DNA of 35,980 bases from a virus. The position numbers and the translations under genes are program-made. Location: positions 1 to 35,980 of IMG/VR virus record IMGVR_UViG_3300043331_000496. One strand, 5' to 3'. Below are positions 1 to 35,980 of the stretch, one piece after another. The notes under the pieces were generated by a model. That model saw only the letters and a list, made by a program, of their open reading frames with translations. It was not told where the DNA came from and searched no databases. Within the stretch, counting starts at the first letter, position 1, and each line of letters begins with the position of its first letter.

Positions 1-1
1 G

Positions 2-205
2 TATGCCGTCAGTATCGGCGATGCGTTGGAGCGGGAGATGATTCTCCGCGACGCGCTAGAAACGCTGTCCACCGAGTGGGAGGGCCGCAGCGAGGCTGCA
101 CTCCGCAGGTATGTGGACGCGACCCTCGCCAAGGTCGACCGCATGATGATCGAGGATATGAAGCCAGCGAACGCCCCTCTCTCTTCAAAGGGAGGGAGAG
201 AGTGA
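2..205 (+). CDS. Hypothetical protein, 5' end cut by the window
   Basis: The frame is open from the first bases of the window and stops at a TGA at 203-205, giving 67 visible residues without a start. The visible part is charged and helical (for example ALERE, ETLSTEWEGRS, DRMMIEDM) with no motif I recognise. The stop overlaps the GTG start of the next gene as GTGA, the junction style used across the rest of this cluster, which supports it being a real gene. Function unknown. It is probably an early or accessory phage gene in the same transcript as the small genes that follow. Confidence 0.6.
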   Translation, partial: YAVSIGDALEREMILRDALETLSTEWEGRSEAALRRYVDATLAKVDRMMIEDMKPANAPLSSKGGRE

Positions 206-444
206 GCTGGCAGCCGATAGAAACAGCGCCGAAGGACGGGACGCCAGTCCTGGTCTTTGACCCGAGCTCGCGGCTTTCAATGAACAGCCCGGTCGGCGTC
301 ACCGTCGCCCGTTGGATGTACGACGGCGACCGCGACGAGACGTGGGTTTTTTTCGACGGAACGACGACATGCGACTCGTATCTGCGCGGGGTTGAGCCCA
401 CCCACTGGATGCCTCTCCCTCCCCCACCCGGAGAGCAAGAGTGA
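202..444 (+). CDS. DUF551-like small phage protein
   Basis: The protein has 80 residues. It opens with WQPIETAPKDGTPVLVFDP and closes with THWMPLPPPPGEQE. This pairing of an N-terminal WxPIxxAPKDGTPVL and a C-terminal HWMPLPPPP is the hallmark of DUF551 proteins, common in phage accessory regions and of unknown biochemical role. I chose the GTG at 202 because the conserved tryptophan motif begins two codons later and the GTG overlaps the previous stop as GTGA. An ATG at 76 in the same frame would add an Arg/Gly-rich extension that is only a shadow of the upstream gene. A second copy of the domain is encoded at 2582-3037. Confidence 0.75.
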   Translation: MSWQPIETAPKDGTPVLVFDPSSRLSMNSPVGVTVARWMYDGDRDETWVFFDGTTTCDSYLRGVEPTHWMPLPPPPGEQE

Positions 445-494
445 TGGAGCCCCGACACGTCACCATAGCGGCTGAGTGAGAAACGGAGAGGAAG

Positions 495-803
495 ATGACG
501 GGTACCTACAAGAGCACGGACGGCAACGACCGGGCGACGGGCTTCGGTCAGGCCGACTACGACACTTATCCGATGCCGGAGCACGGCTGGACCTGCTTCC
601 ACTGTGGGCAGACATTTCACAATCCCGGCTCGGCGGAGGAGCACTTCGGAGAGCATCCTCGCTCGGTCGCCGCCTGCTACAGACCCCCGCCGCCCGTCCT
701 CGACTTCATGAACCAGCCGGAGGCGGAGCCTATGACCGGCTACACGCTGTTGGGCGCAGACATCGAGGCCGTGCGGCTCTACTTGCGGAAGCTCGTTCTA
801 TGA
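495..803 (+). CDS. Small C2H2 zinc-finger protein
   Basis: The protein has 102 residues. Around residues 32-54 it carries W-T-C-F-H-C-G-Q-T-F, then HFGEH, which is a CxxC...HxxxH arrangement typical of a single C2H2-like zinc finger. The pattern HGWTCFHCGxTF is familiar from small alphaproteobacterial phage proteins of unknown function. Zinc binding and contact with nucleic acid or protein are inferences. The start is supported by a purine-rich stretch, GGAGAGGAAG, directly before the ATG; the gene at 2188 has nearly the same leader. The stop overlaps the next start as ATGA. A second mini-protein with a related Cys/His pattern lies at 29849-29980. Confidence 0.7.
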   Translation: MTGTYKSTDGNDRATGFGQADYDTYPMPEHGWTCFHCGQTFHNPGSAEEHFGEHPRSVAACYRPPPPVLDFMNQPEAEPMTGYTLLGADIEAVRLYLRKLVL

Positions 804-1099
804 CCCTGTCTTCCTCGGAGATCGAAGAACTGGAGAAGGTCGCGGAGGCGGTGCCGGACGTGGATCACGAGCACTTTTCCGTTGCGATGGAAAACTTCGA
901 GGATGCGTTCAATCCGTCCACGGCCCTCCGCCTCATCGCAGACCTGAAGCGGGCGAGAGAGATTCTGGAGCGGCTAGAGCGCACCATGCAGTACCACGAC
1001 CGAATTAGCAGTCAGGTCGCCTCGGGCGCCTACTACCGCGTCCAAGACATTGAACCGCTGCGAGAAGAAGCCCGCGCCTTCCTTGGAGACCCTCAATGA
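800..1099 (+). CDS. Hypothetical protein, Ead/Ea22-like C-terminus
   Basis: The protein has 99 residues and is mostly helical and acidic. The central run STALRLIADLKRAREILERLE resembles the leucine-rich stretch of Ead/Ea22-like accessory proteins of lambdoid phages (pattern NPxxVLxLIAxLE), whose function is unknown. The resemblance is partial, so I do not name it as a family member. The ATG overlaps the preceding TGA as ATGA. Its own stop overlaps the next ATG in the same way. It probably belongs to a translationally coupled accessory operon. Confidence 0.65.
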   Translation: MTLSSSEIEELEKVAEAVPDVDHEHFSVAMENFEDAFNPSTALRLIADLKRAREILERLERTMQYHDRISSQVASGAYYRVQDIEPLREEARAFLGDPQ

Positions 1100-1305
1100 G
1101 ACCGGAAGAGATCGAGAAGCTCGGGTCGGTCCCAGTTCCAGTAGCGCCCTCGCTCGAAATGCTGAACGCAGGAGCGAGGGCGCTCGATGCCGCGCGGCTG
1201 GAGGCGCACAAGATGCCGACGCCAGGCGCCGCTACCGCCTACATCGTCGGATCAGTGTGGGTAACGATGCTGCTCGCCTCACTCAAGGACCGCTCCGATG
1301 TCTGA
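1096..1305 (+). CDS. Hypothetical protein
   Basis: The protein has 69 residues. No family recognised. The first half is polar (MRPEEIEKLGSVPVPVAP). The second half contains a moderately hydrophobic segment, YIVGSVWVTMLLASL, that could be a buried helix or one weak membrane segment. It starts within ATGA shared with the previous gene and overlaps the next start by eight bases. The tight packing on the same strand is the main evidence that it is real. Confidence 0.55.
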   Translation: MRPEEIEKLGSVPVPVAPSLEMLNAGARALDAARLEAHKMPTPGAATAYIVGSVWVTMLLASLKDRSDV

Positions 1306-1549
1306 GGCGCTGGAGGGAATGGCGAGGGCGATGGCGACGAACTCTGACAACTGGGACTTCCGCGAGCAGGCGCGCGCCGCCCTCGACTATCTGATCGGGC
1401 TGGCGGAGAAGGATCTCTCTAGCATTATCCAACAAGTAACAGGCAGAGCACCTGGCGAGGGTCCAAAGGCATCGCTCTTCTGCGTGCGCGATCTGATCGT
1501 TGCTCGAATCGACTGGCTCCGCTCTCTCAAAGGGGATCCCGATGCGTAG
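1298..1549 (+). CDS. Hypothetical protein
   Basis: The protein has 83 residues. The N-terminus, MSEALEGMARAMATNSDNWDFREQARAALDYL, resembles short helical modules of the type LARALYEADPDAWDEQARAALDALR seen in phage accessory proteins. I know of no function for them. The rest, ending LIVARIDWLRSLKGDPDA, is also helical. It overlaps the neighbouring genes by eight bases on each side. The similar length and style of the genes from 1096 to 2127 suggests a family of related small helical accessory proteins. Confidence 0.6.
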   Translation: MSEALEGMARAMATNSDNWDFREQARAALDYLIGLAEKDLSSIIQQVTGRAPGEGPKASLFCVRDLIVARIDWLRSLKGDPDA

Positions 1550-1886
1550 CTGGCTTTTGTCGCTTTGGGAGACCCCAACCTATCCGGACCACATCGAAAA
1601 AATGGCGGAGGCGCTCAGAACGTCCGCGCTTTCAGTGGACGACATTTCCAGCCGTAGCATTTCCGAAATTGGCGTTTTGGTAGGTGGAAAGGAACTGCGG
1701 ATTTCCTGGTATCCACCCTTTTTGGGAGGCGAAAGGTTTCGCTCGCTCAGCTATGGCGGACGCCAAACGCTCGGCAACTCTTTACACGAACAGTACCTGT
1801 TTAGGACGGCGCTCGCGAGGGCGAGGCGTCGGTTCGAAGAAATAGCCAGCGGCTTGGCTCAGGAGTCTCCCGATGCGGAAGGATGA
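1542..1886 (+). CDS. Hypothetical protein
   Basis: The protein has 114 residues. No family recognised. It begins MRSWLLSLWETPTYPDHIEKMAEALR and has a basic helical end, RTALARARRRFEEIASGLAQ. I chose the ATG at 1542 over one at 1500 because 1542 overlaps the preceding stop by only eight bases and avoids 14 residues that are merely the shadow of the upstream gene. The stretch around 1600-1750 is noticeably less GC-rich than its neighbours, which may point to recent acquisition. Confidence 0.55.
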   Translation: MRSWLLSLWETPTYPDHIEKMAEALRTSALSVDDISSRSISEIGVLVGGKELRISWYPPFLGGERFRSLSYGGRQTLGNSLHEQYLFRTALARARRRFEEIASGLAQESPDAEG

Positions 1887-2127
1887 AAAGGCGAGGGAGA
1901 AGGCGCATGAAGCGGCTCTGGTGACGTGGCACGACTTAGTAGTCGGAAAGCCGACCAGTCCGCGCCACGCCATGGAACATGCTGTAACCGCCGCCCTGGA
2001 CGCCTACCTGGAGGGGCTGGAGGAGAAGGCGCACTCGGATGTGATCGATGGGCAGCTAAAACACGAGCTGCGTCCCGCCGCTACCGGCGCCTGTCTATGG
2101 TTTGCCGAACTCAAGCTCAAGGAATGA
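1873..2127 (+). CDS. Hypothetical protein
   Basis: The protein has 84 residues, mainly helical, with the run HAMEHAVTAALDAYLEGLEEKAH in the middle. Its AVxAALDAYLE core resembles the AARAALDALR-type helices of other small phage accessory proteins, but this is not enough for a functional name. It starts 14 bases before the end of the previous gene. After its stop there are about 60 bases with no coupled start before the next gene, so it may close the first translational unit of the cluster. Confidence 0.6.
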   Translation: MRKDEKAREKAHEAALVTWHDLVVGKPTSPRHAMEHAVTAALDAYLEGLEEKAHSDVIDGQLKHELRPAATGACLWFAELKLKE

Positions 2128-2187
2128 GTTCGCGCTGCGCGGCAACGTCCGTGGGCTTTGCGTTACTTAGAGGGACTGGAGAGGAAG

Positions 2188-2373
2188 ATGCGGCTCGGAG
2201 ATCCTGGCCTGGAGAAAGGCCCCGGCCCGGCGATAATGTTCGTATACAAGAGCCAGCTACTCGCGTGGCTGAAGGACCGCTCGCTAAAGGAGGTTCTTGA
2301 CCTCGCTGCACAGCACGGCTTCAGCGACGTTCGGCTTTACCAAACGATTCCCACGTCTAAGGACCAGCCATGA
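2188..2373 (+). CDS. Hypothetical protein
   Basis: The protein has 61 residues. I chose the ATG at 2188 over the ATG at 2158 because a good purine-rich ribosome-binding stretch, GGAGAGGAAG, lies immediately before it, nearly the same leader as that of the gene at 495. No domain recognised. The central part, IMFVYKSQLLAWLKDRSLKEVLDLAAQ, is helical. The stop overlaps the next ATG as ATGA. Confidence 0.55.
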   Translation: MRLGDPGLEKGPGPAIMFVYKSQLLAWLKDRSLKEVLDLAAQHGFSDVRLYQTIPTSKDQP

Positions 2374-2585
2374 CCGCCAGAGAGATCGACTGGAAGGAGC
2401 CTCAGATCATCATCAATGGCGTCGAGCTGACGGTCGGCCAGGCGATGACCGTTCGCGTCGCCTGCGGCGCTTTCGCGATGGGTATGGGCGATGCAGAAAT
2501 TCGCCTTGGGCTCGGCGAGATCGGAGACGCCTACCAAAAGCGCCTGCGGGAGATTCACAAGCTCATGGCGAGGATCTCCCCATGA
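2370..2585 (+). CDS. Conserved small phage protein of unknown function
   Basis: The protein has 71 residues. The pattern IIINGVELTVGQAMTVRVACGAFA is typical of a widespread small phage protein (INGxxLTxGQAMTVRVAlxxF) often found in accessory or early clusters. No function is established that I know of. It is flanked by ATGA junctions on both sides. The following gene begins with a similar leader peptide (MTPREIV versus MTAREID), a hint of local duplication or shuffling. Confidence 0.7.
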   Translation: MTAREIDWKEPQIIINGVELTVGQAMTVRVACGAFAMGMGDAEIRLGLGEIGDAYQKRLREIHKLMARISP

Positions 2586-3037
2586 CCCCCAGAGAGATCG
2601 TCCGTGACGCACTCGTTCGCTCGGCCCTCGTCGGAACGACCGAAGAGCACGCGAGCGCCGCCGACGCGGTGATCCTCGCCCTACGGGAAGCCGGGGCGCT
2701 GGCTGAGTGGAGGCCGATTGAAGAGGCGCCGAAGGATGGGACGCCTGTGCTCGCTCGCGGTGTTTTATTGGATGGCTCGCTATCGAACCATAGTCGCAGG
2801 AGGGGACCTCCGGATGAAGACGGCTATAATCGCCCTACCATCATCGCTGAAATATGGCGGGAGTGGAATGACGATACTCGTCTTGAGCCGGTCAAGCACG
2901 AAGGGGAGACCCTATTCCGCAGGGTGCCGTATAGGAGTGACGAAAAGTGGGCGGGCTGCGCCAATTTCCCTGCCCACTATTTTTATCCCCGCTACTTCAT
3001 GCCCCTCCCCTCCCCGCCGCTCCCCAAGGAAGACTAG
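2582..3037 (+). CDS. DUF551-like protein, longer second copy
   Basis: The protein has 151 residues. Residues 1-40 form a helical leader (MTPREIVRDALVRSALVGTT). From about residue 42 the DUF551 signature begins, EWRPIEEAPKDGTPVL, and it ends with RYFMPLPSPPLPKED, the usual hydrophobic-proline closure. Between them lies an insertion rich in charged residues that makes this copy much longer than the 80-residue paralogue at 202-444. The role of DUF551 proteins is unknown. The last 16 bases of the gene, including the stop, are repeated exactly just after the next gene, so that gene is bracketed by a direct repeat. Confidence 0.7.
   Translation: MTPREIVRDALVRSALVGTTEEHASAADAVILALREAGALAEWRPIEEAPKDGTPVLARGVLLDGSLSNHSRRRGPPDEDGYNRPTIIAEIWREWNDDTRLEPVKHEGETLFRRVPYRSDEKWAGCANFPAHYFYPRYFMPLPSPPLPKED
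3022..3037. repeat. 16-bp direct repeat, left copy
   Basis: CCCCAAGGAAGACTAG forms the end of the DUF551 gene (codons P-K-E-D-stop). It is found again, base for base, at 3303-3318, just after the stop of the next gene. The two copies bracket a 265-base unit holding exactly one small gene. Confidence 0.8.
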
Positions 3038-3040
3038 GCC

Positions 3041-3301
3041 ATGAGCGCTCAGCTTTCGCGACGCGGGTTCCTTCTGGCGGCCTCCGCGATGGCGGTCGCG
3101 CCGCCTCGCTTTGATCACTTCGCGGAGGTTATGCGGCCGCTGCCCGATCCCAGCGCTGTAGCGAACGAGATGCTCAAGATGATGGTCGAAGAAATAGACG
3201 GGGTCGAATGGGCGACTGGCTTCTATCGGCTGTCGTTCGACTCGACGCTCGGGACTTTGGTACGCGAAAACCTTCCCCTTGCCGAGGTTTTCCGGCTGTA
3301 A
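3041..3301 (+). CDS. Small protein with twin-arginine (Tat) signal peptide
   Basis: The protein has 86 residues. The N-terminus MSAQLSRRGFLLAASAMAVA matches the Tat pattern S/T-R-R-x-F-L-K followed by a hydrophobic stretch, so it is predicted to be exported folded across the inner membrane. The remaining 65 residues (FDHFAEVMRPLPDPS..., ending FRL) match nothing I know. Export signals are uncommon in phage accessory genes, so this may be a moron acting in the host envelope. That is inference. The gene sits exactly between two copies of a 16-bp direct repeat and is not overlapped with its neighbours, unlike the rest of the cluster. Confidence 0.65.
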   Translation: MSAQLSRRGFLLAASAMAVAPPRFDHFAEVMRPLPDPSAVANEMLKMMVEEIDGVEWATGFYRLSFDSTLGTLVRENLPLAEVFRL

Positions 3302-3302
3302 G

Positions 3303-3318
3303 CCCCAAGGAAGACTAG
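3303..3318. repeat. 16-bp direct repeat, right copy
   Basis: This is an exact copy of the sequence at 3022-3037 and lies one base after the stop of the Tat-signal gene. It is outside any gene here. That suggests a duplicated junction left by insertion of a one-gene cassette rather than a coding constraint. Confidence 0.8.
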
Positions 3319-3324
3319 CTCCCC

Positions 3325-3341
3325 CTCTCTGTGCTAAGAGG
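3325..3341. repeat. 17-bp repeat before the tRNA array
   Basis: CTCTCTGTGCTAAGAGG occurs again with one change (A for G) at 3940-3956, immediately after the last tRNA. Its ends (CCTCT and AGAGG) can pair as a short stem. The bases after this copy, GAGGAACGAG, also reappear at the ribosome-binding site of the gene at 3983. The rest of 3319-3464 shows no gene: only very short open frames. Confidence 0.65.
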
Positions 3342-3464
3342 AACGAGCTAGACGCGATGCGCGTTTTCCGATAGACGTTCCGCATGCTTACGACCACGAC
3401 ATGGCGACGGCGACCCAGGCGACCGAGAAGCTGAGTTCGGCTTCGCGGCGCGCTGGCACATAGC

Positions 3465-3538
3465 GCCCGCTTAGCTCAGTGGCAGAGCAACCCCCTCGTA
3501 AGGCGAAGACGTCGGTTCAATTCCGGCAGCGGGCTCCA
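3465..3538 (+). tRNA. tRNA-Thr (anticodon CGT)
   Basis: The acceptor arms GCCCGCT (3465-3471) and AGCGGGC (3528-3534) pair fully, followed by T73 and an encoded CCA. The D arm is GCTC/GAGC. The T arm is GTCGG-TTCAATT-CCGGC. The anticodon loop CTCGTAA gives CGT, reading ACG. The anticodon stem is imperfect: it has a C-C and an A-A opposition, so it may be divergent or partly degraded. Confidence 0.8.
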
Positions 3539-3544
3539 CTCTTC

Positions 3545-3618
3545 GGGAGTGTAGTTCAACGGTAGAACGGCGGCCTCCAACTCCGCAGACGTGGGTTCGA
3601 TTCCTACCGCTCCCGCCA
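3545..3618 (+). tRNA. tRNA-Trp (anticodon CCA)
   Basis: The acceptor GGGAGTG pairs with CGCTCCC, followed by G73 and encoded CCA. The D arm is GTTC/GAAC and the T arm is GTGGG-TTCGATT-CCTAC. The loop CTCCAAC gives anticodon CCA. G73 is the usual tryptophan discriminator, and the GTAGTTCAA start of the D region is also common in tRNA-Trp. The innermost anticodon-stem pair is C-T. The body also resembles tRNA-Gly, but position 34-36 alignment and G73 favour Trp. Confidence 0.85.
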
Positions 3619-3628
3619 CACATTGCAT

Positions 3629-3706
3629 GTGGGTGTAGCTCAGACTGGTCAGAGCGCTCGGCTTGGGACCGAGAGGCCGTTGGTTCGAATCCAGCCACCC
3701 GCACCA
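3629..3706 (+). tRNA. tRNA-Pro (anticodon TGG)
   Basis: The acceptor GTGGGTG pairs with CACCCGC, followed by A73 and encoded CCA. The D arm is GCTC/GAGC. The anticodon stem CTCGG/CCGAG is perfect and surrounds loop CTTGGGA, giving TGG. The T arm is GTTGG-TTCGAAT-CCAGC. It lies ten bases after the Trp gene. Confidence 0.92.
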
Positions 3707-3707
3707 T

Positions 3708-3782
3708 GATCCCGTAGCGTAGCGGAAGCGCGCCAGGTTCCGGACCTGGAGGTCGGAGGTTCAAATCCTCTCGGGATCGCCA
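3708..3782 (+). tRNA. tRNA-Arg (anticodon CCG)
   Basis: The acceptor GATCCCG pairs with CGGGATC, followed by G73 and encoded CCA. The anticodon stem CCAGG/CCTGG is perfect with loop TTCCGGA, giving CCG, which reads CGG. The T arm is GGAGG-TTCAAAT-CCTCT. It starts two bases after the Pro tRNA, so both are processed from one transcript. Confidence 0.92.
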
Positions 3783-3784
3783 AC

Positions 3785-3860
3785 AACCCCGTAGCTCATC
3801 GGCTAGAGCGCCGCGCTACGAACGCGGAGGTAGCGGGTTCAATTCCTGCCGGGGTTGCCA
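3785..3860 (+). tRNA. tRNA-Arg (anticodon ACG)
   Basis: The acceptor AACCCCG pairs with CGGGGTT, followed by G73 and encoded CCA. The anticodon stem CCGCG/CGCGG is perfect with loop CTACGAA, giving ACG. A34 would be deaminated to inosine by the host TadA enzyme, letting it read CGT, CGC and CGA. It starts two bases after the previous tRNA. Confidence 0.92.
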
Positions 3861-3862
3861 GG

Positions 3863-3937
3863 GCGCCGATAGCTCAGCGGAAGAGCAGCGGCCTTCTAAG
3901 CCGCGGGCCGCAGGTTCGAATCCTGCTCGGCGCGCCA
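3863..3937 (+). tRNA. tRNA-Arg (anticodon TCT)
   Basis: The acceptor GCGCCGA pairs with TCGGCGC, followed by G73 and encoded CCA. The anticodon stem GCGGC/GCCGC is perfect with loop CTTCTAA, giving TCT, which reads AGA and AGG, rare codons in GC-rich hosts. The T arm is GCAGG-TTCGAAT-CCTGC. It is the last gene of the six-tRNA array. Confidence 0.92.
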
Positions 3938-3939
3938 AA

Positions 3940-3956
3940 CTCTCTATGCTAAGAGG
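3940..3956. repeat. 17-bp repeat after the tRNA array
   Basis: CTCTCTATGCTAAGAGG differs by one base from the copy at 3325-3341. It lies directly between the last tRNA and the leader of the gene at 3983. Its position at both ends of the array suggests a duplicated flank, or a shared promoter or processing site. Confidence 0.65.
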
Positions 3957-3982
3957 TCTCCCCGCAGAAGGCGAGGAACGAG

Positions 3983-4285
3983 ATGAAGTGGGTGGGTATG
4001 GCCATGGCGTTCGTCGGCTGGTCGCCAACCCTGATCGGCGTTCCGCTGTGGATCGCCCTGCCGATCTACGGGGCGATGTGGGGGTTCTTCTGCACCTGGA
4101 GCCGCGCTCGGCTCGAGTGGGCCGAGCGAGCCGACCTAGCGGCGAGGCGGCTGCCGGCGATACGCCGGGTTGCCGCGCATGAGCCCGAACACCACCCAGT
4201 CGAGCCACTCCTGGTCCGGGCCAGGGCCGTCGTGCGCGGGCCAGTCGACGCCGGTATAGGCCTCGAGCGCGTTCTCCGTCCGTGA
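3983..4285 (+). CDS. Small membrane protein, convergent with the late genes
   Basis: The protein has 100 residues if read to its stop. The ATG has a good leader, GAGGAACGAG. Residues 6-40 are strongly hydrophobic (VGMAMAFVGWSPTLIG, VPLWIALPIYGAMWGFFCTW), enough for one or two membrane helices, followed by a charged helix, SRARLEWAERADLAARR. The last 50 residues overlap the 3' end of the 848-residue gene on the other strand and look like an antisense reading, so the true protein may have been shorter before a stop was lost. Function unknown. Confidence 0.5.
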   Translation: MKWVGMAMAFVGWSPTLIGVPLWIALPIYGAMWGFFCTWSRARLEWAERADLAARRLPAIRRVAAHEPEHHPVEPLLVRARAVVRGPVDAGIGLERVLRP

Positions 4286-6682
4286 ACCGTAGTCGTTGTC
4301 GATCCCGCTCGGATGATCGCTCCACTTGAGCGTGTTGGGCTGGTCCTGGTTCTCCATCCAGTCGACGAGCCCGGCCTGGGCTTCGAACAGGCTCGCAGGC
4401 CCTTGGCGGAAGGCCACTGCCATGCGGTGGGCGTCGTTCAGGTCGGCGCCCGGCGGCTTGCCGAAGGTCGCGGCGAGCCGGTCGATGGCGGCCTGCGTGT
4501 TCTCGCCGAGAACGCCGTCGCTCTTGCCGGGATCGAACCCGAGCGCGGCCAGCTCATTTTGTACGCGACGCACATGTCCGCGATCGGTCGGGTCGAGCTC
4601 GAACGCCCGGTAGATGTTCGGGTCCGGCGTGATCTCCGCGCCCAGGGCCGACCCTTCGGTGGTCGGGTCCTCGCCCCAGCCGCCGAGCCCGCCGTCGGGA
4701 CGCAACCCTTCCATGATCCACATCCCGTCGGGCGAGTTCTGCAGGTCGACCAGGAAGCCGCTCGGACCTTTCAGCATCATCCCTTCCTCGACCCTGGGCT
4801 GGGCGCCGAAGATATCCGGCGCTGGGGGCGGAGGAGGCGGAGGCGGAGGCGGCGGGAGCGGCGGCCAGTCTCCGATCGTCGTGCGGGCGATGTCCTCGTC
4901 TGGCGCAAGCTGCTGAGCGGCGACCGCGCCCAGGGCGGTCGCGCCGGCGAGGCCGGCGGCCCCCCAGCGATTCGGCGTCATGATGCGGGGGTCCCAGGGG
5001 ATCGACTCGGCGCCCGGATCGCGTCCGATCGGCGGCTCCCAGCGGCCGGCGGCCCAGTCGATGGCGCGCTGCTCCTCCGGCGTGGGCCTCGCCGCGTCCC
5101 TCAGGCGGGCGCCCAGCTCGCGCGGGCGGGCGGCGCTGTAGGGATATAGCCCCTGGTCCCGATAAGGCTGGCCGGGCTCGCCGCCGCCGTGGGCAGACCA
5201 TGTCGGGCCGACGTTCTCCTGAATGGTCAATCGAAAGTCGCGCAGATCTTCCGCAGCGAGCGGCCGGGCGGCGGCGGCGCGCAGCCCCTCGATGTCGCGG
5301 AGCTGCTCCTGTTGACGAGCGGCCCTCTCAGGAAATCGCACCGGATCGGCGCGCTTCATCGGGATGGCCGCGGCGTAATCCGCCATCCGATTGGTCCGAT
5401 CGACCTCCGCCGCCAACTCGGCCTCACGCGGCCCCAGCGTCATGATCGGCTCGATGTCGCCTGGCAGATCACGGACCTGGGGCGGCTGAGGCGAGCGCTC
5501 GAACTGGACGTAATCGTCCCAGCCGGCCGGCGGGTTTCGATCCGACAATGGATCCGGCGGACGGTTCCCGTGGTAGGCGCCGAAGTCCGGGTCGGTCATG
5601 GCCCGGGCGTAGTAGTCCGACCGCTCGAGCGGGGTCGTCTCCCGCGGGCCGATGTCGCGGATCGCGGGAGAAGGCGGTCCCGTTTCCGCCGGCGGCCGGC
5701 GCAGGCCCCGCAAGGCTCCGCGGCCCATGCCCAGCAGCGGCAGGCCGGCGAGGTCGAGGATCGTATCGACCCCGGTCCGTCCGCCGGCCTGGTCGATCAT
5801 GTCCTGGTAGAGGTTGCCCCTCTGCTCCACTACGGGAAAGCGGAAGTCCTCGTCGCCGGTCGCGCGAATCGCGTCTCCCGCCAGCCGGGCCGGGAACACG
5901 CCCCATTCCGCCGCGTAGTCGACCGGATCGATCTTGGCCAGGTCGAACTGGCCGAGCGCTACGTCCTCCATCGAGCCGGGCGCGCGCCGGAAGCCTTCGG
6001 CCATGGCCGGGCTCCAGTCGTCGATCACGTCGGCGGCGGCGTCCAACCCTAGCCGCCCCGGCGCGCGCGCGGCGGCCCGCTCCGGCGCATCCAGGAGGTA
6101 GCCGCCAGGGTCCTGCAGGGCCGCGCCGATCTCCCGGTTGAAGGGGGCGAACACCCGATCCAGAAACCCCTCGTCGTCATCGACCTCGAGCGGGGCCATG
6201 TCCTCCGCAGAAAGGGGTCGGGACGCCTCCTGGCGAAGGCTGGAGAAGGGGGAGGCCTCCGCCGGGTCTCCGGTCAGAGCGAGGCCCAGGCCCGCGCCGG
6301 AGGCCGCTGCTATCGCCGACGCGCTCCCGCCTCCGCCCCAGCCGCTGGGGTCTTTGGGGTTGCGGGGCCGGAACGGGACAACATCGCCCGACGGCGGCGG
6401 CGAGAACGGCTCAAGGTCGTCAGGCGGCGGCCTGCGCCGCGCCGGCGGAAGCCCCGGGTCCGGCGGCATAACCGACGGCGGCTTGAAGTTGCTCTGCCCC
6501 ATCCGGTGGACGGTGGAGGTGACCTCATCGGTCGTGAGGCCCGTCCGTTGCGCGATCTGGCTCGCGGTGAGCCCCTCATCCCATAGAGGCTTGATCAGCG
6601 CCCAGTTCTCGCGCGCGCGTTGGCCGGGAGAAAACAGCCCCTCCCAGCTGAACCGTCCTCCGCCTGGACGAGGCCCGGCCAT
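4136..6682 (-). CDS. Large protein: GcrA-like HTH, low-complexity middle, peptidoglycan-binding C-terminus
   Basis: The protein has 848 residues. Residues 27-62 contain LWDEGLTASQIAQRTG and TVHRMGQ, which resemble the N-terminal helix-turn-helix of GcrA, the alphaproteobacterial cell-cycle regulator (pattern LWxEGxSASxIAxxLG...VHRLG). Residues 65-600 are rich in Pro, Gly and Ala with no clear fold. A proline run lies at about 606-621. Residues 697-740 (HVRRVQNELAALGFDPGK, then DGVLGENTQAAI) match a PG_binding_1 peptidoglycan-binding repeat, and a half-repeat (DYGSRTENALEAY) follows near 802. The start overlaps the preceding stop as TGATG. A virion or lysis role fits the C-terminus and the neighbours; the HTH is unexplained. 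No lytic catalytic motif is seen. Confidence 0.7.
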   Translation of the reverse strand: MAGPRPGGGRFSWEGLFSPGQRARENWALIKPLWDEGLTASQIAQRTGLTTDEVTSTVHRMGQSNFKPPSVMPPDPGLPPARRRPPPDDLEPFSPPPSGDVVPFRPRNPKDPSGWGGGGSASAIAAASGAGLGLALTGDPAEASPFSSLRQEASRPLSAEDMAPLEVDDDEGFLDRVFAPFNREIGAALQDPGGYLLDAPERAAARAPGRLGLDAAADVIDDWSPAMAEGFRRAPGSMEDVALGQFDLAKIDPVDYAAEWGVFPARLAGDAIRATGDEDFRFPVVEQRGNLYQDMIDQAGGRTGVDTILDLAGLPLLGMGRGALRGLRRPPAETGPPSPAIRDIGPRETTPLERSDYYARAMTDPDFGAYHGNRPPDPLSDRNPPAGWDDYVQFERSPQPPQVRDLPGDIEPIMTLGPREAELAAEVDRTNRMADYAAAIPMKRADPVRFPERAARQQEQLRDIEGLRAAAARPLAAEDLRDFRLTIQENVGPTWSAHGGGEPGQPYRDQGLYPYSAARPRELGARLRDAARPTPEEQRAIDWAAGRWEPPIGRDPGAESIPWDPRIMTPNRWGAAGLAGATALGAVAAQQLAPDEDIARTTIGDWPPLPPPPPPPPPPPAPDIFGAQPRVEEGMMLKGPSGFLVDLQNSPDGMWIMEGLRPDGGLGGWGEDPTTEGSALGAEITPDPNIYRAFELDPTDRGHVRRVQNELAALGFDPGKSDGVLGENTQAAIDRLAATFGKPPGADLNDAHRMAVAFRQGPASLFEAQAGLVDWMENQDQPNTLKWSDHPSGIDNDYGSRTENALEAYTGVDWPAHDGPGPDQEWLDWVVFGLMRGNPAYRRQPPRR

Positions 6683-8448
6683 CAGCCCTTCCCGTCAAGC
6701 TTGTCGGAGAGCGGCATGGGCGTGTGCCGCCTGGGCGCGCGCCGCCGGTTGCGGTCCTCCACCAGGATCTGCTCCTTGAGGACGTGAACCCGCCCCTGAA
6801 GGTCGCTCTGGATCTTGCGGGCCTCCGCCGCGGGCGGGCCGCCGTTCTGGATCGTGATGTTGATGTCGCGCAGCGCCTTGTCCGCGGCCTGGTACCGGGA
6901 GATCATCGCCTCGAAGTCGTCATCCGACAGACCACGGCCGGAAACTTCCGGCTCTGGGCGAGGCCCGGGCCGGGCCTGCTTGAGCGCCTCGACGCGCGCG
7001 ATGATGCTTTCGAGATCGTCGTCGGACCCGTTTCCGTTGGTGCGGCGGACGATGCGGGTTTCCTCGGAGTAGCCCGCCGGGCGGCGATAGCCCGGGATCT
7101 CCAGGCTCTCGGCTTCGAGCGCCTCGCGCTCCAGCCGTTCGATCTCGCGCACGCGCTGAGCGTTGGCGATCCGCTCGAGCGCAGCGGCCTCCCGGTTCGC
7201 CAGCTCGTCCTCCAGGCTCAGGCGGCCCACGTCTGCAACCCCTGTCGAGCCCTTCTGGAGCGCCGCCTTGGCGCGCGCCAGCCGGGCCTTGGCCGCGCTC
7301 GGAGCCTCGCCGAACTGCATCGGCGCATCGTCAGCGATGTAGTCCTCCGCGTTCATCCGCCGGGCGATCTTCTCGCCTTGCAAGCCTGGCTCCGGGCCGT
7401 CCGGGTCCGGTGCGGGCAGCGCCCCGGCCGTAGCCGGGCGAGCGCCCCTGGGCTCCTCCCGCTTGGCGTGGCCGGTGTTGTTCAGCCCGAAGTTCAGAAC
7501 GTTGATCGCCAGCACCAGGATGAACGAGAAGATGTCGGCGAAGTTTTTCGCCCGCTCATCGATCGCCGCCTCGTCGAACTGCCGCTCGTCGCCGCGGGCC
7601 TTGAAGCTCATGTAGGCGAGCTGGCGGAAGCTCTTCACGATCGAGAAGGTCTTCGCCGCGTTCGTCGCGCTGAGCGCTACGGCGGCGACTTCTCCGCTGG
7701 AGACGCTGGCGGTGACCGCGTCGAGCGCGTCCTGCGCCCGGTCGCGACGGGCGAGCGCAGCGTCGTATTCGGTCTGCGCCCGATCGGCGAAGACGCGCAT
7801 CGCCTCCGTGGTCTGGTCGAACTTGATGCCGTCGGGACGGGCGCCGATGATGGTCTGAATCTCGGCGACGCGCGCGCTGTAGGCGCCCGCGGGCAGCGCG
7901 GCGAGCTCGGCGCGGAGCGCCTCGGCCTCGTCTCGCGCCGTGAGCGCGCGCGCGAGATCGGCGCGGGCGTCCGCCATGCGCTGTTCGGCGCCGGACGTGT
8001 CGCGCATCGCCCCGGCCTGTTCTAGCGCGGCGGCGTCCGCCGTCTCCGCCGCGGCGAGCCGCTCCCGGTCGGCGGCGATCATGTGGGACGCGAGCAGGAG
8101 CATCGACCCCACGGTGATCACCATGCAGAACACCATGAGCACGCCAAAGCCGAACTTGCCCGCACCGGTGCGGGCTCGGCTCATGAAGTAGACGCCGAAC
8201 GCCTCCATGAAGGGCGCGATGGCGCCGACGGCGGCTCCGAACAGATAGCCGACGAACACTCCCATGAAGCCGAACAGGCCGCCGAACAGCGGGCCGAGGA
8301 TGTCGGCCGCCACCGTCCAGGCGCAAAGCCCGATCGAAATGGCGAGCAGCGCGCGGGCGGCGACGAACTTCCACCACTCGGGCAAGCTCACGACCCCATC
8401 GCGGCCGGAGTCGGGGAGGAAAAAGACCGCGACGGGGTTGCGCGCCAT
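6682..8448 (-). CDS. Multi-pass membrane protein with long coiled coil
   Basis: The protein has 588 residues. I chose the ATG at 8448 because it overlaps the stop of the preceding lipoprotein gene as TAATG and removes an Arg-rich antisense-like extension. Hydrophobic segments lie near residues 28-48, 52-78 and 97-120 (for example FGVLMVFCMVITVGSMLLLA), then a long Ala/Glu/Arg-rich coiled coil to about 300, then another hydrophobic segment near 305-325 (FSFILVLAINVLNFGL), then a charged, presumably cytoplasmic, tail with more coiled coil. No family recognised. Its place between the spanin-like pair and the 848-residue protein suggests an envelope function late in infection, such as lysis timing or superinfection control. 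That is inference. Confidence 0.65.
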   Translation of the reverse strand: MARNPVAVFFLPDSGRDGVVSLPEWWKFVAARALLAISIGLCAWTVAADILGPLFGGLFGFMGVFVGYLFGAAVGAIAPFMEAFGVYFMSRARTGAGKFGFGVLMVFCMVITVGSMLLLASHMIAADRERLAAAETADAAALEQAGAMRDTSGAEQRMADARADLARALTARDEAEALRAELAALPAGAYSARVAEIQTIIGARPDGIKFDQTTEAMRVFADRAQTEYDAALARRDRAQDALDAVTASVSSGEVAAVALSATNAAKTFSIVKSFRQLAYMSFKARGDERQFDEAAIDERAKNFADIFSFILVLAINVLNFGLNNTGHAKREEPRGARPATAGALPAPDPDGPEPGLQGEKIARRMNAEDYIADDAPMQFGEAPSAAKARLARAKAALQKGSTGVADVGRLSLEDELANREAAALERIANAQRVREIERLEREALEAESLEIPGYRRPAGYSEETRIVRRTNGNGSDDDLESIIARVEALKQARPGPRPEPEVSGRGLSDDDFEAMISRYQAADKALRDINITIQNGGPPAAEARKIQSDLQGRVHVLKEQILVEDRNRRRAPRRHTPMPLSDKLDGKG

Positions 8449-8810
8449 TACGAGACCTCGGAGACCAGGATCAGGTCGCCGGCGGCGGCCTTGGCCGCCA
8501 GCGTGGCGAAGCAGGCGACGCCCGCCTCGGAGTGCTCGATCCGCTGCAGCTCGAGCGCGAGCTCGCTCTGATCCTCGGACGGGGCGACCGCCGCCTCGAT
8601 CTTGAGCTTGACGTAGTCGGTGCATTCGACCGGCAGCGTGGTGGTGTAGCGGCGGTCGCCCTTGACGACGGCATAGGTCATCTCGCCCATCGCCTCGACG
8701 AACTCGCCTGCGAGGCTGCCGCCCCGGTCATTGGTCGCCGAGACGAGCGCACAGGCTGGCAATGCGATCAGAATCAGACTGATCGCGGCGAAAGCATACT
8801 TGGTCCGCAT
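8448..8810 (-). CDS. Outer-membrane lipoprotein, candidate o-spanin (Rz1-like)
   Basis: The protein has 120 residues. The N-terminus is a signal peptide ending LIALPAC at residue 20, a plausible lipobox although Pro at -2 is unusual. The gene begins inside the 3' end of the upstream gene in another frame (83-base overlap), the arrangement of Rz/Rz1 two-component spanins. The mature part (about 100 residues, with TTTLPVECTDYVK and ELALELQRIEHSE) is not proline-rich as many Rz1 proteins are and is longer than most, so assignment rests on lipobox and gene architecture. It could instead be an unrelated phage lipoprotein. Confidence 0.55.
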   Translation of the reverse strand: MRTKYAFAAISLILIALPACALVSATNDRGGSLAGEFVEAMGEMTYAVVKGDRRYTTTLPVECTDYVKLKIEAAVAPSEDQSELALELQRIEHSEAGVACFATLAAKAAAGDLILVSEVS

Positions 8811-9444
8811 ATTCGGCCCTCACTTCTAGAGCGGATTGGATGGCGGCTTGGTTGACGGCGCTGTCTGCACTGGCGAGAGCATCCGCGAGCGCCACGCGGA
8901 GGCGTTGGTTTTCGGCGACGAGCCCGGCGTTCTCCGAATCGACTTCTGAGAGTTCCTGCTCGAACCGATTTTGCTGGTTGGAAAGACGCGCCACCTCGGC
9001 GCGCAGATCGCGGTTGTCGTCGACGAGCCGCTGCTGGGCGGGTGTCGACATGGCGACCGCCTGGGGCGCGACCGTCGACTCCTCGATCGGCTCGGAGGCT
9101 TGCGCCCGGCCCGCTCCCGACACGACCGGCTCGCCCGGCAGAAAGATGTGATAGCCCGCGCAGTCCACGCCGGCCGGCATCTCGATGTCGGCCTTGCGCG
9201 CCAGCTCTTCGAGCGTGACGCAGGTGATTGTGCGCCCCGCCTCGCGAACCTCGGCCGGAACACCGGCCTCGTCAGCGGGACCGCCGTCCTTGAGGGCGCC
9301 GGAGACGACGACTGCAACGAAACTCAGGAGCCCTGTGAGCAGGATCTTGCGAGGGTTGAACCGGATGCGATCGACGATCAGCCGGTCGATCCGCGCCCAG
9401 AAGCCGTCTTCGATCACGGTCTCCGAAGATGTCCGCTCGATCAT
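8728..9444 (-). CDS. Membrane-anchored coiled-coil protein, candidate i-spanin (Rz-like)
   Basis: The protein has 238 residues. One membrane segment, ILLTGLLSFVAVVVSGAL, lies at about residues 34-51 after a short cytoplasmic tail. A periplasmic region follows, then a clear coiled coil from about 135 to 205 (RDLRAEVARLSNQQNRFEQ, ENQRLRVALADAL). N-terminal anchor plus periplasmic coiled coil is the inner-membrane spanin topology, and the partner lipoprotein gene overlaps its 3' end. It is longer than classical Rz (about 150 residues) because of an extra region with two cysteines at about 75-105. It overlaps the holin candidate as ATGA, consistent with a lysis cassette. Confidence 0.55.
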   Translation of the reverse strand: MIERTSSETVIEDGFWARIDRLIVDRIRFNPRKILLTGLLSFVAVVVSGALKDGGPADEAGVPAEVREAGRTITCVTLEELARKADIEMPAGVDCAGYHIFLPGEPVVSGAGRAQASEPIEESTVAPQAVAMSTPAQQRLVDDNRDLRAEVARLSNQQNRFEQELSEVDSENAGLVAENQRLRVALADALASADSAVNQAAIQSALEVRAEYADQVCFRRDQSDSDRIASLCARLGDQ

Positions 9445-9776
9445 CGGGGCGACTCCTCAGTGTGTGGAAATCGACGGTGGGTGAGACGCTCCAGGATGAT
9501 CGCACCGATCGCGAGATAGCGGCTGACGACGGGGTTCCAGAGAATGCCGTTCGCGCCGCCGAGCCATACGGCCCAGTCCTTCCATGTGACACCGGGCGTG
9601 GCTCCCGCATCGAGAATGCCGCGGACCATTTCGAGACTGGCGGCGGCCTGATCGCTGGTCAGAATGCCGTTGGTCGCCGCCACGACGACGGCGCCGGCCG
9701 TCGAGCTCAATGATATGATCCAGCCCACGAAGGCCCCCGTCCCGCTCAAGTTTGGTCTCCCTGGTTTTTCATCCAT
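9441..9776 (-). CDS. Small membrane protein, holin candidate
   Basis: The protein has 111 residues. Two hydrophobic stretches are visible: FVGWIISLSSTAGAVVVAA (about residues 16-34) and a weaker one, NPVVSRYLAIGAIIL (about 81-95), with a charged C-terminus ending RRFPHTEESPR. Size, topology and position as first gene of a unit with spanin-like genes fit a holin, but there is no sequence signature and no endolysin is recognised nearby. It could instead be a small virion membrane protein. It starts the leftward lysis-side unit and faces the plus-strand gene at 9898 across 121 bases. Confidence 0.45.
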   Translation of the reverse strand: MDEKPGRPNLSGTGAFVGWIISLSSTAGAVVVAATNGILTSDQAAASLEMVRGILDAGATPGVTWKDWAVWLGGANGILWNPVVSRYLAIGAIILERLTHRRFPHTEESPR

Positions 9777-9897
9777 CGGGCTATAGTGGTGCTACCCATC
9801 AAAGGCGCTCCTTGGGCGCTAGAGGTGGTACCGCGGGGGACTAGGGCGTCCGAAGCGTCCTAGTCTCTCGCAACGATCTTTCAACGGAGGGATAGCT
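9777..9897. promoter_or_regulatory. Divergent intergenic region with a strong hairpin
   Basis: These 121 bases separate the leftward lysis-side genes from the rightward pair at 9898-10307, so they should contain a promoter for at least the plus-strand genes. I see no convincing -35/-10 pair. A 10-bp stem, GACTAGGGCG (9839-9848) with CGTCCTAGTC (9856-9865) and one G-U pair, encloses a 7-base loop. It lacks a T run, so it is more likely an operator or mRNA leader structure than a terminator. GGCGCT is repeated directly at 9804 and 9815. A strong ribosome-binding site, GGAGGG, precedes the ATG at 9898. Confidence 0.45.
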
Positions 9898-10053
9898 ATG
9901 CAGAAAGTCTTTTTCGAGGACGGCCTCGCTTCGGCCGAAGAAACGCTCGCCGCGCTCCGGGCCAGCGCCGCACGCCATCGCGCCGAGGGCCGCATCCACG
10001 CCGCAGAGCAGGATGAGAAGTCGGCGGCGGCCTATCTCGGGCTGCTGGCTTGA
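9898..10053 (+). CDS. Small helical protein, plus-strand island
   Basis: The protein has 51 residues, beginning MQKVFFEDGLASAEETLAAL. It is alanine-rich and predicted helical, with no recognised family. GGAGGG sits seven bases before the ATG, one of the better ribosome-binding sites here. The stop TGA overlaps the TTG start of the next gene. Together the two genes run against the surrounding late genes, the usual signature of a moron cassette expressed on its own. Function unknown. Confidence 0.6.
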   Translation: MQKVFFEDGLASAEETLAALRASAARHRAEGRIHAAEQDEKSAAAYLGLLA

Positions 10054-10307
10054 AGCTCGAGGTAATCCCGTTCGGCTGGCGGGTCTTCTACTTCGTCTCG
10101 CGGATCGTCTCCAGCTGGGCTCTCTGGTGGGTGATCGACGACACCATCGCCCGGGTTCTGGCGCTGCCCGCGCTCGGCTCCCTGCCGATCTGGGCGCCGG
10201 TCGTGGTCTTGCTGGCGGTCACGCCCGCGCCGAGCCAGTTCCGGGTGGCCCCGCCGCCGCCCAGGGAGAGGGTCCCAGAAGGCGAGCGGACGGGATACTG
10301 GCTCTAG
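10050..10307 (+). CDS. Small membrane protein, plus-strand island
   Basis: The protein has 85 residues and probably starts at the TTG overlapping the previous stop (TTGA). Two hydrophobic segments are seen: WRVFYFVSRIVSSWALWWVI (about residues 10-29) and LGSLPIWAPVVVLLAVTPA (about 42-60), followed by a proline-rich, basic tail ending GERTGYWL. No family recognised. Its stop overlaps the stop of the tailspike gene tail to tail by four bases at the palindrome CTAG, so both genes end at the same point. A role in modifying the infected host membrane is possible but unproven. Confidence 0.6.
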   Translation: MKLEVIPFGWRVFYFVSRIVSSWALWWVIDDTIARVLALPALGSLPIWAPVVVLLAVTPAPSQFRVAPPPPRERVPEGERTGYWL

Positions 10308-12445
10308 GCCAACACGGCCCCGTAAAGCGCGACGACGTGCCATTCCGTGTTCATGAACACGAGGTGGGCGGCCTCCCCCACGTTGGTGAAGGTGATCGTC
10401 GTTCCGTTGGCGAGATTGGTCGGCGTGAGCACGCCCGACCCTCCGTCGACGACGTGAACGATGATCTTCTCCTGGCCCTGCACCCCGTCCGCGAGCGTGC
10501 CCGCGTTGCCCGCGCCCGTGGTCGTCCACTTGGTGATCTTGCTGGTGAGGCCGATGGCTCCCGCCCCGGAGAGGGCCTGGATCCCGCCGACGGTCATGCC
10601 GGTGCTGGCGATCTGGACCTTCTTGTTCAGGCCCGTTCCGCCGTCCGTGATCGCGGTCCCGGTGACGCCGTTGAGGTTGTTGCCGCTGATCTCGTAGTAG
10701 TCGCTCGCGCCGGCGGCAACCGTCACCCCGTCGGCATTGGTCCCCCAGGTGTCGGACCCGCCCATGTCGTTGTTGAGCACCTGGAAGTCGGTCGCGCCCG
10801 CCGACGCGCTGACGCAGGTGTCCATGTCGGCGAAGGCGCAGCCCTCGATCCGGGTCCGCTTCGCGCTGGCGCCGATCCGCACGCCGATGTTGGCCGTGCG
10901 CGGCCGGCATCCGTCGATGATCACATGCTCGGTGTCGACCAGATCGACGGCGACCGCGGTGCTCGAAACGCACCGGCCGATGACGACGTTCGAGAGCGTG
11001 ATCGCGACGCTCTCGGTGGCGAGCAGGCCGCCCAAGAGGCCCTTGCCCATCTCGCCGCCGACCATGGTGGTCTGCTGGGGCGCGAAGGTCGCGTCGCCGT
11101 CCTCGTGGATCTCCGAGTAGATCCGCCCGTTCGTCTTGTCGCAGTTGTAGAACTCCTGGAAGGTGCAGAGCGAGCCGATCCGGACGTTGGCGGCGTTCTC
11201 CGTGCACTGCGTGAGCCAGACGACGGTGTTGTCCGTGACGTCGGTCGTGTGCAGGGCGGGTTGGGGGCCGTCCCCGGAGGCGGCCGATGTCCCGCCCGTC
11301 TTGCACTGGAAGTACCAGCCATCGTTGAGCACAATGTCGCCGGCGACGTAGACCGTGCCGGTCGCCCAACTGCCCTTGATGTTCGAGTTGGTCGGATCGG
11401 AAACCGGCCAATGCTCGTCGAACTTGCAGCGGAAGCCCCAGAACCCGGAATAGTTCTCCATGTTCACGACGTCGGAGTAGGTGTCGTAGCACTTGACGTG
11501 ATCGAACTTGCTGTCGCCGGCCGTCGCGCCGTAGAGCTTGAGCGCGTGGTAGCCGCCGATGATCTGGATTTTCTGGAGCTCGCAGTCGGTGCCGTCGGTG
11601 TGCTCCACCACGCCGTGGGTCGTTGTCGGAAAGAACGGCTGCCAGAACGTGAAGTCACGGATCACGACGCGGGCGGCGGCCTTCCTGACCACGAACTGCG
11701 CGCCGCTGGCGGCCACCAGCAAGGCGCCTTCGCCGATCCACTTCTCGCCCGGATAATTAGCGGTGATGCCGGTGGTCTTGTACTGGCCCGGCGGGAAGTA
11801 GACCGCCGGATAGCCCTTGGCCGAGGAGAGCATGCCGAGGTTGTGGTAGGCGGCCAGCCGCGCGCGGTTGATCGCGGTGGTGTCGTCGTCGACATTGAGC
11901 CCTATCGCGCCGAAGTCGCAGACGTTGTAGGCGGCGCCCATGGCGCGGCGGTAGGCGCCGGTCGAGCCGTCCTGGCCGGTCGGAGGCAGGAACACGCCGC
12001 CGCCCGCGTCGAGCGCGACCTTGGCCGCGAGGTTGGAGCTGTCCCAGGTCCAGACGCCCCAGCCCTTGCCGAGCACGGAGCCGTAGCCCTGGGTGAAGTA
12101 GACGGCTCCCGTCCGCCGGTCCCCGCTCGCGGCGAGCGCCGCATTGTTTGTGAACGTCTCGGAGTCGTCCGCCGCGCCCGGGTCAAAGTTGTCCCACGGG
12201 TCGCCGACCTGCACGTCGGCCGCGGTTTTGAGGATGAGCTTATATTTCTGCGGGAGAAAGAAAACGGAACCGGGCGAACCATTCGCATCCAGCACGATCG
12301 GGTTCGTTCTGGCGGCGGCGTAATCCTCGTCCGCGTAGGTCGCGAGCGGCGTCGTGGTCTCCGCCATGTAGGTGTAGAGCTTGTAGCCGACCGCCGCGCC
12401 GCTGGCGGCGATCCACTGGTGCAGGGGACCTAGGCTCGCGGTCAT
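10304..12445 (-). CDS. Tailspike, beta-helical receptor-binding protein
   Basis: The protein has 713 residues. I chose the ATG at 12445 because it overlaps the previous stop as ATGA; a further-upstream ATG would add an Arg-rich extension. The N-terminus (MTASLGPLHQWIAASGAAVG, then GSVFFLPQKYKLILK) resembles virion-attachment domains of podovirus tailspikes. Residues from about 165 carry the pectate-lyase-like opening FGAIGLNVDDDTTAINRARL followed by AVYFPPGQYKTTGI, then many short beta repeats as in right-handed beta-helix tailspikes. The C-terminus is a compact beta region (FTNVGEAAHLVFM). It should bind and perhaps cleave host surface polysaccharide; I cannot assign catalytic residues. It is last in the virion module, as gp9 is in P22-like phages. 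Confidence 0.8.
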   Translation of the reverse strand: MTASLGPLHQWIAASGAAVGYKLYTYMAETTTPLATYADEDYAAARTNPIVLDANGSPGSVFFLPQKYKLILKTAADVQVGDPWDNFDPGAADDSETFTNNAALAASGDRRTGAVYFTQGYGSVLGKGWGVWTWDSSNLAAKVALDAGGGVFLPPTGQDGSTGAYRRAMGAAYNVCDFGAIGLNVDDDTTAINRARLAAYHNLGMLSSAKGYPAVYFPPGQYKTTGITANYPGEKWIGEGALLVAASGAQFVVRKAAARVVIRDFTFWQPFFPTTTHGVVEHTDGTDCELQKIQIIGGYHALKLYGATAGDSKFDHVKCYDTYSDVVNMENYSGFWGFRCKFDEHWPVSDPTNSNIKGSWATGTVYVAGDIVLNDGWYFQCKTGGTSAASGDGPQPALHTTDVTDNTVVWLTQCTENAANVRIGSLCTFQEFYNCDKTNGRIYSEIHEDGDATFAPQQTTMVGGEMGKGLLGGLLATESVAITLSNVVIGRCVSSTAVAVDLVDTEHVIIDGCRPRTANIGVRIGASAKRTRIEGCAFADMDTCVSASAGATDFQVLNNDMGGSDTWGTNADGVTVAAGASDYYEISGNNLNGVTGTAITDGGTGLNKKVQIASTGMTVGGIQALSGAGAIGLTSKITKWTTTGAGNAGTLADGVQGQEKIIVHVVDGGSGVLTPTNLANGTTITFTNVGEAAHLVFMNTEWHVVALYGAVLA

Positions 12446-14472
12446 TGGACTGACGATCCCAACTGTTTGTAAAGCTCGATCATGGCCTGGCGGTCTTCCG
12501 CGTCTTCTTCCTGCTCGATGAGCTGCCCGAGCCGCGCGAGCGCGACGCCGACGCGGTCCATCGGGATTTGGCCGCTGTCGGCTAGCCAACGGACGAACGG
12601 CGGGTGCATCATCAGGCGCGAGCTGATCGCGACGCCGGTTGGGCCGCCGATCGCCAGCAGCAGCGGCGTCGGCCCGAGGAACGGCGTGGCTGCGATAGCC
12701 CCGCCGATGCCCGTGACCTGAGCCGCAGGAAGACCGCTCGCGGCCGTGCCGCTGGAATTGTACATGCTCCGCCTGGTCTCCTGGACCCGTCCGGCGACCC
12801 GCGCGAGGCGGTCGAGCTCAGGCCGGAGCTGCGCCCAGGAGCGGTTTCCGGCCCCTCCGAACAGCGTCTCGAGGTGTCCGCTTTTCTGCATCGCGTTCCA
12901 GTTGGTCGCGAAGGTCATCGGGCTGAACACGTCGTCAGCCCCGGGCGCGAGCGTGCCTTCGATCCCGGAGGGCTTGGACGAGCCCATGCGGCGGATCGCA
13001 TAGGCGCGAACCTGATTCCAGCGTCGCTCGCCGACCATCCGGCGGAGCGCGGTCGCGCGCGAGGGCGTGCCGATCGCCATGACGGAATTGATGATGTGCT
13101 CGGGCGTGGCCAGGCGCATCTCGACCGGGTCCAGGTAGTTGCGCACGCGCTCGAAATGGCCGGCCCACTGCTGCTGGGCTTGTCTCCAGGCGCGGGAGGC
13201 GGCTGGGCTCTGGAGCCGGGCGATGCCCTGCCCCATCTGGTTTGAAAGCTCGCCGTAAAGCGCCCGGTAGAGGCTCACGTCCGCGCCCGGTGCGGCGCCC
13301 GACCAGCGGGTCAACTCGCCGATGTGGGTCTTGAGCCGGCGCGCCGCCTCGAACGGGATCGAGCCGCCGCCACGTTGAATGGCGGTGGCGAGCCGTTGCG
13401 TCAGTTCCGTCAAGAACGGGTCGACCTCGCCCCACTCCTGCTGACGGATCGAGCCCTGTTGGAGGCGCTGCAGCAGCGGAGCCACGTCGACCATGACCGG
13501 CTGGTTCGCCGCGGCTATGGCTTGCGCGGCCCGCTGGTCCGCGGCCTGAGCGCTGGCCCTGGAACGGTTGAACCAGCTGTCGGCGTCGGCCCGGAGTCCC
13601 TGCCAGATCGCCTGGCCCGCGTCGGCCCCGCGCTGGGTCGGCGCGCGCGGCCCCTGCAGTTGCTCGGCCGCGCGCGCAATCCGCTCCGCCTCCGCCTGCA
13701 AGGCCGCATCGTTGGCGTCGGCGCGCTGGCGAACCGCGCCGCGCGAGCCGATCGTGTAGGAGCCCGCCCGCTCCGCGACCGCCGCCACATCGCCTGCGCC
13801 CGCGTCGGCGGCCGACGGCCTGAAATTGGGGATCTGGCCCGCGTCCTGGAGCGCAGCGCTCATCCGCCGCGGGCCTCCGCCGAGCGCGCCGCGCGCGGTC
13901 GAGGCCATCGCCGCGGGCGCGAGAGGGGCCGCCATCGAGGCCGCAGCGGCGGCCAGCTGGTTGCCGTCGGTGGCGTCCATCACGCCCTCGTAGACGAGCC
14001 CCTGGCCGGTTCCAACGGCCGCATCCGTGATCGCCCCCAGCCGCCCGACGAGCGGCCCGAACGGCGCGCCGGCGCCGGCGAACTCGGCCGCTCGCCCGAC
14101 ATAGCGCTCCGCCGTGGTCTGAGGGACGAGGCTCTCTTCGGACCCGTACATGCCCAGGCTGCGCCCGCCCTCGACAATGGCGCGGCCCGCGGTCGGATCC
14201 CAGCGAAGCTCGTCCGGAACGGCCTGAAGCGCGCGGTCTTGGGGCTGCCCGATAGACGGCCCGACGTTCCAACCCGGCTCCGCCATGAGCCCGCCGCCGG
14301 TGGCGATGCCCGCGTTGTGGGCCATGGCCGGAATGTCGGCCGCGAATCCGACCGTGCCCATGGCTCCGCGGTTGAACCGCTCGGCCTGGTAGCCGTAGAG
14401 CGAGCGTCCGCTCTTCTTGTTCTCCAGCTCGGCGAGGCGGCGAAGGGCTTGCAGCTCCTCTCGCGGCGTCAC
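12442..14472 (-). CDS. Ejection (DNA injection) protein, P22 gp16 position
   Basis: The protein has 676 residues, rich in Ala, Gly and Arg, with long helical stretches and glycine-rich hydrophobic segments (VTGIGGAIAATPFLGPTPLL near residue 590). It is third in a row of three such proteins following the gp10-like hub, the order gp7-gp20-gp16 of P22, where these proteins leave the virion and help DNA cross the envelope. Direct similarity to P22 gp16 cannot be judged by eye, so the call rests on position, size and composition. It is joined by ATGA overlaps to both neighbours. Confidence 0.65.
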   Translation of the reverse strand: MTPREELQALRRLAELENKKSGRSLYGYQAERFNRGAMGTVGFAADIPAMAHNAGIATGGGLMAEPGWNVGPSIGQPQDRALQAVPDELRWDPTAGRAIVEGGRSLGMYGSEESLVPQTTAERYVGRAAEFAGAGAPFGPLVGRLGAITDAAVGTGQGLVYEGVMDATDGNQLAAAAASMAAPLAPAAMASTARGALGGGPRRMSAALQDAGQIPNFRPSAADAGAGDVAAVAERAGSYTIGSRGAVRQRADANDAALQAEAERIARAAEQLQGPRAPTQRGADAGQAIWQGLRADADSWFNRSRASAQAADQRAAQAIAAANQPVMVDVAPLLQRLQQGSIRQQEWGEVDPFLTELTQRLATAIQRGGGSIPFEAARRLKTHIGELTRWSGAAPGADVSLYRALYGELSNQMGQGIARLQSPAASRAWRQAQQQWAGHFERVRNYLDPVEMRLATPEHIINSVMAIGTPSRATALRRMVGERRWNQVRAYAIRRMGSSKPSGIEGTLAPGADDVFSPMTFATNWNAMQKSGHLETLFGGAGNRSWAQLRPELDRLARVAGRVQETRRSMYNSSGTAASGLPAAQVTGIGGAIAATPFLGPTPLLLAIGGPTGVAISSRLMMHPPFVRWLADSGQIPMDRVGVALARLGQLIEQEEDAEDRQAMIELYKQLGSSVQ

Positions 14473-15680
14473 TGGCGGATACCGAGCTGCTGGCGAAGCT
14501 GCTGCAACTCGGCCTCTTCGTCCGCCGTGAGCGCGCCTTGGCCCGCGTCGTTTGCAGGCTGCGTCCTGCCTCCGCCGTTCAAGCCGCCGATGCCCTGCTC
14601 AAACATCTGCACGACGGCCGCGACATTCGGCGGGACATTGCCGTCCGGGTACTGTTCTCGCACCCCGCGCAACACCTGCTGGTAGATGTTCAGATAGCGG
14701 TCGCGAACCTGCGTCAGGTTGGCGTCGAGCGTGTCGGTCGCCTGCCGTGAGTCGAGGTTCGCCACCATGTTGCCGGCGACCACGAGATCGGCGTTGCTGA
14801 GCGGCGTCAGCTTGACGCCCTGCGACGCAAGCTCGGCGAGCCCGAGAAAGGCGTTGTTCGCCTTCAGCATCTCGAGCTGGGTCTCCAGCAGCGTCCGGCC
14901 GCCGCGGATGTTCGCCATCAGCCCGGTGTTCATCCAGTTGCTGGTGTCAATGGCCTGATCAGCCATTTCGATCGACTTGCCCGCGGTGTAGAGGCGCGCC
15001 GCCGGATCGCCCATGGAGCCCGTGTCGGTGTTGTTCTCCACCTCGATCGGGTGCCACTGGCCTTCCGCATCGAATTGTCCGTAGCCCAGGTCGGGATGCC
15101 GGAACGGCTCGGCGTAGCTGTCACCGGGTTGCTCCGGCGTCGCCTGTTCCGCCTCGAACTTCCGCGTCTCCAGCGCCAGCCTGTCCCGATCGCCCTGGAT
15201 GCTCGCCGCCTGATAAGCCGTCATCGGCTCCGGCTCAGGCGCCCCACCACCCATCATCCCGGTCTCGGCGACCACGCTCTGCAGATACTCGTCGGTCAGC
15301 TGATCGTCCTGGATCTGGGGAAGCTGGTAGCCTTGCTCGACCATGCGAGCATGCAGGCCGTCGGCGCGCCGCCTGCGGGTCGCCATGTCCGGGGTCTTCA
15401 GTAGCTCGGTGGCGGCCCGGTTCATGACCTGGCCGATGTACTGCTGGTCCTCGCGCGAGAACTGCTGCTGCTCCCGCTGGGCGCCCTGCAAGGCGAGCAC
15501 GCTGTCGAGGTCGCCGCGACCGCCCGCCTGGGTGATCGCGCCCTGATAGTCGCCGCCCGCGAGCGCCGTCGCGAGGTCCGTCTGGTAGCGCTGCGCCTCG
15601 CCCCGTTCGCGGCCCGCGCGGAAGGCCTCGCCCCAGCGGAAGGCGTTGGGGTCGATCTGCGGAAAAATCTGCTGAGCCAT
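14469..15680 (-). CDS. Ejection protein, P22 gp20 position
   Basis: The protein has 403 residues. I chose the ATG at 15680 (MAQQIFPQIDPNAFRWGEAF) because it overlaps the previous stop as TGATG. Glutamine- and alanine-rich helices dominate: QYIGQVMNRAATELLK and DLATALAGGDYQGAITQAGG, then a C-terminal acidic helix EEAELQQLRQQLGI. The opening pattern (PNAFRxGExFxAGREQGxA...ALAGGDYxGA) is typical of an internal virion protein widespread in alphaproteobacterial podoviruses. The role as a DNA-ejection component is inferred from context. Confidence 0.65.
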   Translation of the reverse strand: MAQQIFPQIDPNAFRWGEAFRAGRERGEAQRYQTDLATALAGGDYQGAITQAGGRGDLDSVLALQGAQREQQQFSREDQQYIGQVMNRAATELLKTPDMATRRRRADGLHARMVEQGYQLPQIQDDQLTDEYLQSVVAETGMMGGGAPEPEPMTAYQAASIQGDRDRLALETRKFEAEQATPEQPGDSYAEPFRHPDLGYGQFDAEGQWHPIEVENNTDTGSMGDPAARLYTAGKSIEMADQAIDTSNWMNTGLMANIRGGRTLLETQLEMLKANNAFLGLAELASQGVKLTPLSNADLVVAGNMVANLDSRQATDTLDANLTQVRDRYLNIYQQVLRGVREQYPDGNVPPNVAAVVQMFEQGIGGLNGGGRTQPANDAGQGALTADEEAELQQLRQQLGIRQ

Positions 15681-16771
15681 CAGGCGGCCTTGCCGGTCTT
15701 GAACACCTTGGCCCAATCGACCTCGCCGAGCGCGCCGGCGGCGTCGGAGATCGCATTGCCCCAGGCGTTGTTGCGATAGGCGGAGGACCAGGCGTCGGCG
15801 TTCGCCCGGTTCTGGTTCGCGCCCGAGACCATGTTCGCGTAGCTCGAGCCGGCCTGCTGGTTGCTGTTCACCGCCTGGGACCCGGGCGCGACGAGGTTCA
15901 TGACGCGGGCGAACTGCCGGTCGTATTCGTTGGAGGCATAGTCCTGGTTGTACTTGATCGCGGCCTTGGCCCGGGCGCCGGAGCCGAGCGCGCCCGTGTT
16001 GGCGAACGCCGCGTCCAGCCCCCGATTGCCCTCGTTCAGACGGAACTGGTAGCCGGGCGAGGCCTGGAGCTGCTGCTCGATGCTCGTGGGCGCGGGCCGG
16101 CCCGGAGCGGGCGCGCCCGGTGCGGCGGCGGCCGGTTGCTGCGGCTGGGACGCCTGCAGGGTCGGAACCTGACGGCCCTCGAACTGGCCCCAGGTCTGAT
16201 AGTGGTACTTGGCGAAGTCCTCAGGGCTTCGGCCGACCCACTCGGGGTTGACCTTGGCGCCCTCTTTCTTGCCGAACAGCGCGTTGCTCAGCTGGTGGCT
16301 GGCCGAGAACTGGTTCAGCCCGTCCGGCGTGCTGGCGTTGGCCGGCGGGCTCGCGCCCTGCGCACGGTAGTATTCCCGGAGTACGTCCGGGTTCGCCTCC
16401 ATGTAGGCGTTCCAGTCGTAGCCCTGGGCGTTGGCCGCGAGCGGATTGCCCGACGGTCCCGGAACGGCCCCGGGCGTGGACTGCGGCAATCCCGCGAGCC
16501 CGAGCGCGGCGTTGAGCGCGCTGTCCCGCGCATTGATCACCGGCTGGTTCATCGCCGTGACGTAATCGAACTGGTCCTGGGCGAGCCTCAGGTCGCCGGC
16601 GGACGCCGAGCTCTGCGCGTTCGCCACGTCGTCGGCCGCATTCGCGGATAGGGCTCCGCCCAGGAGCGAGGCGCCCGCCCCGATGAGCGCCCCCCAGAAG
16701 CGGCCCTCCCGGCCCATGCGGGAGCCGTCGCCGAAGTCGTAGCCGCCGTAGCCGGATCGTGCGCGTTTCAT
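15680..16771 (-). CDS. Ejection protein, P22 gp7-like DNA transfer protein
   Basis: The protein has 363 residues. The N-terminus has a glycine-rich hydrophobic stretch (WGALIGAGASLLGGALSANA, about residues 26-45) like those of viral ejection proteins. The C-terminal third carries a pattern common in podovirus DNA transfer proteins: SPGYQFRLNEGNRGLDAAFA followed by GSGARAKAAIKY and SNEYDRQFARVMNLV. The middle contains a Pro/Ala/Gln linker around residues 205-230. It should be packaged inside the capsid and expelled early into the host envelope. It is the first of three ejection proteins in P22 order. Confidence 0.7.
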   Translation of the reverse strand: MKRARSGYGGYDFGDGSRMGREGRFWGALIGAGASLLGGALSANAADDVANAQSSASAGDLRLAQDQFDYVTAMNQPVINARDSALNAALGLAGLPQSTPGAVPGPSGNPLAANAQGYDWNAYMEANPDVLREYYRAQGASPPANASTPDGLNQFSASHQLSNALFGKKEGAKVNPEWVGRSPEDFAKYHYQTWGQFEGRQVPTLQASQPQQPAAAAPGAPAPGRPAPTSIEQQLQASPGYQFRLNEGNRGLDAAFANTGALGSGARAKAAIKYNQDYASNEYDRQFARVMNLVAPGSQAVNSNQQAGSSYANMVSGANQNRANADAWSSAYRNNAWGNAISDAAGALGEVDWAKVFKTGKAA

Positions 16772-16774
16772 GAC

Positions 16775-17707
16775 CTATGCCTCGTTCGATCCGATGGTGA
16801 GCGTGCTCGTCGCCGTGGGCAGCGCCGAGCCCGTGATGCTTTCGATCTCCAGGCGAAACACCCGCGTGTCCGTGTCCGTGTCCGGATCGGTGTAGGTGTC
16901 CGCGAACGTCTCCGTCTCGATCCAGGAGTCCGCGAACGGGTTGTGCGGCCCGGCCGGGACGTAGACCCTGGTCCCGGTCGAGGTCGGACTGTCGACCAGC
17001 ACCTCGCCGGCGCTCGCCTTGTCCCGATAGAGCCGATACTGCGTAGTCCAGGTCCCGGCCGGGCCGGGCGACGTGTCGCTGACCTGATAGAGGCTGTTGC
17101 CCATGGTCACGACGATGGTCCCGCCCGCGCTCGGGTGGGTGATCGTCACGTCCGTTCCCTCGGTCGCGGCCGAATCCTGGTCCGCGAAATTGAGCCCCGT
17201 GCTGCCCGAGCCGCCCTCCTGGAGCGCGCCGCCGACCACGGCCCGGTAGTAGTAGGCGTTCGTGGTCGCGCACGAGCTGAACGAAGGGGCGATGTCCGGG
17301 CCGATCCACTCGAAAAACGCCGTGCCGCCCGCGCCCTCCCAGGCGCCCCAGACGTGCATGAACCCGAACGCCTGCACCGCCATCAGCCCTTGGCTTTGCA
17401 GGATCTTGATGTTCGACCCGACGTAGAGGTCGTAGACCACCGTCACATTGCCCGTGTCCGGGTCGATCTGGATGACGGTCACGCCCTCCTGGGTGTTGGG
17501 GTTCAACACCTTGAGGACGGGCGCGATGAACTGCTCCTGGCCGTCTATGAGCCGCTGGATGCGCGAGCCCGAGAGGTTCGGGTTCCCGTTCGGCAGGTTG
17601 GCGATGCCCAGGCCTTCGAGGAAGTCGCCCAGCCCGGGATAGTCCGCGTTCAGCTTGTGGCGCGTGCCGCTCCACTGCGGCGGCAGGGCGAAGGCGCGCC
17701 GCACCAT
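16775..17707 (-). CDS. Tail-region protein of unknown function
   Basis: The protein has 310 residues. Residues 1-85 contain GRLPN-like loops (GLGIANLPNGNPNLSGSRI) and DGQEQFIAPVLKVLN. The rest is beta-rich with many Thr and Asp, including a TDPDTDTDTRVF run at about 280-291. No family recognised. It lies one base after the gp10-like hub and three bases before the gp7-like gene, where P22 has gp26 and gp14, so a tail needle, tail appendage or assembly role is possible. It lacks the long trimeric coiled coil expected of a gp26-type needle, so I do not call it that. Confidence 0.55.
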   Translation of the reverse strand: MVRRAFALPPQWSGTRHKLNADYPGLGDFLEGLGIANLPNGNPNLSGSRIQRLIDGQEQFIAPVLKVLNPNTQEGVTVIQIDPDTGNVTVVYDLYVGSNIKILQSQGLMAVQAFGFMHVWGAWEGAGGTAFFEWIGPDIAPSFSSCATTNAYYYRAVVGGALQEGGSGSTGLNFADQDSAATEGTDVTITHPSAGGTIVVTMGNSLYQVSDTSPGPAGTWTTQYRLYRDKASAGEVLVDSPTSTGTRVYVPAGPHNPFADSWIETETFADTYTDPDTDTDTRVFRLEIESITGSALPTATSTLTIGSNEA

Positions 17708-17708
17708 C

Positions 17709-19235
17709 TCAGGGCTGGCCCACGTTCACGTCTGCGCCCCAGGGGGTGAAGTCGACCGGATCGGAGAGCGCATGCCGCACGATCCGGTATGGAGCCCGCG
17801 CCCGGCCCATCCGCCTGGCCGTCGGCATGATCCCGTGCTCGCCGATCCGCCCGAGCGAAAGCCGCCGCTCGCCCGACCACGTATTCCCCCGATCGTCGGA
17901 CCACTTGAGCATGAGCTGCGGGTCGGTCCCCTGGCCGATCCCGTCCAGGCCGACGCCCACCTTGCCCCGGAGCGTGTAGTCGTCGATCGGCGGGCGGCCG
18001 GAGCCCACCGCGATCACCGTGTCCCACTCGCGAACCATCGGCAGAGGCCCGTCCATGATCGCGTTCGGGGTGAGCTCGAAAAGCCCGCCCGCCGGGATCT
18101 CCGCGGTCTGTTCGTCCCAGGCGATCGGCGTGCCGTCGTCCCAGGCCATGGCCGCGCCGTCGTCCCACGCCAGCCAGATCTCCGCCGGCGGGATCGGCCC
18201 GATGGTGTCGGTGACCCGGCCCTGGACGTAGTTCCGGCCGAACGCCTGGACGATGCTCCGGGGCCGCCAGTAGGTCTCCCCGTAGGTGCGGCGGCGGTGC
18301 CAGAGCTGGCTCTGGCAGTCGTAGACGGCCGTGCCGTAGCCGGGGATGTCGTAGGCCACGAATGTGTGCCCACGCTCGACCCAGGACTTCGCCTCGACGG
18401 TAGCCGCCTCCGCGTCGGTCAGAGCCCGGAGCGCCTCCTCGATCTCGTTCGTGGAGATGCGCACGGCCCCGCCCTGGAGCCGCATGATCATGCGCCGGTT
18501 GCTGAGGAAGAACGGGGTCCCGTCCGCGACCAGCGCCGCGTCGCGCCCGATCACGCCCTCGGGGATCTGGCTTGCCCCGATCGCCTGGAACGGGAGCGCC
18601 TCCTCGCCCGTGGGGACGAATTCCTCGATCGTAGCCCGGCCTCCGACGAGCAGTCGCTCGTTCGTGACCAGCAGCCACACGGCCGTGTCCGGACTCTCCT
18701 CCGCGGTTGAGAAGTCGAGCGCATCCCAGGCCGTCCAGTCGGTCAGCGCCCAGACGAGTCGTCCGCTCCCGGCTTCGATCCCGATCAGGTAGTCGTTCAG
18801 GTAGGCGATATCCGCGAGATCCACGAGGTCCGCGTCGACCACCTCCGACACGGTCCCGGCGCTCACGTCGTAGATCCATAGCGCGCCGGCCGTGAGGATC
18901 GCCACGTCCGCCTCGTTCGCGGCCCACTTCACAGGCCTGTCGTCGTTCGGCAGGTCGTCCGTGAGCGTGGTAACGGACCCGTCCGCGGCGAACGCCAGCA
19001 GCGTCCCTCCCCACATGCCCAGGTGCTTGTTTCCGGCCGCGCCCGGCACGTAGAACTGGCCTCGCCCCGAGAGCGAGCCCGCAACACCCGTCGCATAGAC
19101 CGCCTCGAGCCCGTCCGCCCTGACCATGGCGTTTTGAAAGCCGGTGTCGTCAGGCAGCGGCTCGGGATAGCAGTTGACCGCGCGGAAGCCGATGCCGAGC
19201 GTGTCGTACTGTTGGGGCGAGAACCCGAGTCGCAT
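17709..19235 (-). CDS. Tail hub / packaged-DNA stabilization protein, P22 gp10-like
   Basis: The protein has 508 residues (P22 gp10 has about 472). The overall pattern is a beta-propeller: repeated strands such as VWLLVTNERLLVGGRATIEE, RLVWALTDWTAWDALDF and VAYDIPGYGTAVYDCQSQLWH. The C-terminus LKWSDDRGNTWSGERRLSLG followed by RMGRARAPYRIV resembles the end of gp10-type proteins. In P22, gp10 plugs the portal-gp4 channel and keeps DNA in. Odd feature: at about residues 356-376 there is a triple octapeptide, AWDDGAAMAWDDGTPIAWDE. The same WDD period recurs in the 47-residue protein at 19778-19921. Confidence 0.75.
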   Translation of the reverse strand: MRLGFSPQQYDTLGIGFRAVNCYPEPLPDDTGFQNAMVRADGLEAVYATGVAGSLSGRGQFYVPGAAGNKHLGMWGGTLLAFAADGSVTTLTDDLPNDDRPVKWAANEADVAILTAGALWIYDVSAGTVSEVVDADLVDLADIAYLNDYLIGIEAGSGRLVWALTDWTAWDALDFSTAEESPDTAVWLLVTNERLLVGGRATIEEFVPTGEEALPFQAIGASQIPEGVIGRDAALVADGTPFFLSNRRMIMRLQGGAVRISTNEIEEALRALTDAEAATVEAKSWVERGHTFVAYDIPGYGTAVYDCQSQLWHRRRTYGETYWRPRSIVQAFGRNYVQGRVTDTIGPIPPAEIWLAWDDGAAMAWDDGTPIAWDEQTAEIPAGGLFELTPNAIMDGPLPMVREWDTVIAVGSGRPPIDDYTLRGKVGVGLDGIGQGTDPQLMLKWSDDRGNTWSGERRLSLGRIGEHGIMPTARRMGRARAPYRIVRHALSDPVDFTPWGADVNVGQP

Positions 19236-19236
19236 G

Positions 19237-19776
19237 TCAGCGGGCGCGCCGCGCCCAGAGCACGCCGTGGGTCGTGAGCGTGCTGGTCGCGAACACGCCC
19301 TGAGCCACCAGATAAACCGTCGTGGTGGCGGCCAGCGACAGGCGGATCGTCGGGACCGTGAACTTGTTGTCCGTCCCGGTCGTGAACGTCAGGTTGAGCA
19401 CCGTGCCCTCGACGCCCATCGTCGCGGACGCGGTGTTGATCGAGCCGCCAAGCGTGCTCATGGTCGTGGTTCCGGCGGCGTCAAACCCGACGTTGCCGCC
19501 TACGTCCCAATCGCCGGCCGTCAGCGAGATCGAGGTCACGTTCGCCGCGTTCGGGCTGGTCAGGCTGACGCCAGACGCCTTCGCGACCGTGCTGGAGACA
19601 TACTCTCCTTTCTGGCCGGTCGAGGCGTTGTCGTTCGTCGCCGTGCCCGTCTCGACGTAGGTCTTGATGCTGCTTCCTGAGTTGTAGCCGCTCACCCCTG
19701 CTTTGCTCGCAGGAAAGCGGTCTGTCGCCTCGGTGCTCGCGTGCGCCCCGGCTCCGGAAATGGTGGTTGTGCTCAT
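19237..19776 (-). CDS. Small beta-rich fibre or decoration protein
   Basis: The protein has 179 residues, very rich in Thr, Ser, Gly and Ala. The region SLTAGDWDVGGNVGFDAAGT followed by TMSTLGGSINTAS and TVYLVAQGVF is typical of the C-terminal beta domain of phage tail- or head-fibre proteins (GDWDVsGxVxF...S...S). No coiled coil or chaperone domain is seen. Its place next to the tail hub suggests a virion appendage, possibly for host contact. It could instead decorate the capsid. The start MSTTTIS echoes the start of the capsid protein (MSTTTVAS). Confidence 0.6.
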   Translation of the reverse strand: MSTTTISGAGAHASTEATDRFPASKAGVSGYNSGSSIKTYVETGTATNDNASTGQKGEYVSSTVAKASGVSLTSPNAANVTSISLTAGDWDVGGNVGFDAAGTTTMSTLGGSINTASATMGVEGTVLNLTFTTGTDNKFTVPTIRLSLAATTTVYLVAQGVFATSTLTTHGVLWARRAR

Positions 19777-19777
19777 C

Positions 19778-19921
19778 CTAGCTGTCCCACGCTATGAAAT
19801 TGTCGTCGTCCCAGGCCATTTGCGCCGCATCGTCCCAGAGCAGCTCGTTGTCCGGCGAGACGACCGCGCCGTATCGATTCTCGCCGGTCAGGGAGATTTG
19901 AAGCCCCATGCTCATCGGCAT
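19778..19921 (-). CDS. 47-residue WDD-repeat miniprotein
   Basis: The start ATG at 19921 overlaps the preceding TGA as TGATG. The C-terminal half consists of three octads, WDDAAQMA-WDDDNFIA-WDS, matching the repeat inside the gp10-like protein at 17709-19235. The two genes also share an identical 16-base stretch (18134-18149 and 19804-19819). WDxG-type octads are seen in other podovirus tail proteins, where I know of no settled function. It probably interacts with, or replaces a strand of, the tail hub; that is inference. Confidence 0.6.
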   Translation of the reverse strand: MPMSMGLQISLTGENRYGAVVSPDNELLWDDAAQMAWDDDNFIAWDS

Positions 19922-20157
19922 CAGTAGAGCGCCTTCACGTTCGCGACTCCGCCGGAGTTCGCGACGCTCGCCACCGCGAACGGCAGCAGCGCTCCGTTCG
20001 CCACGTTGGCGAACGCCGTGGTCGTGCCGTCGGCCCAGGTGACCGTCAGCGTCCCGCCGGTGCCGACCCACAGCCCCCGGCAGACGCCGGTCAGGGCGGT
20101 CCCGAGCGTCACATCGACGCCGCGTGTCGCGGGCCGATCCGGGTTCATGTCCGACAT
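19921..20157 (-). CDS. Spike base protein, RCAP_rcc01079-like
   Basis: The protein has 78 residues. The pattern GLWVGTGGTLTVTWADGTTT, AFANVANGALLPFAVASV and a final ALY fits the small beta-sandwich spike base family named after RCAP_rcc01079 of the Rhodobacter gene transfer agent, in which it holds capsid head spikes. The family is common in alphaproteobacterial phages. Whether it carries a head spike or tail fibre here is not determined. The next gene, for a beta-rich fibre-like protein, could supply such an appendage. It overlaps both neighbours as TGATG. Confidence 0.75.
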   Translation of the reverse strand: MSDMNPDRPATRGVDVTLGTALTGVCRGLWVGTGGTLTVTWADGTTTAFANVANGALLPFAVASVANSGGVANVKALY

Positions 20158-20504
20158 CAGAAGTACTCCGTTCTCATGGGCTCGCCCGTGGCGGGCCGCG
20201 AGGTCATCCTGCGAAGCTCATGCAGGGCCGCCATCTGCAACGATGCATAGGACGCCCACTCGTTCTGGGGGACGGCGTCGACCGAACCGACGCCCGCCGA
20301 ATAGCGCGCAACCTGCTCGAACACCGCGTCAGGGATCGCGGTCAGAGACCAGTAGGCGATCTCTTTCTCTTCGAGCTCGGCCTGGGCCGTCTCCACGGCG
20401 GTGGTCGCCATGACCGATTCCTCGGCGGAGGCCGTTTGACCGTCCCCGTCGACCTTCCACAGCCTGAGAACGCGCGCCTCAAGCTGCGCTTGCGTCTTGG
20501 CCAT
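20157..20504 (-). CDS. Connector-region protein, candidate P22 gp4-like adaptor
   Basis: The protein has 115 residues and is almost all helical: AQLEARVLRLWKVDG, AELEEKEIAYWSLTAIPD, FEQVARYSAGVG, LQMAALHELRRMT, then the extended tail RPATGEPMRTEYF. A helical bundle with extended C-terminus, placed between head genes and the spike or hub genes, is what a head-to-tail adaptor such as P22 gp4 looks like. The similarity is to the general pattern, not a firm match. It overlaps the preceding gene by 26 bases. Confidence 0.55.
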   Translation of the reverse strand: MAKTQAQLEARVLRLWKVDGDGQTASAEESVMATTAVETAQAELEEKEIAYWSLTAIPDAVFEQVARYSAGVGSVDAVPQNEWASYASLQMAALHELRRMTSRPATGEPMRTEYF

Positions 20505-20946
20505 CGAGATAATCCGCGACCTGCTGCTGCAGGGTTTCGAGCTTCATCCGCCCATCGAGCTTCAGATCCAGCTTCGTCGCCGCCCAAGCCACCAGCCCCT
20601 CCTTGGAGAAGGTTCGCCAATCGGGCTCGGGAGCAGATGCAGCAGGCCCCGCTTCGGCGAGAAGCGCATGGGCCTCCGCCAGCTGAGCCTCGAGGTCTGC
20701 GACCCGCCCCTTGAGGGCGGCGATCTCCGCGTCTCGCGGGTCGGCGCCGCGAAAGGGCTCCGCCTGGGCCGCCGGAGTTGCCCCGTTCGCCGCCCGGAAA
20801 TGGCTGTTGCCCGAGAGCTTGCGGGCGATCTTCTCGTCCGTCACCTCGACCGGCTGGTTTCTCGGAAACCGGAGCCCGTAGGCGTCCAGGTGCATGGCCA
20901 TGTCGTGGGGATCGCGCGGATCGCCGATGAAGATGAACGCGGTCAT
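20479..20946 (-). CDS. Head-region protein with N-terminal FIGDPRD motif
   Basis: The protein has 155 residues. The N-terminus FIFIGDPRDPHDMAMHLDAY followed by FPRNQPVEV and KLSGNSHF resembles a small phage head-region family (F-IGDPRD...G..FPR...V..KL.GNSHF) whose function is unknown. A coiled coil (EIAALKGRVADLEAQLAEA) lies at about 73-95. The end, FSKEGLVAWAATKLDLKLDG followed by LQQQVADYL, looks like a small helix-extension-helix module such as HeH/LEM or SAP-like folds. It is coupled to the glycosyltransferase-like gene as ATGA. Confidence 0.6.
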   Translation of the reverse strand: MTAFIFIGDPRDPHDMAMHLDAYGLRFPRNQPVEVTDEKIARKLSGNSHFRAANGATPAAQAEPFRGADPRDAEIAALKGRVADLEAQLAEAHALLAEAGPAASAPEPDWRTFSKEGLVAWAATKLDLKLDGRMKLETLQQQVADYLDGQDASAA

Positions 20947-22061
20947 GCCGCCTCCGTTTGTGGTGGTCGATAAGATGCCGCGACGGCGGCGCGAAGCTCG
21001 TGGGCGAGGGCATCCATGCGCTCGGCGCTCAACCCGCCCGGATAGGGTCGCGCCAGCGGACAGCGCGTCGTCAGCCCGAGAAACCGCTCATGGCCGCGAT
21101 CGTGACGAACGCCGCCCCAGAACGAGGCGCACCAGGCCTCCAGCGAAACTTGCGGAGCCCGATTGACGCCCTTGGCCGTGTCGGAAAGCTCGATGTAGCC
21201 CACCCCGTCCTCCGGGGCCGGACAATAGGGCTCCACATCGTCCGGGATGAAGTGCGGCAGCAGCCCGTCGATCGTGCTGTAGAGCCGGTCCAGGCGCGCG
21301 CGCGCTACAACCTCGGGCGCGAGGTAGGAGATCGCCATGTATGGCGACACGATGCGCGCCTCGTGCTCGCCGCGCATCAGCGCGAACAGCTGCCCGCCGG
21401 GCCAGCCTGTTCCGTCCACCAGCGTCGGCTCCGCCTGCGGATGAAGATGATCGAGGGCGAGGCTGTAAAGCTCCGCCGGCGGGAGAGCGCAGCCGCGCGC
21501 CTCCAGCCGCGGACCGACATCTTCGAGACGGCCCGAGATATTCGCCTGCACGATGGCGCGCCGGCCGCCGCATGCCAGCCGGTGCAGCCCGGCGAAATAG
21601 CCCTGCGCATACACATGATCCGGCATGAGCAGGTGATAGCCGCAGCCGCGAAATCGCGCCTCGTGGATGTGGGCATGATGCGCCGCGCTGATCAGCCAAT
21701 ACTTGTTCTGAGGATGATCCGGCAGACGCCCGACCAGAGGCTGCGGGATGACATGGATATCCACGTCTGCGACCGCGCGCAGCGCAGTCAGGCCCACGGC
21801 CAGCCGCGACTCGCTCTCATGGTCCGTGTGGATCACCAGCAACGGGCGCTCGAACAGGTCGCCCAGGTTGCCGGACGCCAGCAGCGAGCGGACGCCGAGC
21901 GACAGGAACCGCTCGACGTAGCGGCCCCAGACGACGCAGCCGAGCAAGAGCCGCCGCGGGCGATGAGACAAGCCCGCGGCGGCCTTGTGCGCTCGCGTCA
22001 GCTCCACCTGGAGCCAGACATCGAGCCCGCCGATGAACCTCGCCATGGACGGCGAGAGCAT
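20943..22061 (-). CDS. Glycosyltransferase-like protein inside the head operon
   Basis: The protein has 372 residues. Several blocks recall uncharacterised GT-A-like glycosyltransferases of alphaproteobacteria: LLGCVVWGRYVERFLSLGVR followed by SLLASGNL near the N-terminus, YHLLMPDHVYAQGYFAGLHR followed by GGRRAIVQ near residue 150, then SLALDHLHP, and ARIVSPYMAISYLAP followed by TIDGLLPHFIPDD. I do not see a textbook DxD motif; MPDH and IDG occupy comparable places. It may glycosylate a virion protein or host surface. Its position four bases after the presumed decoration gene and inside a coupled run of structural genes is unusual. Catalysis is unproven. Confidence 0.5.
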   Translation of the reverse strand: MLSPSMARFIGGLDVWLQVELTRAHKAAAGLSHRPRRLLLGCVVWGRYVERFLSLGVRSLLASGNLGDLFERPLLVIHTDHESESRLAVGLTALRAVADVDIHVIPQPLVGRLPDHPQNKYWLISAAHHAHIHEARFRGCGYHLLMPDHVYAQGYFAGLHRLACGGRRAIVQANISGRLEDVGPRLEARGCALPPAELYSLALDHLHPQAEPTLVDGTGWPGGQLFALMRGEHEARIVSPYMAISYLAPEVVARARLDRLYSTIDGLLPHFIPDDVEPYCPAPEDGVGYIELSDTAKGVNRAPQVSLEAWCASFWGGVRHDRGHERFLGLTTRCPLARPYPGGLSAERMDALAHELRAAVAASYRPPQTEAA

Positions 22062-22065
22062 CGCG

Positions 22066-22521
22066 TCAGTTCCCGTAGGTCGACACGTCGAACGGCACGA
22101 AGTAGGCCACGATCATGGCCTCCCCCGCCGACGGCGTGTGAGTCGCATGCACCGTCAGCGTCAGGTCGGCCGCCGACTCGATGTAGGCGTCCGCGTCGTC
22201 CTGCAGCGTCGGGCGCGTGATGCCCTGGGCCACGGACGACGACAGACTCACCCCGTCCACGATGCCGTCCGTGTCGTCGGTCGTCGAGTCGACGTAGTTC
22301 GGCCCGAGATCGAACGACACGGTTCCGTCGAAATCGGTCTTCTTGATCACGACGACATCCACCACCGCGCCCGGCTCCACCCGGCCCAGCACGAAGGTGG
22401 TGCTGCCGGAGGGCGTCAGATCCGCATAGGTGAACTTCTTCGCATACGGCTGAATCCCGCGCATGTAGTCGAGCTGCGCGGTCTTCGCCGTATGCCTGGA
22501 AACAGTTCCGCCGAGAGGCAT
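22066..22521 (-). CDS. Capsid-associated protein, candidate decoration protein
   Basis: The protein has 151 residues and is beta-rich after a short polar N-terminus. Segments such as STTFVLGRVEPGAVVDVVVI, DGTVSFDLGPNYVDS and LTLTVHATHTPSAGEAMIVA suggest a jelly-roll or Ig-like sandwich. It follows the capsid gene by 14 bases with a strong AGGAGG ribosome-binding site, a position often held by decoration or capsid-stabilising proteins. No specific family recognised. Confidence 0.6.
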   Translation of the reverse strand: MPLGGTVSRHTAKTAQLDYMRGIQPYAKKFTYADLTPSGSTTFVLGRVEPGAVVDVVVIKKTDFDGTVSFDLGPNYVDSTTDDTDGIVDGVSLSSSVAQGITRPTLQDDADAYIESAADLTLTVHATHTPSAGEAMIVAYFVPFDVSTYGN

Positions 22522-22535
22522 GGCTAGCCCTCCTC

Positions 22536-23657
22536 TTACGCGTCAGCCGGCGCAGCGACGTAGCCCGTCACCAAGCCGTGCTGTTTGGGGTTGTTGCGCT
22601 CGCTCGTCGCGCTGAGCGCCGTGCCGAAGGCCAACTTCTCCACGCCATAGATCGCGCGGATCGCGTTGCCCTTCAGCTCGCCGTAGTCGTCCTCGGCGCG
22701 CTTCCGATAAGCATAGCGCGAGGACCATGCCCAGCCGAGGCACTGCGCCCCGCAGAGGTAGACCGGCTCCACGTCGACCGTCCCGCCGGAGCCCACGTCC
22801 TCGTACACGGGGATGTGCTCGATCTCCTTGATGATCATGTTGTCCCAAAGGAGATCGCCGCCCTTGAACAGGCGCTCGTTCTCCATCTGCAACGACACTT
22901 CGCGCTGGGCCTGCTGGATCGCCGTGTTGTTGCGCAGGTCGCGGAAGCCGCGGCTACCCATGTAGACGATGTACATGTCCCGGCCGTTCGACTCGCTCCG
23001 GATGGGTCGGATGCGAGGGTCAGCGGCCTTCGCCATGCGCTTCATCTTGGACAGCATCGCGGGCGTCGCGAGGTCGTCCGTGTTGTTGATGTTCGCCAGC
23101 GACGCGCTGTGGTCGGTGCCCGACCTGTTCGCCAGATCGGCGCCGAACAGGATGCGGTCGAGGTTGTTGCTCAGCCACGCGTCCTTCACCGTCTCGGTCG
23201 CGCCCGCGTCGGTGTAGTAGAATTGGCTGTTGTTGTCGGAGAACACGGCGCCCAGCGCGCCGATGATCATGCCCTCGACATCCTCGTTCGACCACTGCTT
23301 GAGGCCCGCCTTCGCCGCGTCGAGCAGGGAGACGGCCGAGTATTGGTCGTCCACGTCCTCGAACACGACGCCGTTGCGCCGCAGCCCCACCGCGACCATC
23401 TGGGATCGCGTGTAGAGCGTCTCTTCGTTGTTGACCAGGGTCTGGCCGTTGGTCTTGGCCGCGCCCTTCAGCCGATTCGCCAGCGCGAAGGTGATCCACT
23501 TGCCCTTCTTGTTGGACAAGTCCTCCTTCACCTGGATGATCGAGCTTTCGTCCGTGCCCATCTCTCCCTTGAAGCGGTTGGAGGCGATGGACTCGACGTA
23601 AAACTTGTCCTCCCACTGCTGTACTGTTAGGCCCGATGCAACCGTCGTCGTCGACAC
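22536..23657 (-). CDS. Major capsid protein, N4-gp56-like
   Basis: The protein has 373 residues. It starts at a GTG (23657) behind a strong AGGAGG. The sequence FKGEMGTDESSIIQVKEDLS, then KGKWITFALANRLKG and NEETLYTRSQMVAVGLRRNG, fits the N4-gp56 family of HK97-fold capsid proteins. The later part contains DMYIVYMGSRGFRDLRNNT and PVYEDVGSGG, also usual in that family. It should form the icosahedral shell with the scaffold encoded just before it. P22 itself uses a different, longer coat protein (gp5, about 430 residues), so the head and tail modules here are mosaic. Confidence 0.85.
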   Translation of the reverse strand: MSTTTVASGLTVQQWEDKFYVESIASNRFKGEMGTDESSIIQVKEDLSNKKGKWITFALANRLKGAAKTNGQTLVNNEETLYTRSQMVAVGLRRNGVVFEDVDDQYSAVSLLDAAKAGLKQWSNEDVEGMIIGALGAVFSDNNSQFYYTDAGATETVKDAWLSNNLDRILFGADLANRSGTDHSASLANINNTDDLATPAMLSKMKRMAKAADPRIRPIRSESNGRDMYIVYMGSRGFRDLRNNTAIQQAQREVSLQMENERLFKGGDLLWDNMIIKEIEHIPVYEDVGSGGTVDVEPVYLCGAQCLGWAWSSRYAYRKRAEDDYGELKGNAIRAIYGVEKLAFGTALSATSERNNPKQHGLVTGYVAAPADA

Positions 23658-23723
23658 GGTTGGTCCTCCTCTGTCTGGCCCGGCCGTCCCTCACGGGGAT
23701 CGAGCCGGGCGCTGAGCTGAGCG

Positions 23724-23737
23724 GCGTCTCTCGACGC
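23724..23737 (-). promoter_or_regulatory. Small hairpin in the capsid-gene leader
   Basis: In the scaffold-capsid spacer (23658-23757), the leftward transcript can form GCGTC-GAGA-GACGC, a 5-bp stem with a GNRA-type tetraloop, about 70 bases before the capsid GTG. There is no T run. It may protect or pace the capsid message, but it is short and could be chance. Confidence 0.25.
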
Positions 23738-23757
23738 GGCGGTTCCAGGTTCAAGGC

Positions 23758-24618
23758 TTAGCGAAGTGCGTCCTTGAGGCTCGTCGGTCCCGTCCAGTTC
23801 GCGCCCGTCCGCGTCCCCACATTGGGGGCCGATGACAGGTCCGTCGGGATGTTGACCGGCGGTTTCTGCTTCTGCTGCTGGGGCGGCGCGTTCCGCATCG
23901 CTTCCAGCCTTGCCGCGACCTGGGCTTCGATGTAGGCGTCGGGGTCTCCCCCGAGCTTCTCGTAGGCCAGCTCGCGCTTGTGCCACCGCACCACGTCGCC
24001 CACCGGGTCGGCCGACCCGACGAACTGAGCGCGCAGATATGGATTGCGCGCCGCGGCTTCCTGATAGGCCCTGCCAGCGGCGTTGATCGCGTCCCGGCCG
24101 AACTCCCGGAGCGCATTCGCCTCCGAGATCTTGACCTTGACATCCATCTCCATGTCCGCCAGCCGCTGCTCCAGCACCGGGTGCAACCGCTGTTGTTGCG
24201 GTTGCTGGGCCGGCCTCTGGGGCTGCTGCTGGTATTGCGGAGGCTGTCTGGCCGCGGCCTCCATCGCCGCGATCCTCTCTCGAAGAGCCTTGGCCTCCTG
24301 GGCGTCCTTGGAGAGCGTGTCACGCTCTTTCGCCCACTCGGCCTGCGCCTTCTCGAGCTCCTTCCTCTTGGACTTTTCGCTCTTGTAGGACGCGTACGGC
24401 ACATGGTCTGCGAAACGGCCCGTCTTCGGGTCGCGCGGTCGGTCGACATCCTCGGCTTCCGCCTGGGGCTCGGGCGTCTCTCCGCCCTCAGGCTTGGCTT
24501 CGGTCTCCGCCGGCGGCTCTGCGGACTCAGGGGGAGCGCCCCCGCCGTCGTCCGCCTTCGCCATCGTCGGCTCGGCCTTCTGCGCTTCCTTCAACGCGTC
24601 TTCCAGACTGGTCGCCAT
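23758..24618 (-). CDS. Scaffolding protein
   Basis: The protein has 286 residues, extremely charged and low in complexity. Acidic Pro/Glu-rich residues 20-70 precede a helical coiled-coil part (LEKAQAEWAKERDTLSKDAQ, about 90-125), a Gln/Pro-rich linker (residues 130-160), then helical segments with VKISEANALREFG. The C-terminus, NVGTRTGANWTGPTSLKDAL, matches the short conserved tail common in podovirus scaffolds. It lies between portal and capsid genes, the P22 gp8 position, so it should assemble inside the procapsid and leave before DNA packaging. Confidence 0.75.
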   Translation of the reverse strand: MATSLEDALKEAQKAEPTMAKADDGGGAPPESAEPPAETEAKPEGGETPEPQAEAEDVDRPRDPKTGRFADHVPYASYKSEKSKRKELEKAQAEWAKERDTLSKDAQEAKALRERIAAMEAAARQPPQYQQQPQRPAQQPQQQRLHPVLEQRLADMEMDVKVKISEANALREFGRDAINAAGRAYQEAAARNPYLRAQFVGSADPVGDVVRWHKRELAYEKLGGDPDAYIEAQVAARLEAMRNAPPQQQKQKPPVNIPTDLSSAPNVGTRTGANWTGPTSLKDALR

Positions 24619-24717
24619 GTCGTCCTCGCTCTTGCCCGTTCACCGCGCCGGCATCGCGCCTCTGCCCTTCGGAGTCGGCATCACTCGTTGCCCGTCACAG
24701 CCGGCATCGCTGTCTCG

Positions 24718-26643
24718 TCAGGCTGAGGCCCGCGCCGGCGCTGGCCGGTCGGCGTCCTTCTTCGCCTTGTAGGTGTCGGCGCCGAGCTTCACGATCTCGG
24801 CCTCCGTTTTCCTGATGTCCGCGACCTGCTGCATGCGGTCGAGCGGGGTCTGAACCTCTTGCGCGGCTTGCGCCTGGATGCGGGCCTTCTCCAGCTCGAT
24901 CGGGCCGGCCATCCGCGCCTTCATCACGTCGCCCTGAGCCTTCGCCTGAGCCACCGCCTGCGCCTTCTGCGCTTCGGCCTGGGCCTCCATCTGCATCTGC
25001 TGCTGCGCAGCCTGCATCGCCGCCTGGGCCTGCTGCACCTGGGCCTGTTCGGCCTTGTCGATATACGCCAACAGCCGCCGCTTCTTGGTCGGCCGGATCG
25101 AGGGGATGCTCTCGACGAACAGGCGCGCGATGTCCGACTGCCCGTTCATCACCGCTTCCATGATCTGCGGCGAAATCTGCGCCAGCGCCATGAACTCCTC
25201 ACCCTCCGGCAGCACCACCTTGGGCGCCGGCTCGATGATGATGTCCATGTCCATTTCCGCGACGTTGTTCTCGACGCCCGCCTGGAACCCGAACTCGTTC
25301 ATCACGGGCGTGTTGAGCCCGATCCAGCGCACCGCGTCCTCGTCGTCGGTCACGCGGATCGTCGTTTCCTCCGTCCAGTGCTGCTGAATGAACAGCCAGG
25401 TCTTGCGGTAGGTCTCCTCGTCCATCGAATCAAGCTGGTCGGTCAGGTCGCCGGCCTCGATCATGCCGCCCTGCTGCTGCGCGATAATCGCGCGGCCGGA
25501 CTGGTCGCGGCTGTCCTTGCCCTGCATCGACGCGTTAGGCCCGAGCACCTCGAGCTCGGCCTGGGAGATTTCGAGCATGCGCGTCTGGGCCGCGCCCAGC
25601 TCGATGTTGTCGATCAGCTCGAACTTGCTGTCGGCGCCCACGTCCTGCAGCTCGATCACGAAATCGGGCTTGGCCAGCTCGCGGCGCACCGCCTCCGCGT
25701 CGGGCACGCTGCCCTTGGTGAGGATCATGCCGCGCGTGTTCAGCAGGTGAAGCGACTTGGACCGCCGCTTGTTGTACTCGTCCTGCGGGTCGATCAGATC
25801 CCGCATCGGCCCGTAGCGGGCGTTACTCTCGCCCTCGACGTAGGCCGAACGCCAGACGTAAGGGTGCGTCGGGCGGCCCTGCTCGTCCCTGAGCCAGGCC
25901 TCCGCCGGCTCCCGGAGATCGCCCGCGCGCGTGAACTCGTAGACGTACCAGCCCTCGGCCTCTCGGCAGTACATCTGCACCACGCGCACGCGCTGGCGGC
26001 CGCGGTCGCCCCAGAGCTTCCAGCGCGGCTTGTCGTCAAACGTGTCGGCGTGGGTGTTGTGGGACATCGTCGACTCGACGATGTCCTCCGCCTCCGGCCC
26101 GTAGAGCGCCAGCGCCTGCTTCTTGTCCATCCAGAGTACTTCGCCCAGGTAGGACGCGTCAGAGAAGTCGTCCTCCTCGCTGTGCGGGTCGCGGAACATG
26201 CGGTCCCAGCGCACGCACTTGTACTCCAGCTCCATGCGGTCGCGGCCCGGGCGCGGGTGCAGCTTGATCCCGCCCATCCCCTCGATCGTGATGTTGTCCC
26301 AGGCGCGCTTGCGGGCGTGCGCGTATTTGCCGGCCTGCACCTGGTAGCGGAGGCATTGGGTCGCCGCGTCCGCCGACATCTCGTCCGCGTGCATGTTCCG
26401 AGGGTAGGCCTTCGGGTCGGAGAGGTTGTTCCGCTCCATGCCCTTGTAGAAATTGATCTTGGCGCGGCACTTGTTGATGATCACCGGCGGTTGGCCGCGT
26501 TTCTTCAGCGCCTGGATCTCCGCATCCGTCAGCTGGGCGCCGTCGTAGTAGCGACGATAGCGCTCGCCGTTCTGACGTTCGGCGTAGGTCGTCTCTTCGC
26601 TCGACTCGAAGTACTCGATCCGGGTCGCGAGGTCGGCGGCCAT
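24718..26643 (-). CDS. Portal protein, P22 gp1-like
   Basis: The protein has 641 residues (P22 portal 725). I chose the ATG at 26643 because it overlaps the previous stop as TAATG; an in-frame ATG at 26754 would only add an Arg-rich shadow. The N-terminal block YRRYYDGAQLTDAEIQALKK, PPVIINKCRAKINFYKGMER and LEYKCVRWDRMFRDPHSEE is characteristic of P22-type portals. The C-terminus (about 545-630) is a long Gln/Ala-rich helix, as in the barrel of the P22 portal. It forms the dodecameric DNA entry vertex with TerL and the adaptor. About 99 bases after its stop carry no convincing gene. Confidence 0.85.
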   Translation of the reverse strand: MAADLATRIEYFESSEETTYAERQNGERYRRYYDGAQLTDAEIQALKKRGQPPVIINKCRAKINFYKGMERNNLSDPKAYPRNMHADEMSADAATQCLRYQVQAGKYAHARKRAWDNITIEGMGGIKLHPRPGRDRMELEYKCVRWDRMFRDPHSEEDDFSDASYLGEVLWMDKKQALALYGPEAEDIVESTMSHNTHADTFDDKPRWKLWGDRGRQRVRVVQMYCREAEGWYVYEFTRAGDLREPAEAWLRDEQGRPTHPYVWRSAYVEGESNARYGPMRDLIDPQDEYNKRRSKSLHLLNTRGMILTKGSVPDAEAVRRELAKPDFVIELQDVGADSKFELIDNIELGAAQTRMLEISQAELEVLGPNASMQGKDSRDQSGRAIIAQQQGGMIEAGDLTDQLDSMDEETYRKTWLFIQQHWTEETTIRVTDDEDAVRWIGLNTPVMNEFGFQAGVENNVAEMDMDIIIEPAPKVVLPEGEEFMALAQISPQIMEAVMNGQSDIARLFVESIPSIRPTKKRRLLAYIDKAEQAQVQQAQAAMQAAQQQMQMEAQAEAQKAQAVAQAKAQGDVMKARMAGPIELEKARIQAQAAQEVQTPLDRMQQVADIRKTEAEIVKLGADTYKAKKDADRPAPARASA

Positions 26644-26834
26644 TAGATGCTGTGCTCGTCCTCGAAGATGTCGCCGGGCTTGGCGCGAGGGTCGTCGCCG
26701 TAGTCGCGGCCAAGTGTCGGCGCCTTTGCCGTCGGCTGCAGCCCGCACACCCACTCATAAGCCGCCTTCGCCTCGTGCAGAACACCGCCGGCCAGCTCCA
26801 GGCACTTCAGCTTCACTTCCTCTTCATGGGTCAT
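26643..26834 (-). CDS. Small protein between terminase and portal
   Basis: The protein has 63 residues. The first half is helical (EEEVKLKCLELAGGVLHEAK, AAYEWVCGL), the second polar (GDDPRAKPGDIFEDEHSI). Similar small helical proteins with KLxCLELA...AxxxYxWV occur next to terminase genes of alphaproteobacterial podoviruses. Function unknown. It is joined by ATGA to TerL and by TAATG to the portal, so it is made in step with packaging proteins. Confidence 0.65.
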   Translation of the reverse strand: MTHEEEVKLKCLELAGGVLHEAKAAYEWVCGLQPTAKAPTLGRDYGDDPRAKPGDIFEDEHSI

Positions 26835-28276
26835 TGGGTTTTCCAGTTGCTGGTTTCTTCCGGCTCTTCGTACGGGTCGCGCTTCGGCCTGTCACCGCCC
26901 TTCTGCGTCGGGGTCCAGGGACGGCTCATGCAGGCGTAGCGCCAGTCGTCCGCCGCGTGGTCCTCGGCGTCCGTGTCCAGATCCTCGAGCTTGTCGGGAT
27001 CGTGCGGCAGGTTCGGGATGGTCCGAATGCTGTGCTGACAGGTCGCGAAGCAGGCGATCATCGGGCGGCCGTCCTCATCCCCGGTCAGGCGCGTGCGCAT
27101 CTGGTTCCAGCCCGAGATCGGCCCGCCCTTCTGCACCCGCTTGTTATCCGCCTGCCGCCAGTAGACGCCCGCCTGGATCATCTGCTCGCCGATCGACGGC
27201 CCGCCCTGCGTCTGGAAGATGGACGGGTCCGCCACCCCGTAGGCGATCACCTCGCCCGCCTCGCGCTCCTTGATGCCCGTCGCAATGCGCTCGGCGTCGA
27301 GCCTGATCCCGACGTTCGGCTTCGTCGCGCCGGTCCAGTCTCGATCTACCCCATACCACTCCCGGTATCGGATCAGGGCGCCGCGCGGCAGGACGACCGA
27401 GTCGCCCTGAGCGTTCCTGCACCAATGATCGTCCGCTACGACCGCCCACCAGCCTACCGAGAACGGGCTGGCGTAGCCGTGGTCGTAGCTCCGGAACCTG
27501 AGCCACGACTGCGGGACATCGAACGGCTCCAGGATGTGACGCGCTGCAGACCAGTTGTCGAAGAACGCCCCTTCGATCGCATTCCAGTCGCCTTCGAGCC
27601 ACGCTCGAACCAATGCGGCGGAGCCGACCAGATAAAGCCGGTTCACGTAGTCCGGGTCGCGAGAGAGCAACGCCCGATTCTGCGTCACCTTGCTCGGAAT
27701 GTAGCAGCGCGTGTGGATCGCTCCGTTGGGCAGCGTCACCCGCAAAATCTTCATTCCCGCAGGCCAAGGCGTCACGAACCGCTCTCGCAGCCATGATTGC
27801 CCCGGCCCTCCCGGATTGGCGGTCATTCCGAGAAAGCCGTCCGCGTCGCCCCGGATCGCCCCCCATAGCCGATCGATCGGCGCCGGGTCAGGGTAGTTGC
27901 CCGCCTCCTCAATGTCGGCGTCCGACAGGTTCTGTCCCTGATACTTCGCAGCGTCCGCGATGCTCTCGAGCGGGCGAAACCGCAGGCGAGCTCCACTCTG
28001 GAAAATAAACTGCGATTTCACCTTGTTGAAGCTCGCGCCCATCGGGCGGTACATCTCCTGAGCCCGGTCGAGCATGTCGTCGGACTGCGGCATCTCCTGC
28101 CGGAAGATGATCGAGTTCATGCGCCGGCCGAGGCGCTTTTGCCGAATGGCCCGGCGTCCGAGCACGCCGTCCGTCTTGCCCCCGCCGCGCGTCCCGCCGA
28201 ACAGGACCTCGCGCGCCGGGCACCTAATGAGAAGTTGCTGAGGCCCCGGCTGCGGCGCCCAGAGCAGCTGCTGCAT
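26831..28276 (-). CDS. terL: Terminase large subunit (packaging ATPase/nuclease)
   Basis: The protein has 481 residues. Walker A is GGTRGGGKT at residues 27-35. A Walker-B-like acidic pair is in DIEEAGNYPD (121-130). The nuclease domain begins near 264 with RSYDHGYASPFSVGWW (first metal-binding Asp) and continues with GVADPSIF near 347. A further acidic cluster, TDAEDHAADDWRYACMSRP, lies near the C-terminus. It drives DNA into the procapsid through the portal and cuts the concatemer. The ATG at 28276 overlaps the TerS gene by 53 bases, but no later start would keep Walker A. Confidence 0.92.
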   Translation of the reverse strand: MQQLLWAPQPGPQQLLIRCPAREVLFGGTRGGGKTDGVLGRRAIRQKRLGRRMNSIIFRQEMPQSDDMLDRAQEMYRPMGASFNKVKSQFIFQSGARLRFRPLESIADAAKYQGQNLSDADIEEAGNYPDPAPIDRLWGAIRGDADGFLGMTANPGGPGQSWLRERFVTPWPAGMKILRVTLPNGAIHTRCYIPSKVTQNRALLSRDPDYVNRLYLVGSAALVRAWLEGDWNAIEGAFFDNWSAARHILEPFDVPQSWLRFRSYDHGYASPFSVGWWAVVADDHWCRNAQGDSVVLPRGALIRYREWYGVDRDWTGATKPNVGIRLDAERIATGIKEREAGEVIAYGVADPSIFQTQGGPSIGEQMIQAGVYWRQADNKRVQKGGPISGWNQMRTRLTGDEDGRPMIACFATCQHSIRTIPNLPHDPDKLEDLDTDAEDHAADDWRYACMSRPWTPTQKGGDRPKRDPYEEPEETSNWKTQ

Positions 28277-28571
28277 TTTCCCACTCTTCGTCGGTCAACG
28301 CCTGATCGGTGATCACGTACGTCGTGTTGTCTTCCAACTCGACGGTCTGCTTGGGCAGACCCCATGCGCGAGAGAGAAGCGCCTCGGCGGCTCGCACTGA
28401 GGCGGACGGCTCTTCGGAGCGCATCCACTTCGCCAGCGTCTCGATCGCTTCGGCTGTGTGCGCCTTCGCCGCCTCCATCAGCTCGGGAGGCAGCTTCTTC
28501 GGCCGACCCTTGGGATTGCCGCTCTGCCCTGGCTTGAAGGTTGTAGATCGAACGCCGCCTTTGCCTGCCAT
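28224..28571 (-). CDS. terS: Terminase small subunit candidate (DUF5681-like N-terminus)
   Basis: The protein has 115 residues. The N-terminal FKPGQSGNPKGRPKKLP is the GQSGNPxGRP motif of DUF5681 proteins, frequent in small terminase subunits and DNA-binding phage proteins. The helical middle (EAIETLAKWMRSEEPSASVR, AAEALLSRAWGLP) and acidic end fit a TerS that recognises packaging sites and recruits TerL. It lies directly upstream of TerL and overlaps it by 53 bases. Assignment is by motif and position. Confidence 0.75.
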   Translation of the reverse strand: MAGKGGVRSTTFKPGQSGNPKGRPKKLPPELMEAAKAHTAEAIETLAKWMRSEEPSASVRAAEALLSRAWGLPKQTVELEDNTTYVITDQALTDEEWENAAAALGAAAGASATSH

Positions 28572-28600
28572 CGTCTGCTCAAATCCTGTTTTTCAGGGTA

Positions 28601-28963
28601 TCAGGCGCACTCGCCATAGTCGCTGTCCCAGGTCCCGTTGGTCTGCTTGGTGTAGATCATCAGCTCTTTGATGAGGCCGGCGTCGGTCACGATCTGAAGC
28701 TTGGCGTAGCCCGAGCCCTGAAAGGCGGAGAGGGTCAGGGTCACCGTGGTGTTGTCGCTCTCGACTTCAGCGGTCGCCCCGCAGCCAAGGGTCGCGACGG
28801 CCGCCGTATCGATCGTGTCGGATCCGAGCCATGGGCTCCAGTCTATGGTGTAGGTGAGGGACTCGTCCTCGTTCTGGGCGGCAAGGAAACGCTGGCGATG
28901 CTGGCTGATGCCTCGAACGACGAAGCGGCCGTTCTCGAGGGCCTTAACGGTGCGGTCGGTCAT
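28601..28963 (-). CDS. Beta-sandwich-like structural or accessory protein
   Basis: The protein has 120 residues. The N-terminus FVVRGISQHRQRFLAAQNED precedes LTYTIDWSPWLGSDTIDTAA and NTTVTLTLSAFQGSGYAKLQ. The W-x-x-WLGSDTI pattern followed by Thr-rich strands is common in small phage proteins near head or tail genes and usually predicted to adopt an Ig-like fold. Function unknown. Its stop is 29 bases before TerS. It overlaps the upstream small membrane gene as ATGA. Confidence 0.6.
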   Translation of the reverse strand: MTDRTVKALENGRFVVRGISQHRQRFLAAQNEDESLTYTIDWSPWLGSDTIDTAAVATLGCGATAEVESDNTTVTLTLSAFQGSGYAKLQIVTDAGLIKELMIYTKQTNGTWDSDYGECA

Positions 28964-29157
28964 TTCCGCCTCAGCCCTGCGACGGCGTCCGCCAGCGGGA
29001 GCACGATGGCAAGGCTCGCGGCGATGATCCCGATGTTGGCGACGATGGGGTTGAGCCCGGCGGGCATCCAGTCGATCCGAGGGGCGAGGTGGAGGAACAG
29101 GGCGCAGGCCAAGGCGATCGGGAGGCCGGGCGCCTTGAGCAGGTCGGAGAGGTTCAT
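28960..29157 (-). CDS. Small membrane protein
   Basis: The protein has 65 residues, from MNLSDLLKAPGLPIALACAL. I chose the ATG at 29157 because it overlaps the preceding stop as ATGA and drops an Arg/Pro-rich extension. Two hydrophobic segments are seen: GLPIALACALFLHLAP (about 11-26) and IVANIGIIAASLAIVLPLAD (about 38-57), with basic residues at the end (RRK). No family recognised. It is one of five consecutive small membrane proteins linked by overlapping start-stop codons; one could be a second holin candidate. Confidence 0.6.
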   Translation of the reverse strand: MNLSDLLKAPGLPIALACALFLHLAPRIDWMPAGLNPIVANIGIIAASLAIVLPLADAVAGLRRK

Positions 29158-29339
29158 GTCTTCCAGTCCGGATCGAGGGGCTTGCCCCACTTGGCTCGCC
29201 ATGAGCGCTTGAGACGGCGCTGGCAGGCGCTCGCGCGCTGGAGGATCAGGTCGGCGAACAGGCCCAGGGCGAGGCCGGCGGCTCCGAAGCTCCAGCACAT
29301 CAGGTCGGGGGCGTGGGCCCAGGAGAGCCAGGCGCTCAC
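29154..29339 (-). CDS. Small membrane protein, GTG start
   Basis: The protein has 61 residues, starting at a GTG that overlaps the previous stop (GTGA). One hydrophobic segment, MCWSFGAAGLALGLFADLIL (about residues 14-33), is followed by a strongly basic tail (QRRLKRSWRAKWGKPLDPDWKT), which should stay in the cytoplasm by the positive-inside rule. No family recognised. Confidence 0.6.
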   Translation of the reverse strand: MSAWLSWAHAPDLMCWSFGAAGLALGLFADLILQRASACQRRLKRSWRAKWGKPLDPDWKT

Positions 29340-29485
29340 GTCGGGTTCTCGCTGTCTTCCGAGGCTCGGAACGGGGGCCTGTGGTCGGGCTCGATGATCG
29401 TCTTAATCACCAGTCGGATCACGGCGAAGAGGGCGAAGCTCACTGTCACGGCGCAGAGGAAGTCGCCGAGCTGGAAGCCGTTCAT
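29336..29485 (-). CDS. 49-residue membrane protein
   Basis: This short gene fits exactly between its neighbours: ATG at 29485 overlaps the preceding stop (ATGA) and its TGA overlaps the next GTG. The protein begins MNGFQLGDFLCAVTVSFALF and continues as one hydrophobic helix to about residue 30, then a polar tail ending RASEDSENPT. Coding is supported by the coupled junctions at both ends rather than by similarity. Confidence 0.6.
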   Translation of the reverse strand: MNGFQLGDFLCAVTVSFALFAVIRLVIKTIIEPDHRPPFRASEDSENPT

Positions 29486-29679
29486 AGAGGCCAGCGCTTG
29501 TGGCGCCACTTGTCGGCATGCGCCGAGCCATATCCCGACGCAAAGCCAAGGATTAGGATTAAGACGCTTCTGCTTAGGGGATCATGCAACGCCTGCAGGG
29601 CGATGAAGCCGGTGCTGATGACTCCGCCGAAGAAGATGACCCCAAACATGGCGATCCAGAAACGCGCGCAAAGGCTCAC
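29482..29679 (-). CDS. Small membrane protein, GTG start
   Basis: The protein has 65 residues. The GTG at 29679 overlaps the preceding TGA. Two hydrophobic segments are seen: WIAMFGVIFFGGVISTGFIA (about 8-27) and SRSVLILILGFASGYGSA (about 36-53), with a basic tail (DKWRHKRWPL). A longer reading of this frame would be Arg/Pro-rich and antisense-like, so I reject it. Function unknown. Confidence 0.6.
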   Translation of the reverse strand: MSLCARFWIAMFGVIFFGGVISTGFIALQALHDPLSRSVLILILGFASGYGSAHADKWRHKRWPL

Positions 29680-29852
29680 GACCCCCACCCCCTGAGCCCC
29701 GCGAGATAGGCCGCGTCCGCGAGGCGCTGAGCGAGGGCCGCGAGCGTGCAGAGGCCGATGAGGGCCAGAGCAGAGAGGGCCACCAGCCGGGCTCTGAGCG
29801 CGTCCCTGGACACGGTCTCGGGGATGAGGTGGAGGAGGCCGCGGCGGATCAC
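29676..29852 (-). CDS. Small membrane protein, GTG start
   Basis: The protein has 58 residues from a GTG at 29852 that overlaps the preceding TGA. One hydrophobic segment, LVALSALALIGLCTLAALAQ, lies at about residues 24-43 after a basic N-terminus (VIRRGLLHLI). An ATG further upstream in frame (29930) would lengthen it but overlap the preceding gene heavily; the coupled GTG is more consistent with its neighbours. Confidence 0.55.
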   Translation of the reverse strand: MIRRGLLHLIPETVSRDALRARLVALSALALIGLCTLAALAQRLADAAYLAGLRGWGS

Positions 29853-29980
29853 TGCGGCGCTCGTTCGCCGTGCTCGAGGAAGTGCTTCGTCGCAGCGTCG
29901 CTTTCGCGCGTCCGAAATCCACAGGTGCACGTAAATTCGCTCGTCGCGAAGTCCATGCCAAGCTCGAAAACCTCGTCCAT
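29849..29980 (-). CDS. 43-residue Cys/His (zinc-finger-like) miniprotein
   Basis: It starts at ATG 29980, overlapping the preceding stop as TGATG. After MDEVFELGMDFATSEF comes TCTCGFRTRESDAATKHFLE, with CxC...HxxxH spacing as in small zinc knuckles. The second half (AATKHFLEH) resembles the half-motif AEEHFGEH of the zinc-finger protein at 495-803, so the two may be distantly related. Function unknown. Confidence 0.55.
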   Translation of the reverse strand: MDEVFELGMDFATSEFTCTCGFRTRESDAATKHFLEHGERAPQ

Positions 29981-30156
29981 CACCCTTCTCCGTAAGGCCA
30001 GGTCGGGCGAGAGAAGCGGAGGGCGCGGGCAGGGATGGCGTCCTTCATGTCGCCGCCGCGGGCGCCGCCGTATCCCACGACACGCCAGATAGAGCCGTCC
30101 GGGAAGACCATCTCCGTCCCGATTTCGAGGGGTTCGGCGGGCGTCCACGTCTGCAT
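29980..30156 (-). CDS. 58-residue hypothetical protein
   Basis: ATG at 30156 follows a purine-rich leader (AGGAGAGAGACG), a strong start for the whole coupled chain that runs left to 28601. The protein is small and probably beta-rich: LEIGTEMVFPDGSIWRVVGY. The phrase GTxMVFPDGSxWRVVG recalls short phage proteins of unknown role. Its stop overlaps the next ATG as TGATG. Confidence 0.6.
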   Translation of the reverse strand: MQTWTPAEPLEIGTEMVFPDGSIWRVVGYGGARGGDMKDAIPARALRFSRPTWPYGEG

Positions 30157-30174
30157 CGTCTCTCTCCTGAGGGC

Positions 30175-30215
30175 AGCGGGCCGGAGGCCGGGGAGAGTCT
30201 GGCTCCCGGCCCGCT
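30175..30215. promoter_or_regulatory. Long GC-rich inverted repeat
   Basis: AGCGGGCCGGAG (30175-30186) and CTCCCGGCCCGCT (30203-30215) form a 12-bp stem with one bulged base and a 16-base loop. It lies between the gene at 30306 and the leader of the coupled chain starting at 30156. There is no T tract on either strand, so it is not a classical intrinsic terminator. It could act with Rho, stabilise the upstream message 3' end, or serve as an operator. Confidence 0.5.
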
Positions 30216-30216
30216 C

Positions 30217-30300
30217 TTACGCGCTGGGGGCGTTACGCGCGTAGTCTGGGCGAGGCCGCCGCCCCGGGTGGAGCAGCGCTTCCACGCCGCCGGCCGACAT
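30217..30300 (-). CDS. Possible 27-residue peptide
   Basis: A short frame starts at ATG 30300, a few bases after the stop of the gene at 30306, and ends at a TAA beside the inverted repeat. It encodes an Arg/Pro-rich peptide with no recognisable feature (begins MSAGGVEALLHPGRR). It fills the gap neatly, but composition alone does not show that it is translated. Confidence 0.2.
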   Translation of the reverse strand: MSAGGVEALLHPGRRPRPDYARNAPSA

Positions 30301-30305
30301 AAGCT

Positions 30306-30857
30306 CTATGCGGCGCGCGCGTCCGGCCGCATCTTATCGCTGGAATGCCCGAAATTCGCCAAACCGCCAAGGGCCAGTTTCTCTCTGTCCACAGACTGTT
30401 GCACGAACAGCGCACGAGCCATGAGGCTGCGGTGCCAGACGCGGAACCATTCGTCGGAGCGGTTGATCCGGTGGGGCGGCCCGCGCATCGCGTCGGCCAC
30501 CGCCCGCCAGCTCATGCGGCGCCCGCCGAGCTGGGACCAGAGCCACTCCTGCCGGGCTCGCTTGTAGAGCGCCGACCACTCCCACTTGTCCAGCTTTGCG
30601 AGGCCGTCGGCGGGGCGCGCCGCGAGCAGGGCCATGGCATGGGGCATGTCGTCGTTCTGCTCGCCGGTCGGGACGAACGACGGAGCCCGCCCCTCAGAGC
30701 GGAGCGAGCCGCGCCAGTCGCCTTCCTCCAGGTCCTCCAGCTCGTACAAGTGCCGGGGCATCGCCGATCCCGGCGGGCGGGGGCCGACCTTGCACTGCCA
30801 GTTGGCCGTGAGCACGGCGGCGTGGATGCGCTCGCGGACGATCTCGATGGTCTGCAT
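30306..30857 (-). CDS. Hypothetical protein, possible DNA-binding
   Basis: The protein has 183 residues. The ATG follows a good GGGAGGGG ribosome-binding site. N-terminal helix TIEIVRERIHAAVLTA is followed by a polar loop, then a Trp-rich helical region, LDKWEWSALYKRARQEWLWS, and then MSWRAVADAMRG and RSDEWFRVWHRSLMAR. The latter spacing could be a helix-turn-helix (WRAVADAM... as helix 2), which suits its place beside the replication genes. I do not recognise a named family. Confidence 0.55.
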   Translation of the reverse strand: MQTIEIVRERIHAAVLTANWQCKVGPRPPGSAMPRHLYELEDLEEGDWRGSLRSEGRAPSFVPTGEQNDDMPHAMALLAARPADGLAKLDKWEWSALYKRARQEWLWSQLGGRRMSWRAVADAMRGPPHRINRSDEWFRVWHRSLMARALFVQQSVDREKLALGGLANFGHSSDKMRPDARAA

Positions 30858-30872
30858 GTCCCCTCCCCGGGC

Positions 30873-30926
30873 CTACAGACTCCACCAGAACGCGAGCACA
30901 AGCAACCAGAAGGCCGCGGATTTCAT
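30873..30926 (-). CDS. 17-residue hydrophobic micro-protein
   Basis: The ATG at 30926 overlaps the stop of the preceding gene as ATGA, the same coupling used throughout this phage. It encodes MKSAAFWLLVLAFWWSL, one positive charge followed by a membrane-length hydrophobic run with three tryptophans, and stops at TAG 16 bases before the next ATG. Length is enough to span a membrane. Coupling and composition suggest it is real; function unknown. Confidence 0.45.
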   Translation of the reverse strand: MKSAAFWLLVLAFWWSL

Positions 30927-31153
30927 GGGGTTGTCCCCTCGTCCTGGGGCATGGGGATCCAGTAGGCCTTGTCCGACACGCCGAGCGGCTTGGGCTTGGC
31001 TCCCCGCCAGTCGACCCGCGGCATCCTGATCATGCGCAGGTAAAGCCCGCGCCGGCGCAGCGCCTTCACGAACGGCTTGGAAAGCGTGGACTGGTGCTCG
31101 GCGTCCATCAGGTCGAGAATCTGGCGCTGGCGCGAGGTGAGGGCGTCAGGCAT
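30923..31153 (-). CDS. Small HTH-like hypothetical protein
   Basis: The protein has 76 residues from ATG 31153 (MPDALTSRQRQILDLMDAEH). The N-terminal LTSRQRQILDLM resembles the first helix of a winged or LuxR-type HTH, and ALRRRGLYLRMIRMPRVDWR could be the recognition region, but the fit is loose. It overlaps the DnaA-domain gene by eight bases, so it is expressed with the replication genes. Function unknown. Confidence 0.5.
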   Translation of the reverse strand: MPDALTSRQRQILDLMDAEHQSTLSKPFVKALRRRGLYLRMIRMPRVDWRGAKPKPLGVSDKAYWIPMPQDEGTTP

Positions 31154-31682
31154 GGACCGGCCGTCGGAAAAGGCTGCGGCGGAGGTCGTAAAGCTCGGCG
31201 GAGCTGCGGACTTCGAGAACCCGGATCGTTCCCCGGCAGTAGGATCCGCGGAAAAAGATGTCGCGGAGGGCGAGGAGCCGTCTGGCCTTTCGAGCGCCGA
31301 CCCGGGATTTGAGCCTTTCAAACCTCCAGATCGGATCGCTTCGCAGCAGCCGGCGCGCGTCCTCCCGCTGCGCCCGTACCGTCGCCATGATCCGGCGGCA
31401 GCGCAAGCGAAGGTCGGCCATGACCGTCTGCGCGGCTCCGCCGTCGGCCTCACGTTTGGCGACACGTTCGCAGGCATACATCACGGTCGTGTGATCCAGC
31501 CCGCCGAACTTCTTGCCGATCCGCGGAAAGGACAGTTCCGGCAACAGCTCACGACACAAGGCCATGGCCTCCTGTCTGGCGTAAACGATCTCTCGCGTTC
31601 GCCGCCTCGACAGCATCAGCTCCACCGACATCCCATGATAGTCCGCCACCGTCTCCTGAATGGCCCGCACCACATCCATCAT
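31146..31682 (-). CDS. DnaA domain IV (origin-binding) protein without AAA+ ATPase
   Basis: The protein has 178 residues. Residues 7-72 match the C-terminal DNA-binding domain of DnaA: VADYHGMSVELMLSRRRTRE, IVYARQEAMALCRELLPELS, then IGKKFGGLDHTTVMYACERV, including the GGxDHTTV signature that contacts DnaA boxes. Domains I-III are absent, so it cannot be a full initiator. The remaining 100 residues are Arg-rich and unfamiliar. I chose the ATG at 31682, which overlaps the initiator gene stop as ATGA. It probably binds the phage origin or host DnaA boxes and competes with or recruits host DnaA; that is inference. Confidence 0.75.
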   Translation of the reverse strand: MMDVVRAIQETVADYHGMSVELMLSRRRTREIVYARQEAMALCRELLPELSFPRIGKKFGGLDHTTVMYACERVAKREADGGAAQTVMADLRLRCRRIMATVRAQREDARRLLRSDPIWRFERLKSRVGARKARRLLALRDIFFRGSYCRGTIRVLEVRSSAELYDLRRSLFRRPVHA

Positions 31683-32506
31683 GCTGCACTCCCCTGAAAA
31701 AGATCGGGTTTCTCGTACTTCGCCCGGATGTGAGCCGGGGCTTGCGACTTGGGCGGCCAGTTCTGGGACCAGCTGCCGCATTGGAAGGCCTTCTCCCACC
31801 AATCGTCGGGCTTGCCGGCGCCCGGCGCGTCGGTCGGATCGTCCTCCAGCCACGGCTCGTAGCGGCGAGCCTGGACCCATCGATGGATCGCAGGCTGGCC
31901 GCGGTCGGCGAGCACATCCGGGTCCTCCGCCACGTAGCGCTTGAGCGCGGCGAGCATCTTCTCGGCAGGCGTGTCGCGGACCGCGACCTTCAGCGCCTTC
32001 CCGAGCTCGGCCCTTGAGGACCGCTGACGCATCGCCTTGGTGGAAGCTTTCCAGATCGCCTCTTCGCCCGATCCGACAGGTACTGAGGGTTCTAAGTGAG
32101 GGTTAATCCTTATTGGGGGTGCAGGGGGTATGTCGTTTTTGTCCGGGGTCCCTGTCGTTTTTGTCCGGGCGGACACATTGTCCGGGCGGACTCTGTGTCC
32201 GGGGTGTCCGGACTCTGTGTCCGGGGTCTGGGAGGACTTCATGTCCGGGGTGATCCCCGCGCCGATGGTGTAGCGGCTACGGCGGCCGGGGCGGTTTTCG
32301 GTGTAGACGACGCCCTGGTCCTCCAGCTCGCGGAGGTGGCGGCGGACGGAACGCTCGCACAGCTCGGTCTCAGCCGCGATCAGGGCGAGGGACGGGAAGC
32401 AGGACCATTGCTCGTCGGCCCGGTCAGCCAGCGACATGAGCACGGCTTTTCGCCCCGGGCAGCCAGTCAGGATCTTCCGAGCCCAGTTCATGGCTTCGAT
32501 GCTCAT
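31679..32506 (-). CDS. Replication initiator-like protein with N-terminal HTH (lambda O-like role)
   Basis: The protein has 275 residues. Residues 20-85 form a winged HTH of the HTH_36 type: VLMSLADRADEQWSCFPSLA, LIAAETELCERSVRRHLREL, DQGVVYTENRPGRRSRYTI. The middle, about residues 86-125, is low-complexity and is encoded by the repeat array described separately. The C-terminus (KALKVAVRDTPAEKMLAALK, later DDWWEKAFQCG) is helical and could bind the helicase. The gene follows the DnaB gene directly (ATGA). A gene containing its own iteron-like repeats next to a helicase gene is the lambda O/P layout in function, though here helicase replaces loader. Confidence 0.65.
   Translation of the reverse strand: MSIEAMNWARKILTGCPGRKAVLMSLADRADEQWSCFPSLALIAAETELCERSVRRHLRELEDQGVVYTENRPGRRSRYTIGAGITPDMKSSQTPDTESGHPGHRVRPDNVSARTKTTGTPDKNDIPPAPPIRINPHLEPSVPVGSGEEAIWKASTKAMRQRSSRAELGKALKVAVRDTPAEKMLAALKRYVAEDPDVLADRGQPAIHRWVQARRYEPWLEDDPTDAPGAGKPDDWWEKAFQCGSWSQNWPPKSQAPAHIRAKYEKPDLFQGSAA
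32140..32250. repeat. Iteron-like array inside the initiator gene, candidate replication origin
   Basis: Seven copies of TGTCCGG (six continuing as TGTCCGGG), all in the same orientation on the plus strand, begin at 32140, 32162, 32179, 32196, 32205, 32218 and 32242. CGTTTTTGTCCGGG and CTCTGTGTCCGG extend pairs of them. On the coding strand the repeats fall in different reading frames (giving TPD, HPG and ART), so the DNA and not the protein is conserved. This resembles the iterons of the lambda origin within gene O. No AT-rich unwinding element is obvious; the nearest AT-richer patch is 32100-32135. Confidence 0.7.
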
Positions 32507-33891
32507 TCACCCCTCCCGTCGTTCGCCGCCCAAAACCTGTTCGTGCTGGGGTCGAGCAGGATCTCGACCGCGCGTCCGCCGTCGCCCTCCCGGTTCTTGC
32601 CCAGGATCACCTCGAGCTTGCGGGAGAACTCCAGCCGCATCCGCTCGCTCGGGTCGTCTTCGTGCTTGGCGTAGACGCTCTCGCGGTAGAGCAGCCAGAT
32701 CTTGTCGGCGTTCTGCTCAACCGCGCCCGAGTCCCGGAGCATCCACACCGCCGGCCGCCGGTCGGACTGTTTCTCCGCCTCCCGGTTGATCTGCCAGAGG
32801 CAAAGCATGGGAATGTCGTTGTCCTTTACCCCGTCCAGAAGCTCGTTGACCGATCCGGTCGATTCCTCGTGCCGAGCCCGGTAGCCCGGCAGCTTGAGCA
32901 GGCCCCCGTGGTCGAGCACGACGAGCCCCAGGCCGCGTTTGGCGCAGAGCGACGACCGCGCAAACCGCCGGGCCAGCTGGATCGCCCCAGAAGCCGTCAG
33001 GGCGCGCTTGTTCACGTAGGTGAGGGGGATGTCCCGGTCGGCGGCCGCGGCCGCGCGCACGCGCTCGTATTCGTCGTCCTGCATGGTTCCGCGACGGATC
33101 TGCCGGTGGATCACGTCGGCGGCCGCCCCCAGCCCACGGTTGGCGAGCCGGTCGGGGCGCATCTCGAGGGTGATGTAGAGCACCGCCCGGCCCTGCCGCG
33201 CGACCCGGCGGGCGTACTCGTGGCCGAACGCGCTCTTGCCCATGCCGGTCCGGCCGGCGCAAATCACCAGCTCGCCCGGCTCGATCCCGTCGGTCGCCTC
33301 GTCGAGCGCGTCGATCCCGAAATAGCTGGCGGTGGGCGAGCGCCCATCGCCCCGTTGGGCGGCGGCCGCGGACACGGTCAGGGCCTCAGTCACCGCCTCG
33401 CCGTAGGTCGTGAACACGGCGCTGTTGCTGGTGGCCGCCGCCAGCTCGCTCTCAAGCCAGTCCCGGAGATCGGCCGCCTTCGTGCTGGTGTCCTTGCACT
33501 CCCGGATCAGGCGCTCGGCCAATGAGGTGAGCCGCCGCCGCTCGGCCAGCTCGGCGATGTGCCGGGCGTAGTCGACCGCCCCCTGGATCGAGCAGGCGCC
33601 CACCGACAGCTCGAGCAGGTAGCGCTTGCCGCCGAGCGCGGCGAGGCCCTTGTCGACCTCCGCCATCGGCGCCAGCGTCAGCGCGTCGCCGCGGCCGCCC
33701 TCCGCCAGAGAGGCGAGCGCCCACCGGAATATCCGCCCGTGGACCGGCTCGAAGAAATCATCCGCCGTCACCAGCCCGTCGAGCTTGTCCGCGAGCGTCG
33801 GCTCGATCAGCAGGGTCCCGAGCAAGGCCCATTCCGCATCGATGCTCGCGAGCGGGCTCGCAACATCGGGCTCCCCCAGGAAATGCCTCAC
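32503..33891 (-). CDS. dnaB: DnaB-type replicative helicase
   Basis: The protein has 462 residues from a GTG at 33891 that overlaps the previous stop (GTGA). The N-terminal domain is present (IDAEWALLGTLLIEPTLADK, TADDFFEPVHGRIF). Walker A is GRTGMGKS near residue 217. The RecA core continues with VLYITLEMRPDRLANRGLG, and Walker B is LVVLDHGGL near 327. The usual DYLQL sequence is changed to DHGGL. Then come LWQINREAEKQSDRRPAVWM and LRDSGAVEQNADKIWLLYRE, the typical DnaB C-terminal motifs. It should unwind DNA at the phage fork. Confidence 0.88.
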   Translation of the reverse strand: MRHFLGEPDVASPLASIDAEWALLGTLLIEPTLADKLDGLVTADDFFEPVHGRIFRWALASLAEGGRGDALTLAPMAEVDKGLAALGGKRYLLELSVGACSIQGAVDYARHIAELAERRRLTSLAERLIRECKDTSTKAADLRDWLESELAAATSNSAVFTTYGEAVTEALTVSAAAAQRGDGRSPTASYFGIDALDEATDGIEPGELVICAGRTGMGKSAFGHEYARRVARQGRAVLYITLEMRPDRLANRGLGAAADVIHRQIRRGTMQDDEYERVRAAAAADRDIPLTYVNKRALTASGAIQLARRFARSSLCAKRGLGLVVLDHGGLLKLPGYRARHEESTGSVNELLDGVKDNDIPMLCLWQINREAEKQSDRRPAVWMLRDSGAVEQNADKIWLLYRESVYAKHEDDPSERMRLEFSRKLEVILGKNREGDGGRAVEILLDPSTNRFWAANDGRGE

Positions 33892-34040
33892 TCCCGCCCC
33901 CCGTCGATCACCCGGAACACCGCCCGGCGCTCGGCCCTGGTCCGGGCCAGCTCCAGCTGGGCGCGAAACAGCGCGCCGCCCAGCTTGGCGAGCGCCGCCT
34001 CCAGGTTCCGATTGCTCGGGTCGTTCGGATCGTAGGTCAT
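33888..34040 (-). CDS. 50-residue hypothetical protein before the helicase
   Basis: ATG at 34040 follows GGGGTGGGGA. The peptide MTYDPNDPSNRNLEAALAKL, then GGALFRAQLELARTRAERRA and VFRVIDGGRE, is a charged helix. Its TGA overlaps the GTG of the helicase. Short helical proteins directly before phage dnaB genes may act as loader or regulator, but nothing in the sequence shows it. Confidence 0.55.
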   Translation of the reverse strand: MTYDPNDPSNRNLEAALAKLGGALFRAQLELARTRAERRAVFRVIDGGRE

Positions 34041-34126
34041 TCCCCACCCCATCCCCGCGCGTCACTGAAATGACGCGAACTGGCTAGTTGACGAAGCCGG
34101 GAGGGCGGGTTACGGAGGGGATGCAT
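34037..34126 (-). CDS. Possible 29-residue leader peptide
   Basis: A short frame from ATG 34126 (MHPLRNPPSRLRQLASSRHF) ends by overlapping the next ATG as ATGA, the junction style typical of this operon. It has GGGGGC eight bases upstream. The 7-bp inverted repeat at 34058-34077 lies inside it, so the stretch may be regulatory instead of coding. Confidence 0.25.
   Translation of the reverse strand: MHPLRNPPSRLRQLASSRHFSDARGWGGE
34058..34077. promoter_or_regulatory. Perfect 7-bp inverted repeat, operator candidate
   Basis: CGCGTCA and TGACGCG are separated by six bases, about 18 bases before the start of the first small gene of the replication operon. Size, symmetry and position fit a repressor operator. 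No repressor gene is recognised in this window. Confidence 0.4.
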
Positions 34127-34155
34127 AAGCCCCCGTAAATCTATGCCCTCTAGGC

Positions 34156-34183
34156 CGCCCCGGTGACTAACCACACCGGGGCG
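34156..34183. promoter_or_regulatory. Perfect 10-bp inverted repeat between methylase and replication genes
   Basis: CGCCCCGGTG (34156-34165) and CACCGGGGCG (34174-34183) flank an 8-base loop. It lies 61 bases after the adenine methyltransferase stop. No T run follows on the leftward strand, so a classical intrinsic terminator is not supported. It may be a Rho-assisted terminator or an operator. The region 34127-34243 otherwise shows no gene. Confidence 0.5.
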
Positions 34184-34243
34184 CGCTAGTCTTGCGCCCG
34201 AGTGGCGCCGCAGATCAAGCCTTCTGTCGAAAACCGATCAGCC

Positions 34244-35086
34244 TTAGGCGACTAAGAGCCCCTTCGCGGACTGCGCGTTGGGGCTGATCCAAAGAACTTC
34301 GCGGCGCGGGCGCGCGCCGTCGGCGAAGGCCGCAGTTTCGACGCGGGTCCAGTCGGCGAGCGCGTCGTCGTAGAGCACGCTCGGGTAGCCGGAGAGGACG
34401 ACCATGCCTGAGAGGGAGCAAAGCCTCTCCACGAGCGCCTGGTGGTCCGCCAGCGTCATCTCGTGCCGGTAGGCGTGGTATCGCGCGCCGCCCTTCCTAG
34501 ACTTCGCAGAGCGCGTTTCTGGCATGTAGGGAGGGTCGACGTAGTGCAGCGTGTCCGCCGCGTCATTGCGCGCCAGCACGTCCAGCGCAGGCCTGTTCTC
34601 GATCACGACACCTCGAAGGCGGTCGACGACGGCGCGAAGCGCGTGCGGGAAGTTTTGCCAGTCGGCGGCCGGCGTCGTGCCGTTGCGGAAAGCGTTGGCG
34701 CGGAAACCCGTGGTCACGTCGCGGTTCGGCGCGTCCGATCCAAAACCCTGGAAGGACCTCACCACGAGACGGCGCGCTTCCTCGACGGGATCCGCCGAAA
34801 CCTCATACGCCGCGTCAAACTCGTCGCGAGCGAACGGGGTCAGCTCAAGGCTGGAAATCAGCGCGGGCGCTAATTCCGGGTCGCGGAGCACGCGGAACAG
34901 GTTCACCACATCCCCGTCGAGATCGTTGTAAATCTCGGCGTAGGTCCTGCGCTTGCGGAGCAGCACGCTTGCGGCGCCGCCGAACGGTTCGACGTACGTC
35001 CGATGCGGGGGGAACTGCGCGATGATCCACGGCGCGAGCTTCCACTTGCCGCCATGCCAACGAAGAACGGGCCGACGAACGCTCAC
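34244..35086 (-). CDS. dam: DNA adenine methyltransferase, Dam/D12 class
   Basis: The protein has 280 residues. It transfers a methyl group from S-adenosylmethionine to N6 of adenine in DNA. The N-terminal WHGGKWKLAPWI (about 10-21) is the D12-class K-containing motif. TYVEPFGGAASVLL (30-43) is the SAM-binding motif with FGGAAS for the usual FxGSG. YVDPPYMPETR (from about 182) holds the DPPY catalytic motif. The C-terminus MVVLSGYPSVLYDD also fits the family. Target site cannot be read from sequence. It overlaps the cytosine methyltransferase as ATGA, so both are co-translated, probably to evade host restriction or mark replicated DNA. Confidence 0.88.
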   Translation of the reverse strand: MSVRRPVLRWHGGKWKLAPWIIAQFPPHRTYVEPFGGAASVLLRKRRTYAEIYNDLDGDVVNLFRVLRDPELAPALISSLELTPFARDEFDAAYEVSADPVEEARRLVVRSFQGFGSDAPNRDVTTGFRANAFRNGTTPAADWQNFPHALRAVVDRLRGVVIENRPALDVLARNDAADTLHYVDPPYMPETRSAKSRKGGARYHAYRHEMTLADHQALVERLCSLSGMVVLSGYPSVLYDDALADWTRVETAAFADGARPRREVLWISPNAQSAKGLLVA

Positions 35087-35980
35087 GCCGCCTCCCTCCC
35101 CGTGTGTGAGGAAGGGCGGTAGGTCGCTGCGATATGCCGGCTTAGCGGCAGCGGGATCTTCGCGATCATCGCGCTGGCGAACTTGCGTTTCGCACCGATG
35201 TGCTGGCGGCGGTCTTCGGCGGTGCGCTCGTATTTGACGCCTTCGACCATCGGGCCGAACTTCTGGGCGGACGCGACGTTGAAACCGACCTCACCAAGTT
35301 CGATACCTGGGTTCTTACGCCCGTCCGGATTCTTGCGGCGCTCATCCAGCGCCTTGTCGAACCACGCGTGACCCGAGCCGCGCTGCTTCACCCCTTCAAC
35401 GTGTCGGTTGACGCTATCGCTCTGGAAGCTCTTGCCCGAGCCGTCGAAGCGGAAGCCGGGGTTCTTCTGGCCGTGCTCTTCCGGGTTCGTGAGCCGTTTG
35501 GTGCTCTTCTCGCCGTCGCGGATGTGCGGCGCGCCGTTGGTCTTCTGGCCTAGCGCATCGCCGCGCGAGTGCGGAATCTGGTTGTGCGAGACGGCGAACC
35601 ACGAGCCGCCGTCGTTCTTCGGCGCCTTGATCGTCGCCGGCATGAGCGCCGGCACGTCGCCCCAGAGGTAGTAGCTGCCGAAGTTCCAGCGCGCGCGGCC
35701 GACCCAAGGTTGGGCGCCCTTCACGTTCTCGACCACGAGCGGGATGTGGCGGCCGGCGGCCTCGCGCGCCTCCTGCTGGATGCGGAAGCAGGCGTCGAAC
35801 AGCGCCGTGAGCTCGGGGACGGTGCGCGAGCCGCGATAGCCCTCGGGAAAGTCTCCCTCGCCCCGGAGCGCCTTGGCAATGCGCCTGGCGCGCGTCCACG
35901 GCATCGCCATGTAGCTGAATTCCTGGCACGGCGGAGAGGCGACGATCAGGTCCGCGCTCGCGAACTGAGAACCGTGCAGC
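35083..35980 (-). CDS. DNA cytosine-C5 methyltransferase, 5' end cut by the window
   Basis: The frame is open to the right edge, giving 298 visible residues without a start. Near the edge it reads LIVASPPCQEFSYM, containing the PPCQ motif whose cysteine attacks cytosine C6. About 60 residues later HIPLVVENVKGAQPWVGRA contains the ENV motif. The usual target-recognition region is occupied by a polar stretch with SHNQIPHSRGDALG and many Lys/Asn, followed by the C-terminal ASAMIAKIPLPLSRHI, which fits the closing helix of the family. An ATG at 35910 lies after the catalytic cysteine and cannot be the real start. Target sequence unknown. Confidence 0.85.
   Translation of the reverse strand, partial: LHGSQFASADLIVASPPCQEFSYMAMPWTRARRIAKALRGEGDFPEGYRGSRTVPELTALFDACFRIQQEAREAAGRHIPLVVENVKGAQPWVGRARWNFGSYYLWGDVPALMPATIKAPKNDGGSWFAVSHNQIPHSRGDALGQKTNGAPHIRDGEKSTKRLTNPEEHGQKNPGFRFDGSGKSFQSDSVNRHVEGVKQRGSGHAWFDKALDERRKNPDGRKNPGIELGEVGFNVASAQKFGPMVEGVKYERTAEDRRQHIGAKRKFASAMIAKIPLPLSRHIAATYRPSSHTGREAA

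Follow-up and report, generated by a model that had tools for sequence, protein, structure and literature searches.

The virus stretch analysed here (hereafter the window, 35,980 nucleotides of IMG/VR record IMGVR_UViG_3300043331_000496) encodes an 848-residue protein, P0001, in which an N-terminal helix-turn-helix (HTH) and a peptidoglycan-binding module stand at opposite ends of one polypeptide. An earlier note had drawn attention to this pairing, which is real and unusual. Judged from the sequences compared, it looks like a new combination of known parts in a protein without relatives, whose topology, timing and function we infer. The reading that we favour, at rather less than even odds, is that P0001 is a lysis-region accessory protein anchored to peptidoglycan, spanning the inner membrane once and contacting a protein partner through its HTH. 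P0001 would then show the fold of a cell-cycle regulator, stripped of DNA recognition, reused across the envelope. The parts of the gene are as follows.

4136-6682, minus strand: 848-aa fusion protein P0001 (HTH, long low-complexity linker, proline-rich spacer, peptidoglycan-binding domain); open frame, steady codon-position GC, identical copy in a second contig
6485-6628, minus strand: HTH, residues 19-66, GcrA-derived, with a degenerate recognition helix (GLTTDEVTSTVHRM replacing GVTRNAVIGKVHRL); profile, PDB, HMM and AlphaFold2 evidence
6269-6331, minus strand: weak Gly/Ala-rich hydrophobic segment 1, residues 118-138; hydrophobicity scan, borderline as a transmembrane helix
4904-4966, minus strand: weak Gly/Ala-rich hydrophobic segment 2, residues 573-593, candidate single membrane span; hydrophobicity scan
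4814-4864, minus strand: proline-rich spacer, residues 607-623, with 12 prolines in a row; translation and composition
4418-4579, minus strand: PG_binding_1 domain, residues 702-755; Pfam, our own HMM and a PDB match

One frame and its two modules

The coordinates given in the earlier note are correct, and the gene runs on the minus strand of the window from an ATG at 6682, which overlaps the stop of the upstream gene (TGATG), to a stop at 4136. A sequencing error joining two genes, one of the refuters that the note had offered, is rejected. The window and a second IMG/VR contig of 41,163 bp share 33,626 bp at 100% identity, and the P0001 gene lies entirely within this shared stretch, although both contigs may derive from one population or project and are not fully independent support for the frame. 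GC at codon position 3 stays between 0.76 and 0.94 in each 50-codon block, and this steadiness indicates that no frame shift has fused two genes; a frame-shift artefact is unlikely. The two modules are joined by a long stretch rich in Pro, Gly, Asp and Arg that has no family match, and a hydrophobicity scan from the HTH to the C-terminal part picks out just the two weak Gly/Ala-rich segments. The second is preceded by R and followed by PDED, flanking charges that suggest an N-in, C-out orientation.

That the N-terminus is a GcrA-like HTH, as the earlier note proposed, is supported by several profile searches. GcrA is matched in Pfam (PF07750, residues 25-65, E 0.0043, 17.9 bits against a cut-off of 26.9) and in NCBIfam (NF050816, E 2e-5), in both cases below the cut-off, and Caulobacter GcrA provides the top natural matches when P0001 is searched against the PDB with phmmer (E 5e-5). 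The result is clear with an independent HMM, trained on 14 HTHs of the GcrA type from other viral contigs with P0001 left out, which scores P0001 at 32.8 bits (E 3e-8 among 12,645 ORFs), compared with a best score of 7.5 bits in 5,000 shuffles. The structure prediction that the note had called for gives three HTH helices (19-35, 40-47 and 51-60) at a pLDDT of about 90, in an AlphaFold2 model biased towards the GcrA fold by an input alignment of GcrA-like rows. Foldseek and VIA-align searches with this model returned only generic HTH and winged-helix matches (none at E <= 0.001, best Z 6.2), with GcrA absent among the matches listed, a result that agrees with an HTH fold but adds no family. The tri-helical HTH is 46-48% identical to that of C. 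crescentus GcrA over about 46 residues and keeps the scaffold pattern LWxEGLTASQIA...VHRxG. We conclude from these alignments and scores that it is derived from GcrA.

P0001 is nonetheless not a GcrA, because its recognition helix is degenerate and the linker and sigma-70-interacting domain described for GcrA (PMC7403470) are absent. The conserved helix (T/S)RNAVIGK, TRNAVIGK in GcrA itself, reads TTDEVTST in P0001; its near-invariant RN, each residue of which is conserved in 13 of the 14 other HTHs, has become TD, and the net charge of the helix is -1 as against +2 to +4 in other GcrA-like HTHs. The Pfam profile match ends at position 47 of 155, leaving out the sigma-interacting half, and the complete absence of cysteine from P0001 likewise excludes this cysteine-bearing domain. 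GcrA is also far shorter (about 173 aa against 848 aa), and the C-terminal wall-binding domain belongs to P0001. What fits the lost recognition residues best is that the HTH was recruited for packing or protein contacts.

At the other end, the "peptidoglycan-binding repeat" of the earlier note survives as a single PG_binding_1 domain. The Pfam match (PF01471) reaches 28.4 bits against a gathering cut-off of 23 but spans just profile positions 5-35 of 57; an HMM of our own, built from peptidoglycan-binding domains of related loci, gives 35 bits at residues 702-755, and the region matches the lytic transglycosylase SltB3 in the PDB (E 3e-4) and endolysin families in PHROGs (E 2.5e-5 and 7.7e-5). 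Taken on these matches, the domain is genuine. The would-be second half-copy (786-812) is weak, 2 of 2,000 shuffles scoring higher, and a single-sequence AlphaFold model of residues 639-848 was uninformative (pLDDT 39). No muralytic catalytic domain was found in P0001 in Pfam, PHROGs and NCBIfam scans. P0001 thus shares one PG_binding_1 domain with endolysins and transglycosylases such as SltB3 and the muramidase of the related phage G035, and differs from them in having no detected muralytic domain, an HTH at the opposite end and a very long linker.

Relatives and gene neighbourhood

All other GcrA-like HTHs found in two scans of viral contigs lie in frames of at most 282 aa, and all 36 matches from 29 bacterial genomes in frames of at most 404 aa. 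Rarity is judged here by frame length, no GcrA-HTH frame coming near 848 aa, and none of these frames carries a wall-binding domain among the matches listed. Since the sampled GcrA-type HTHs occupy short separate frames, joining one to a peptidoglycan-binding domain would make for a novel architecture. No full-length relative of P0001 was found in GenBank phages, PLSDB plasmids, GTDB contigs or 36 other portal-relative virus records, and a peptide scan of IMG/VR recovered only the identical contig. Matches in 35 prophage-bearing genomes are local, chiefly to the HTH and the peptidoglycan-binding part, and 289 class-level genomes, searched with a threshold of E 1e-6, yielded one local peptidoglycan-binding match, with at most three candidates scored per genome. 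With no homologue, P0001 stays a one-off for now. On bacterial chromosomes, residues 566-749 match best a 300-aa Rhizobiales protein whose sequence suggests a transmembrane (TM) segment, a Ser/Pro linker and two PG_binding_1-like repeats; a PodJ-like protein is matched as well.

The phage, which comes from metagenome data alone, is P22-like in its portal, capsid, gp77-type adaptor and DNA-ejection protein. Its portal is about 40% identical to those of many viral contigs and Proteobacteria prophages, many of them alphaproteobacterial, and the host of this podovirus probably belongs to the Alphaproteobacteria. Past the tailspike gene are two small plus-strand frames (9898-10053 and 10050-10307), which set apart from the structural operon a divergent minus-strand cassette, of which the P0001 gene is the last. 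The preceding genes are, in order of transcription:

9441-9776, minus strand: 111-aa protein that opens the cassette and has a TM segment, candidate holin; hydrophobicity, no family match
8728-9444, minus strand: 238-aa protein with an N-terminal TM segment and coiled coil, candidate inner-membrane spanin; hydrophobicity, coiled-coil-type Pfam matches under cut-off
8448-8810, minus strand: 120-aa lipoprotein with lipobox LPAC, candidate outer-membrane spanin; translation, GC3 0.89
6682-8448, minus strand: 588-aa membrane protein with N-terminal hydrophobic helices, a coiled-coil-like stretch and one further hydrophobic helix; translation and hydrophobicity, no family match

The lipoprotein gene overlaps the 238-aa gene by 83 bp in a different frame, and an overlapped TM-coiled-coil/lipoprotein pair is the layout of the two-component spanin in phiCbK (PMC3556154). 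A spanin-like overlapped pair also adjoins the muramidase of G035. The family search gave no spanin match for the 120-aa lipoprotein or the spanin-like pair, and no relative was found for the upstream 647-aa frame. In six of six P22-like relatives examined, the slot after the tailspike holds an endolysin (muramidase with PG_binding_1, phage lysozyme, Cell Wall Hydrolase, Amidase_2 and, in two, GH108). P0001 occupies this slot, with the spanin-like pair nearby, the position by which a phage endolysin would be picked out within a lysis cassette. No endolysin was recognised elsewhere among the frames scanned in the window and a further 7.5 kb of the second contig; because both contig ends are open, an endolysin may be missing from the sequence. 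The context of P0001 points first to a lysis region, with a virion component possible.

Several other features were observed in this neighbourhood and in those of the relatives. Six tRNA genes (Thr, Trp, Pro and three Arg) lie directly downstream of the P0001 gene on the opposite strand (3465-3937, plus). An imperfect inverted repeat (GACTAGGGCG/CGTCCTAGTC, 9839-9865) between the divergent cassette and the small plus-strand genes is a candidate operator or terminator. Between the capsid and tail genes, a 372-aa protein without a family match (20943-22061, minus) is possibly an enzyme inserted in the structural operon. The first gene after the tailspike in relative G022 (L124 16269-17468, plus) has an HTH-like start followed by a calcineurin-type phosphoesterase (sub-threshold in Pfam), another HTH heading a late gene, and the lysis region of relative G031 encodes a small separate wall-binding lipoprotein of 107 aa (L121 3356-3676, minus) consisting of a lipobox, a Pro-rich spacer and one PG_binding_1.

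Possible roles of P0001

As a wall-anchored accessory protein, P0001 would keep its HTH and long linker in the cytoplasm, the weak segment at 573-593 would cross, or transiently sit in, the inner membrane, the poly-proline stretch would span the periplasm and the C-terminal domain would grip the wall. The HTH would bind a phage or host protein and not a specific DNA site, as the HTH of RodZ does, and P0001 might bring the membrane lysis machinery of the phage to the wall or time its action. The puzzle raised by the earlier note, that the two modules act in different compartments, is removed if P0001 crosses the inner membrane once, leaving its HTH in the cytoplasm and its wall domain beyond the membrane. 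The suggested part in lysis is drawn from gene position. Consistent with this reading are the degenerate recognition helix, the missing sigma half, the PG_binding_1 score above cut-off, the endolysin slot, the spanin-like pair and the separate cassette, as well as the chromosomal Rhizobiales and PodJ-like matches. Against it, the two weak hydrophobic segments would, if both span, put both ends on the same side, and a comparable Gly/Ala-rich segment occurs in the ejection protein of this same phage. There is also no muralytic domain, the Pfam PG_binding_1 match is partial, and no homologue shows the layout to be conserved. Moreover, small podoviruses often build their large proteins into the virion.

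Cellular proteins offer partial models for such an anchor. In the bitopic RodZ, the HTH has MreB and not DNA as its partner (PMC6946637). P0001 possibly shares its layout of an N-terminal HTH not used for DNA, a single span and an extracytoplasmic C-terminus; RodZ, however, has 337 aa and no sequence relation to P0001, whose own span is weak and putative. The RodZ HTH is of the XRE type, and the protein is not known to carry a PG_binding_1 domain. PodJ, a scaffold that spans the membrane and binds peptidoglycan through a periplasmic domain (PMC8980812), and the chromosomal TM-linker-PG_binding proteins of Alphaproteobacteria resemble P0001 in combining a cytoplasmic part, a span, a disordered linker and a C-terminal peptidoglycan-binding domain, with a weak local sequence match. 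They differ from it in having no HTH and in being chromosomal and not of phage origin, and PodJ has coiled coils and TPR/SEL1-type repeats.

A serious rival, to which we assign a lesser but real probability, is that P0001 is packaged in the virion and ejected in the manner of "polyvalent" phage proteins, entering with the DNA while its C-terminus holds the wall during passage and its HTH acts on DNA or a host protein. Polyvalent proteins join wall-acting to nucleic-acid-binding domains, HTHs included (PMC5512222), and P0001 likewise carries unrelated modules of these two types on one long polypeptide. It is large and of low complexity, with Gly/Ala-rich hydrophobic segments resembling the single one noted in the phage's ejection protein, and its gene follows the tailspike on the strand shared with the structural genes. 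Yet P0001 matches no PHROGs ejection family, whereas the frame at 15680-16771 matches phrog_598 at 7e-24, and other genes occupy the ejection slots ahead of the tailspike. Plus-strand genes separate it from the structural operon, it stands beside the spanin-like genes in a lysis-region context, and no marker enzymatic domain of polyvalent proteins was found in it (Pfam, PHROGs, NCBIfam).

The slot after the tailspike, the PHROGs endolysin matches to the wall-binding region and the failure to recognise another endolysin in the frames scanned also suit a role as endolysin or lysis effector, in which the linker would hold a muralytic domain that the scans missed, PG_binding_1 would serve for substrate binding and the weak hydrophobic segment for holin-independent export. 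If P0001 were such an effector, it would bear on how phages without a recognisable endolysin exit their hosts. We think this unlikely: the PHROGs matches cover the wall-binding and no catalytic part, Pfam, PHROGs and NCBIfam show no catalytic family, and in a possibly incomplete genome the endolysin may lie elsewhere. Less probable still is a transcription regulator, a membrane-bound late-gene switch whose HTH would retain DNA binding, its specificity changed or relaxed, while the wall domain tethers or inactivates it. The HTH is homologous to a sigma-70 cofactor, and GcrA-like proteins are common in phages, for example phiCbK (PMC3556154), but the conserved RN and the positive charge of the recognition helix are lost, the sigma-interacting half is absent, and the phage has a separate, intact-looking HTH frame (L114 6604-6939). 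We would regard with similar scepticism the proposal that a wall-anchored trans-envelope P0001 has taken over from the endolysin, or controls it, and through its cytoplasmic, repurposed GcrA HTH couples lysis to late transcription or to the cell-cycle machinery of the host.

DNA methylases and a second HTH

The earlier note had also connected GcrA, which acts at methylated sites, with an adenine methyltransferase of this phage, a connection that the evidence does not support. Besides the loss of the recognition residues and of the sigma-interacting half, the adenine methylase matches MethyltransfD12/Dam and not a CcrM-type enzyme, which leaves a GANTC/GcrA link unsupported, and GANTC is not enriched, being slightly rarer than expected (60 seen, 69 expected). 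A C5-cytosine DNA methylase is cut by the window end (35083-35910, minus) and continues at L114 7032-8435 (plus); its full frame in the second contig has 467 aa and adjoins the D12 adenine methylase gene. The separate HTH frame of the same phage (L114 6604-6939, plus; 111 aa), found near the methylase and a nuclease-like gene, is GcrA/SANT-like, scores 22.9 bits with the 14-HTH HMM and has kept the recognition pattern RTKHAVLGRV.

Follow-up and report, generated by a model that had tools for sequence, protein, structure and literature searches.

The window, i.e. the whole stretch of viral DNA analysed here (35,980 nt, positions 1 to 35,980 of IMG/VR record IMGVR_UViG_3300043331_000496), contains a gene for a putative replication initiator, which is flanked by genes for a DnaB-type replicative helicase and a protein with DnaA domain IV (Table 1). 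A sequence-only reading had placed a winged-HTH (wHTH) gene beside a DnaB helicase gene and a DnaA-domain gene and had proposed a phage origin within the former, and the matches to HTH_36, DnaB_C and Bac_DnaA_C bear out this gene order. No AAA+ domain was found in the DnaA-domain-IV protein. Elsewhere in the window, a cluster of six tRNA genes (Thr, Trp, Pro and three Arg; 3465-3937, plus strand) lies on the strand opposite to most of the predicted genes. Positions 22536-28963 of the minus strand encode a portal protein, a large terminase, a Phage_capsid_3 protein and a podophage Gp77-like adaptor, which suggests a podovirus-like virion.

Table 1. Genes and sequence features of the putative origin region (positions in the window).
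Feature	Position	Strand	Remarks
DnaB-type replicative helicase gene	32503..34065	-	DnaB_C, E 1.4e-46; ATGA overlap with initiator start
Initiator gene, 275 aa	31679..32506	-	HTH_36, PHROG, AlphaFold2
Iteron unit 1	32234..32249	-	CCCGGACATGAAGTCC
Iteron unit 2	32209..32225	-	CCCGGACACAGAGTCCG; dyad CGGAC-N5-GTCCG
Iteron unit 3	32187..32203	-	CCCGGACACAGAGTCCG; dyad
Iteron unit 4	32170..32186	-	CCCGGACAATGTGTCCG; dyad
Iteron unit 5	32153..32169	-	CCCGGACAAAAACGACA; right half degenerate
Iteron unit 6	32131..32147	-	CCCGGACAAAAACGACA; right half degenerate; like CCGGACAAAAATGACA of relative L072
A+T-rich low-GC3 tract, candidate unwinding element	32081..32116	-	Directly 3' of array
AACC box 1	32101..32104	-	Codon frame 0
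AACC box 2	32088..32091	-	Codon frame 1; 13 bp from box 1
DnaA domain IV protein gene, 178 aa	31146..31682	-	Bac_DnaA_C, E 3.6e-25; ATGA overlap with initiator stop; start codon inferred

The wHTH domain of the initiator is matched by Pfam family HTH_36 (E 1.4e-12), the sole Pfam match above its cutoff; the Pfam lambda O family is absent among the hits to E 1, a point against the origin reading. The protein also matches PHROG families annotated as replication initiation or O-like, namely phrog_391 (E 5.9e-14), phrog_8540 (5e-15) and phrog_270 (4e-22). An AlphaFold2 model, built from an alignment of 20 relatives from which two rows derived from phage records were left out, predicts a wHTH domain (residues 1-82, pLDDT about 93), a linker (residues 85-145, pLDDT about 40) and a helical C-terminal domain (residues 147-221).

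Seven copies of TGTCCGG occur in the same orientation on the plus strand (starting at 32140, 32162, 32179, 32196, 32205, 32218 and 32242; array 32140-32248), with spacings of 22, 17, 17, 9, 13 and 24, exactly as the sequence-only reading had listed them. As it had also noted, the copies are translated differently: on the coding strand, from 32248 to 32140, they occupy frames 0, 0, 1, 1, 0, 2 and 0, i.e. all three frames of the initiator gene. No other 7-mer is clustered in this way in the window, and the largest 7-mer cluster comprises three copies in every one of 30 dinucleotide-shuffled versions of it. When the codons of the initiator gene are permuted among identical amino acids, the commonest 7-mer reaches at most five copies in 2000 shuffles, against the seven observed, while for CCGGACA, counted on both strands, the mean is 1.6 copies and a count of seven was attained at least once in 5000 shuffles. 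Because scoring by 8-mers with one mismatch proved too permissive, a longer-range repeat statistic was used instead, by which the window gene scores 15 against a maximum of 10 in 200 synonymous shuffles (0/200 reach the observed score).

The array lies about 250-375 nt into the gene and, together with the A+T-rich tract, corresponds to residues about 86-143, inside the predicted disordered linker. Repeats at such a place might be the by-product of a repetitive, low-complexity linker, in which TPD-type peptides indeed recur; but the use of three frames, the failure of synonymous shuffles to reproduce the repeats, and the conservation of iteron codons in relatives beyond that of the peptide reject this peptide-repeat explanation, which has a negligible probability. 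The earlier contention that selection acts on the DNA is thus sustained by both the shuffles and the relatives' codons.

The TGTCCGG repeats are half-sites of imperfect dyads, which form six units better described on the coding strand as CCCGGACA-n4-GTCCG. The seventh copy (32205-32211) consists of the second half-site of unit 2 and the following ACA. All three copies of the exact dyad CGGAC-N5-GTCCG in the 36-kb window belong to the array, whereas units 5 and 6 possess no good right half-site, which weighs against an origin. The sequence-only reading had noted neither the dyads nor the neighbouring A+T-rich tract, nor how the half-site is linked to the recognition helix.

Related initiator genes, 77 after removal of redundancy, were assembled from viral contigs, phage records and prophages; a scan of genome contigs with the window protein yielded one relative. 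A second viral contig of 41 kb (L001, IMGVR_UViG_3300036842_000020) encodes an initiator 100% identical to that of the window. In 53 of the 77 genes none of 200 synonymous shuffles reaches the observed repeat score, and in 62 the score is reached by no more than 5% of shuffles, as compared with control ORFs from the same loci, where 1/60 beats all 100 shuffles and 5/60 stand at 5% or below. The remaining 15 genes, including that of Rhizobium phage PPF1, have no significant repeats by this general statistic, a result unfavourable to the origin reading. For lambda O, which served as a positive control, the statistic recovered precisely the four annotated iterons, which an A+T-rich tract follows; none of 200 shuffles reached the score of lambda O.

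The median start of the arrays in the relatives is nt 296, just past the wHTH domain, and the arrays consist of lineage-specific dyads, usually in several frames, followed by a 40-nt A+T-rich tract. As their spacings are often 22-23 or 16-17 bp, successive copies rotate through the frames. In Rhodobacterales-type genes, for instance, the motif is CCGTGTCCGGA; SfV-type genes have TGGTGCA, and one Pseudomonas phage has CCCCGGCAC. The sequence-only reading had suggested a comparison of relatives for DNA repeats that persist under a changing linker, and such repeats are present: the arrays share their location and use mixed frames, while their dyads are peculiar to each lineage. Among 40 closely related Rhodobacterales-type genes, synonymous-codon identity is 0.85-0.96 over the iterons and the tract versus 0.74 overall, while in the protein the linker is one of the least conserved parts, and conservation of the peptide encoded over the iterons falls short of that of the wHTH domain.

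In the window, the tract following the array has 58% A+T in 36 nt and a nearby GC3 of 0.33 versus a gene mean of 0.79; by itself it is only marginally unusual (p about 0.045), which tells against the origin reading. Averaged over 62 genes of the family, A+T is raised by +0.14/+0.16 and GC3 is changed by -0.27/-0.35, both shifts being confined to the 40 nt that follow the array on its 3' side. Together with codon conservation at the iterons and the tract, these shifts point to a function at the DNA level. The tract is further marked by AACC boxes: at least two boxes 10-14 bp apart are found in 44/62 genes (synonymous-shuffle mean 15.9, maximum 22) and at least three in 31/62 (mean 3.4, maximum 8), with more than one reading frame used in 31 of the 44, while AACC runs at shifted positions in the same genes number 0-3. 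Examples of tandem runs are those at nt 420-449 of the L072 gene and nt 431-467 of the L192 gene. The tract is common to phages with unrelated iterons. An exact search of viral contigs for the AACC pattern also matches unrelated GSFTGS-type and EPV-repeat proteins, and the pattern is therefore not diagnostic by itself.

By analogy with the RK2 oriV, where the initiator TrfA binds the 13-mer repeats of the unwinding element in single-stranded form (PMC4081077), the AACC tract may act in opening or in helicase loading. With evenly balanced confidence, we propose that a great many phage initiator genes carry a linker origin with two parts, a fast-changing dyad array specific to the initiator and a slowly changing AACC module (10-14 bp period within a discrete 40-nt A+T-rich tract). 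The module would be an element for unwinding or for helicase loading that these genes have in common and that remains unchanged as the iterons diversify with the wHTH domain.

The recognition helix RSVRR is present in four of the 77 initiators (the window, L072, L201 and Rhizobium phage PPF1), and exactly these four genes contain at least three [AC]CCGGAC[AT] sites, a match limited by the relatedness of PPF1 and L201 to each other. At unit 4 of the window, CCGGACAATGTGTCCGC shares 16 of 17 bases with CCGGACAATTTGTCCGC of PPF1 and differs in one. L002 and L003 are closer overall to the window initiator, yet differ from it in both recognition helix and iteron. Over all pairs of genes, iteron similarity has a partial rho of 0.31 with the recognition helix (0/999) and of 0.33 with the rest of the wHTH domain; the Mantel signal of the helix is thus significant but no more specific than that of the rest of the domain, which speaks against a helix-specific signal. 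Taken together, these data suggest that the recognition helix and the half-site are related.

As the half-site follows the recognition helix, the wHTH initiator is the likely binder of the iterons, rather than the DnaA-domain protein, which had been named beside it but is a poor candidate. A binding site for this protein or for host DnaA could be expected from the DnaA-domain gene directly downstream; however, the window contains seven DnaA-box-like sites with one mismatch against 7.2 expected, none of them near the array, and a DnaA-domain-IV homologue was detected next to 5 of the 77 initiator genes only, whereas arrays are common. Boxes at chance level lead us to reject a DnaA-dependent origin with a DnaA-box cluster, and binding of the DnaA-domain-IV protein or of host DnaA at the array is very improbable. 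Weak DnaA-domain-IV homologues are encoded upstream of the initiator in L033, L046, L073 and L074.

The array is best interpreted as a phage replication origin of the lambda ori type, a strongly supported reading to which we assign a probability of about 0.88 on the sequence features described. Dyads of 17 bp are also typical of operators, and the wHTH fold is closest in the PDB to transcription regulators, solved relatives of the initiator beyond generic wHTH regulators being absent there; the protein might accordingly repress or regulate its own operon from these dyads, with no part in replication. This is improbable, as the array is located well inside the gene rather than at a promoter, is followed by an A+T-rich tract across the family, adjoins a DnaB helicase gene, belongs to a gene with replication-initiator PHROG matches and repeats the anatomy of lambda ori. 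GC skew, which had been suggested as a check of the origin, is uninformative: its cumulative curve has its minimum at 28.6 kb, and the placement of nearly all genes on one strand confounds it.

In the origin reading, dimers of the wHTH initiator, the product of the array's own gene, would bind the six imperfect 17-bp dyads and would wrap and strain the DNA, so that the adjacent A+T-rich AACC-box tract could open. The phage DnaB-type helicase would then be placed on the exposed strand by the C-terminal domain, perhaps together with the DnaA-domain-IV protein. We infer initiator binding, melting, helicase loading and origin use from the arrangement of these elements. Dimer binding to the iterons, with initiation at this site, draws indirect support from the recognition-helix match.

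A lambda-type origin within a gene is already known as a kind, while the shared AACC-box tract and the breadth of the family may be new; a search of an open-access library, outside which most subscription journals lie, found no survey of such genes and neither a helix/half-site relation nor a shared opening element. The results provide a precise origin candidate for the phage of this record and a simple guide by which origins may be located in many other phages and in prophages, namely a wHTH initiator linker with mixed-frame dyads followed by an A+T-rich AACC tract. Beyond this, they suggest that the half-site is related to the recognition helix and that an opening element is shared.

Among the known systems compared, iterons of RK2-type plasmids are, to our knowledge, not located inside the initiator gene. 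The RK2 oriV resembles the window in its combination of iterons with an unwinding element containing 13-mer repeats (PMC4081077), but plasmid iterons bind monomeric initiators (PMC5043065), unlike the dimers proposed here. The right analogue, as the sequence-only reading had held, is lambda ori, which lies in the middle of gene O and contains four inverted repeats bound by O dimers, followed by a 40-bp A+T-rich region (PMC5043065, PMC7466680). The iterons of Stx-phage P27 have been recoded synonymously in plasmids (PMC7466680). In both lambda and the window, the iterons are dyads of about 18 bp that occupy several frames and lie mid-gene between the DNA-binding and C-terminal domains of the initiator, and the A+T-rich tract of about 40 bp after the lambda iterons is equalled in size and side by that of the family (PMC5043065). 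They differ in the iteron sequence, in the number of units (six in the window, four in lambda), in the Pfam assignment of the initiator (HTH_36 instead of lambda O), in the AACC boxes, which the lambda tract lacks, and in the phage DnaB-type helicase gene next door, no lambda-P-like loader having been identified in the window.

The gene PPF1_90 of the isolated Rhizobium phage vB_RleM_PPF1 shares CCGGAC iterons, the RSVRR helix and an A+T-rich AACC tract with the window gene, but its product is about 36% identical to the window protein in the N-terminal domain, its four iterons are spaced by 23-34 bp, and no DnaB homologue was detected next door. The genes annotated by PHROG as 'replication initiation O-like', including those of SfV, ST64B, Vibrio phage D67, Pseudomonas phage PP9W2 (where it is named 'primosomal protein I') and others, differ from the window in their iteron sequences, but encode homologous wHTH domains and contain their own arrays at the same place, most of them with AACC-type tracts.
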